Shown: positions 1 through 39,416 of the stretch, piece by piece | Position numbering within the stretch: position 1 is the stretch's first letter | Layout: each line of letters opens with the position of its first letter | IMG/VR virus record: IMGVR_UViG_3300028800_000036 | Coordinates: 1-39,416 of that record | Length of the DNA stretch: 39,416 bases | Reading direction: 5' to 3' (one strand) | Source: a virus | Position numbers and translations under genes: made by a program | The notes under the pieces: model-generated | What the model saw: the letters and a program-made list of their open reading frames with translations, nothing else | Database searches by the model: none | Told to the model about the DNA's origin: nothing

Positions 1-127
1 CACCGCCCGATGAAGCGATAGTGATTCCCTGTCCAGACTGAGTGAGAGTGACGTTAGAACCAGGCAATAATTGCACTGCGCCAGTGATCGGAGTCCCGCC
101 AGTAGAAGTGCTGGAAACAGAAAGGAC
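1..127. repeat. 127-bp terminal repeat, left copy (circular overlap)
   Basis: These 127 bases are identical to the last 127 bases (39290-39416). The repeat lies inside a coding gene that reads continuously through the junction once the ends are merged. A length of exactly 127 equals a common maximum assembler k-mer, so I read it as circular-assembly overlap and not as a packaged terminal repeat. Confidence 0.95.
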
Positions 128-295
128 ACCCGTGTTAGTGACAGTGACATTGCCGGACGAACCGCCGCCTGAGATTCCGGTTCCAGCCGTGACTCCGGTT
201 ATAGTTCCGGAGCCGCCTCCCGCTTGGACAATAATGTTCCCGGCAAAAGCCGTGGAACCCGCGAGCATTAAAATGGCGAACAATATTTTTTTCAT
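1..295 (-). CDS. Secreted-type tail fibre/spike protein, N-terminal part (gene crosses the contig junction)
   Basis: This is the 5' part of a 284-codon gene that starts at ATG 293-295 and continues, after circular joining, at 39289 down to 38730. The start has a good Shine-Dalgarno site (AAGGAG) just after the stop of the upstream fibre gene (306-308). The N-terminus is a textbook Sec signal peptide: MKK, a hydrophobic core ILFAILMLAG, then an STAFA|G cleavage site. A Gly/Ser/Thr-rich low-complexity stretch with NVTVTN-like segments follows, as in fibre stems. The frame matches the right-hand part exactly. Fibre-type function is inferred from composition and position between two other fibre-like genes; no catalytic motif is seen. 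Confidence 0.85.
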   Translation of the reverse strand, partial: MKKILFAILMLAGSTAFAGNIIVQAGGGSGTITGVTAGTGISGGGSSGNVTVTNTGVLSVSSTSTGGTPITGAVQLLPGSNVTLTQSGQGITIASSGG

Positions 296-305
296 GTCAT
301 TCTCC

Positions 306-2054
306 TTAATTACAGTACCACGTCGAGTTTAACCGTTTAGCAAAAGCTCCACTTCCTGATCCAGCACACACGCAAGCCGCTGAAATAACACCGACACAAG
401 TGGCCGGAGTCGTTACAGTACAGTCGGGGCAATATTGAAATGTGCCATTGGGTGCAGGTCCTAGGGTCGAAAAATTCTGTCCATTAAATGCGGTTGTCGT
501 AACTGTCACTTGTCCTGTAATTGTCATGCTCGATACGATCTGAAGTCCACTAGCAAGAGCTTCTACGATTGATCCATTATTGTAGGTTTCCGTTGAAACA
601 TAGAATGTCCCCGAAGAAACATCTAAAGCCGTTCCTGACTGAAACACCATCGTCGAGAACCCAATATAAGTCATGGATGAAATGCCGTTGAAACTGACCG
701 AGCTGGCATCGACTGTTTCAAGGTTTGTGCCGCCGAAAGATCCCGCATTATTGAATTGCATCTGTGTGGAAACACCGCCAGGAGTACCGCCGCCGCCGCT
801 CCCAGTCCCGCCATCAACGATTGCGCCGTTGGTGCTACTAAACGTAGCGTAATGGCCTACGGTCACACTCGCACTCGATCCGACTAGTCCGTATTTATTG
901 CCGTCGGGAGGAATGAAGTACGGATACCCCGTAGCCGTGAGCGTTAGACCCCCTGCCGACAGAGCCGTTGCTGTGATGCTAGAGACCGTCATCGTTGTGA
1001 CGATAATTTGACTGGTCCCGAGAGTAATGAACGAAGTCCCGTTGATCGTATTGGTCGCAACGGCAGAATAATACCCGAAGTTGTTCTGGGTCGAGGCGAT
1101 GATCGAGCCGCCTGTTGAGCCACCGCCACCTCCACCTGGACATGCCGATATTGAAAGATTCCCAGATCCATCAGACTGCCAACAACCAGAAGCATCTGCC
1201 GATGGTAGATTCCAGGTTGTTCCACTCAAGGAAGTACCCGCCGGAGCGCGAAGACCAACATACTGTGAAGTTCCAACGCTTGTTCCTGCGAAAGCTAATA
1301 CGCCAGTCGTTGCGGCATCACTTGATGGCACTATGGCAAAGGGAACTCCGTTTATTTGCTTCATAACAAAGACTTGTCTTCCATTCGTCTGAGAAGCATA
1401 AGGGGAATAAAAAGTTAAGTTTGGCCCGCGAGTAAGAGAGACAACAAATCCAGGACCATTCAAGGCATTTATTCCCTCTGATCCGTTGTACCAGAACAAT
1501 GATCCCTGAGCATTTGTTCCAGATGTTGGTACAGCCAAATTGAAACTATTTACAGGGTCAATACTTTGTAAAGAGTTAGTTAACATTGACTGCGTAACCG
1601 TCATGCTCGAAATGGTGGCGGTGGACATGTTTATGGCTTCACCTGGAACGAATAAAGGAGAGTTTTGAATATAGTTCGATGATCCAGGGGCAAGTGATGT
1701 ACTTGTCACTACTGTGGACCAGAAGGGAGACGCAGAAGATCCAGCGGTCGTAAAAACTTGACCGGAAGTCCCTGGAGTAAGACCCGTCAAAGTGGTTGTT
1801 GAGCCAGAAAGCGCATAAAATGGCGCGGAATATTGAGGGGCCGCCAAAATCGTTCCGTTTGTTGATCCCCCGCCAGTTCCGCCACCGGACCCCGTATTAA
1901 CCGTACTATCTAAAATCTGCCAGTTTGTGTTCTGGTACTGACCCCAATTCGGAGAACCGACCGCCGGAAGGTAAAGGCCAAGGCGGTTGGTCTGTTGAAC
2001 CCCCCACCCTAAAGAAGATAAGCCCAGGAGGGCGATAGCTAATAATTTTTTCAT
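306..2054 (-). CDS. Tail fibre-like protein with N-terminal signal peptide
   Basis: A 582-residue protein. Residues 1-18 look like a signal peptide (MKKLLAIALLGLSSLGWG). Next comes a module typical of phage fibre N-termini (LGLYLPAVGSPNWGQYQNTN, then NWQILDS). The middle is long, Gly/Ser/Thr-rich and beta-prone, with MQFNNAGSFGG and repeated SSMT/VSS segments. The C-terminus is Cys-rich (CPDCTVTTPATC, then GAFAKRLNSTWYC), resembling small C-terminal domains of environmental phage fibres. The start ATG overlaps the stop of the upstream ejection-type gene (ATGA), so it belongs to the late operon. A receptor-binding role is inferred. The signal peptide is odd for a protein that would assemble on virions in the cytoplasm. 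Confidence 0.8.
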   Translation of the reverse strand: MKKLLAIALLGLSSLGWGVQQTNRLGLYLPAVGSPNWGQYQNTNWQILDSTVNTGSGGGTGGGSTNGTILAAPQYSAPFYALSGSTTTLTGLTPGTSGQVFTTAGSSASPFWSTVVTSTSLAPGSSNYIQNSPLFVPGEAINMSTATISSMTVTQSMLTNSLQSIDPVNSFNLAVPTSGTNAQGSLFWYNGSEGINALNGPGFVVSLTRGPNLTFYSPYASQTNGRQVFVMKQINGVPFAIVPSSDAATTGVLAFAGTSVGTSQYVGLRAPAGTSLSGTTWNLPSADASGCWQSDGSGNLSISACPGGGGGGSTGGSIIASTQNNFGYYSAVATNTINGTSFITLGTSQIIVTTMTVSSITATALSAGGLTLTATGYPYFIPPDGNKYGLVGSSASVTVGHYATFSSTNGAIVDGGTGSGGGGTPGGVSTQMQFNNAGSFGGTNLETVDASSVSFNGISSMTYIGFSTMVFQSGTALDVSSGTFYVSTETYNNGSIVEALASGLQIVSSMTITGQVTVTTTAFNGQNFSTLGPAPNGTFQYCPDCTVTTPATCVGVISAACVCAGSGSGAFAKRLNSTWYCN

Positions 2055-3469
2055 TGTGTTGCCCTCGCATATTCAGGATCAGTTTGTCTTAAAACATAAT
2101 CGGTCATAGCCAAATTCTGTGGTCCTTTCTTCGCCGCCGCTTCTAACATACCGCCCCACTTTGCCATTGCAGGGCCGCCTCTTACCAACTTTGCCGCTAA
2201 TTCTGGCTTAATCTGCTGTACCGCCGAATAAGCCATAGCGCGAATAGGCGCACCACGAAGGGCCGCCCGTTGCGGTGAAGGAGAATTACCACCAGAAGTA
2301 GCACCAGAGGCCGCTGGACCTTTTAAATCTCCCTCCATCTTCGAGTACAAGGTATATCGCTTGTTTGCGTCTAAAAGTTTCGCTTTAAGGTCTGGTCTTC
2401 CCATAGTCTCTGAGAAATCATTTACCATCTTTTCTTGGGTATCAGCTAAGTGCCCATAAATGTCAGAAGCCGCATTAAATCGTGCAGAATTCGGAGAAGA
2501 ATTCATGTCTTTCCCAACGTCCTGCATTTCGGTGTGAACATCATCTAAAGATAAACGACCGCCATTCTCTTCGGCTTTCTTAGCCAATGAGTTATAAGTC
2601 TCGCGCCAAAACCTAGACATTTGCTTGATACCACTCCTTGCAGAACCTTGAAGCTCATTAGCGGTGTCTAAAACCTCTTTCAAAATTGGGTTTGCTTGAA
2701 CATGAATGGGATCGTCAACGTCGTCATAGACACCAGTCGCTTTATTTGTCGCTCGTATTTCATCTCGGACTGAGCCAATATCTTGCCCTGCCAAATCTTT
2801 GGATTCGCTGACCTTTTGAAGCCTATCTCCGATATCTTGCCCAACACCACCAACAACGCCTTCGTTGACCATTCTCTTACCGAGCTGAGTACGAACATCG
2901 GCAACGTTCGGCGTATTTCCGGCTTTCCTAATTCCTGCCTCTGCATCTTCTCCGAGCGTTTCGGGACGTATTTTCTGGACGGTCTTTCCAGACGTTTCGG
3001 CTAAGTCTGCCGCCATGTTCGCGCCTTTGTTCTCCATCCCTGTCCCTAATTTAGAGGCCAATCCTTCCTCTGGCGCAAACATCGGAGCCGCAATGCTTCC
3101 CGCCGTCATGGCGTTCTGTACAGGATGGTTAATCCATTGTTCTTTAGATCCAAGATTCTCTAGTTGTTGCGGAATTCCTTTGACTGCATCCACAACTCCA
3201 CTGCCAACAGTCTTCGCATCTTGACCAATCGGTGTGTCGGACGGATTCCCACCAGCAAGAACATCTTCAGCAGAATTAACCGCATCTTCTGGAAAGTCAT
3301 ATATCCCTTTTGCTGTTCTGATTCCAGCATTTACTGCTCCTGTTCCAACAGCCTTAGCATCAGGAATAATATTCCCTGGCAAATCAGACCAATTGCTACT
3401 AACGACAGGATCACTCTGCCATGGTTGCGCTTGAGCTGAGTCAACTACAGGATCTTCTTGCCAACCCAT
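2051..3469 (-). CDS. Putative internal virion / DNA ejection protein
   Basis: A 472-residue soluble protein, Ala/Gly-rich and largely helical, with a charged coiled-coil-like middle (about 160-370) and a basic Ala-rich C-terminus. Near the N-terminus are two short repeats (EDPVVDSAQAQPW, QSDPVVSSNW) and a Gly/Val/Ala-rich stretch that could be amphipathic. The start overlaps the upstream stop as TAATG and the end overlaps the fibre start as ATGA. It is the last of four genes between the nozzle-like gene and the fibres, where podoviruses keep internal or ejection proteins. Function rests on position and composition; no named domain is recognised. Confidence 0.6.
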   Translation of the reverse strand: MGWQEDPVVDSAQAQPWQSDPVVSSNWSDLPGNIIPDAKAVGTGAVNAGIRTAKGIYDFPEDAVNSAEDVLAGGNPSDTPIGQDAKTVGSGVVDAVKGIPQQLENLGSKEQWINHPVQNAMTAGSIAAPMFAPEEGLASKLGTGMENKGANMAADLAETSGKTVQKIRPETLGEDAEAGIRKAGNTPNVADVRTQLGKRMVNEGVVGGVGQDIGDRLQKVSESKDLAGQDIGSVRDEIRATNKATGVYDDVDDPIHVQANPILKEVLDTANELQGSARSGIKQMSRFWRETYNSLAKKAEENGGRLSLDDVHTEMQDVGKDMNSSPNSARFNAASDIYGHLADTQEKMVNDFSETMGRPDLKAKLLDANKRYTLYSKMEGDLKGPAASGATSGGNSPSPQRAALRGAPIRAMAYSAVQQIKPELAAKLVRGGPAMAKWGGMLEAAAKKGPQNLAMTDYVLRQTDPEYARATQ

Positions 3470-4533
3470 TACGATTTTCTCCGCATGGTTCCGTCGGGAG
3501 CTTTATAAATTGTCCCGGCAGGGATTGAGGTGTGATCGAAATCGCCAATTCCTCCAAGCTTTCCAAGTTTTTCAATAGCCGCTCGTTTCTCGTCATGGGT
3601 GGGGCCAACAAACGGAAAAGGGGAACCGCTGACTACTTTTTCTAATGCACCCTTTTCAGCTTCTTTTTCGCGTGTTTGCGCTTCGGCTTGTCGCGTTTTC
3701 TGGGCTTCGCCTTGAAGTCCAAGCATCCCCATTTCGTAAGCACCTTTAAGACCAAGCTCTGCCTGGGCCTTCTTCCATTCAATGCGTCCCGACTGAAGAT
3801 CGTGAATCATGGAAGCGGGTATTTTAGGAATATCAGCATCCGACGCTCCAAGTTGTTTAAGAAAACTACGGCTTGCATTCTGCTGAATCTTGCTAAAAGA
3901 AGAATTAGGATCATCCGCTTCTAAGGTCTTAGTGAGTCCGAACTTTTCCTTTCCGACTTCTGCTTGTTTCATCGGAATACCAGAAAGTTCTGCACGTCTT
4001 GCCAGTTCAACCTTATTGTTCTGCTCTAAATAGTTCGGGTTTGACCCACCTGCACGACCGAGCGCATCAGCCAAAGACGCACCGACTCCACGAATGGTGT
4101 CGCCAGTCGTAGGGGTATTGGCCTTCTGAATGAATGCCGCAAGCTCTTGAGGACTCGTGCCAAGTTCGTTCGCCGCTTGGCTCGAATAGTTCGGTGTTGC
4201 AGGAGCCGGAGCCGCTTGTGGAGGGAGCTGAGGCGGCATCTGCGGGGGCGGCTGAACAGGAGCCGCTGGCATCTGAGGTGGTGGAACCTGAACGGGAGGA
4301 GCCATCTGAGGTCGTGCCGCGCTTGGAGCAATAAGTCCAGCCCCTTGTGGTTGCAGGAACTTCATGGTTTCGTCATCTGGCTGAACGTCTCCGGCCCCTT
4401 CGTCAAACTTCTGGACCCTCTGTGTCCGTTTGGCTTCCTGAACTAAGGGATGATCCTTCTTTCCATTGGCCGCACCCATCCACCCTTTAATCTTCTCCCA
4501 TTCAGGAGAATTGGTTTCGCCTAGTTTGTTCAT
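3469..4533 (-). CDS. Putative internal virion protein, Pro-rich N-terminal half
   Basis: A 354-residue protein with a strongly Pro/Gln/Ala-rich segment at about 70-115 (repeated PPPQMP/PPQ units) and a charged helical C-terminal half. The N-terminus is Lys-rich (EWEKIKGWMGAANGKKDHP). Codons are coupled on both sides by TAATG overlaps. It sits in the middle of a block of four Gln/Ala-rich genes after the nozzle-like gene, so I infer an internal or ejected virion component. No enzymatic motif is visible; a tail-assembly chaperone or minor structural role is also possible. Confidence 0.55.
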   Translation of the reverse strand: MNKLGETNSPEWEKIKGWMGAANGKKDHPLVQEAKRTQRVQKFDEGAGDVQPDDETMKFLQPQGAGLIAPSAARPQMAPPVQVPPPQMPAAPVQPPPQMPPQLPPQAAPAPATPNYSSQAANELGTSPQELAAFIQKANTPTTGDTIRGVGASLADALGRAGGSNPNYLEQNNKVELARRAELSGIPMKQAEVGKEKFGLTKTLEADDPNSSFSKIQQNASRSFLKQLGASDADIPKIPASMIHDLQSGRIEWKKAQAELGLKGAYEMGMLGLQGEAQKTRQAEAQTREKEAEKGALEKVVSGSPFPFVGPTHDEKRAAIEKLGKLGGIGDFDHTSIPAGTIYKAPDGTMRRKS

Positions 4534-5858
4534 TAGTGGCCCCCTCTCCGCATCGTGAGCGCGTCCAAGACACCTTTGATGTCGTGGGGATGAACAGGAG
4601 GAGGAGTCATTTGCTTTTTAGCTCTCATACGGTTTAAGAAGTCCATGACCTTGTGCGGGTCTCCGTGCATAGCCGGGATTGCCGCACTCCGAGGAATAAC
4701 CATTTCGTGAGGAGAAAGAAGAGCTGGGACTTTATCGTTCTTCGGAGAATCACCGCTTTCTTCTGCTTCACCAGGTACTTCGCCACCTTCGTCCATAAGT
4801 GAAAGAGCGGAAGGAAGATCCGTTGATCCTGCGCTTGCCATAGCACCAGAAGCATCGGGAAGGGACGCGCTCGAAGATCCGGCATCAGAAGCAGTCGGAA
4901 ATGCGGAAGAGTTTCCAGAAACTCCGCCACCTGAACCCGCGCCACTGAATCCTTTACCAAGGGCCTGACTCCCGGCGTTGACTACTCCGCTTTCAAGATT
5001 TAAGAGCTGATTCCCTTGGCCTGTAGCCTGATTGGCCTGTGTTTCATTGATTCCGGCTTGGGCTCCTGCTTTTCCAAGCTGATCATTGAAAATTTCTTGG
5101 GGAAGTTGAGCATTATAAGCAGAGTAAGCGTTATTGTTCGCCGCATTGGTGTTGCTAATGTTCTGAGCATTTGAAAGGTTCTCTTCCTGAGCAATATTCT
5201 GCGCCTGAGTGTTTAGATTCGCTTCCTGTTGCTGATTAGCCGTATTGAACTGGTTGATAGCGTTCGTTGCCGCGCCGACAGTATTAGCCTGTTGGTTTTC
5301 CTGGCTCTGCAATCCACTTCCAAGGCTTCCCGCGCTCGTCAATTCATTAAGCATCTGCTGATAGGCTTGTCCGGCAGTATTCCCGGCGTTCTGGTTCGCA
5401 TTAACCGTAGCGTTCTGGTTATTCTGCATCTGTGCCGCCAGAGTTTCGCCGCCTGTTAAAGCCCCACGCGCCGCTTGGTTCTGCAAAACAGCGTCGTTAG
5501 CCCCTTTCTCTTGACTTCCAAGCTGTTGCTCGATCTGTTGCATCTGCGCGGCTTCTTCGGGATTAAGACCACCCTGCTGTGCCGCACTCAGAAGGCCAGA
5601 AATCGCGGAATCTTGGGCCTGAGTACCAGTCTGATCAATGTTCTCGCTTGCTAAAGCGTTCGGAGACTGTAAAAATGTTTGGGCCTGCTGAGGCGTGAGT
5701 TTTCCAGCTGATACGAGTTGCTGAACCTGATACTGCATCTCCTGCTGAGTCGGAGTCTGGACGTTCTGAATGGCCTGTAACGCCTTCTCTAAATCCGCAG
5801 AAGATTCTCCAGACTTACCGCCAGTCAATGTGTTCAATGTGTCATTCAGAAAGCTCAT
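4533..5858 (-). CDS. Internal/ejection-type protein with LSPHEMVIPRS motif
   Basis: A 441-residue, Gln/Asn/Ala-rich protein with low-complexity helical sequence over residues 20-300. Near the C-terminus (about 360-400) is EGGEVPG, a GDSPKNDKVPALLSPHEMVI stretch and PRSAA. This closely matches a motif (GDs..NDtvpAmLSPGEvViPRs) that recurs in uncharacterised internal or tail proteins of environmental podo- and siphoviruses. The motif is recalled from the family, not searched. The start follows the upstream stop after a short gap with an AAGGGG site, and the end couples to the next gene by TAATG. An ejection or inner-core role is inferred. Confidence 0.65.
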   Translation of the reverse strand: MSFLNDTLNTLTGGKSGESSADLEKALQAIQNVQTPTQQEMQYQVQQLVSAGKLTPQQAQTFLQSPNALASENIDQTGTQAQDSAISGLLSAAQQGGLNPEEAAQMQQIEQQLGSQEKGANDAVLQNQAARGALTGGETLAAQMQNNQNATVNANQNAGNTAGQAYQQMLNELTSAGSLGSGLQSQENQQANTVGAATNAINQFNTANQQQEANLNTQAQNIAQEENLSNAQNISNTNAANNNAYSAYNAQLPQEIFNDQLGKAGAQAGINETQANQATGQGNQLLNLESGVVNAGSQALGKGFSGAGSGGGVSGNSSAFPTASDAGSSSASLPDASGAMASAGSTDLPSALSLMDEGGEVPGEAEESGDSPKNDKVPALLSPHEMVIPRSAAIPAMHGDPHKVMDFLNRMRAKKQMTPPPVHPHDIKGVLDALTMRRGGH

Positions 5859-5875
5859 CTATATCACGCCCCTTT

Positions 5876-7234
5876 TCATTTGGCTCCGTAGCCCTGAAGT
5901 TGTTTTATCAGGGGATTTTCTTCCCCTTGAAGTGCCGCTAGTAATGCCCCGTATGCTCCCCGATCAACACCCGCCGTCGGGATTAAATCGTTCTGATATG
6001 TCTGGTTATAAGCCATTCCTAGCTGATCCGCTAGACTTTGGGCTTGTGGTTGTAAGCTCGGAATTGAACCGGGAGCCTGGAATGTTCCTGCTTGATCAAC
6101 TGTGGATTGATCAATTGGCGTAGTTCCAAGACTAGAACCAAGCAACTGCGAAAGAGCCGCTTCGGTCGCGTAATCCTGAGGAGTCGCCACACTCGAAAGA
6201 GAAGGTGCGTTTATCGGAGTTTCCGATGGAGAGCTGGGGTTATTTACATCCGTCGTGTAAATTCCGAAATTCGGAACGCTATACTGAAAATTGTTCCAGT
6301 TTTGGGCGATGTTTCCTAAAGCTTGCTGTTCCTGATTGTAGGCGGGAAGCTGTTGGTTATAAGCATTGACCTGTCCAGTTGCAGTGTTTTGTTCGTTCTG
6401 AAGTGCCTGTTCCCAGGCCGGAACTACCGCATTAGGGCCAGTCAAGAAAGAGTTTTGTACGCCCTGCGATGCCGCTAAATCGTTGGCTTTCGCTGTTGCT
6501 ATATTGGCATCTTCTGTAGTCCCAACTCCCGTTAAAGTCTGGCCCAAATTGGCATAAGGAGATTCAGCCTGGTTAATCGCTTGCGTTGCGCCTGGCGTTC
6601 CACCCAAAAGAAGCGCGTCAAGATTCTCCATACCTAACGTTGGGTTCTGTTCTTGGCCCGCCACAAGCTGAAGAATCCCAGATTGATTATTGGTGTTTGG
6701 CGTGTTCTGTTGAAATTGACTGACTTCCTGCGTCAATGGCTGTGCGTAAGCCGATGACTCAAATGATGTAGGTCCTGTATAATTGGCGTTCTCTTGAGTC
6801 TGGAACTGCTGTACATTGTTAGGGTCTTGCACGAACTGAGTAGGATTACTCGCCGCCTGATTGACGAGATCCTGATTCGGCGCGACGTTTGATGCCTGAA
6901 CAGATTGATCAAATCCCTGCTGTGCCGCATTGATATCACCCGTCACCTGCTGACCCTGATTTGAAATGTTCTGAGCAATCGCCTGGCCCATTCCTGCCGC
7001 CTGCGGAGCATTGGCTGTTAAATAGTCGGAAAGGTTCTGAACGGGCGGGGCTTTTGTTGCATTCGGAACAGACGGAGCACCTTGCGGAGACCCTGCCGCC
7101 GAAGTGTTGGCTCCTGATGAACCACCACCACCCCCGCTAGAAGTCTGCGGGAGCTGATCCATCGGCGCATTAGTCCCCGTCGCTGTCGGTTGCTGTGCGT
7201 TCGGGTCGTTCTGGGTTTCTTGGACAAAAGCCAT
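5876..7234 (-). CDS. Gln/Asn-rich putative internal virion protein
   Basis: A 452-residue protein extremely rich in Gln, Asn, Ala, Thr and Pro, with a poly-Gly/Ser linker near residues 33-46 and many NQ/QQ pairs throughout. A tyrosine-containing, more ordered C-terminus begins at about residue 390. The start overlaps the preceding stop as TAATG. Composition and order (directly after the nozzle-like gene and a 136-residue protein) fit a disordered internal or ejected protein of a short-tailed phage. No domain is recognised, so the specific role is unknown. Confidence 0.55.
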   Translation of the reverse strand: MAFVQETQNDPNAQQPTATGTNAPMDQLPQTSSGGGGGSSGANTSAAGSPQGAPSVPNATKAPPVQNLSDYLTANAPQAAGMGQAIAQNISNQGQQVTGDINAAQQGFDQSVQASNVAPNQDLVNQAASNPTQFVQDPNNVQQFQTQENANYTGPTSFESSAYAQPLTQEVSQFQQNTPNTNNQSGILQLVAGQEQNPTLGMENLDALLLGGTPGATQAINQAESPYANLGQTLTGVGTTEDANIATAKANDLAASQGVQNSFLTGPNAVVPAWEQALQNEQNTATGQVNAYNQQLPAYNQEQQALGNIAQNWNNFQYSVPNFGIYTTDVNNPSSPSETPINAPSLSSVATPQDYATEAALSQLLGSSLGTTPIDQSTVDQAGTFQAPGSIPSLQPQAQSLADQLGMAYNQTYQNDLIPTAGVDRGAYGALLAALQGEENPLIKQLQGYGAK

Positions 7235-7644
7235 TAGCAGACCCTCACGCGCAGATTGTACGTTGAACCAACAGTCAGACCATTCACAGCCGTAACGAAG
7301 ATTGTTCCTGAATCCGAATACCAGGAAATAGTGACGGCTCCAATAATTGGCTTTGTCGGATCAACGAGATTGACTGCCGCGACAATGCACTCTTGAGGAG
7401 TTCCAGAAATGGTCTGCTTAAAGCTGAACTTGTTTAAATCCGCTGTCGCTCCGGCAAGAATCTGAGCCGTGAAATACTGGCTGTTAAAGTTCTCAAAGAA
7501 CGTCAGGCCATTTTGAAGAGCTATAAAAACAGGGTCCGTAAAAAGGTTAAGAGCCGACAAGAATCGGCCCGAAAACCAATCAGGAGCCGTCTTGTAATCA
7601 GCCGGGTTAAACCGTCGTGATGTCGATGCGGGGATGTTCGCCAT
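7234..7644 (-). CDS. Small structural protein after the nozzle-like gene
   Basis: A 136-residue protein. I chose ATG 7642-7644, which overlaps the upstream stop as TAATG; a longer in-frame reading to 7695 would run inside the nozzle-like gene. The N-terminus is basic (NIPASTSRRFNPADYKTAPDW). The rest is beta-rich, with WYSDSG near residue 105 and a C-terminal VGSTYNLRVRVC strand. It ends by TAATG coupling to the Gln/Asn-rich gene. Position suggests a tail-tip or nozzle accessory protein. No family is recognised. Confidence 0.6.
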   Translation of the reverse strand: MANIPASTSRRFNPADYKTAPDWFSGRFLSALNLFTDPVFIALQNGLTFFENFNSQYFTAQILAGATADLNKFSFKQTISGTPQECIVAAVNLVDPTKPIIGAVTISWYSDSGTIFVTAVNGLTVGSTYNLRVRVC

Positions 7645-10220
7645 TAGCCTGTTACGTCGCTCGTGATGTCGTAAGTAGCCGTCACGCCAAGACAAGAAAA
7701 TCGCGCACCAGGAAACGCCACTTCAAGCGTCGGCATAATCCAACAAGCTTGCGCCTGATCCGTCGGAACTAACGTCTGAATCTTCTGAGGAAGGTTATAA
7801 CTTCCGCTATATGGCAACCCACCATAAGGACCAAACCCGAAAACTCCGATTATCGGAGTCATGATTGTGTTCGTAATCCCTGTCCCTGTTACGTCCGTCG
7901 TGAAAGCGGTATTGATCAGAGGGAAGTTACCGCCATTAAACCAGAAATCTACCCGCGTCCAACTCTTCATATAGTGAGGAAATCCCCCGGTTATCGGGGC
8001 ATACGTTAGAGCGACGGGAATAGTGGTCTGGACTGTTGCCGCCGCGTTAGCCCAAGAAACAGCAAGACCGGGCTGACTGGAATTCTGTAAATCAACGGTA
8101 ACGGTGTTGTGAATCGTATCGACGGAATCAATAATGGCGGTATAGGTACTTCCAAGAACAGTCTGAGAAAGCCCGTATCCAACCCACGACGCAGAAGGAA
8201 CACCAGACAACGACACGACAAGTCCCGTCGAGTCTACGCCAGTTATGGTCACAGAAAAAGTGTCATCCCAATAATCCGTATAGTCATAGCTCTTTCGTTC
8301 CTGGTAAACGAAATTTGTGTTCAAAACCGGACGACTGACATAGAGTCTGTTATCAAACAGATTTACGATGCCAGCCCCAATGTCAATGGGCCATCTAGTC
8401 CATGCGTTTGTAATCCAATTGTATGCCCATGCTTGAGTCGCTACCGTGTCTATCGACGATGTCGGCATACAAATAATGTAAATGCGTTCAGATTCGTAGC
8501 TGATCCCGTAGCAAATAGAAGCGAAATTAACGAATGCACTTGATGTCAACGAAAGAAGATCCCCTTCAATCGCTCGGCTCTGAATGGTTACCCCAGATTC
8601 CGTGATAGAAACAACACCTTGCTGTGTCATGCAATAGACGGAATTATTTAAAAGTCTTGCCGACTCAGCGGCAATACAAATAATGGTGGAATCTAGGAGC
8701 GTAATGGAAAGAGTCTGCGGTGTTGTGCCAGTGATGACAAAGACTCCATCTGTTTTCAAAACAATCACTCTGTCTCTGAGCGGAAGCACCCGCAAAATCG
8801 GTTGATCTCCTCCGCCAACAAAAATAAGATTGACTGCCGGGACCGCTTCAGGCTGTCCTGCCTTCGACACGTAAATCCCATTCGGGACCGAATCATTTGA
8901 ACTCGGGAAAGAAGTTCCAGAAGGAGGGAGAATTGGACTAAATGCCCCGCCTCTGCTTGATGTCGTGTAAAAAATAGCCTGAGAAAGACTAACTGCTTGA
9001 AGTTCTATGAGTCCCGGAAGATCGTTGTATCCAGATAAGTAAATCGCATAAACACTCGTACTATTTGCGTTGGCATTGATGCACTGAATGAGATTTCTGG
9101 CCGTTAAGTCTATGTTTGATGCAACAGTCCCGCCCGAGACAACCTGGAATTGCTGAATCGAATTGTTTTGAGAGCCTGCGCCCGTAAACGTTACCCCATT
9201 AACGGTAATGGTGTCCCCATTCTGTATCCCATTCGGAGAACCAACAGAAATAAGACTGAATTCGACGGACTGAAGCGTTGTGCAGTTGGCGTAAAACATC
9301 ATCTGAGAGAACAAGCAAAAATCAGCGGCAAGAGGAGGAACGTCATTGCTCTGAAGTGCTCCCTGCTGACTTGGGTTTGTGTAAAGTGCCGTACCCAAAA
9401 GCGCATCCGTAGTGACGTCTGTTACCGTCACAGAAAGCGCGGCAAGCTGAGGAGCTGTCAAATTAAATTGTCCAGCCAGTTGCGGTTCTGCGCCAGGAGG
9501 AACATTTAGAGAGGGAGTTGCACTATACGCCGTCTGAGGAGTTCTATAAATCTGATAAAAATAACCATTTGCAACGCTAGAAGCATCTATCTGAATGATT
9601 ACAGGTACAGTAAATGTCAATGTGACGTTATCAGAACCACCAGTTGAATTGACCACAAGAATTCTTTCGGAAGGAGAACCAAGGTTAAGGTTTCCGTTAA
9701 TGTCAACATAACCAAAAACAATTTGATAGGCACATTGGAACATAGAACCAAGAAATCCTGATCCTGCTCCGGCCAACACGCCAGACCCATCAAGCCCACC
9801 TGGAACCCCGGACCGCATAAGAGGACCACTATAGGCAGGTATTTTTAAAATACCGTTAGAAGTTGTGAAATAGAAATTCTTGTTGGCTTCCTGCCCATGA
9901 ATTCTCTCCGCATTAGAAGGAGCAAAATACCGATTAGCTCCAAAAGCGGCCCAATTAAAATTACCAGAAACATCATATTCAATGAATTCCCCGCCGGGGT
10001 TGTTGCTGTGAAATAAAAGCCTGTTTTGGTATGCGAAAAACTGGTCCATGATGGCCCCATTCACATTAGAACCAACTGAAGCGAGTCCACGTCTCGTCTC
10101 AGCCTCCCCGTCTTTGTTGGCGACAAGGTTATCCGCTTGAAGCGCACCACCGACGGGAATATTTGCTAATGGGTTGGGGAAGGTGTAGAGCCCAGCAAAC
10201 GAAAGGGCAGATGCGTACAA
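7644..10220 (-). CDS. Large beta-rich tail nozzle / stabilisation-type protein
   Basis: An 858-residue, almost entirely beta-predicted protein. The N-terminus (FPNPLANIPVGGALQADN, then GEAETRRGL) resembles the opening of podoviral tail nozzle and DNA-stabilisation proteins (T7 gp12 or P22 gp10 type), which typically begin N-x-SPGa-x-x-A-x-N-v-x-R-G-x-x-x-x-R-G. Repeated VFVITG and WRWPIDIG-like strands fit a beta-propeller. Around residues 330-415 it carries an inserted GDTITVNGVTFTGAG module shared with two upstream genes. The start is a TTG with a strong AAGGAG site embedded in the upstream stop (TAAGGAG). Placement after the adaptor supports a tail role. Confidence 0.7.
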   Translation of the reverse strand: MYASALSFAGLYTFPNPLANIPVGGALQADNLVANKDGEAETRRGLASVGSNVNGAIMDQFFAYQNRLLFHSNNPGGEFIEYDVSGNFNWAAFGANRYFAPSNAERIHGQEANKNFYFTTSNGILKIPAYSGPLMRSGVPGGLDGSGVLAGAGSGFLGSMFQCAYQIVFGYVDINGNLNLGSPSERILVVNSTGGSDNVTLTFTVPVIIQIDASSVANGYFYQIYRTPQTAYSATPSLNVPPGAEPQLAGQFNLTAPQLAALSVTVTDVTTDALLGTALYTNPSQQGALQSNDVPPLAADFCLFSQMMFYANCTTLQSVEFSLISVGSPNGIQNGDTITVNGVTFTGAGSQNNSIQQFQVVSGGTVASNIDLTARNLIQCINANANSTSVYAIYLSGYNDLPGLIELQAVSLSQAIFYTTSSRGGAFSPILPPSGTSFPSSNDSVPNGIYVSKAGQPEAVPAVNLIFVGGGDQPILRVLPLRDRVIVLKTDGVFVITGTTPQTLSITLLDSTIICIAAESARLLNNSVYCMTQQGVVSITESGVTIQSRAIEGDLLSLTSSAFVNFASICYGISYESERIYIICMPTSSIDTVATQAWAYNWITNAWTRWPIDIGAGIVNLFDNRLYVSRPVLNTNFVYQERKSYDYTDYWDDTFSVTITGVDSTGLVVSLSGVPSASWVGYGLSQTVLGSTYTAIIDSVDTIHNTVTVDLQNSSQPGLAVSWANAAATVQTTIPVALTYAPITGGFPHYMKSWTRVDFWFNGGNFPLINTAFTTDVTGTGITNTIMTPIIGVFGFGPYGGLPYSGSYNLPQKIQTLVPTDQAQACWIMPTLEVAFPGARFSCLGVTATYDITSDVTG

Positions 10221-10229
10221 AGAAGCTCC

Positions 10230-10481
10230 TTACCAGGCCAGGGTGATCGTGGTCCCTGAATATGTGGCCGTGAACCCCTGAGAAATGAGATCACGCATCA
10301 CGTTGTTCACGTCCTGCTGAGAATATCCCGATGCAGAAGCCGTACAGGTAAACAACTCGCCCGTTGCCACTACAGCCGCAATCGCCGCTATGACAACAGC
10401 CTGTAAAGCCGCTTCTGTTTTATACGTTCCTGCGCTTACCTCACGGACAGACTGAGCGTTTCCGAACACAAATGCTGACAT
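10230..10481 (-). CDS. Small tandem paralogue C (GYT-SGTT-W family)
   Basis: An 83-residue protein, third of three adjacent related genes. It has a basic or polar N-terminus, an Ala-rich amphipathic helix (AALQAVVIAAIAAVVATGEL) and the conserved ending GFTATYSGTTITLAW. The AAGGAG site lies 6-7 bases before ATG. The shared architecture (Ala-rich helix, short strand, xxxGY/FT-x-x-SGTT-I/L-T-W hairpin) suggests a small alpha/beta domain. In a structural operon this could be a capsid or tail decoration protein, but the role is not established. Confidence 0.75.
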   Translation of the reverse strand: MSAFVFGNAQSVREVSAGTYKTEAALQAVVIAAIAAVVATGELFTCTASASGYSQQDVNNVMRDLISQGFTATYSGTTITLAW

Positions 10482-10492
10482 GATTTATCTCC

Positions 10493-10753
10493 TTACCAAC
10501 TAATGGTGATAGTCGTGCCAGAATAGGACACGGTGTACCCAAGCCCTTCACAAAGAACCATTTGATTCTGAACCATCGAAGCGGTATATGCCGAAGCCGC
10601 TACTGTGGTCGTAAACAATCCAGACGCAATCGCCGCATTAACTGCGGTTGCAATCGCCGCATGAAGCGCGGTCTCTGTTGCCGACGCATAAGATCCTGCC
10701 AATGCCCGAGCCGCCGCCGCCGGTGCTATTTCTCCCCAAGAAACTGTTGCCAT
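10493..10753 (-). CDS. Small tandem paralogue B (GYT-SGTT-W family)
   Basis: An 86-residue protein, middle copy of the triplet. It has an Ala-rich helical region (ETALHAAIATAVNAAIASGL), a TTTVAASAYTASMV segment and the conserved C-terminus GYTVSYSGTTITISW. The start has a strong AAGGAG site 6 bases upstream. It is clearly related to both neighbours but strongly diverged in the first 25 residues, which hints that the N-termini contact different partners. A virion role is inferred from location. Confidence 0.75.
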   Translation of the reverse strand: MATVSWGEIAPAAAARALAGSYASATETALHAAIATAVNAAIASGLFTTTVAASAYTASMVQNQMVLCEGLGYTVSYSGTTITISW

Positions 10754-10767
10754 TTTAATTCTCCTTT

Positions 10768-11037
10768 TTACATTACCGACCAGTTGACGGTCAGAGTAGT
10801 TCCGCTAAGTGTTGCCGTGTACCCCATATTCACAAGACGCTCGATCATAATCTGGACAAGCGCGTTTGCATAAGCCGCCGTTGCAACAGTGATGGTCTGA
10901 AGACCAGCACACGCCGCATTTCCTATAGCGGCAGAAATGGCGTTCTGAAGCGCAAAGTCAGCGTTGCCAGGAGACAGCGAGACAAGGCGCACAAAAAAAG
11001 CTTGGTCTATAAATCCATCCGATTCCATCATAGGCAT
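10768..11037 (-). CDS. Small tandem paralogue A (GYT-SGTT-W family)
   Basis: An 89-residue protein, first copy of the triplet. It has a distinct N-terminus (ESDGFIDQAFFVRL), then the shared Ala-rich helix (FALQNAISAAIGNAACAGL), ITVATAAYANALVQ, and GYTATLSGTTLTVNW followed by SVM. The AAGGAG site lies 9 bases before ATG. Three independently translated relatives, each with its own ribosome site, suggest three related virion components or a dose-controlled decoration set. Confidence 0.75.
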   Translation of the reverse strand: MPMMESDGFIDQAFFVRLVSLSPGNADFALQNAISAAIGNAACAGLQTITVATAAYANALVQIMIERLVNMGYTATLSGTTLTVNWSVM

Positions 11038-11049
11038 ATCAATTTCTCC

Positions 11050-12018
11050 TTATCGGTAGTACGGGAAACTGTAAGGTCCACCGACTACGTTTTTGTTAAC
11101 GAATTTGCGCGGATTCCCAGGAACACGCGGGGTAAACAGTGTCATGATTTCGGCATAAGCATCTTCTGCCAGTTTCGTTGCAACATTCATTAAATTCGAG
11201 TTCTGTAAAGCCGTCGCAATCCGCATCATTCCCCGCGCCAAGAAAATAGGATAGGCTTCGTCAGGAACTTGCGGGATACAGGTCAATCCCGCCGCACAAG
11301 CCCAACTTCCGACAGTAACAGTCGTTCCGATAGGCGTAGTAGGATCAAACGTCACGACGTTTCCAACCAAGTTTGAAATCAAAAGGTTGTCGCCCTGGCT
11401 AACGTGTTGGCCAAATGTAGAAATGATGTCGATCAGTTTACCGATTGAAAAAGGAGGTGTAGGAGGAGATCCGATAAACGTGATGGTATTGGCCCCAGGG
11501 TTTACCGCCGTGATCTGCATGCAGTTGGCCGAAGAAGTCAAACTATTTGCCCGGCGTTCGTATTTCTGACGGAGTTTATAACTCACATTGGAATTGGTTT
11601 GTGGCCACAAGACCACCTGATCGTTCATCAGAAAAGCACCCTGCCCTTGCCAAGAAGGACGAAAGGCGAAGTAGGATGGTGTCGCAATCTGATCAGGGTC
11701 CAGGTGCGGGACCTGGATCTCGTAGCCAGAAGGATCAACAAACACAAAATCGCGTAACCCGCCACCTGAACATCTGGGCGGCATAGAATATGAGAACACA
11801 TTAGTAAGAATCTGCTGATCATAGTTCGTTAACCAGTAATCCTCTCTCACCTTTTTGATTAGTGGGATAATTTTCGTCTGCTGTTCGTCCTGCATCATCG
11901 CAATGATCTGCGCGGGCGTAAACGTCACCTGAGACAAGGGAAGACGGGTAGAAGTCACCACGTTGGCCACAATGTCATCAACAGTCTGCGATGGCGAGTC
12001 AATCAGGTAGGTTGTCAT
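11050..12018 (-). CDS. Putative head-to-tail adaptor / connector protein
   Basis: A 322-residue protein. The helical N-terminus (TVDDIVANVVTSTR, then AQIIAMMQDEQQTKIIPLI) is followed by SYSMPPRCSGGGLRDFVFV, a beta-rich middle, and a helical C-terminus (EAYPIFLARGMMRIATAL, then ATKLAEDAYAEIMTLF). A four-helix core with an inserted beta region, placed between capsid and nozzle-like genes, fits the gp4/gp11-type adaptor of short-tailed phages. The ATG directly follows the upstream stop (TAAATG). The call rests on architecture and gene order, not on a recognised signature. Confidence 0.6.
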   Translation of the reverse strand: MTTYLIDSPSQTVDDIVANVVTSTRLPLSQVTFTPAQIIAMMQDEQQTKIIPLIKKVREDYWLTNYDQQILTNVFSYSMPPRCSGGGLRDFVFVDPSGYEIQVPHLDPDQIATPSYFAFRPSWQGQGAFLMNDQVVLWPQTNSNVSYKLRQKYERRANSLTSSANCMQITAVNPGANTITFIGSPPTPPFSIGKLIDIISTFGQHVSQGDNLLISNLVGNVVTFDPTTPIGTTVTVGSWACAAGLTCIPQVPDEAYPIFLARGMMRIATALQNSNLMNVATKLAEDAYAEIMTLFTPRVPGNPRKFVNKNVVGGPYSFPYYR

Positions 12019-12297
12019 TTAGTACGCACAACCGCCTTCACACAAACCCAAAATATGAGCAATGGGGTCATGATCATCATTGCCGTCAGCCATGCCATTT
12101 GGTTTAGGATCCACGTCTTCAGGTTCAGGCGTTTCCGCTCCTGCGCCGTGAGGTTTAACGGATATCTCAATGGTCACTCCTTGGCTTTGATCTCCATCAG
12201 GATTCGGCAACCCTTTCCCGGCAAAGTCATCAACTTCACCAGACAAACCCTCTAGAACTTTATCCTTCTGCTCGTCTTCGTCGTCTTCGTCGTACAT
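12019..12297 (-). CDS. Small acidic protein of the head operon
   Basis: A 92-residue, very acidic protein. It starts MYDEDDEDEQKDKVLEGLSG, has Pro/Glu/Asp-rich segments (ETPEPEDVDPKPNG) and ends with CEGGC. The AGGAG site lies 6 bases upstream, and the stop directly abuts the adaptor start. It is likely disordered. Possible roles are a small assembly factor, decoration or chaperone; none can be shown. Confidence 0.6.
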   Translation of the reverse strand: MYDEDDEDEQKDKVLEGLSGEVDDFAGKGLPNPDGDQSQGVTIEISVKPHGAGAETPEPEDVDPKPNGMADGNDDHDPIAHILGLCEGGCAY

Positions 12298-12305
12298 ATC
12301 AGCTC

Positions 12306-13727
12306 CTATAACCCGGAATTCTTTGCATTCGGAATGATCTGAAGACCTAAACCGCCCTGCGTTGGAGGCGTATTAACGTTGAACCTGATCCATGAATACC
12401 CAGTCTGCCCAAGATCCACAACGCTTGTCGATGATGGGAAAACAGCCGTGAACGTCGAAACACCCTGGCCAGGATATTGCGTCCAGTTCACGCCATCATT
12501 ACTAGCCTGGAATATTCCTGTCGCTGTGCCAGTCTCCGGCAACGCCGTCAGAACAAACGAGTCAGCCGTTGTCTTATTCGTCGAAGAAGTCAACACAATG
12601 AACGTTCCCTTCTGAGCATTCGCCGAAGTCGTCGCAAGACCAAGAGCCGAAGGACTCACAGGAATAACGTAGTAGGTTGTTCCCCAGACTAGCCCACCGA
12701 TTGCCGTAGCTGAAGAGGTCGTATAAAGCACCTGATACCCGACCATTCCAGTCTGTGTGGTTGATCCGAAGGTGTTGGTCGCATTAATCACCGTTGCTGA
12801 TCCACCGACTAACGTATAGGCCGCGTTCGTCCCACCCCACATCTGGCCTTGTCCTGCTCCGTTTAGGCCAGTAACTGTGACCGTACTGCCACCAATAGTC
12901 AAAGCCGCTTGTGTGGTCGTATAAACAACGTAATTCGTGTTTGTTCCAACGCTCGTCGATGTAGTCACTACCACGCCGCAAGCATTCGCCAGACCACAAA
13001 CGACGGGAGCTGTTGCTATGACAATCGCGCTCAATGCCGTATTGGTATCAATAGCCGTAGCTATATTGTTCGCCGTGATCGCAGATGAAGTACCGACAGC
13101 GAATTGATTGCCTCCGCAGAGTTCAATCCCATTAATTGCGAAACAAGCCAGATCAGTCCCTCCTGTGAAGTTCAGAGAGTTGACCGTGATTGACGATGTA
13201 TTGCTCGTAAACGTCATTCGATTACCGAAACTTCCAGGTTGTGTCGCGGTGGAGAAAACAACACTTCCGGTTAGATTCGAAGTCGATGTAATTTGAGTAA
13301 ATAAAGCATTTAGTTGAGTAACAATATCAGCCGCCGTATCGCTCGTCACGTCAACGCGCCAATTACCATTGCACACATTCTGGCCCGCTGATCCGTTAAA
13401 AAACGTAATACAGGCTCCAGCCAGATTTGTGCTTAGGACTGTGAGAAAATCAGAAGCCGTCGCAGAGCTGATTCCGGTATTGTTCGCAACCTTTAATGTC
13501 CCGGTAGATTCAGAACCATCAGTAAACGTGACGTTAGAAGGGCTGGGGGTAGACCACGTCAATTGAAAACTGACGTTATCCGCCTGAATCTGGTTCATCG
13601 GAAGCGGATAAGACTTCGCATAAGTCAAACCAGACTCGTTGGCCAGGTATCCATTATATTTCACCGTTCCGGCCCATGCCGTAATAGGGGCAACAAGCAA
13701 CATCAGAACAGCGAGATATTTCTTCAC
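12306..13727 (-). CDS. Structural/decoration-like protein with signal peptide
   Basis: A 473-residue protein from GTG 13725-13727. I prefer this start because it follows the upstream stop by one base, has a GGGGA site 6 bases away, and gives a clean signal peptide (KKYLAVLMLLVAPITAWAG). A longer in-frame reading to 13814 lies inside the upstream gene and has no support. The mature part is beta-rich, Thr/Ser/Gly-rich, with modules alternating strands and short AINA/ATAI helices (about residues 75-270). These resemble the module in the preceding 179-residue gene and in the nozzle-like protein. The C-terminus (FQASNDGVNWTQYPGQG ... WIRFNV) looks like a sugar-binding-type jelly roll. Surface decoration or adhesion is inferred. 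Confidence 0.65.
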   Translation of the reverse strand: MKKYLAVLMLLVAPITAWAGTVKYNGYLANESGLTYAKSYPLPMNQIQADNVSFQLTWSTPSPSNVTFTDGSESTGTLKVANNTGISSATASDFLTVLSTNLAGACITFFNGSAGQNVCNGNWRVDVTSDTAADIVTQLNALFTQITSTSNLTGSVVFSTATQPGSFGNRMTFTSNTSSITVNSLNFTGGTDLACFAINGIELCGGNQFAVGTSSAITANNIATAIDTNTALSAIVIATAPVVCGLANACGVVVTTSTSVGTNTNYVVYTTTQAALTIGGSTVTVTGLNGAGQGQMWGGTNAAYTLVGGSATVINATNTFGSTTQTGMVGYQVLYTTSSATAIGGLVWGTTYYVIPVSPSALGLATTSANAQKGTFIVLTSSTNKTTADSFVLTALPETGTATGIFQASNDGVNWTQYPGQGVSTFTAVFPSSTSVVDLGQTGYSWIRFNVNTPPTQGGLGLQIIPNAKNSGL

Positions 13728-13728
13728 G

Positions 13729-14268
13729 TTAGATCCCCTTGGCGAGAGCCGTAACCGTCCCGTCAGTGCCGCCAGCCACAGCCGTAGACACAGAACCATG
13801 CGCCGAAATCGCAAGCGTCATTAGGTTCCCGATAGATCCTTGCTCTTTAGCTGTAATCGTTAAAAGAGCACCAGAAGAAGAAGCAAAAACAACGTTGGAA
13901 ACAATCGCCGTTGCCGACGCATTGATCGCTACCGCCGCATTAGCCGCCGCCGCCGTATCGCTCGCCCCAAGATTGAACTGGTTACCAGTCGCACCCGATG
14001 TTTTGGCCGTGAACACAGTCCCATTGATCGTAATGGTGTCATTGTTAGCGATGCTTGAGAACGTAATCACGCCAGCCGCCGCGACACCGTTAGCTTGACA
14101 CACAATGTTCCCAGACCGCGTGCCGATACCGATACTCTGAAAGAAATCGCCAATACGCCGAAAAGCGTTGGCGATTGCCACGTTCGTAAGTCCTGCGCCT
14201 AAAGGAATAGTGAGAGACCCGCCTGCTGTTTTTCCGTAGATTTTGAATGTCTGGATGGGTGATGCCAT
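13729..14268 (-). CDS. Capsid-adjacent decoration-like protein
   Basis: A 179-residue protein just downstream of the capsid gene. The N-terminus (SPIQTFKIYGKTAGGSLTIP) is beta-like. Residues about 70-165 hold the module NDTITINGTVFTAKTSG ... NQFNLGASDTAAAANAAVAI, a repeat-like domain seen in many phage structural proteins and present in modified form in two other genes here. The AGGAG site lies 9 bases before ATG. Position and size suit a head decoration or stabilisation protein. The role is inferred. Confidence 0.6.
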   Translation of the reverse strand: MASPIQTFKIYGKTAGGSLTIPLGAGLTNVAIANAFRRIGDFFQSIGIGTRSGNIVCQANGVAAAGVITFSSIANNDTITINGTVFTAKTSGATGNQFNLGASDTAAAANAAVAINASATAIVSNVVFASSSGALLTITAKEQGSIGNLMTLAISAHGSVSTAVAGGTDGTVTALAKGI

Positions 14269-14309
14269 GTGATTAGTCTCCTGTTATTTATTGTTGGGGC
14301 CGCCACGGT

Positions 14310-14341
14310 GGGCGGTCCTCCCCAGAGGAGGGCAACCGCCC
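14310..14341 (-). promoter_or_regulatory. Intercistronic hairpin after the capsid gene
   Basis: Arms GGGCGGT (14310-14316) and ACCGCCC (14335-14341) enclose a second stem CCTCC/GGAGG. On the minus strand this forms a long GC-rich hairpin in the 97-bp gap between the capsid stop and the next gene. No U-tract follows, so it is not a standard intrinsic terminator. It may protect the capsid mRNA 3' end or lower downstream expression. Confidence 0.65.
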
Positions 14342-14365
14342 TCCCCCAGGTGATTCCGCTTCTAA

Positions 14366-15673
14366 TTAGTTCGTGCTAGGGACGATGTTCTTGAGCAACA
14401 CGCCGTGAGACGGTTTTTCGAAGAACACAGCTTGGCTCGTGAACACCCGCACTTCGACTCCGGTGTTCGTCGGGCTCGGCAAGTACAACGCCGGACCAGC
14501 GAAACCTGGCAAGTCAAAAGTGATGTCAGTCGAACCAATACGCTTACAATCTTCCAGAGGAAGAATGAACCCTTCGCCTTGTTTCACGAAAGGATGTGCA
14601 ATCACGCGCATTTTGCCGTTGGGTCCAAAGTACTCAATGTATCGAGCACCGTTGGCCAGAGTGTCTTTCTTGTACGAAGAGTCATAGCGTCGAGCCGAAG
14701 AAGCTTCGACAATGATGTTCGCATAGGTGTTGGGGTTAACCAGCACGTCCAGCGTTTCGTCTTCCGCGCCACGAGCCACTGCCAACGCTCCGGCATCAAG
14801 GACTTTGCCGATGCTTAACGGAGCACTCGAACAGTCAAACGTATTCGGTTGCCAAACGCTGTAAGAGGCGGTGTTCAGGCCGAACAAGGTCCCCGTCGCG
14901 CCCAGAATCCCTTTGATACCAAGCATCTGGTTTCCAAAGGCGGTGTTCATGTACACGTCAACAGCCGTGCCAAGCGCGGTGTTCCCAGTCGCCCAGACAG
15001 TGCCGATGGTGTTTTGTAAGGTCGTGATGTCGCCAGAGGTTCCGGTAACAGTGATCGAACCACCCCAGTTAGGAAGGCTCTGAGCAATCGTAACAGCCGT
15101 TATGGTGAAGGAAGTGCCTTGCTGTGCGCCAGCCGAGTAGAACTGAACCACGCAGTTTTCAAGACCAGACCAGATCGCCGGGGCCCATGTCCCAAACGAG
15201 AAGTATAAGGTCGTCGAAGTCGAGCTGTTGTTCACATAGCCCGCAACCTGTCCGTAGCCAGTCGAACCATAGAGCAAGTTCAACTCAAGTTCTTTCCGCA
15301 TCGACTTCTGTAACGCCATCATGACGTATTTAGAAGCGGTCATGAAGCTGTTTTTGTCGCTCATGGCCCGAGAAATCAGGTCATTGGCGATACCGTCGCG
15401 GAGGTTGATGTTAGAGCCAGTCAAGAACGCATACTGGACGTTGGAAGGGATGATCGACTGATAAGTTGCGTATCCTGCTCCGTAGGTGAAACCGGAAGGC
15501 AACGACAGAAGTACGGGGCAGTTGAACTGTGCACCTTCACGCTGACTATCGGGAACGAAAGAAATTTCTTCCTGCAAAATAGAAGAGGCTGGAACGACCT
15601 TCGCGATGTCATCGCTGTAGGCTTGTTTCAGAAGTCCGGCGGCTACTTGAGTTGTCTCGGCTGTAAGGGACAT
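14366..15673 (-). CDS. Major capsid protein (HK97-fold type, inferred)
   Basis: A 435-residue protein with helical N-terminus (ETTQVAAGLLKQAYSDDIAK), a beta-rich insertion (about 120-260) and a C-terminal part with VLVNPNTYANIIVEASSARR, IEYFGPNGKMRVIAHPFVKQ and GVEVRVFTSQAVFF. The P-domain-like helix and 'marker' strands match phage capsid proteins used with a separate scaffold. It lies directly after portal and scaffold genes. The AAGGAG site lies 8 bases before ATG. A 165-bp leader carrying repeats and a hairpin precedes it and a GC-rich hairpin follows it, consistent with separately tuned high expression. Confidence 0.85.
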   Translation of the reverse strand: MSLTAETTQVAAGLLKQAYSDDIAKVVPASSILQEEISFVPDSQREGAQFNCPVLLSLPSGFTYGAGYATYQSIIPSNVQYAFLTGSNINLRDGIANDLISRAMSDKNSFMTASKYVMMALQKSMRKELELNLLYGSTGYGQVAGYVNNSSTSTTLYFSFGTWAPAIWSGLENCVVQFYSAGAQQGTSFTITAVTIAQSLPNWGGSITVTGTSGDITTLQNTIGTVWATGNTALGTAVDVYMNTAFGNQMLGIKGILGATGTLFGLNTASYSVWQPNTFDCSSAPLSIGKVLDAGALAVARGAEDETLDVLVNPNTYANIIVEASSARRYDSSYKKDTLANGARYIEYFGPNGKMRVIAHPFVKQGEGFILPLEDCKRIGSTDITFDLPGFAGPALYLPSPTNTGVEVRVFTSQAVFFEKPSHGVLLKNIVPSTN

Positions 15674-15699
15674 GTGCGTATCTCCTTGGGTGAAATAGT

Positions 15700-15715
15700 T
15701 GTTCCATGTGGAACA
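15700..15715. promoter_or_regulatory. parS-like 16-bp inverted repeat in the capsid leader
   Basis: The 16-mer TGTTCCATGTGGAACA differs at one central base from TGTTCCACGTGGAACA, a form of the chromosomal ParB site parS. Its arms TGTTCCA/TGGAACA are perfect. It lies 27 bases upstream of the capsid ATG, so it could also act as an mRNA hairpin or an operator. Host ParB binding is a hypothesis. Confidence 0.45.
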
Positions 15716-15729
15716 TTACTTATTCCGAC

Positions 15730-15756
15730 CGCCAAGGTAGTGCAATACGCCAAGGT
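15730..15756. repeat. Direct repeat CGCCAAGGT x2 in the capsid leader
   Basis: CGCCAAGGT occurs at 15730-15738 and 15748-15756, 18 bp apart start to start (close to two helical turns). On the minus strand a weak -35-like TTGCAC lies between the copies and a weak -10-like TAAGTA follows with a 17-base spacer. Together these may mark a regulated late promoter for the capsid gene. The remainder of the 165-bp gap shows no gene. Confidence 0.35.
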
Positions 15757-15838
15757 TATGGTTGGTTCGCTTCGGGCGTTCTTTCGGGTGGCGCAATGCG
15801 TCCTACTCGAAAGCTCTAGCGATTTATGAAAACGGCTT

Positions 15839-16762
15839 TTAAAGACCTGCTAACTTCGCTTGGAAAATCTTCTCGTACTCTTTTTCCGTTAAATTCTTTT
15901 TGTTTTTAACATGACTGTCCGCATTTGTCAAGGACTTTTTTCCAGGGTCGGTCTTTTCTTTCAGTTCCTGAAGCTTCATCTTCTGGATTTTGTCGAGAGT
16001 CTTTGGACCGAATCGTTTAGAAATTGTCTCGGCATCAAGTTTCCCGATCACATCCTGCAAACTCGCCCAATACTGCTGGCTGTAAACGGTCATGGCCTGA
16101 TCTGGCGTTAAATGCTTTCCGTACTTGCGGAACGCCGCCCGCATGTTCTGAATCACGGCGTCCATCGTCGCTTGAGTCTTTGGGATATCAGGGAACTTGT
16201 CCATTGCCGTAATGATTTCTTTGCGCGTCTGGTTAGCCAAAGCTTCGTTCTTGGCCTTCATTTCAGCGTCTTTCTCGGCCTGTTCGCGCTGTTCTTTCCA
16301 TTGCTTGAGTTCGTCGCGTTCACGTTTAGCATCACGGCTTTCTCGCTCTTCCGGCGTCAAACGCTCATCATCCATCATCGCCCGAACTTCATCAAGAACA
16401 AATTTCTTGAGATCAAGGCCAATTGCAGGATCAGAAAGCACTTCGCGCAATCCCTGTTGGGTCTTGAGTTTCGCCATCATCGCTTCAGCACCCTTCTTAG
16501 CCTGAATACCATCCTTGATCGCCTGATCCGCATAGAGAGCCTTCTGAATAACGGCTTTCATTTGGTCTTTGCCGTTAAACTTCATCTTCTGTTTCTGGCC
16601 CTTTACTTCAACGTCATCAAATTCGTATGGGTCAGAAGAAGCAACAGGCTCTTTTGGTGCGCCTTCGGCTAAGGCTCCTGCGCCCTGAGAACCGGCGGCA
16701 ACAGGTGGCGGTAAAGTTGTGGGTTCTTGTGATACGGGTGCTGGCGCGGCTTGTTCGCTCAT
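15839..16762 (-). CDS. Capsid scaffolding protein
   Basis: A 307-residue protein with a Pro/Ala-rich disordered N-terminus (1-40), the segment PYEFDDVEVKGQKQKMKFNG, a long charged Lys/Glu coiled coil (about 120-190, EERESRDAKRERDELKQWKE) and a basic C-terminus. This composition and the slot between portal and capsid are classic for scaffolds of short-tailed phages. The start overlaps the portal stop as ATGA. No protease motif is seen, so this is a scaffold only, not a protease-scaffold fusion. Confidence 0.8.
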   Translation of the reverse strand: MSEQAAPAPVSQEPTTLPPPVAAGSQGAGALAEGAPKEPVASSDPYEFDDVEVKGQKQKMKFNGKDQMKAVIQKALYADQAIKDGIQAKKGAEAMMAKLKTQQGLREVLSDPAIGLDLKKFVLDEVRAMMDDERLTPEERESRDAKRERDELKQWKEQREQAEKDAEMKAKNEALANQTRKEIITAMDKFPDIPKTQATMDAVIQNMRAAFRKYGKHLTPDQAMTVYSQQYWASLQDVIGKLDAETISKRFGPKTLDKIQKMKLQELKEKTDPGKKSLTNADSHVKNKKNLTEKEYEKIFQAKLAGL

Positions 16763-18999
16763 GCTCTTGGTCCCCCTTGTACAGTTGGTGCCGCCGCTGG
16801 TGGCGGTAAGTTTACAGATGGTTGGTTCTGGCCCGGCATCGCCATCTTACGCTTCGGCATCGGTCTGCCTGGCATCGGACGCTGTTGCGGCATGGGCGGT
16901 TTTCCGCCCGCCATCGGAGGACGAGCAGGACCACCAGGCGGCATCGGTTTCTTTTGCGGTCCTGCTTGCGGTGGATGTCCACCAGGAGGTGGCGGTGGAG
17001 CTTGGGGAGCCTGTTTCAATAGTTGCATCAAGATTGGGCGTTGCGTCATCTTCATCTGGAAATTCTGCTCGTGCTCGGCAATATGCGTCAACGTGTTGTT
17101 CACAATCTGCGCCGCCATCGGGTCGTTCGATAACCTAAGCCCAGGATCAGCAATGACGTTTTTATGCTCAGTAATATGAAGCGCATCATCATCAGTAAGC
17201 ACAGCCTTACACACACCACCACCACTTAACACCTCGTTTTCGTCTTTAATAAACATCATCTCACGATGCGGACCTTGCGTGAGCGACTCTAAACTTCCTG
17301 TCTCAACGACTTCCAAGTACTCCCGGTTATCCAAGCCATTCGGACCATTCAACAAGTCTTGAGCTACTTGCACCTTCCCAGCGTCCGTCTGAAGAAACGC
17401 CGAGCCAAGAGTAACAGTCACGCGCTCAATCATGTTTACGTCAGATCCGTAAAACTCTTTCATGTAGCTCTTATTGCCTTTGCCTGTCACCATGCCCGTG
17501 CGTTTATCTTCGGGATGGTCTTTGAGGTCGTTCAGTATAGCTGTACCAAGTTCACCCATGATCGTCGCGTCAGCCATCTGGAAGTTATTGTTAAAGTGAA
17601 TCGCTTGCGACGCATACAAAGCCGCCATTGTGCCAGATGTGATCTTCTCGTCTACTTGACCGCGATTAGTTGAATTGATCCCCGCAATCACTTCCATTCT
17701 CTGCACGACGAAAGCACGAAACGGAACGGCTTCCTGAGGAAATTCAACAAGGTTCAAAGCTTCCGGCTTCCCAGCCTGCGCGTTGTATTTGAGCAGGTTC
17801 ATCGCCCCAACCAAATCACTCACGCCGAGATTGCAACCCTCCGGCACAAGAATGTTTGAGACGAGGAAGTTCGTCAAGTTCGTCGCGCATCCACCATCAA
17901 TGATGTCCAGCACCTGCTGTAACGGCAACAAATCAAATGCCGTGCTGTAGCCGAAATTGATCGACTCAACAGGACACGGCATATTCGTGTGTAATGGGAA
18001 ATCCTTGGGCTCTAAATGCCCGTCTTCAAGCCAAGTGTTTCCGTCTACATATGTGATGAAACGTCCGAACGGGACACTCGTGGTTTTCTTGTGCATCGCA
18101 ATAAACAATGGGATGATGTCGCTCTTCTCGCCACGAGTGGACGTGATCCGCGTATTGTCCCAGTCCGTCGAGATCTGCTTGCGAACAATATCTTCGGCTT
18201 TATCGGGATACTGCGCCGCCAGATCGTATTTGTTGACCATGATCCGAACAATAAACCATTGATTATCTTTGAACTGTGGAACATTGATGTCACGCACAAG
18301 GTTCGTTGGATTGACTTCAATAAACTGAATGTCGCCCGTCTTGTAAATCTTCTCGTTGGCAACGTCAACGGCTTTCAGATCGCCAAGGTTCTTGTTCCAG
18401 AGCCTGAGGATCGAGCCTTCACCGAAGATGTAAGCATTGCGGTCTGTTCTGACCCGTATATCGCCAAGTCCTTTTGTTTTTGCGTAGTCATTGAGAATCG
18501 CTTTTGAGAGGGTGACTTGCGCGGCAGTTGAATAGTCATTGTTGATGGGTTGCGGCTCAAACGCAAGCTTATCCTGAGTAGTGAGTCCGATAACATGGTC
18601 CACAATGTTTCTGAACTCGTTGACTGGAAGATTAAGTAATTCTCCTTCAGTTCCACCGCGAGAGACAGAGCCAAGGGTGATAAATCCACGGTTGTATTGC
18701 TCAAAGCACAGCCTCCATAGGGCCATCTTGCCAGTCGCTAAAATGTACTGATAGTACTCGTTCGATTTGCGGATACATTCCTGCACGCATTCCGTCGTCT
18801 CTTTCCGCCACCAGTATTCGTCAAGCACATCATTCAGCTTCTGCTGTTGAGGATCAATCTCGTCTGTGTCGTCATCCTCATCAGCAATCATCAATTGCGT
18901 TTCTTGCGGTTGATCCTCAAGCTCGTTGGTGTCGGGACCAGGATTTGGAGACGCCGGAGCGTCGGTGGTAGGTTGTTCTTGTGTCGGGTTCAAAATCAT
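16759..18999 (-). CDS. Portal protein
   Basis: A 746-residue protein with an acidic disordered N-terminus (to about 55). The portal-like core includes NEFRNIVDHVIGLTTQDKLA, FEPQPINNDYSTAAQVTLSK, a wing/stem region and GINSTNRGQVDEKITSGTMA. An extreme Pro/Gly/Met-rich tail covers about 666-746 (PPPPPGGHPPQAG, KPPMPQQRPMPGRPMP). Length and motifs match the large portals of podoviruses. It forms the dodecameric DNA gate at one capsid vertex, to which terminase docks. The start overlaps the 67-residue upstream gene as ATGA; scaffold follows, also by ATGA. Confidence 0.85.
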   Translation of the reverse strand: MILNPTQEQPTTDAPASPNPGPDTNELEDQPQETQLMIADEDDDTDEIDPQQQKLNDVLDEYWWRKETTECVQECIRKSNEYYQYILATGKMALWRLCFEQYNRGFITLGSVSRGGTEGELLNLPVNEFRNIVDHVIGLTTQDKLAFEPQPINNDYSTAAQVTLSKAILNDYAKTKGLGDIRVRTDRNAYIFGEGSILRLWNKNLGDLKAVDVANEKIYKTGDIQFIEVNPTNLVRDINVPQFKDNQWFIVRIMVNKYDLAAQYPDKAEDIVRKQISTDWDNTRITSTRGEKSDIIPLFIAMHKKTTSVPFGRFITYVDGNTWLEDGHLEPKDFPLHTNMPCPVESINFGYSTAFDLLPLQQVLDIIDGGCATNLTNFLVSNILVPEGCNLGVSDLVGAMNLLKYNAQAGKPEALNLVEFPQEAVPFRAFVVQRMEVIAGINSTNRGQVDEKITSGTMAALYASQAIHFNNNFQMADATIMGELGTAILNDLKDHPEDKRTGMVTGKGNKSYMKEFYGSDVNMIERVTVTLGSAFLQTDAGKVQVAQDLLNGPNGLDNREYLEVVETGSLESLTQGPHREMMFIKDENEVLSGGGVCKAVLTDDDALHITEHKNVIADPGLRLSNDPMAAQIVNNTLTHIAEHEQNFQMKMTQRPILMQLLKQAPQAPPPPPGGHPPQAGPQKKPMPPGGPARPPMAGGKPPMPQQRPMPGRPMPKRKMAMPGQNQPSVNLPPPAAAPTVQGGPRA

Positions 19000-19199
19000 T
19001 TGGTTTTCTCAAGCTCCGTTAGTTGTCGTTCGAGTCCTGATTTAACGTTCGCTAACCATAGCAAACTGTTTGCCATGTCCATTGCGCTCCGGCCCTGCAC
19101 TTGCGCGACTTCTAAAATCGCCATCGTCTTCTTGCACACCTCAAGCGTAGACTTACATGCCGCTACGTCTGCTTCTTTTGGTTTAACAGCCGTTTCCAT
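18996..19199 (-). CDS. Small helical protein between terminase and portal
   Basis: A 67-residue helical protein (KSTLEVCKKTMAILEVAQVQ, then SGLERQLTELEKTK). I use ATG 19197-19199, which overlaps the TerL stop (TGATG) and has GGAGGA 6 bases upstream; a TTG one codon earlier is possible. Coupling on both sides places it in the packaging module. It may be a packaging or portal accessory. No family is recognised. Confidence 0.7.
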   Translation of the reverse strand: METAVKPKEADVAACKSTLEVCKKTMAILEVAQVQGRSAMDMANSLLWLANVKSGLERQLTELEKTK

Positions 19200-20671
19200 C
19201 AAAGTCCTCCCAGAATACTCGGTCCATCTTTCGTCGGTCTAAAGCGTCCCTTGTCAAACACCCGTTCAAGCACTCGTCCTTCGTCGGTGTGCGCCCGCTT
19301 GTTCCAGTCGAGCGGGTAGATGTGCGTAGAGCCATCATAGATCTGCCCGGCTTCGATGTTGTAATTGACGGGAAACGGGTTCGCGCTCCTGTTTAAATTC
19401 CTTACAAAGTAAATCAAGGCATCGAGTGCGTCCATGTGACCGAGGGCTTTGGATCGCCCGTAATCCTTCTTTTTCGTATCCTTCCAAAATGCACCGTTTA
19501 GTGTGGAGATGAGGAGCTTGCAGGACGGGTCGACCTCGATGCGATTGTCCTTCAGCAATATACGAACGAGATTTAGCCATTCCGCTTTATCCTCTTTGTC
19601 CGTCGGCAAGATTGCGATGTTGTGGAGGGCTTGCAGGTCGTTAAGTAACATGAGATTACTATTGTCCGACCAGAAGGTAGTGCGACTGCTTGCGTTGCTC
19701 CACCCGAGCTCATTAACGATTCGTCGATGGTGTTCAGCAAAGATGTCTGTGCGTACGTCCGATCCTTCGAGAAAAAATTCTCGGGATATGACAATCCTCG
19801 CTCGCGGGAAATCGTACCACCCAAAGATCTCGATTGTTTTATCTGCAACACCGAGGTCGCACCCCGACGCTTTGTAGAGAAGGTCGTAGTACACGGGTCG
19901 CACGGATTGTCTAACGTGCAGACTCTCGACAAATTCTGGCACGATGACGGCTGATTCGTCCCGCACGAACTCCGCAAGGAACTCCCGCTTAAACCGCGCC
20001 GAGTCTTTGCCATCTATGCCAACTTCACGACAGGCTTCTTCGATCTCTGTTTCAGTGTACCCAGCATCATAAACGGTAGCGTGCCAGTAGGAATTTGTTT
20101 GTTTAGCCGTCTCGACGTAGCGCATGACTGGGTGATCCGGGGATGGGACAACTGGCGGTGTGCCTGACAACACCATTTCACCGTGAGAGTCCCACACGGC
20201 TGGGAATAAAACGTCGTCAACGGCTCCTTCGAGGTCATCTACTTCCGCCATCTCGTCGACAGTAGCGAGCGCGAGCTTTTGTCCGCGCATATACCGATAC
20301 TGACGCATATTACAGCCGTTAAACACAACACGACTGCCATTCGGGAATAAAAGATCATTCTGCTGTGATCTAAACTTCGGGAGCAAATCATCAGGACAGT
20401 CAGCAAAGACAGTCCCAATAATAGGCGAGATATAGTCAGACAAACCTTTCTCAACGGGAGCGACATAAGCGGTTTGGACTCCAGCAGTTCTAATACAGGT
20501 TTCGGCATGAAGGATAAGTAAGAGCGTCGATTTTCGGCATCGGCGGCCTGCCACCATAAGGAATTTTCTAGAACGTAGTCTTCGGGAGGGATCATAAAAT
20601 GCTTTATACGCCTGGTCTTGGGGCTTCAATAGCTTGTACGCTAATCGCCCCATCTTCCACGCTTCCCTCAT
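19199..20671 (-). CDS. terL: Terminase large subunit
   Basis: About 490 residues from ATG 20669-20671, which has GAGG 6 bases upstream; in-frame TTG 20707 or ATG 20698 would lengthen it by 9-12 residues. The ATPase domain has a Walker A-like GRRCRKST (about 42-49), Walker B LALATVDE (about 133-140) and coupling motif SGTPP (about 169-173). The RNase H-like nuclease has acidic residues in GCDLGVADK (about 272), FWSDNSN (about 336) and HMDALDALIYF (about 414-417). It cuts and pumps genome DNA into the prohead through the portal. The start lies inside the 3' end of the putative small-terminase gene. Confidence 0.93.
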   Translation of the reverse strand: MREAWKMGRLAYKLLKPQDQAYKAFYDPSRRLRSRKFLMVAGRRCRKSTLLLILHAETCIRTAGVQTAYVAPVEKGLSDYISPIIGTVFADCPDDLLPKFRSQQNDLLFPNGSRVVFNGCNMRQYRYMRGQKLALATVDEMAEVDDLEGAVDDVLFPAVWDSHGEMVLSGTPPVVPSPDHPVMRYVETAKQTNSYWHATVYDAGYTETEIEEACREVGIDGKDSARFKREFLAEFVRDESAVIVPEFVESLHVRQSVRPVYYDLLYKASGCDLGVADKTIEIFGWYDFPRARIVISREFFLEGSDVRTDIFAEHHRRIVNELGWSNASSRTTFWSDNSNLMLLNDLQALHNIAILPTDKEDKAEWLNLVRILLKDNRIEVDPSCKLLISTLNGAFWKDTKKKDYGRSKALGHMDALDALIYFVRNLNRSANPFPVNYNIEAGQIYDGSTHIYPLDWNKRAHTDEGRVLERVFDKGRFRPTKDGPSILGGL

Positions 20672-20975
20672 CCCGTCCTCGAATTCCGGTGCCGACATTA
20701 ACTCCAAGTGCTTTCTCCATCCGCAAGACTAATGCTAACGCTGCGTCTGCGTTCTTTACCGACTGATCTGGCGTTAAATGAAACTGTTGACGACCAACTA
20801 ACGCGCAAAAGATCCGACAACAAATATTCGCTTTCGTCTCCGGCTTCAAATCATCCCAAACCGTATCCATCCTATTCGCCCATGTCTCGGCAAGAAGATA
20901 TGAGCGATCAACTGATCCTTTTGGCCTTCCGGGACCGGGAGTACAACCAGGCTTGAAATAATTAGCTTTTTCCAT
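20604..20975 (-). CDS. Putative terminase small subunit (DUF5681-like N-terminus)
   Basis: A 123-residue protein. The N-terminus contains PGCTPGPGRPKGS, a basic motif seen in DUF5681-type and small-terminase-like phage proteins. A helical region follows (LLAETWANRMDTVW, then AALALVLRMEKALG). It lies immediately before terL and overlaps its start by about 70-100 bases, the usual terS position. There is no clear Shine-Dalgarno site before ATG; the preceding 18 bases are T-rich. The DNA-recognition role is inferred from synteny. Confidence 0.6.
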   Translation of the reverse strand: MEKANYFKPGCTPGPGRPKGSVDRSYLLAETWANRMDTVWDDLKPETKANICCRIFCALVGRQQFHLTPDQSVKNADAALALVLRMEKALGVNVGTGIRGRDEGSVEDGAISVQAIEAPRPGV

Positions 20976-20993
20976 GCTTTAAAAACCGAAAAA

Positions 20994-21374
20994 CTAGGAC
21001 ACTAGTTTCGCGAATTTCCTCAATTGTCTTCCGACATGCAATACAATCTGTCTTGTTCTTTCTGGACCGATATTAAATCTCCTGCCAATATCAATAAATG
21101 TTTTATGAGTACAAATACGTTGTTTAAAAATTTCTAAATTTCTTTCCGTAGGAACTGAATAGCTTGCAATATTGCCAACTTCAATAGATGGTTTTAATTT
21201 TCTCCCAATCTCATGTAATCTATTTTCAACCTCATCAGCGGAAAGACGACCAAAGCCACGAATACTACATAACTCCCTTCTCGACACTTTGCATAAATCA
21301 TTCAGAGAACGGATTCGTGCGGCTTTTAAACATGAGGTTGTTCTTCTACTGAAATTTAAATCTTCAAAATCCAT
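20994..21374 (-). CDS. Transcription regulator: RNAP alpha-CTD-like domain fused to sigma region 4-like domain
   Basis: A 126-residue protein. Residues 4-60 align by eye with the bacterial RNA polymerase alpha C-terminal domain: SRRTTSCLKAARIRSLNDL corresponds to VRSANCLKAEAIHYIGDL, and GFGRLSADEV to NLGKKSLTEI. Residues equivalent to alpha R265, C269, K271, G296, S299 and E302 are retained; N268 is Ser. Residues 77-121 match sigma70 region 4.2: FIDIGRRFNIGPERTRQIVL then GRQLRK. It lacks sigma region 2, so it should act with host polymerase as an activator or appropriator. It is encoded directly upstream of the terminase and late genes, and it is visibly more A+T-rich than its neighbours. Start ATG has AGGTGG upstream and overlaps the previous gene by 11 bases. 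Confidence 0.8.
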   Translation of the reverse strand: MDFEDLNFSRRTTSCLKAARIRSLNDLCKVSRRELCSIRGFGRLSADEVENRLHEIGRKLKPSIEVGNIASYSVPTERNLEIFKQRICTHKTFIDIGRRFNIGPERTRQIVLHVGRQLRKFAKLVS

Positions 21375-21771
21375 TAATCCACCTACTCAACTTCTCCGAC
21401 CTATCAAAATCAGCTCTATTTCTAGACTCAAATTCAATGTAGTGCCCAGGATGATGCCCGCATTTCCCAATCGTCACGATCTTGTGGATCTGTGACGTAA
21501 ACTGCGCCGCCCGTAAATTCATCGCATTGAAACGACAGATAGGACACGACCCAGAAGCCTCTAAACTTGCGATTAGAGAGCCCAAAGCGTCCGCACTAAG
21601 CCGTTGTGCAATCTTCGTGACTTCACGCGTCCTGGCTAAAGCCAGGGGCCTTCTAGCTAGGTTAAAAATCTTGTTGGCAATCTTTTCCAACCAAGTGGGA
21701 GGTTTCGGGGGGAGTGGAGCCGGATCAAGGCCTGCTACGTAGATCCCGGCCAAGTCCGATGACGCGTTCAC
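21364..21771 (-). CDS. Hypothetical protein with Cys/His cluster
   Basis: A 135-residue protein from GTG 21769-21771, overlapping the upstream stop as GTGA. It has a Pro-rich N-terminus (PAPLPPKPPTW), a basic helix (NLARRPLALARTREVTKIAQ), then a possible zinc site CPIC ... KCGHHPGH (about 75-110). A nucleic-acid or protein-binding zinc module is plausible. No family is recognised. Confidence 0.6.
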   Translation of the reverse strand: MNASSDLAGIYVAGLDPAPLPPKPPTWLEKIANKIFNLARRPLALARTREVTKIAQRLSADALGSLIASLEASGSCPICRFNAMNLRAAQFTSQIHKIVTIGKCGHHPGHYIEFESRNRADFDRSEKLSRWINGF

Positions 21772-22118
21772 GAGATCCGGGGCGCTTCCGGCAGGTTGGT
21801 AATGACAGGTTCGCGCTTAAGTCCGACTAGAAGCTCAATACGTTCCAGCCGAATCTTGAGCATATTGATTTCTTTCGAGGCTGTGGACGGGACCTGCTTT
21901 TCGGCTTCGAGGACATTGATATGTTCAGAAAGACGATTAGCAATACCAAGAAAATCGTCTGCGTCTTTTTTAGCTTTCTGTATGACAGTATTTATAATTT
22001 GAGCGGCCTCTGATTTTAAAGCGCATTCATCAATTTTTTGTCTTAAATCCCGATAGTCAGGCCATCGCAACACGCGACGCTCTTCAAGCCATTGCCCGAA
22101 TCGCACAAAGACGTTCAC
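21768..22118 (-). CDS. Hypothetical coiled-coil protein
   Basis: A 116-residue protein from GTG 22116-22118, overlapping the upstream stop as GTGA. The N-terminus (FVRFGQWLEERRVLRWPDYR) is aromatic and basic. The middle is helical and coiled-coil-like (EAAQIINTVIQKAKKDADDF; SEHINVLEAEKQV; NMLKIRLERIELLVGL). Its function is unknown. Confidence 0.6.
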   Translation of the reverse strand: MNVFVRFGQWLEERRVLRWPDYRDLRQKIDECALKSEAAQIINTVIQKAKKDADDFLGIANRLSEHINVLEAEKQVPSTASKEINMLKIRLERIELLVGLKREPVITNLPEAPRIS

Positions 22119-22468
22119 GCTTTAAACCCCTGGTTGTACATCTCATCCGCCAAAGCGTCGAGAGCCGAGATCAACAGCGACGGCGCGGCTAAAAGCGGTT
22201 TCATTTTGCCTTGTCCTGCCGGAGCGTACCCCTGCCAATGCTTGCCGAACTTCTTGAGCTGGAACGTCAACGTCAACGACGACACTTTAGGCGACGAAGT
22301 CTCAAGAGCGACAGCGTCATTACGTTTTTGCGCCGCAAGTTCAGCGGCATCTAAATACTTTCGTTTGTCTTCGTCGGAGATATTGCGGACAGGCGAGAAC
22401 GGCGAACCGGGAATCGTGGCATCAATGAGCGGCTTGGTCGGTTTCGGAGTGGTGTTAATTTGAGGCAT
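22115..22468 (-). CDS. Hypothetical protein
   Basis: A 117-residue protein with a Pro/Thr-rich N-terminus, a charged helix (NISDEDKRKYLDAAELAAQK) and a C-terminal segment SLTLTFQLKKFGKHWQGYAP ... LLISALDALADEMYNQGF. It starts two bases after the KTSC gene stop and ends by GTGA coupling. No domain is recognised. Confidence 0.6.
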   Translation of the reverse strand: MPQINTTPKPTKPLIDATIPGSPFSPVRNISDEDKRKYLDAAELAAQKRNDAVALETSSPKVSSLTLTFQLKKFGKHWQGYAPAGQGKMKPLLAAPSLLISALDALADEMYNQGFKA

Positions 22469-22470
22469 AG

Positions 22471-22794
22471 TTAGAAAGCAGGGCCATGTTTATATTTCTT
22501 TTTTGCCTTGGTGATGTCAGACACCTTGAGCCCGCGCTTAAGATTGATGGACGGATATTTTCCGCCCTTGATCGAAGCATTCCAGAACTTTCCTGGCGAC
22601 GGATGCTCTTTGAACTGTTGCCATACCGACGGGAAGACGTAATGATAAACAATCGGTTCCCCGGTCTTAAATTCGACGGTGAGTGAGAATGTTGAAGCGT
22701 CATAAGTGGCAGACATAAGAAACGAGGATTGAAGCACGATCTGCTCAGGAGCAGATGTTTTAGGCTTGTCAGGTTTGCTGGGAAGATAACCCAT
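22471..22794 (-). CDS. KTSC-domain protein
   Basis: A 107-residue protein. Residues about 27-78 (ATYDASTFSLTVEFKTGEPI, VYHYVFPSVWQQF, SPGKFWNASIKGGKY) fit the KTSC domain, a short beta domain found alone or fused to nucleases, ligases and lysyl-tRNA synthetase-like proteins. KTSC proteins may bind nucleic acid; the biological role here is unknown. The C-terminus is Lys-rich. Confidence 0.8.
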   Translation of the reverse strand: MGYLPSKPDKPKTSAPEQIVLQSSFLMSATYDASTFSLTVEFKTGEPIVYHYVFPSVWQQFKEHPSPGKFWNASIKGGKYPSINLKRGLKVSDITKAKKKYKHGPAF

Positions 22795-22815
22795 CTCATT
22801 GTTTGACGTTTTATA

Positions 22816-22989
22816 TCACCCATTGGCGCGTTTGTCAATAGAATATTCTTTGTGGCTAATCGGTTGTCTCGCCAACGCTAAATCCGATTCCGTCCACCGA
22901 TAACGAACAGGCGGAAGTTTCTTCCGGCAGTAATGACACCACGAACAGAACACACACGGCACACGCAGACACTCACAGCGGCGTATCAC
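22816..22989 (-). CDS. Small Cys-rich zinc-binding-type protein
   Basis: A 57-residue protein from GTG 22987-22989, which overlaps the upstream stop as GTGA and has GGAGG 6 bases upstream. The first 20 residues carry seven cysteines (IRRCECLRVPCVFCSWCHYC, then RKK), enough for one or two zinc sites, followed by YRWTESDLALARQP. The longer reading to 23028 lies inside the upstream gene. Probably a nucleic-acid or protein-binding finger. Confidence 0.6.
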   Translation of the reverse strand: MIRRCECLRVPCVFCSWCHYCRKKLPPVRYRWTESDLALARQPISHKEYSIDKRANG

Positions 22990-23405
22990 CCGATCCTCCG
23001 TATTTCGTCGGCGATAACAGTGCCACATTCACAGTCATCATAGTCATCACAGTCTGGGAAAGTTGCTCCACAATTACCCTCTTTCAGGGCAATCTCCGCC
23101 GCCTTCTCGAGCCCACGCTGTTCGGCTTTACGTAGATCACTCTCAGCGGCTTTCGACCAACATTGACCTCGCAAGCTTTCTACATACAGCTTAGTATCGC
23201 CTTTACCTCTCTCATACGCTTCTTTATCGACGGCGCGGAGGGCTTCAATAAGCATATTGTCTAATTTGTTACGTGCAAGATCACCGCTCGGCCCATCAAA
23301 AATGTAAGAGGATATTTTCTCCGCCATCGAGGAAAACTTATCATCCATGTTTTGCTTGGAAGTCTCGCTGACAGATTTTGCAGTATCGTTTTTCGGGTCC
23401 GACAT
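22986..23405 (-). CDS. Hypothetical protein with acidic Cys-rich C-terminus
   Basis: A 139-residue helical protein with a C-terminal CGATFPDCDDYDDCECG segment that could bind metal. Start ATG has GGAGA 6 bases upstream, so translation begins inside the HNH gene (about 65-base overlap). The middle is charged (LRAVDKEAYERGKGDTKLYV; DLRKAEQRGLEKAAEIALKE). No known family. Confidence 0.6.
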   Translation of the reverse strand: MSDPKNDTAKSVSETSKQNMDDKFSSMAEKISSYIFDGPSGDLARNKLDNMLIEALRAVDKEAYERGKGDTKLYVESLRGQCWSKAAESDLRKAEQRGLEKAAEIALKEGNCGATFPDCDDYDDCECGTVIADEIRRIG

Positions 23406-23850
23406 AGATATTCTCCTTTGTCCAGGGATGTCCTCGACGGCATTTATCTGTATTGCGATTGCTTGACGCTGAGTTTAAGAATAACGGAATCCATCGGCAG
23501 TTTGTGGGTTCATAGCCTTTCGATGAATCAATCCTATCGACGCTTGGAGTCATTCGCGCATGAAACCCAGATTGCTCCCATTTCTCATACATGCCTTCGC
23601 GCTCATAAGTCGTATCAACTAAGAACTGTTCCCACTCTTGCATTGTCATGTAGGACTTTCCGATCCAATACTTTTGTGTCAAGCATCGCGTTTTAATATT
23701 CCACCAGCACCGTTGATAGAAATACACGAAATGTTCGGGAGTACCCTTGACCATTCGTTGTCGCCATCCTACTCGACAAGGCTTATCATCAGTATGAGCC
23801 GGATACTCGCTCTTTGGCCTTCCACACCCGCAAGTCTGGCGCGAGGTCAT
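23341..23850 (-). CDS. HNH-family endonuclease
   Basis: A 169-residue protein from ATG 23848-23850 (ATGA overlap with the upstream stop). The core SVDRIDSSKGYEPTNCRWI (about 103-121) matches the DRid..kGYe..NcRw signature of phage HNH-type nucleases. The C-terminus CRRGHPWTKENIYV ... RYCKICQRD is the zinc-binding tail common in this family. The N-terminus has a CGCGRPKS motif. It could be a free-standing homing nuclease or a DNA-processing enzyme. The gene sits among small Cys-rich genes and is not an insertion inside another gene. Confidence 0.8.
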   Translation of the reverse strand: MTSRQTCGCGRPKSEYPAHTDDKPCRVGWRQRMVKGTPEHFVYFYQRCWWNIKTRCLTQKYWIGKSYMTMQEWEQFLVDTTYEREGMYEKWEQSGFHARMTPSVDRIDSSKGYEPTNCRWIPLFLNSASSNRNTDKCRRGHPWTKENIYVGPEKRYCKICQRDFQAKHG

Positions 23851-23978
23851 AGCACACACCCATCATAGACTTCGTGCCAAATCGACCCTTTAGGCTTTTT
23901 GTAGACACGTTCACGCCATCGGTCCTCGCTCAGGCAAGCGGGACAGAAATCTACGTAGATTTGATACCAGTATTTCAT
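23847..23978 (-). CDS. Small CPxC zinc-finger-type protein
   Basis: A 43-residue protein (KYWYQIYVDFCPACLSEDRW, then RERVYKKPKG). It resembles the short YWY..V..CP.C..E.+.RER phage proteins. The site GGAGGGAAG lies just before ATG 23976-23978 and forms the last codons of the upstream gene. A longer reading to 24134 is a shadow. Confidence 0.65.
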   Translation of the reverse strand: MKYWYQIYVDFCPACLSEDRWRERVYKKPKGSIWHEVYDGCVL

Positions 23979-24009
23979 TTCACTTCCCTCCGGCCTGGGT
24001 GTCAGGCTC
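23971..24009. repeat. Near-duplicate gene-junction unit, copy 1
   Basis: About 38 bp closely matching 24170-24207. It encodes a C-terminus ending PDTQAGGK-stop, a Shine-Dalgarno site and the next start ATGAAATA. It looks like a duplicated junction that seeds new small genes. Confidence 0.7.
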
Positions 24010-24177
24010 GTCTTTTCCGTAGTACCCAATCGCAATACCGAGCTCACCTTCCACATCATGACGATATTTACGAGCATGGATAGATGCCGTCGCCTGAGCA
24101 TTTTTATAGCTCTTTGGTTCCCATCCACAGTCATTGCACTTAATATTTTGATGTATGGGCGAATACGTATATTTCAT
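23980..24177 (-). CDS. Small CxxC / HA-x-x-H zinc-finger-type protein
   Basis: A 65-residue protein with CNDCGWE, then NAQATASIHARKYRHDVEGE. This is a recurrent phage finger layout (C-x2-C-G ... A-x2-HA-x3-H). It ends with EPDTQAGGK, nearly the same ending as the upstream gene (KPDTQVGWK). GGAAG lies 4 bases before ATG. Nucleic-acid binding is likely but unproven. Confidence 0.7.
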   Translation of the reverse strand: MKYTYSPIHQNIKCNDCGWEPKSYKNAQATASIHARKYRHDVEGELGIAIGYYGKDEPDTQAGGK

Positions 24178-24207
24178 TCACTTCCATCCGACCTGGGTGT
24201 CAGGCTT
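24170..24207. repeat. Near-duplicate gene-junction unit, copy 2
   Basis: The second copy of the unit at 23971-24009, encoding PDTQVGWK-stop, the ribosome site and ATGAAATA of the next gene. Confidence 0.7.
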
Positions 24208-24420
24208 CTTAACAAAAGCTTCTTCAATCCTCATCTTTGCCGATTCCCACATGTGGTCAAAGACAGATTTCGTGAGATCGTTCTGATCTATGATTTGGTC
24301 GTAGCCGATTGATTCTCCGTCGCCATCGACTCGAAAGCGTAAACGCAAAACTCTACGAGTAGCAGACATATATTCCATCAGCGGTTCAACTTTAACCGTC
24401 AATCTATCAATCATTTTCAT
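24178..24420 (-). CDS. Hypothetical protein
   Basis: An 80-residue protein from ATG 24418-24420, which overlaps the upstream stop (ATGA) and has a strong GGGGAGGGGGG site. A second ATG two codons later is possible. Sequence: beta-prone first half (DRLTVKVEPLMEYMSATRRV), then NDLTKSVFDHMWESAKMRIE. No family is recognised. Confidence 0.65.
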   Translation of the reverse strand: MKMIDRLTVKVEPLMEYMSATRRVLRLRFRVDGDGESIGYDQIIDQNDLTKSVFDHMWESAKMRIEEAFVKKPDTQVGWK

Positions 24421-24572
24421 TCCCCCCTCCCCTCGTTGGTGGTGCGGCTCTCGCATTGTCTATCTTCCTGCTCTTGGTGCATTGGACATAAATCCCAAAA
24501 CGATTCCGCTGGGCCATCTTCGTTGTCTGGATAACTCATCCATCGACATCCACATTTCTTAATCTCACTCAT
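24417..24572 (-). CDS. Small Cys-containing protein
   Basis: A 51-residue gene. It begins MSEIKKCGCRWMSYPDNEDG and continues PAESFWDLCPMHQEQ. The CGC ... CPMHQ pattern suggests a zinc knuckle and resembles other short phage fingers. AAGGGGTGAGAC precedes ATG 24570-24572; the end overlaps the next start as ATGA. Confidence 0.65.
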   Translation of the reverse strand: MSEIKKCGCRWMSYPDNEDGPAESFWDLCPMHQEQEDRQCESRTTNEGRGE

Positions 24573-24600
24573 GTCTCACCCCTTGCGTTCTGGCGGTTGG

Positions 24601-24990
24601 TTAGTTCCACAACAACGGCAACAACAACACGGCAAGACAGACCATAGTGGGATATTGTGGTAACGTGTCCTGATAATTCTGCTCCGCGAACGTCTCCCAA
24701 TCCCACAAATCACCAAGAATATGATCGCCATTCATATTGAATGGTTCATCACCATGCTGTTCTCTGAGCCTGTCAAACTTAACTTCCCAAGCCCTCTGCC
24801 ATTGCCAATACAGCAAATGCATCCGTTCAATATCGGATTCAGGAATCGGTTTTGGTGTCAGGTGGAACTTTCGGCAGACTTCGAATCCCTGCAAGTATCT
24901 CCCCAGCTGATTTTCGTGGTCTTTCAAGTTTGCCTTGTCGGACTCGCTCAGCAACTTGTTCAGAAATGCTCTGGCAACGTATGGCTCCAT
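24601..24990 (-). CDS. Hypothetical protein with hydrophobic C-terminal tail
   Basis: A 129-residue reading whose ATG (24988-24990) follows GGGGAGG by 6 bases but lies inside the replication gene, a 152-base overlap. A later ATG at 24822 would remove the overlap but has a poor ribosome site. The sequence is Trp/Tyr/Asp-rich (LLYWQWQRAWEVKFDRLREQ; ILGDLWDWETFAEQ) and ends in a 14-residue hydrophobic tail (MVCLAVLLLPLLWN). Tail-anchoring in the membrane is possible. The exact start is uncertain. Confidence 0.55.
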   Translation of the reverse strand: MEPYVARAFLNKLLSESDKANLKDHENQLGRYLQGFEVCRKFHLTPKPIPESDIERMHLLYWQWQRAWEVKFDRLREQHGDEPFNMNGDHILGDLWDWETFAEQNYQDTLPQYPTMVCLAVLLLPLLWN

Positions 24991-25552
24991 TGTCTTCCTC
25001 CCCGATTATTTTTTTGTAAATATCCTCTTCCATGCGATACCCAAGTTTGTAGGCTTTTAAGCCCATCGCTATTTCTGCCGCGCACTGGCTCCGATCCTCC
25101 CGCCGTTGCCACCTCAAAACAAAATCCGGTAGGGGCTCTCCCGCTGTAGTATTGAGGGGTCTAACGTCTTGAGAACGTCTAACGTCTAACGTCTTGTCCG
25201 TGACATCCTGCATTACTTTAGCATTACTGCGATACTTAGCTACACGATTTGCATTTAATTTATAATGCTTATCTAACTTTATCATCCTGCGTGACTTAAC
25301 CGTTACTGAATCATTACCAATCATTACATCCCCAACTTTTGCCAATTCCCGTAAAACAATCTCATAGCGATCAATAGGGATTTGAAGCTCCCGGCAGAAG
25401 TCATCTTTAACCCTATGATAGACCCCTCTTTCGGGCTCATTCCAGGCTATGCAAAGCACATCAATCCACGCCCCTTTTCCTTCCGATGAAAGTAGTCTTG
25501 TGTCACGCAACCAATCCCCAGGAAACCATTTCATAAACGAAAGTTTAGGCAC
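24839..25552 (-). CDS. DUF1376-like phage replication protein
   Basis: A 237-residue protein from GTG 25550-25552 (TAGTG overlap with the methyltransferase stop). The N-terminus PKLSFMKWFPGDWLRDTRLL, then SSEGKGAWIDVLCIAWNEPE, matches DUF1376 and winged-helix replication-initiator-like proteins of phages. A basic helix follows (KHYKLNANRVAKYRSNAK). The C-terminal part is charged and helical. It may recognise an origin or load host helicase. This is the only replication-type gene seen. Confidence 0.65.
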   Translation of the reverse strand: MPKLSFMKWFPGDWLRDTRLLSSEGKGAWIDVLCIAWNEPERGVYHRVKDDFCRELQIPIDRYEIVLRELAKVGDVMIGNDSVTVKSRRMIKLDKHYKLNANRVAKYRSNAKVMQDVTDKTLDVRRSQDVRPLNTTAGEPLPDFVLRWQRREDRSQCAAEIAMGLKAYKLGYRMEEDIYKKIIGEEDNGAIRCQSISEQVAERVRQGKLERPRKSAGEILAGIRSLPKVPPDTKTDS

Positions 25553-26208
25553 TAAAATAACACCTCTTGAGCTAAACGTTTAACCGCAATCTCGCAGTAT
25601 TTCTCTTCGATTTCGATGCCGATGGCTTTACGGCCCAGGTCTTTGGCGGCCCGCAAGGTTGTGCCGGAGCCCATGAAGGGGTCGAGGATGGTTTGGCCCC
25701 CAAATCGTTCAATGCACATGTTCATAATACCGACTGGCTTTTGGGTTGGGTGATTATATCTGCTTGATGAGTCACAGGTATCAACCCATACAGAACCATG
25801 CCGCTTCCCAGGAAGATTCCATTCATCTGATGATCCGTAAACAATCAATTCATAATCAGGGGCATAAGATCGCTTAAGATCACCAAGACCCCCCCCAGGT
25901 TTATGCCAGACAACCGTCCCCCGCACAGTTATAGATGGACGAATTATCTTTAACCATTCTCCTAGGACATCCCACCTTGTAAACATGGCGAACGATTGAC
26001 AACGAATTAATTGGAGCCAATCCCCGTCTATAGAGTCATCGTTCTTTATAGTCGTGAATTTAGGAGACACCACTCGCATATTAGATGAGTAACTAATCCC
26101 ATAAGGGGGGTCTGTGAGGACAAGATCGACGGGAGGGAGAGTTGGCAGAATGTCTCTGCAATCGCCTAGGTATATATCAATGCCAGGTTCTGAATAGTAT
26201 GGCTTCAT
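25552..26208 (-). CDS. DNA adenine (N6)-type methyltransferase
   Basis: A 218-residue protein from ATG 26206-26208, which overlaps the upstream stop as TAATG; an in-frame GTG at 26259 gives an implausible extension. Catalytic motif IV is DPPYG (about 33-37) and the SAM-binding motif I is LDPFMGSGTT (about 175-184), in the order typical of the beta group. NHPTQKPVGIM and GIEIEEKYCEIA are also typical. It methylates DNA, probably adenine, to protect the phage from restriction or to mark its genome. No cognate endonuclease is adjacent, so it looks like an orphan enzyme. Confidence 0.92.
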   Translation of the reverse strand: MKPYYSEPGIDIYLGDCRDILPTLPPVDLVLTDPPYGISYSSNMRVVSPKFTTIKNDDSIDGDWLQLIRCQSFAMFTRWDVLGEWLKIIRPSITVRGTVVWHKPGGGLGDLKRSYAPDYELIVYGSSDEWNLPGKRHGSVWVDTCDSSSRYNHPTQKPVGIMNMCIERFGGQTILDPFMGSGTTLRAAKDLGRKAIGIEIEEKYCEIAVKRLAQEVLF

Positions 26209-26339
26209 TAGAACGTCACGCAGATCGTCAGAACTGCTGCCGATACCCAATAAATACACCGCCTGAGATCGCCATTAAATCCATAAACAACCGAAGCGCA
26301 GAAGTCTAAGACAATCAGAACAGTCGGGAATAATTTCAT
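26208..26339 (-). CDS. Small two-helix membrane protein
   Basis: A 43-residue gene: MKLFPTVLIVLDFCASVVYG, FNGDLRR, then CIYWVSAAVLTICVTF. Two hydrophobic helices are joined by a short basic loop, a layout that recurs as a short phage membrane protein. The start overlaps the relic peptide stop (ATGA), and the stop overlaps the methyltransferase start (TAATG). The function is unknown. Confidence 0.75.
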   Translation of the reverse strand: MKLFPTVLIVLDFCASVVYGFNGDLRRCIYWVSAAVLTICVTF

Positions 26340-26392
26340 AGTGAATCCCCATGATAGATGGTGATGCTAGGTTCTTCGTAGTAGGGTTTCAT
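26336..26392 (-). pseudogene. Truncated methyltransferase N-terminus / coupling peptide
   Basis: An 18-codon open frame, MKPYYEEPSITIYHGDSL. It parallels the first 17 residues of the functional methyltransferase (MKPYYSEPGIDIYLGDC) and then stops. It is coupled by ATGA on both sides. I read it as the remnant of a second methyltransferase gene, or of a duplication around the small membrane gene, now possibly a coupling peptide. Confidence 0.6.
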
Positions 26393-26550
26393 TTGTTTTT
26401 TAGAATTCCTTCGATTTTACTGAGGGGAGTTAAAAGAAGCCAAATTGTCGGACCACGTTGTGACCATCTCCAGGCTTGACCACAGATCATGCATTTAATC
26501 CATTTCAGATATTGTGTGCTGTTTAGTTTTGGATGTTCACATTTTTTCAT
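26389..26550 (-). CDS. Small CxxC zinc-finger-type protein, first gene of the leftward operon
   Basis: A 53-residue gene: MKKCEHPKLNSTQYLKWIKC, then MICGQAWRWSQRGP. CEH ... CMIC could bind one zinc. The C-terminal half is hydrophobic/basic (TIWLLLTPLSKIEGILKNK). The ribosome site GGGGG lies 9-10 bases before ATG and inside the 3' arm of a strong hairpin. It ends by ATGA coupling to the relic. Confidence 0.65.
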   Translation of the reverse strand: MKKCEHPKLNSTQYLKWIKCMICGQAWRWSQRGPTIWLLLTPLSKIEGILKNK

Positions 26551-26557
26551 AAATAAC

Positions 26558-26607
26558 CCCCGACGGACATAGCGGTACCCGCGAAGGTGAGTGCTACGCC
26601 GTCGGGG
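26558..26607 (-). promoter_or_regulatory. Leader hairpin overlapping the ribosome site of the leftward operon
   Basis: Nine-base arms CCCCGACGG (26558-26566) and CCGTCGGGG (26599-26607) pair perfectly. Inner TAGC/GCTA and ACC/GGT pairs extend the fold. In the leftward transcript the 3' arm contains the GGGGG used to start the first gene, so folding should block translation. No U-tract follows on either strand. Confidence 0.65.
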
Positions 26608-26646
26608 AAATGGGATTGTGTCTTAATCGCGGATACCATGAACGAG

Positions 26647-26675
26647 ATTATGCGTTGCGTTTGTAGAGTTGTCAA
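26647..26675 (-). promoter_or_regulatory. Leftward sigma70-type promoter
   Basis: On the minus strand, TTGACA (26670-26675), a 17-base spacer and CATAAT (26647-26652). The predicted start is near 26640, giving a leader of about 90 bases that contains the hairpin. Its -35 box lies inside the direct-repeat region shared with the rightward promoter. Confidence 0.7.
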
Positions 26676-26714
26676 GCAAATAATAAGGTCTTGTCAATCT
26701 GTATCTAATAAGGT
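26669..26714. repeat. Direct-repeat operator region between the divergent promoters
   Basis: Two units with the pattern TTGTCAA ... TAATAAGGT (26669-26689 and 26691-26714). They overlap the leftward -35 and flank the rightward -35/-10. A likely binding site for the adjacent ribbon-helix-helix protein. Confidence 0.5.
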
Positions 26715-26719
26715 ATAAC
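26691..26719 (+). promoter_or_regulatory. Rightward sigma70-type promoter 1
   Basis: TTGTCA (26691-26696), a 17-base spacer and TATAAC (26714-26719) upstream of the ribbon-helix-helix gene. It overlaps the direct repeats, which fits autoregulation. Confidence 0.6.
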
Positions 26720-26737
26720 AAGCGCGGAGGATAAATA

Positions 26738-26905
26738 ATGAATAAGCAACGTACCAAACAAGTCAACACGCGTGTTACAGACGAAGAGTTTGAAGCTATC
26801 CGTCGGAAGTGCTTCGACGATAAGATCACACGCTCGAATTTCATCAGAAGCGTTATACTCACAGCTCTAAGTTTCGGGATCTCCGACGGTAAAAATAATC
26901 CTTGA
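26738..26905 (+). CDS. Ribbon-helix-helix (Arc/CopG-type) DNA-binding protein
   Basis: A 55-residue gene. KQVNTRVTDEEFEAIRRKCF followed by ITRSNFIRSVILTAL is the beta strand plus two helices of the ribbon-helix-helix fold. GGAGG lies 9 bases before ATG 26738-26740. It is first in the rightward operon and sits among divergent promoters with direct repeats, the classic place for a small dimeric repressor. It ends within the -35 box of promoter 2. The DNA target is inferred. Confidence 0.8.
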   Translation: MNKQRTKQVNTRVTDEEFEAIRRKCFDDKITRSNFIRSVILTALSFGISDGKNNP

Positions 26906-26930
26906 CAAGTGTTATACATGGTGTTATACT
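26902..26930 (+). promoter_or_regulatory. Rightward sigma70-type promoter 2 with operator repeats
   Basis: A consensus-quality promoter: TTGACA (26902-26907), 17-base spacer, TATACT (26925-26930). GTGTTATAC is repeated at 26909-26917 and 26921-26929, 12 bp apart, covering spacer and -10. The predicted transcript start is about 26937. It drives the small-gene operon. Confidence 0.85.
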
Positions 26931-26969
26931 TTAGTCATGAAAGACATTAAATCCACGGAGGGAAAGACC

Positions 26970-27236
26970 ATGAGCGTAACGGATGACATTATGAAAGCGA
27001 ATCTTCCTAAAGGAACACGGATAGAGTTTAAGCTAACAAAAAAACAACTAGACGATTTACTGGATGCCTGTAAACCAGTCATTTATATGGTCATAGGAGG
27101 GGTTCCGCCCGCAAGCCCTCAAGAAAACGCCAATAGAGCATGGGAAAGTCTGGGACGTGAATTAGGATTTGACCACATGAGCGTAAGACCCGTAGACGGT
27201 AAAGGTCAAGATTGTTTTACGGCAGAGGTCGCCTAA
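26970..27236 (+). CDS. Hypothetical early protein
   Basis: An 88-residue protein from ATG 26970, which has GGAGGG 8 bases upstream. An in-frame ATG at 26937 coincides with the predicted transcript start and would be leaderless. Sequence features: GTRIEFKLTKKQLDDLLDAC, a hydrophobic patch VIYMVIGG, then a WESLGRELGFDHMSVRPV segment. It resembles short phage proteins of unknown role. Stop and next ATG are adjacent (TAAATG). Confidence 0.7.
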   Translation: MSVTDDIMKANLPKGTRIEFKLTKKQLDDLLDACKPVIYMVIGGVPPASPQENANRAWESLGRELGFDHMSVRPVDGKGQDCFTAEVA

Positions 27237-27488
27237 ATGACCCCCACCCCCGAACGGGAGCAAGACGCATACTTCCGCGCCGGAATCCAGCGGAGTATGG
27301 AAGAGCCGTTTAGGACCTATACCAGAGTCAAGCGCAAGAGCTACATCCCCATGGCGCGGGTAGAGCGGCGCAGTCGTTGGCTGAAGCGGTGGTGGATGAA
27401 CCACCACGAGGATGTTGGGCTCGTGGCGTGGTCGGTGTTTGTGTTTATTGCGTTTGTGGAAGTCGTGCTTATTTATGGTATTCGATAA
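27237..27488 (+). CDS. Small membrane protein with basic N-terminal domain
   Basis: An 83-residue protein. The first 55 residues are highly charged and basic (YTRVKRKSYIPMARVERRSR, WLKRWW). One helix follows (GLVAWSVFVFIAFVEVVLIY). A cytoplasmic basic region attached to the membrane suggests an early host-takeover or anchoring peptide. No family is recognised. Confidence 0.65.
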   Translation: MTPTPEREQDAYFRAGIQRSMEEPFRTYTRVKRKSYIPMARVERRSRWLKRWWMNHHEDVGLVAWSVFVFIAFVEVVLIYGIR

Positions 27489-27615
27489 ATTAGGCTACAG
27501 AATCAAGGCAGTCCATTTGGCTTATGCCCAAGTAGACCATTGGAAAATGGTCTACGAAGATTTTAAAGGTATTGTCGATCAGGTCGAAGCACAACTTAGA
27601 GGTTGGGGATTATAG
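27475..27615 (+). CDS. Small early protein
   Basis: A 46-residue protein from ATG 27475, overlapping the end of the membrane gene by 14 bases. Sequence VFDKLGYRIKAVHLAYAQVD then HWKMVYEDFKGIVDQVE is amphipathic helical. A longer upstream reading overlaps the membrane gene fully and is unlikely. Confidence 0.5.
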   Translation: MVFDKLGYRIKAVHLAYAQVDHWKMVYEDFKGIVDQVEAQLRGWGL

Positions 27616-27813
27616 ATGGGAAGTCGCGGAAAATGTTGTGAAGAATGCACCTACTGGGGGTCCTATGAACTACGACTACGCGAAGCTAACAAAAGAGGAA
27701 TTAGTCCGAAACTGCGAAGCTTACTCAGAGAGTTTGCACGAGCTGGCAGACACCTGCATGAAACTAACCTGGCGTTTGCAGTTAATCGAAAAGAACAGGA
27801 GGATGTTCGATAA
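27616..27813 (+). CDS. Alternative overlapping reading frame with CCEEC motif
   Basis: A 65-residue frame that starts directly after the previous stop and ends TAATG at the next gene. It contains GKCCEECTYWG and an Arg-rich tail. It overlaps the better-composed 53-residue frame below. Perfect junctions argue for it; composition argues against. Either or both may be translated. Confidence 0.3.
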   Translation: MGSRGKCCEECTYWGSYELRLREANKRGISPKLRSLLREFARAGRHLHETNLAFAVNRKEQEDVR

Positions 27814-27826
27814 TGTTCACGCCTAA
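27665..27826 (+). CDS. Small coiled-coil early protein
   Basis: A 53-residue frame from ATG 27665 with GGGGG 5-6 bases upstream. NYDYAKLTKEELVRNCEAYS followed by ESLHELADTCMKLTWRL is a natural-looking helical protein. It overlaps the following gene by 14 bases and the alternative frame almost entirely. Confidence 0.5.
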   Translation: MNYDYAKLTKEELVRNCEAYSESLHELADTCMKLTWRLQLIEKNRRMFDNVHA

Positions 27827-28001
27827 ACAGGACGTACAATTCTGGGCAGAGAGATTTAAGTATGCGAAGAAGTTATCCAAACCATTCGAGTACCGAAAAG
27901 TACTTTCCCATATCCGCGCAAGCAACTACGCGCAACTCTTGACGGCGGCCTTCACCGTCCTCTTCAACGAACGCCAGAACAAGAGGAGTTATCACAAATG
28001 A
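27813..28001 (+). CDS. Hypothetical small early protein
   Basis: A 62-residue basic helical protein (FWAERFKYAKKLSKPFEYRK, then NYAQLLTAAFTVLFNERQNK). It ends by ATGA coupling to the CxxC gene. No family is recognised. Confidence 0.6.
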   Translation: MFTPKQDVQFWAERFKYAKKLSKPFEYRKVLSHIRASNYAQLLTAAFTVLFNERQNKRSYHK

Positions 28002-28141
28002 ATTGCGACTCCTGTCACGAAAAATCAACTGCGTTTTATGGCAAAGGCAAAAGAACCGAAAACGGGACGAACCTGGTAGCACAAGAGCATCTCTGCTATG
28101 AGTGCTACTGCTACAAATACGGACTGGAGGAGCAACCATGA
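27998..28141 (+). CDS. Small CxxC zinc-ribbon-type protein
   Basis: A 47-residue gene. CDSCHEK near the N-terminus and LCYECYCYKYG near the C-terminus make a two-knuckle zinc ribbon. ATGA overlaps at both ends. GAGGAG lies upstream of ATG. Nucleic-acid or polymerase binding is possible. Confidence 0.65.
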   Translation: MNCDSCHEKSTAFYGKGKRTENGTNLVAQEHLCYECYCYKYGLEEQP

Positions 28142-28251
28142 ACGACTTCGAGATCACGCTGGGGAACTGCATCGACCTGGATATTGATGTGATGGAAGAC
28201 GACGAACGGGAGCCGGTGCAGGAAGAACTTTTTGAGGATGAAGATGCCTAA
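28138..28251 (+). CDS. Tiny acidic peptide
   Basis: A 37-residue gene (NDFEITLGNCIDLDIDVMED; EEELFEDEDA-like acidic end). It starts with GGAGGAGC upstream and ATGA coupling. Its strong negative charge could mimic DNA or bind a basic host protein; this is speculative. Confidence 0.5.
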   Translation: MNDFEITLGNCIDLDIDVMEDDEREPVQEELFEDEDA

Positions 28252-28417
28252 AGTAATTTCTGTTATTGAGTCTCATGAATCTCGTGGCAAAGGAACTCCC
28301 GAAGATCCGTGTAGATGGGTAGATCAGTATTTTACATTGGAAGGAAAATTGCTTTCAGAAAATGATCCTTGCGAACATCACAACTGCAATCAAAAAGCAC
28401 CGTCTCGCAAGACATGA
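28244..28417 (+). CDS. Small Cys/His protein
   Basis: A 57-residue protein from ATG 28244 (GAGG upstream; 8-base overlap). PEDPCRWVDQYFTLEGKLL then NDPCEHHNCNQK may bind zinc through Cys/His. Longer reading to 28232 is unneeded. Confidence 0.55.
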   Translation: MPKVISVIESHESRGKGTPEDPCRWVDQYFTLEGKLLSENDPCEHHNCNQKAPSRKT

Positions 28418-28422
28418 ATTTT

Positions 28423-28512
28423 GTGGCCTTGGAAGAAGGAAGCATGAACGGTGGCTGAAATGCCACTCGATTGACTCCTAGGACTCAAGTGACTTCTCGA
28501 TGGGCCACACCA
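28423..28512 (+). ncRNA. Predicted structured leader RNA before the recombination genes
   Basis: In the 139-bp gap, GTGGCC (28423-28428) pairs with GGCCAC (28503-28508). AGAAG (28434-28438) pairs with CTTCT (28493-28497). Inside lie a perfect stem GTGGC/GCCAC (28451-28466) and a near-palindrome TTGACTCCTAGGACTCAA (28471-28488). Together they form a three-way-junction-like fold. A four-codon frame (ATG 28444, MNGG-stop) with AAGGA upstream overlaps it. A riboswitch-like or leader-peptide control of the downstream gene is possible. Confidence 0.5.
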
Positions 28513-28556
28513 TTTTAAATCAGCGTCCATGAGACGTAAAACAAAGGAGACACACA

Positions 28557-29447
28557 ATGGCACTAAAAGGCGTAAAGCCAGAAGTCGTTAAACCGCAGAA
28601 ACCGAAGATCCTCATATCGGGTCCGGCTGGAAGCCGAAAAAGCTCGTTCGTTCTCAATGCGCCAGCACCGTTCTACATCGACACAGAATCGGGAATTACA
28701 AGAGAGCAGTACATGAAGAAATTGGCGTTGCAGGGGGGTTTATACTTTGGCCCCGCAGAAGGAAGCCAAGACTTTGTCGAAATCACGGCGCAAGTAAAAG
28801 AGTTGGCCACCACGAAGCATCAATACAAATCTATTGTATTGGACTCTCTTACGAAGCCGTTCCGAATAGAGATGTTTGCCGCTGAAGATCGTGGAGTAAG
28901 TTCAGAGTTTAAGAAGTCTCAGAAGGAAGCAGAGAAGGGGGCTCGCAAGTGTCTAGCATGGCTGATGCGGCCAGACCTCGATTTCCCTGTATTCCTAGTT
29001 TGCCACACTAAGGATAAATGGTCGAAAGACGATAAGGGCGCACTCGTAAAAGAGGGAAGCATTTGGGACGGTCCCGAAAAGCTAGATTATGATTTAGACC
29101 TTTGGCTTGAGACACAATTCTCCGGTCAAGATGTTTACGCCGTCGTAAAGAAAAGCCGCGTTGAGGGGTTTGTGACAGGAGCGAAGATGGCCTTTGACTT
29201 CGAGACGTTTAAGAAGATGTACGGTGCCGCTGTCATTGACCGCCCGATACAGCCGATAACGCTTGCCACTCCTGAACAAGTCGCTCAACTAAATCATTTG
29301 GTCGAAGTTCTTAAGGTTCCCCAGGAGGATTTGGACAAGTGGCTTCTCAAAGCGCAAGCGACGGAGATTGACGACTTAAGTTCTGAGAACGCCGACAAGT
29401 TAATTAAATTCTTTAAAGAGAAGATTGATGGAAAGGAGAAAAAATAA
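28557..29447 (+). CDS. Sak4-like RecA-fold recombination ATPase
   Basis: A 296-residue protein. Walker A is GPAGSRKSS (22-30, with Arg where Gly is usual), Walker B is SIVLDSLTK (about 92-100), and VFLVCHTKDKW provides a sensor-like strand. FYIDTESG follows the P-loop as in phage AAA_24/Sak4 proteins, which assist single-strand annealing with SSB. A Lys/Glu-rich C-terminal tail (about 235-296) may bind partners. AAGGAG precedes ATG, and the stop overlaps the next gene as TAATG. It is the first gene of a recombination set with SSB-like and nuclease-like genes. Confidence 0.8.
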   Translation: MALKGVKPEVVKPQKPKILISGPAGSRKSSFVLNAPAPFYIDTESGITREQYMKKLALQGGLYFGPAEGSQDFVEITAQVKELATTKHQYKSIVLDSLTKPFRIEMFAAEDRGVSSEFKKSQKEAEKGARKCLAWLMRPDLDFPVFLVCHTKDKWSKDDKGALVKEGSIWDGPEKLDYDLDLWLETQFSGQDVYAVVKKSRVEGFVTGAKMAFDFETFKKMYGAAVIDRPIQPITLATPEQVAQLNHLVEVLKVPQEDLDKWLLKAQATEIDDLSSENADKLIKFFKEKIDGKEKK

Positions 29448-29806
29448 TGAGAGAGGAAACAGACGTTTCAGGAACATTTCACGACGACATTCCAGACGGT
29501 ACGTATGACTTTGAGATTCAGAAAGTCATCAAGAAAGAATTGCAAGGCAAGAAGGCTTATGAATGGATTCTGGAATATAACGGAACGAGCGGTAAGGTTC
29601 TGACTTGGCCCAATAAAATCGGAGAATTGCTCATTATCCTTGGAGCAGAGAAACAGCCGGACGGTAAACTGTCTTGGGATACGGACCTAGTAGAAGGAAA
29701 GACCTTTAAAGCAACGGTAACACATCCGAAGACAAAGAAGGGAAAGGTTGTTTGTGCTTTAGGTGATTTCAAGGCTTCCGCAGAAGAAGGTTCCACACCC
29801 TTCTAA
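29447..29806 (+). CDS. SSB-like (DUF669-type) protein
   Basis: A 119-residue protein. PDGTYDFEIQKVIKKELQGK, YEWILEYNG, GKVLTWPNKIGELLIILGA and FKATVTHPKTKKGK read as an OB-fold barrel. The C-terminus ends STPF, recalling the PF tip of SSB proteins that binds repair partners. Synteny with the Sak4-like gene supports single-strand DNA binding. Strongly coupled to both neighbours (TAATG). Confidence 0.7.
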   Translation: MREETDVSGTFHDDIPDGTYDFEIQKVIKKELQGKKAYEWILEYNGTSGKVLTWPNKIGELLIILGAEKQPDGKLSWDTDLVEGKTFKATVTHPKTKKGKVVCALGDFKASAEEGSTPF

Positions 29807-30243
29807 TGGCAAACTACCGAGCCCTAGTAGAGCTTCGTAAAGAAGGATTTTTCCCTGGATCATGTGATAGACGGGAAGGGCCTTTTACGAAAGATCTTTT
29901 CGGGTTCGGAGACATCATGGCCTATGATCCTACGCACCTTCGTCGTCCAAGATTGGTCAATGCGTGTTTGGCTGATATCCAGCCCCATATACGCAAATAC
30001 CTTGAGGGCGGCGAAGGTTTTGGTCCGAATGAGCATCTTGTTCACTTGGTTATTTGGTGGGATCTTTACATATACAGCTTCGTTAAAAGGACTATGAGAA
30101 ACAAAGAAGGGAAGTTGCTTGAGAAGAAGATATGGTTCTGCCGCAAATGGAAAGCCATTCAATCACCTACGGGGGTAATATCATTTGAAAAAGAAACCGA
30201 AGCAAGCCAAAGAGACGCTGGAGAAAATGGCGCAACAGGCTAG
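29806..30243 (+). CDS. PD-(D/E)XK-like nuclease (putative)
   Basis: A 145-residue protein. ALVELRKEGFFPGSCDRREG and KDLFGFGDIMAYDP match the phage nuclease pattern with a DLFGfgD acidic pair, then RLVNACLADI in place of the usual vQ-x-T strand and a late Lys-rich segment (EKKIWFCRKWKA). This restriction-endonuclease-like fold often resolves or trims recombination intermediates in phages. Active-site residues are assigned by pattern only. Confidence 0.55.
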   Translation: MANYRALVELRKEGFFPGSCDRREGPFTKDLFGFGDIMAYDPTHLRRPRLVNACLADIQPHIRKYLEGGEGFGPNEHLVHLVIWWDLYIYSFVKRTMRNKEGKLLEKKIWFCRKWKAIQSPTGVISFEKETEASQRDAGENGATG

Positions 30244-30409
30244 GGCTATGCAGAACATTTATCCAAGACCACCAGTAGAAGTTAAATGGCACGAACAAAC
30301 ACGCATTGAGCATCAACCCACCTGGCACATCCACATGACCTGGCTGATTCTGTGCATTGTGTCGGCGGCTATTGGGTTTTACTTCGGGTATCCGTTCTGG
30401 ACTAAATAA
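30185..30409 (+). CDS. Small C-terminally anchored membrane protein
   Basis: A 74-residue protein from TTG 30185 (GGGGG 10 bases upstream), overlapping the nuclease gene end by 59 bases; ATG 30227 is an alternative. The basic N-terminus (KKKPKQAKETLEKMAQQARA) leads to one helix (WLILCIVSAAIGFYFGYPFW). The role is unknown. Confidence 0.6.
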   Translation: MKKKPKQAKETLEKMAQQARAMQNIYPRPPVEVKWHEQTRIEHQPTWHIHMTWLILCIVSAAIGFYFGYPFWTK

Positions 30410-30423
30410 AAAAGGAGAATTAA

Positions 30424-30714
30424 ATGAAAAACAAAAAGTACGTCATCGTTAGGACTTACACAGCAGGAGTATTTGCTGGGGAATTAGTTTCACGCAAAGG
30501 CCAGGAAGTCGTTTTAGAAAATGCCCGTCGCATTTGGTATTGGTCTGGGGCAGCATCACTGAGCCAATTAGCAATGGAAGGAACATCTGATCCTGCGAAC
30601 TGCAAATTCCCTTGTGAAGTTTCGCGCGTGGAATTGATTCAGGCAATCGAAATCATTGATGTCACCGAGAAGGCGAAGGAGTCAATTAAGGCGGTCTCGG
30701 TATGGAAAAAATAG
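30424..30714 (+). CDS. DUF6948-type phage protein
   Basis: A 96-residue protein: KYVIVRTYTAGVFAGELVSR, VLENARRIWYWSGAASLSQL, then IEIIDVTEKAKESIKAVSVW. This matches the DUF6948 layout as I remember it from many phages: beta-rich with a conserved RRIWYWxGA centre. The role is unknown. AAGGAG lies 7 bases before ATG. The next gene, with GYG repeats, overlaps its end. Confidence 0.7.
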   Translation: MKNKKYVIVRTYTAGVFAGELVSRKGQEVVLENARRIWYWSGAASLSQLAMEGTSDPANCKFPCEVSRVELIQAIEIIDVTEKAKESIKAVSVWKK

Positions 30715-31019
30715 ACAAAGCCTCAACTGGCTCTGGCTATGGCGATGGCGATGGCTATGGCTCTGGCTATGGCTCTGGCTATGGCGATGGCTATGGCGAT
30801 GGCTCTGGCTATGGCTCTGGCTCTGGCTTTGGCTATGGCTATGGCGATGGCGATGGCTATGGCTCTGGCTATGGCTCTGGCTTTGGCTATGGCTCTGGCT
30901 ATGGCTCTGGCTATGGCGATGGCTCTGGCTATGGCGATGGCTATGGCGATGGCTCTGGCTATGGCGATGGCTATGGCGATGGCTCTGGCTATGGCTTTGG
31001 CTATGGCGATGGCTTATGA
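30702..31019 (+). CDS. Gly/Tyr/Ser/Asp hexapeptide-repeat protein
   Basis: A 105-residue protein whose residues 10-105 are almost only G, Y, S, D and F in a GYGS/GYGD dipeptide rhythm. Start ATG 30702 lies inside the DUF6948 gene end; AAGGCGG upstream. It is likely intrinsically disordered or phase-separating or adhesive; none can be shown. It ends by ATGA coupling. Confidence 0.6.
   Translation: MEKIDKASTGSGYGDGDGYGSGYGSGYGDGYGDGSGYGSGSGFGYGYGDGDGYGSGYGSGFGYGSGYGSGYGDGSGYGDGYGDGSGYGDGYGDGSGYGFGYGDGL
30729..31014. repeat. Hexanucleotide repeat array (GGCTAT/GGCTCT/GGCGAT)
   Basis: About 286 bp built of hexamers GGCTAT, GGCTCT, GGCGAT and GGCTTT. The repeat phase leaves all three forward frames open (Gly-rich, Ala/Met-rich, Leu/Trp-rich). 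Copy-number change in units of six would keep the frame. Confidence 0.95.
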
Positions 31020-31366
31020 AAAACCGCTACCTCTGGCTGGCTGTACTTCCGTATGTGGTTAATTGTCATTATGATAATTGCGTTGTTGAACATGGGAAAG
31101 AACCCGTGGGCGTCTTCCAATCAAGAGTTGTATCCGAAGACCTCGCCGCCGCGCTCAATTATTTCCACCAATACCCATACGGCCCTTATGGACGTGTCGA
31201 TCCTAGCCCTCAATCTGGGTCCTGGAAAGACTCCAAGAAAGCGGATTGGGAAGGTCAATATCCTCCACAAATGTTCGGAATCGGAGGAGACAATAAGCCA
31301 CCTAAAAAAATTGTGACGGACAGGCAGGCATGTGGCCAAGACAACTGCGGGAAGGAGAGCCAATGA
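31016..31366 (+). CDS. Hypothetical secreted/periplasmic-type protein
   Basis: A 116-residue protein with a short hydrophobic N-terminus (KNRYLWLAVLPYVVNC), then Cys, Tyr and Pro-rich segments (NYFHQYPYGPYGRVDPSPQS) and a C-terminal CGQDNCGKESQ. The start overlaps the repeat-gene stop (ATGA), as does its end. A frame-shifted overlapping reading (31053-31316) seems a shadow. The role is unknown. Confidence 0.55.
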   Translation: MKNRYLWLAVLPYVVNCHYDNCVVEHGKEPVGVFQSRVVSEDLAAALNYFHQYPYGPYGRVDPSPQSGSWKDSKKADWEGQYPPQMFGIGGDNKPPKKIVTDRQACGQDNCGKESQ

Positions 31367-31566
31367 GCAAGCTAAAGAAAATCGCTCTATGTATGGGCGC
31401 GTGGTATTTGGTTGTTACTGGGGTGATAATTGGTGCCATAGGACAGGAGGTCCCTGAGCACGTTTATAGTTTTTCAGAGGCAATGGGTTGTTTTATTCTA
31501 TTTCTAGTCCCAGTCTTTTGGTTTATTTTTGCGGTCTTAATAGACTGCGGGGCTGATCCGAAATGA
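31363..31566 (+). CDS. Small two-helix membrane protein
   Basis: A 67-residue protein from ATG 31363 (AAGGAG upstream). Helices are IALCMGAWYLVVTGVIIGAI and MGCFILFLVPVFWFIFAVLI. The short basic N-terminus implies both ends cytoplasmic. ATGA-coupled on both sides. Confidence 0.65.
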   Translation: MSKLKKIALCMGAWYLVVTGVIIGAIGQEVPEHVYSFSEAMGCFILFLVPVFWFIFAVLIDCGADPK

Positions 31567-31655
31567 CAAACGATGAAATCTTGGACATCGTCGAGCAGGT
31601 AGATCCTAAAGACTGGTTCTCTGTGATAGTACAAATAGCGATGGAGGGAAAATGA
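31563..31655 (+). CDS. Tiny acidic early peptide (30 aa)
   Basis: A 30-codon frame (TNDEILDIVEQVDPKDWFSV) coupled by ATGA on both sides, with a plausible amphipathic helix. A real but uncharacterised coupled peptide is likely. Confidence 0.45.
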   Translation: MTNDEILDIVEQVDPKDWFSVIVQIAMEGK

Positions 31656-31774
31656 CCATCCACTTCGACAACCTCAAAGCCGGGACGTTGTGCGGATCAA
31701 GAATTGGGATGGGGATTTTGGTTTTCAGGTGGAAGGAAGTGAACTGTAAGCGATGTCTGAGGATGAAAAAATGA
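31652..31774 (+). CDS. Tiny basic early peptide (40 aa)
   Basis: A 40-codon frame (TIHFDNLKAGTLCGSRIGMG, ending NCKRCLRMKK), ATGA-coupled, with GGAGGG before ATG. The CKRC pair could bind metal. Confidence 0.45.
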   Translation: MTIHFDNLKAGTLCGSRIGMGILVFRWKEVNCKRCLRMKK

Positions 31775-31827
31775 GCGATAAAGGGGATTTCATGGTCAGT
31801 GAATCTCTCAGGGGAAAAATAAATTGA
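31771..31827 (+). CDS. Possible 18-aa coupling peptide
   Basis: An 18-codon frame with ATGA at its start and TTGA at its end; it links the preceding and following small genes. Too short to assign; it may serve translation coupling only. Confidence 0.3.
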   Translation: MSDKGDFMVSESLRGKIN

Positions 31828-31928
31828 GGCCTATCCAATGGATCGCCAACATTGCCGTTGTCGCCATGATGCTCGCGGTCCCGCTTTCGTTTATCGTCGC
31901 TATGATTTTGTTGATTAAATACGGATGA
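31824..31928 (+). CDS. Single-helix membrane peptide (34 aa)
   Basis: A 34-residue frame from TTG 31824, with AGGGG 10 bases upstream. It has a single hydrophobic helix (WIANIAVVAMMLAVPLSFIV, then AMILLIKYG). ATGA-coupled to the next gene. Confidence 0.5.
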   Translation: MRPIQWIANIAVVAMMLAVPLSFIVAMILLIKYG

Positions 31929-32152
31929 AGCGAGCACTCCTGATCTGCGCTTTAGCTCTTCGGCCAATTTCGTTTCCTCCAATTCAAGAGGACAAGTGGT
32001 ACGAGGAAATCGTTGCCTATCTTCAAGAATGCTATCCCCACAAACAGATATGGCTGATAAAGGACATGGAAGTGCCCGACAATAAATTCGAGAAATTACC
32101 GCACATCACCTACCGGGGATATGGAATATATTTGGAAAGGAAATCAGCATGA
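31925..32152 (+). CDS. Hypothetical early protein
   Basis: A 75-residue protein. The N-terminus is mildly hydrophobic (RALLICALALRPISFPPI). Then follow EEIVAYLQECYPHKQIWLIK and LPHITYRGYGIYLERKSA. ATGA-coupled on both ends. No family is recognised. Confidence 0.5.
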   Translation: MKRALLICALALRPISFPPIQEDKWYEEIVAYLQECYPHKQIWLIKDMEVPDNKFEKLPHITYRGYGIYLERKSA

Positions 32153-32271
32153 AAGCCATCAAGTCCGGCATCGTTGTCGGGATCATTCTGTTCCTGATGT
32201 GGTTCGCGTGGTGTGTAAAATATGCTCCGCTCAGTCGGGCCGATGGAGTTGATTCAATTGTGAGTCAGTAA
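32149..32271 (+). CDS. Single-helix membrane peptide, last gene of the rightward operon
   Basis: A 40-residue gene with helix IVVGIILFLMWFAWCV and GGAAAGG before ATG. It ends 15 bp before the convergent leftward DUF1353 gene. No terminator hairpin is visible in the gap (32272-32286). Confidence 0.6.
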   Translation: MKAIKSGIVVGIILFLMWFAWCVKYAPLSRADGVDSIVSQ

Positions 32272-32286
32272 TTTACTGCACTAACT

Positions 32287-32688
32287 TTAGATCAAAACGG
32301 GCTTATAGAATTGCGGTCCTTTCTTAGCATCGTCATCCCAAGCCTTCCCACCGAACGCACGTAGAGCCCAATAGACCGTATAGCGGGAAACATACCCTAC
32401 GCCAAACTGAGCCATCAACCGAAGAAGGCAAGCATCAGCCTCGGCGCGGGGGAATGTCTGCGTCGCATACAGCCAATCATGAACCACGTAACCAAGAGTA
32501 GCTGGCCCTATCGGAGGAATAATGTTCCAAGCGATGCGCGGGACTGATCCTACGTCGGTAATAAAATACTTTCGAGCCTTAATCGGCCCAAGAATGTCAT
32601 CCAGGACATCGAAATCCTGATCCAGCCACCATAGAAAAGTTCCTTCTATGGGGACCAGATGAGGATCGTCGATGATCTTGTCCGTCAT
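32287..32688 (-). CDS. DUF1353 phage protein
   Basis: A 133-residue protein. ARKYFITDVGSVPRIAWNII and VVHDWLYATQTFPRAEADAC carry the TD..S.P and HDWLY...R..AD signatures of DUF1353, common beside phage lysis genes. A hydrolase-like role has been suggested for the family but not shown here. ATGA-coupled to the upstream gene; last gene of the late operon. Confidence 0.85.
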   Translation of the reverse strand: MTDKIIDDPHLVPIEGTFLWWLDQDFDVLDDILGPIKARKYFITDVGSVPRIAWNIIPPIGPATLGYVVHDWLYATQTFPRAEADACLLRLMAQFGVGYVSRYTVYWALRAFGGKAWDDDAKKGPQFYKPVLI

Positions 32689-33119
32689 GCCGCTGGCGGA
32701 GGAGTTACCGCCGGGGTAACGACGGGAACCGTCGGAGCCGGAACGATTGTCGCTAGGATTGCCAGGTCAGAATTTAGATCGCCCAGCAATGCAGACGAAT
32801 CCGCTAGGAGCGCGGTGGGGTCGTTCTTGTCCGCAACAGCCTTCTGCAAATCCGCGATGTTCTTCTGGATGAGCGGAAGATACGTCGGCAATTTCGCCAG
32901 GAACGTATTAAGTTTAACGGCTTCTTCTTCTGCGAGCACTACGCCTTGTAGGAAGTTCATTTTAATCTCCTTTTCGTTATGTCTTCGTTCTAGTTTGTCT
33001 TCGAGTACGTCTTTTAAAACGCTGTGCTGAAACCAATAATAGCCCGCCGCGCCAATCGAACACAAATGGACGACGTAATGGACCACTTCTTTCAAATGCA
33101 GGACCACGCAGTTAAGCAT
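32685..33119 (-). CDS. Possible dual-start lysis-cassette protein (or fused pair)
   Basis: A 144-codon frame from ATG 33117-33119. Residues 1-53 contain a likely membrane segment (VVHYVVHLCSIGAAGYYWFQ). The rest, beginning MNFLQGVVLAEEEAVKLNTF, is a soluble helical protein with a Pro/Val tail. An internal ATG at 32958-32960 has a much stronger ribosome site (AAAAGGAG, 6 bases) than the first start. It may encode long and short forms, as in holin/antiholin dual starts, or be two fused small genes. Confidence 0.55.
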   Translation of the reverse strand: MLNCVVLHLKEVVHYVVHLCSIGAAGYYWFQHSVLKDVLEDKLERRHNEKEIKMNFLQGVVLAEEEAVKLNTFLAKLPTYLPLIQKNIADLQKAVADKNDPTALLADSSALLGDLNSDLAILATIVPAPTVPVVTPAVTPPPAA

Positions 33120-33513
33120 CGGCACTGTAATTATTCACGATGGTAATGGTTAATCCCTGCTGATCTTTGATGATGGTATAAAGCTCATTGAACGTCGACA
33201 CGGTATTGTCTATAGAATCGCCTTCTTGACCGTTTCCAACACCGATGCAACCTTCATAATTAGAAGGGTTATTGCCCCAATGTATCCTAATGCCAGCATC
33301 ACCACCAGCGGCGATATCACGAGTATCATCAATGATGTGAGGCATGGTTCTATTAAATCGTGGAGAGTAATCGAATCTGACATTGTAGGTTCCTGGGTTA
33401 ATGGCCTTAGCCAGATTTTCACATGTGAAGCAGGAAAAAAGACTCGTATCTATGGAGAGTTTACCGAAAATTCCGTCTGTCGTTTTCTTGGTTCGGATCA
33501 TTGTTAGTCTCAT
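33112..33513 (-). CDS. DUF5675 protein
   Basis: A 133-residue protein from ATG 33511-33513, which overlaps the upstream stop (ATGA). A longer frame to 33576 runs inside the neighbour. LTMIRTKKTTDGIFGKLSID, SCFTCENLAK, INPGTYNVRFDYSPRF, IRIHWGNNPSNYEGCIGVGN are DUF5675 hallmarks (IH.gN...d..GCI). The conserved His/Asp/Cys cluster recalls an L,D-transpeptidase-like peptidoglycan enzyme, so a cell-wall role is plausible. It lies in the lysis region. Confidence 0.85.
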   Translation of the reverse strand: MRLTMIRTKKTTDGIFGKLSIDTSLFSCFTCENLAKAINPGTYNVRFDYSPRFNRTMPHIIDDTRDIAAGGDAGIRIHWGNNPSNYEGCIGVGNGQEGDSIDNTVSTFNELYTIIKDQQGLTITIVNNYSADA

Positions 33514-33707
33514 AGCTTTTCCCCCTCCATAGATTCGCCGTGTCCGTCCCAGGTTGCTACCTGGTGGTATCCGCACCGTAAGCAGTCGAGCTTGATCTGT
33601 ACATTACCGTCCATGTCCTTTCCCCACGATTGCGCCCACATAAGCTCTGTTATTTTTTTATCGTGACACTTCTCGCATCGCCGTGGCGTCTTCCAGAGAT
33701 CAGCCAT
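33510..33707 (-). CDS. Small zinc-ribbon protein
   Basis: A 65-residue protein with CEKCHDKK and LDCLRCGYHQ, giving two CxxC knuckles about 30 residues apart. The start lies 8 bases inside the upstream gene, and the end couples to DUF5675 by ATGA. Its role among lysis-type genes is unknown. Confidence 0.7.
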   Translation of the reverse strand: MADLWKTPRRCEKCHDKKITELMWAQSWGKDMDGNVQIKLDCLRCGYHQVATWDGHGESMEGEKL

Positions 33708-33972
33708 GCCACGTGATATGAGACCAGAACGCTTTGACCGCTAAGGCCACGCTTCCCGTCGCAATCAACCCCGCCACCCACTTTCCTTTTGTGTAAGCCG
33801 GGGAAATCTCTCTTAGAATTTCTCCCTGCGCTTTAAGTTCAAGATCCGTAATACGTCTCCATTCATTGATAGCTCCAACATCCCTATCGTAGCGTTCAAT
33901 AAAATCATTAAATTTCTGCGACAATTGGGCTACCAAGATATCATCCACTCGTCTCTTTTCTTCGTCACTCAT
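33700..33972 (-). CDS. Small one-helix membrane protein, candidate holin
   Basis: A 90-residue protein. A charged helical N-terminus (EEKRRVDDILVAQLSQKFND, then FIERYDRD) precedes one transmembrane helix (WVAGLIATGSVALAVKAFW). This layout, plus position at the head of the lysis-type cassette after the spike, fits a holin or a small tail-anchored lysis protein. ATGA-coupled to the spike gene. The family is not certain. Confidence 0.55.
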   Translation of the reverse strand: MSDEEKRRVDDILVAQLSQKFNDFIERYDRDVGAINEWRRITDLELKAQGEILREISPAYTKGKWVAGLIATGSVALAVKAFWSHITWHG

Positions 33973-36900
33973 TGGGATCCAAACGTCGCATGGCCGCCAA
34001 AGGTCGCGCTCCCTCCAAACGTTACGCCACTAGTCCCGCCCTGGGAAGGCGTGACAAACTCAAGTGCCGGCCAGTCAGCGGCAAACCCCATTCCGAATAA
34101 TTGGCCGGGGTATTTTCCATTCGCCAACTGCACGTCCGTGAGATTTGATGCGCCGATATTATTTCCTACCGAGGCCGGATTGTCTGTTACGCCCGGCGCG
34201 TTCCATCCGGTCTTGCACCAGATCGAGCAATAGAGGCCGTCTGTGTATGCCTTGTTCGTCGGTGTCGCATTGTTCGTATACCAGACTCCGGCCGAGCTGA
34301 ACGCTTCCTGTAAAAGCTGTTCTTCTTCCACAATTAGAGACGAGTTCCATTGGACACTACATCCGGGTGTTTTCCATTGCATCGTTTGTGTCGCACCTAA
34401 AATAGTTCCTCCGGATTCACAGTTCCCATAAATGCGTCCGTAATTGATCGTGGTGTTTTCATTCTGAATACCGTAGTCGTGAACCCATTGCGCGGCCTGC
34501 GCGGAAAGAGTTGTATATCCTGTCCCAAGCGTGCTATCTAAAGCCCCGGCATATTTCATTCCAGTGTTTTTGATTCCGAGCATGAAGATTTGCTGACCAT
34601 ATCCAGAGAGATTGTCCAGAAATTGCCAATTTGCTCCGCTCGTGCCCACGAAGTTTCTGTCTAGGGTTAAAGACCCCGAATTGTTGTAGATGCAGAGATA
34701 ATTATTCTTGATGGCCGGATCGGTACTGCTCTGCCCGTAAGAAGCTACCGATGGAGCAGAATCATTTGTTAGTAAAGGCTGTGCGTCCATGTAGGAAAAT
34801 GAGCCGCTTGATCCAGGCCACAAAACAGAAATCCATCCATGCGTCGCGTCCTTTCGTAGAAACTGATAATAGCGACCGTTAATCATGATCGACCCGGCAT
34901 TGGTGGCAAAAGTACCGTTGGTCGCTGTCACAGCATCAGAGCTTGCAATCATGGTTACGGTCCCTGAATCGACCCCCTGACAGAGCGCAGACGTAAACCC
35001 TGATCCCGTTACATTCGGAGATCCGTTAGTCATTGTCACTGGTGTATTTTGGTTCCATAGGAACCCAGTAGCCCAGGAGTTTGTATCTACACCCCCGTTA
35101 CTTCGTTTGCAAGACACATCACGGGCATATAAAGTCCCGGCACCTGGACCAAACTGGTTTCTGAAATAAGTTTGCCACGGTATCCCGCCAGGAGCCGCAG
35201 AGCTTGAGGTGTCTGGGTCATAGAGAGCACCAAGGATACCCCAGGCACTCAGATAGCCTGAGTCTCTGGTATCGTAAGCATCGCAAGATGCCGCCGCAAC
35301 CCCCATTCCTCCATACCACCACGGACGAAGTTCACTGACAGCCGGAGTTCCGAACACGAGATAATGGGCGGTCGATCCAATAAATCCACCGCCGGGGAAA
35401 AGAATTGATCCGGAGACACTGATGCCTCCGGCCCAGTTCGGGTGCATGAGCCAATTCGCAGACGTTTCGTCCGCCATGGTTTTAGCGAGGGAAAGACCAG
35501 AGCGTTCGTATAGAGACATCCACGCTAAGTTTTCTCCATAGAAATTGATCCCGCCTAGACTGCTTTGGTTGGCATATCCTGCATAAAGGTTTACATCCGA
35601 AAAAGCATAGTTCTGAGCCGTAAAGGTAGATCCATCCAAGGATGGTATATCGCGTCCGCCAGTGATACTTGCCAATGAAAAACAATGGGTATCATCTTCG
35701 CATCCTGTCGGGAACGTAGCGACTTGTCCGGTTCCCGTGAATGGAGACGGTCGCGGCCACCTGTAAACGAGATACCGTTCAAAAGATGGAACGATGGCAT
35801 ACGTTAACCCTGTCGCCGTATCTGCGGTTGCCGGATAAACCCTGCTGAGAGTGAGAGATGTATCCGAATTAACGGCTGAGACATAAGCGACAAAAGTAAA
35901 TGTCGATGAGCTATGGGTTCCGGCAATACGTACAGCATCTCCCACGGAAACATTCGTTGACCACGCCGTGCCTATTCCTGTCATGGTCGCTGAATTGGCC
36001 GTCATCGTTGCCGTGCCGACATTGTATTTTAGGGGTCCCGCCGGGCCGCCCGCTCCCGCTGTTGAAAATACGGTCAAGAAATTAGTCCCTGATCCCTTAA
36101 ACAAGTACTGACCTACCACGGACCCGACCGGCCACGATTGCGCCGGTAAAATACTCGATTGCCCGGCGACACTTCCCGAAATTCCTCTTCCGTCATAACA
36201 GACGTTCAGCGTCAGCCCAGTGTTTGAGCAGATGCGTACCTCTTCGTAGGGGCCGTTATACCCGCCTGTCCACACAAATACGCGAGTCGGGAAACTCGAA
36301 AGATCTATGAGGGCCGCCGCCGTGGATGCGACAATAATCGTACTCGAAGATGCGCTGATCCCGGTTGTCAGCGTTGTTCCTACCGTTCCTATGGCATTGC
36401 CTGTCCCGTTAAAGGTGTAGCTTATGGTCCCGGCTTGGTTGTGAACGAAATCGGGGTCAGCGAAAGTGTAGGTGCTGTAAACAGTTCGCGTGGAATTGTA
36501 GACCCCGTTGCGGATGATCATAGCGGCCAGATGCCGTTCGTCCTGAAATCCGTAAGGGTTTCTGCCAAAGCAAATAGTGGGTCCGAATATCTGCGTAAAA
36601 TTCGTATCCCCTGGAGTCAGAACACCATTGGAATCACAGGATATCGCGCCGATGGTTTGTGAGGCGACACCTATATTCCCCGCGCCATCATGAGCCGTAA
36701 CCTGGATAACGTACGTGCCGGAGCTGACATTAGTAACAGTCGTCGTTGTGCCATGAACGTTCCCGAACGAGAGCGTGGAAGGTCCTGATAGTTCCAGCCA
36801 GTCGCAACTCGCAAGACCACTCACCGTATTTGAAGATGCGGTGCAGTCCAGATAGTTCGGCCAATGGCCGCTGGTGTCCCAAGACAAGCCGTACTGAGGA

Positions 36901-38723
36901 TAGTTCTTGATCCACACGCGATTGTTCACGAGGTTCGCGGCCAGGTCTGAATAGATTACCGCGCTGACGGTGTTGGTGCTCGCTGGAAGGAAAGAAACAC
37001 CCCAGGCATAATAGCCTTCGGAGTTGGATGAAAACAGCGCGTTTTCTGTCGTTGTCGAAGCAACAGGATATGAATCAATGCTGACCGTGAATGGCCGGGA
37101 CGTATCCGCTGATCTTAATTGCCATCCTTGGAGGCCACCCGTTGGAGCACCTGAACTGAATCCGGCATTGAGGTTGCCGGGAAGTGTAGGGAAAAGGCTT
37201 GACGTGGAATAGGGTTCAAGAAGCGTCGGGCCGGATACGCCTGTTTTTTCCACCCAGTTATAGAGTGCTCCAACACCGCTGTAAATGGAGGAATCCGAAG
37301 CCAAGAAAGCGCTGTCGTTCGGGGCGTTTAGATTGATGGTGTCAGTAGATACCGTTGTTGCCGCCTTAGCGTACCAAAGACCTACTGGCGCAACAGCATA
37401 GTCGCCAGGACCCGAAGACCCTAGTCCTATTAATGTCCAGGTATCCCCTGCCACATTTGACACCGTATTAACCGGGAGCGTATTAACATCCCAGAAATTA
37501 AATATAGATGATGCAATATGTGAAGCGGCTCCGCCGCAGGGTAAAAGCGTTCCACCGCCAATAACGACTTCGGCATCCGGATAATCGTAAACACCTACGC
37601 AAAGCTTTCCCGCAACACCGCGCTGATCGACAGTCATTACATAATAGGTCGTCATGTAGCTGAGTGAATCGGTTCCGATAATCGTAATGGTCGAAGTCGG
37701 AACCAAGAGAGAATTGATCCCGCCAGGAACTTCGGCAGGAATGGCTGGACCGGTATTAATGAGGGTAGGGGTATTGTAGTCGGTTGAGCGAGTCAGCACA
37801 TAGGGAACGCTTCCGGTCCCCAAAGTGGTTTCTTTATAAACGCCATTCTGGAACGCCGAAGCCTGATTGTTCACGACGATTCGATCATTTACAAGAACGC
37901 TATAGCCATTAATGACCAAAGCCCCATTACTGGTAGCTGTAAGTGTCGCTCCGACCCCCGCCGCGCCATTGTTATAACTTGGTGAATTAGGAAGAACTGA
38001 TCCAGTTTCCTGTTGAGCAAAACCGGATGTAGGAGTCATTGTCGTTACGTGGATCTTCTCAGTAGCGCGGGAAGAATAGGAACACCCATCTATAACACAC
38101 CTGTCCGATATAGTGGCGTAAAATGGCGGTGTCGGGTATAGACCAATATAGCTCGGGTTTACTTGAATTTGTGTTTGACCTGACGTGATATCGTTGGGCA
38201 GAAGCCCCTGTGGTTGTATGGGGAAATTCCCAAAGGCGTAAGCAAACATGACGCTACCAGACGAATGACCTGCTGAATAGGTCATGCTGTTATTCCCTGA
38301 GCTTTCCACATCAGCCGCAGAAGCTTCGCAGTAAATATTTCCGCCTACTAGCGTGTGATTACAGACGGGCGTGACATGGAAGACGGTGAATGTCGTGGTT
38401 GAGGATACGCCTACGGCTCCCACTGAATCTGTAGCACGTGCGCGGATTGTGTGAGATCCAACCGTGAGAAATCTAGCATCTATCGTCAGATTCCAGTTCG
38501 AGGTTCCAGAGGCGGTCGAATAGAAAACGCTATCAATGTCTATATCGACATTGGTAATAGAGCCGCCCGTACTAGAGGCAGTTCCTAATCCTCCAGGGTT
38601 CTGATAAATACCTCCGACATTTTCCCCGGCTGTAGGATAAGTCAATACGAGAGAGACTGACGCTAAGGCAGTCGCCGCTGTGGTTGCAAGGAATGCAAGG
38701 GCGATGAGTATGCGATGACGCAC
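33969..38723 (-). CDS. Giant spike/adhesin-like protein with signal peptide
   Basis: A 1584-residue protein from GTG 38721-38723. Residues 1-22 form a signal peptide (RHRILIALAFLATTAATALA|S). Residues about 24-116 and about 640-690 look like bacterial Ig-like domains (NWNLTIDARFLTVGSHTIRA; SGTYVIQVTAHDGAGNIG). The long middle and C-terminal parts are beta-rich with many aromatic and Cys residues, and the C-terminus repeats TFGG (VTFGGSATFGGHATFGSQ). It is the largest gene in the genome and follows two other fibre-like genes, so it is probably a host-surface-binding or depolymerising spike. No catalytic triad is recognised. Weak ribosome site. Confidence 0.75.
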   Translation of the reverse strand: MRHRILIALAFLATTAATALASVSLVLTYPTAGENVGGIYQNPGGLGTASSTGGSITNVDIDIDSVFYSTASGTSNWNLTIDARFLTVGSHTIRARATDSVGAVGVSSTTTFTVFHVTPVCNHTLVGGNIYCEASAADVESSGNNSMTYSAGHSSGSVMFAYAFGNFPIQPQGLLPNDITSGQTQIQVNPSYIGLYPTPPFYATISDRCVIDGCSYSSRATEKIHVTTMTPTSGFAQQETGSVLPNSPSYNNGAAGVGATLTATSNGALVINGYSVLVNDRIVVNNQASAFQNGVYKETTLGTGSVPYVLTRSTDYNTPTLINTGPAIPAEVPGGINSLLVPTSTITIIGTDSLSYMTTYYVMTVDQRGVAGKLCVGVYDYPDAEVVIGGGTLLPCGGAASHIASSIFNFWDVNTLPVNTVSNVAGDTWTLIGLGSSGPGDYAVAPVGLWYAKAATTVSTDTINLNAPNDSAFLASDSSIYSGVGALYNWVEKTGVSGPTLLEPYSTSSLFPTLPGNLNAGFSSGAPTGGLQGWQLRSADTSRPFTVSIDSYPVASTTTENALFSSNSEGYYAWGVSFLPASTNTVSAVIYSDLAANLVNNRVWIKNYPQYGLSWDTSGHWPNYLDCTASSNTVSGLASCDWLELSGPSTLSFGNVHGTTTTVTNVSSGTYVIQVTAHDGAGNIGVASQTIGAISCDSNGVLTPGDTNFTQIFGPTICFGRNPYGFQDERHLAAMIIRNGVYNSTRTVYSTYTFADPDFVHNQAGTISYTFNGTGNAIGTVGTTLTTGISASSSTIIVASTAAALIDLSSFPTRVFVWTGGYNGPYEEVRICSNTGLTLNVCYDGRGISGSVAGQSSILPAQSWPVGSVVGQYLFKGSGTNFLTVFSTAGAGGPAGPLKYNVGTATMTANSATMTGIGTAWSTNVSVGDAVRIAGTHSSSTFTFVAYVSAVNSDTSLTLSRVYPATADTATGLTYAIVPSFERYLVYRWPRPSPFTGTGQVATFPTGCEDDTHCFSLASITGGRDIPSLDGSTFTAQNYAFSDVNLYAGYANQSSLGGINFYGENLAWMSLYERSGLSLAKTMADETSANWLMHPNWAGGISVSGSILFPGGGFIGSTAHYLVFGTPAVSELRPWWYGGMGVAAASCDAYDTRDSGYLSAWGILGALYDPDTSSSAAPGGIPWQTYFRNQFGPGAGTLYARDVSCKRSNGGVDTNSWATGFLWNQNTPVTMTNGSPNVTGSGFTSALCQGVDSGTVTMIASSDAVTATNGTFATNAGSIMINGRYYQFLRKDATHGWISVLWPGSSGSFSYMDAQPLLTNDSAPSVASYGQSSTDPAIKNNYLCIYNNSGSLTLDRNFVGTSGANWQFLDNLSGYGQQIFMLGIKNTGMKYAGALDSTLGTGYTTLSAQAAQWVHDYGIQNENTTINYGRIYGNCESGGTILGATQTMQWKTPGCSVQWNSSLIVEEEQLLQEAFSSAGVWYTNNATPTNKAYTDGLYCSIWCKTGWNAPGVTDNPASVGNNIGASNLTDVQLANGKYPGQLFGMGFAADWPALEFVTPSQGGTSGVTFGGSATFGGHATFGSQ

Positions 38724-38729
38724 AACGGA

Positions 38730-39416
38730 TTAGTTCAGGCCACCAGCCCAAATCCAGATATTATTTAGCCCCGGTTCTGTTCGTGATCCGAAAGCAGATG
38801 GCATAACAATCGCACCGCCAGACCCTGTTGTTGAATTATTCCCTGCGATAAACAGGTTGTATGTCGAAGCGGTGCTATTTTGATCCTGTGCGAAGACTTC
38901 ATAATCGTAAGGTCCATGGACATAGAGAGCAAACGTACTAGAGCTTTGCGCGACGCACTCATAATATTTCGTTCCAGTCGTTAACGTTAGAGGTGCCATT
39001 GTTGCGGTATAAGGCCCTGTCGTTGGAACCGACAAAGAGATGGTCTGTCGAAGTAAGTTCCCGGAAGCATCGTAGAATCCAAAGGCTATTTGACTGGCGG
39101 AAAACTCTGTGAAAAAGCTCACGCTACTAATTGAGATGGAAGCCGAACCAGGAACGCCGCCCGTGAATCCTTCACAATGAACTGCGGCTGACGATAGATT
39201 GTGAACTTGCCCCGCGCTTGAATCCATCGTACAGGGTGATAATTCGGACGGACAAAATAGACGCCCATCGCTGATCGCCGTACCACCGCCACCGCCCGAT
39301 GAAGCGATAGTGATTCCCTGTCCAGACTGAGTGAGAGTGACGTTAGAACCAGGCAATAATTGCACTGCGCCAGTGATCGGAGTCCCGCCAGTAGAAGTGC
39401 TGGAAACAGAAAGGAC
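38730..39416 (-). CDS. Secreted-type tail fibre/spike protein, C-terminal part (continues at 1-295)
   Basis: The main part of the 284-residue protein; its signal peptide lies at 239-295 on the other side of the contig junction. The sequence here reads LLPGSNVTLTQSGQGITIAS, a Gly run, then a beta-rich globular domain with Cys (LFCPSELSPCTMD; VHCEGFTGG; KYYECVAQSSSTFALYVHGP) and ends NNIWIWAGGLN. Frame and sequence agree exactly with the left-hand copy in the 127-bp overlap. The GTG within the repeat at 39365 is internal, not the true start. Fibre or adhesin role inferred. Confidence 0.85.
   Translation of the reverse strand, partial: VLSVSSTSTGGTPITGAVQLLPGSNVTLTQSGQGITIASSGGGGGTAISDGRLFCPSELSPCTMDSSAGQVHNLSSAAVHCEGFTGGVPGSASISISSVSFFTEFSASQIAFGFYDASGNLLRQTISLSVPTTGPYTATMAPLTLTTGTKYYECVAQSSSTFALYVHGPYDYEVFAQDQNSTASTYNLFIAGNNSTTGSGGAIVMPSAFGSRTEPGLNNIWIWAGGLN
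39290..39416. repeat. 127-bp terminal repeat, right copy
   Basis: Identical to 1-127; see the left copy. Confidence 0.95.

Follow-up and report, generated by a model that had tools for sequence, protein, structure and literature searches.

Predicted export signals on cysteine-rich fibre-like proteins of a short-tailed phage and of unrelated tailed phages

Closest described systems and the genome analysed

In the textbook view, assembly of tailed phages is cytoplasmic and ends with lysis, and the characterised tailed-phage fibres are assembled in the cytoplasm. The closest described counterparts of the proteins reported here are tailed-phage fibres and spikes of the Collar-domain, pectate-lyase-type and adaptor-module kinds, such as Pam5 gp16 and the fibres of Melnitz and S-CAM9. 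Likenesses include shared domains, a late-operon position and a modular N terminus followed by a receptor-binding-like C terminus. In contrast to those proteins, an export signal is predicted to precede the module here, and paired cysteines abound in the putatively exported versions, whereas most homologues lacking a signal peptide contain few cysteines. A Sec signal peptide and a gene among tail genes are also features of lambda Lom and of comparable envelope proteins that phages encode and export; however, Lom forms a barrel in the outer membrane and is no fibre, while the bodies of the proteins described here are modules of fibre or spike type. Filamentous-phage coat proteins (e.g., pIII) have a signal peptide and disulphides and are virion proteins completed outside the cytoplasm. 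The likeness to pIII lies in these three respects, and pIII belongs to another virus realm with another mode of assembly. In the open-access literature, where absence is not proof, we came across no account of tail fibres bearing signal peptides. The parts of the proteins are of known kinds; their combination, as read from the sequences, appears to be new.

The DNA analysed (the window) is a virus record of IMG/VR, 39,416 bp long. An exact 127-bp direct repeat is present at both ends; because the ends overlap by this repeat, the map of the window is circular, with a unit of 39,289 bp. Terminal repeats of exactly 127 bp occur in four contigs (the window, G002, G091, and G092), which points to k-mer overlaps left by the assembler on circular maps and not to genuine terminal repeats. 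The gene order is of the short-tailed phage type, with roles partly inferred from that order: terminase, portal, scaffold, capsid, a 179-aa protein, a 473-aa protein and a small acidic protein, followed by tail genes, cysteine-free internal-type proteins, proteins of 582, 284, and 1,584 aa, and a lysis-like module. The last three protein genes are placed after the internal virion proteins and before the lysis genes, with DUF5675/DUF1353 downstream, and this fibre-gene position is also seen in G085 and G091. The DUF5675 and DUF1353 genes (32287 to 33576) adjoin the spike gene and resemble a lysis module. Elsewhere, three tandem small proteins (83, 86, and 89 aa; 10230 to 11037), apparently paralogous, are flanked by two tail genes. 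Outside IMG/VR, the distant kin of the phage are limited to a Silvanigrella phage and a single MAG phage, and a class-wide genome search retrieved no further kin beyond these two.

Four window proteins with predicted signal peptides

The original prediction assigned Sec signal peptides to four proteins of the window and considered chance an unlikely cause. The four open reading frames and their N termini are as it placed them. To score signal peptides, we used a home-made scorer based on n-, h-, and c-regions and the -3/-1 rule (cutoff, 7.5), calibrated on Escherichia coli K-12 proteins (25 secreted, 12 inner-membrane, and 48 cytosolic) and on 63 proteins of T7, lambda, and P22. At this cutoff, the scorer found most of the 25 secreted proteins, none of the 48 cytosolic proteins and a few of the 12 inner-membrane proteins, and the only one of the 63 phage proteins flagged was lambda Lom, which is genuinely exported. 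All four window proteins scored above the cutoff (10.6 for 284 aa, 7.9 for 582 aa, 10.8 for 473 aa, and 10.6 for 1,584 aa), compared with 10.3 for OmpA and 10.9 for OmpF on the same scorer, which bears out the predicted signals. Shuffled N termini reached the real score in 2, 183, 1, and 1 of 20,000 cases, respectively. Chance does not account for four such signals. Each protein has a tripartite Sec signal with a -3/-1 site by the scorer. Three of the signals are textbook examples, as good as that of OmpA, and that of the 582-aa protein is the weakest. None of the four has a cysteine at position +1, and thus they are not lipoproteins. Shine-Dalgarno-like sequences (AAGGAG, GAGGG, and AAGGGG) lie upstream of three of the starts, while no clear one was found upstream of the GTG start of the 1,584-aa protein.

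The 1,584-aa fibre/spike-like protein is encoded on the minus strand (33969 to 38723), as are the other three. Its predicted signal peptide (38661 to 38723, minus strand) reads VRHRILIALAFLATTAATALA, with cleavage before SVS. The protein contains weak Big_13/PKD Ig-like domains, a tail-fibre domain at approximately residues 245 to 345 (37689 to 37991, minus strand) and a large uncharacterised C-terminal part. It matched PF22352 (PKD) at the cutoff and the tail fibre family phrog_1980. The one family match with a link to outer-membrane proteins such as Lom, that of OmpL47 to the Ig-like part, fell below the cutoff, and the other domains are of fibre type. The fibre domain is recognisable and is common to many phage fibres: it matched 9efk "orf22," present as 18 chains in a solved assembly, with an E value of 2e-18, and at a loose E limit of 10 it retrieved 49 phage records, the better half of which are mostly annotated as tail fibre or virion protein. 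Direct homologue scans retrieved no viral relatives of the 1,584-aa, 473-aa, and 472-aa proteins.

The 582-aa fibre-like protein (306 to 2054, minus strand) has a cysteine-rich C terminus; its predicted signal peptide (2001 to 2054, minus strand) is MKKLLAIALLGLSSLGWG, with cleavage before VQQ. The protein contains an adaptor-like GLYLPAVGSPNWG motif, a likeness at the motif level only, and adaptor homology was not significant when tested. The gene of the 284-aa fibre-like protein spans the circular junction, with the N-terminal part at 2 to 295 and the C-terminal part at 38730 to 39416 (both minus strand; the latter continues at 1 to 295). Its predicted signal peptide (242 to 295, minus strand), behind the AAGGAG sequence, is MKKILFAILMLAGSTAFA, with cleavage before GNI. 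No significant homologues of the 284- and 582-aa proteins were found in phage records or the PDB. The cysteine-rich C-terminal ends of two signal-bearing proteins from related phages are alike, namely, window positions 306 to 470 (YCPDCTVTTPATC) and L004:5668-6030 (VWCANCVAANIC).

The 473-aa late-operon protein (12306 to 13727, minus strand; GTG start at 13727) is encoded between the capsid gene and the small acidic/tail genes. Its predicted signal peptide (13671 to 13727, minus strand) is VKKYLAVLMLLVAPITAWA, with cleavage before GTV. A survey of homologues, as proposed in the original prediction, is the right test of the signal. In close relatives, whose capsids are 81 to 87% identical to that of the window, the protein occupies the same place and has a signal peptide of differing letters (L001, L002, and L003), such that the signal is kept in four diverged members of the family. 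In a wider group, defined through kinship of an 858-aa hub-like protein, the gene immediately preceding that of the small acidic protein encodes a homologue of the 473-aa core with no signal peptide (L019, L020, and L027); the homology was established for the C-terminal part by profile comparison (E value of 2e-6) and for the start of the core by alignment. A signal present in close relatives and missing from distant syntenic homologues indicates that a structural-operon protein gained or lost an export tag. Other signal-bearing, cysteine-rich inserts in the wider group are proteins of 133 and 386 aa in L018 and one of 594 aa with a C1q domain in L019. By eye, the adjacent 179-aa protein (13729 to 14268) and the insert of the 473-aa protein resemble versions of one module; the former also matched phage sheath domain II (PF17481) weakly, below the cutoff. 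Structure prediction was of low confidence, with a mean pLDDT of 37 for the 473-aa family and 29 for the collar fibre of L088/L114.

Signal-bearing fibres and cysteine patterns across phages

Viral contigs were scanned with a three-sequence alignment of the fibre domain, which gave 334 relatives, of which 80 were kept. Among the 76 fibre-domain proteins with a complete start, nine have a predicted signal peptide (L046, L047, L057, L058, L073, L088, L091, L108, and L114); flagged signals in L079 and L082 were rejected as internal-start artefacts. Judged from these predictions, the phenomenon is much wider than the window genome. The nine proteins contain 1.14 to 1.89% cysteine, compared with a median of 0.18% in the other 67, whose maximum is 1.07%, with no overlap (P = 6e-7). 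The mature forms of the window proteins contain 4 (284 aa), 8 (582 aa), 6 (473 aa), and 22 (1,584 aa) cysteines and those of the nine others 8, 8, 44, 6, 16, 10, 10, 8, and 28, i.e., an even number in 13/13. Successive cysteine pairs (1-2, 3-4, and so on) are closer than under random placement in 11 of the 13 (P < 0.02), and gaps are shorter within than between pairs in 12, the exception being the 284-aa protein, whose count is even and whose pairing is not significant. Across whole genomes, even counts were found in 25/28 signal-bearing proteins (≥180 aa and ≥2 cysteines; P = 1.4e-5) and in 74/147 proteins without a signal (≥4 cysteines). The signal hit of one of the three odd-numbered exceptions, the L003 terminase, is an internal-start artefact. 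These P values are only a guide, as the cysteine tests were devised after the data had been seen and some of the proteins are kin (L057/L058 and L091/L108). Disulphides normally form outside the cytoplasm. The enriched, even, and closely paired cysteines therefore form the strongest argument for use of the signals, and this pattern is what would be expected if the ectodomains were suited to an oxidising compartment.

An all-against-all blastp comparison divides the structural genes of the phages concerned into at least five unrelated sets (the window with G002/G003/G006/G007; G085; G087; G088 with G089; and G090 with G091), and what is common across these sets is mainly the fibre domain. G092 was grouped with G091 mainly through replication genes. 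Tandem arrays of signal-bearing, cysteine-rich proteins occupy the window's fibre position in G087 (four proteins), G090 (at least three), G091 (four to five), and G092 (three to four). In a tree of the domain, the putatively exported fibres cluster, with 3 label changes versus 9.5 in shuffles, although the columns behind the tree are few and near-copies favour clustering. Fibres that cluster in the domain tree while being spread over unrelated phages fit exportable fibre modules that move between phages.

Modules of known fibres lie directly behind several of the signals. In G085, G088, and G089, the signal peptide directly precedes a module of the kind that opens fibres lacking a signal (Pam5 gp16 and the ctfPj964 colanidase). 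The G085 fibre consists of a signal peptide, an ILPPAKTTF... module, a Phage Tail Collar domain (PF07484; E value of 4e-8), the fibre domain and a spike-like end. A signal-bearing G088 protein matched the phrog_8763 tail protein (E value of 4e-32) and is 33% identical over 239 aligned columns to Pam5 gp16, whose annotation as a tail fibre is based on its sequence and on a comparison with Pam1 (PMC9382816). The alignment begins at residue 8 of the Pam5 protein and residue 32 of the G088 protein, just past the G088 signal. Four cysteines in two pairs are common to the G088 protein and its G089 homologue and absent from Pam5 gp16, which has cysteines at 147 and 187. G088 also encodes two adjacent pectate-lyase-type spikes (reading frames of ∼1,048 and 846 aa; G088:20919-26608, equivalent to L131:919-6608 on the contig of L088). 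The N-terminal signals of both are of the twin-arginine-like (Tat) kind, which hints at a second route of export.

Proposed export, alternative explanations, and implications

We propose, with about an even chance of being right, that the fibres are exported, acquire disulphides and join the particle either at lysis or later. The four window proteins would be made late in infection and sent over the inner membrane by their signal peptides, which signal peptidase would cleave. In the oxidising envelope compartment, the fibres would fold and their paired cysteines would form disulphides. Once the lysis genes had opened the cell, the fibres would meet particles assembled in the cytoplasm and would attach to them by their N-terminal regions, yielding disulphide-hardened, receptor-binding fibres. 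The original prediction, which named assembly or attachment outside the cytoplasm among its options, had regarded export as self-defeating for a virion protein; this does not hold in general, as T4 tail fibres and P22 tailspikes can attach to otherwise complete particles in lysates. Export is well supported by the sequence comparisons. We infer incorporation into virions from two observations. In the window, G091, and G092, no late-region fibre candidates were seen other than the signal-bearing proteins, and in G085, G088, and G089, the signal is followed at once by a retained fibre-start module. The retained adaptors might be remnants, and the same cysteine pattern would be seen in a fibre that acts only away from the particle. 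Probably, then, the host-recognition part is folded outside the cytoplasm and joined to the particle late.

The main rival to virion use is that the proteins are exported and disulphide bonded but never reach the particle, working instead on or around the infected cell with borrowed fibre domains. Lambda Lom offers a precedent: it is a membrane protein that is exported, its gene lies between tail genes (PMC12309495), and it was the sole match among our control phage proteins. Adhesin-like domains (Ig-like, PKD, and C1q) and tandem arrays that look larger than one short tail needs point the same way. Against this, several genomes are without any other fibre candidate, and the signal peptide is followed by modules for fibre attachment and by a Phage Tail Collar domain. 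We consider off-particle function, which might consist in receptor masking, exclusion of other phages, degradation of matrix, or keeping progeny off debris, possible but rather unlikely.

A different objection is that the signal-like segments are not used at the relevant stage, fast-folding or chaperoned fibres staying in the cytoplasm and being assembled with the segment intact. This would agree with the cytoplasmic assembly of characterised tailed-phage fibres and with G003 (L019), where fibre-like genes with and without a signal lie side by side. It is nonetheless improbable, given the even, paired cysteines of the signal-bearing versions, the retention of the signal while the sequence of the 473-aa family diverges and the different export route indicated for the two G088 spikes. 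Still less credible is the proposal that the hydrophobic segments are anchors (in the original prediction, virion anchors) that hold the fibre to a membrane or to the tail hub of the particle. Such segments do open all four proteins, but their h-regions are short, their -3/-1 sites are standard, their scores resemble those of OmpA and OmpF, and the remaining parts have the even, closely paired cysteines expected of disulphide-bonded ectodomains. Equally remote is the idea that the proteins were captured from secreted bacterial adhesins, their signals kept with no export function for the phage, or that a gene start is an artefact. The Ig-like and PKD domains and the 1,584-aa start with no Shine-Dalgarno sequence would suit this idea, yet the signal is retained across four diverged phages, the fibre domain is of phage type, and the signal-bearing fibres cluster in the domain tree while sitting in unrelated phages.

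Returning to fibres that are exported and then attached, we suggest tentatively, at somewhat below an even chance, that several unrelated tailed phages complete their virions outside the cytoplasm, with fibres that pass through Sec (or Tat), become disulphide bonded and snap on during or after lysis, and with modules that circulate among them. If this is true, the host-recognition part of such phages follows bacterial secretion and oxidative-folding pathways, and the cysteine-rich fibres of uncultured phages are explained. Study of these receptor-binding proteins would then need a periplasmic or oxidising expression system. The combination of a signal peptide, a fibre domain and even, paired cysteines provides a simple genome signature by which putatively exported fibres may be found.
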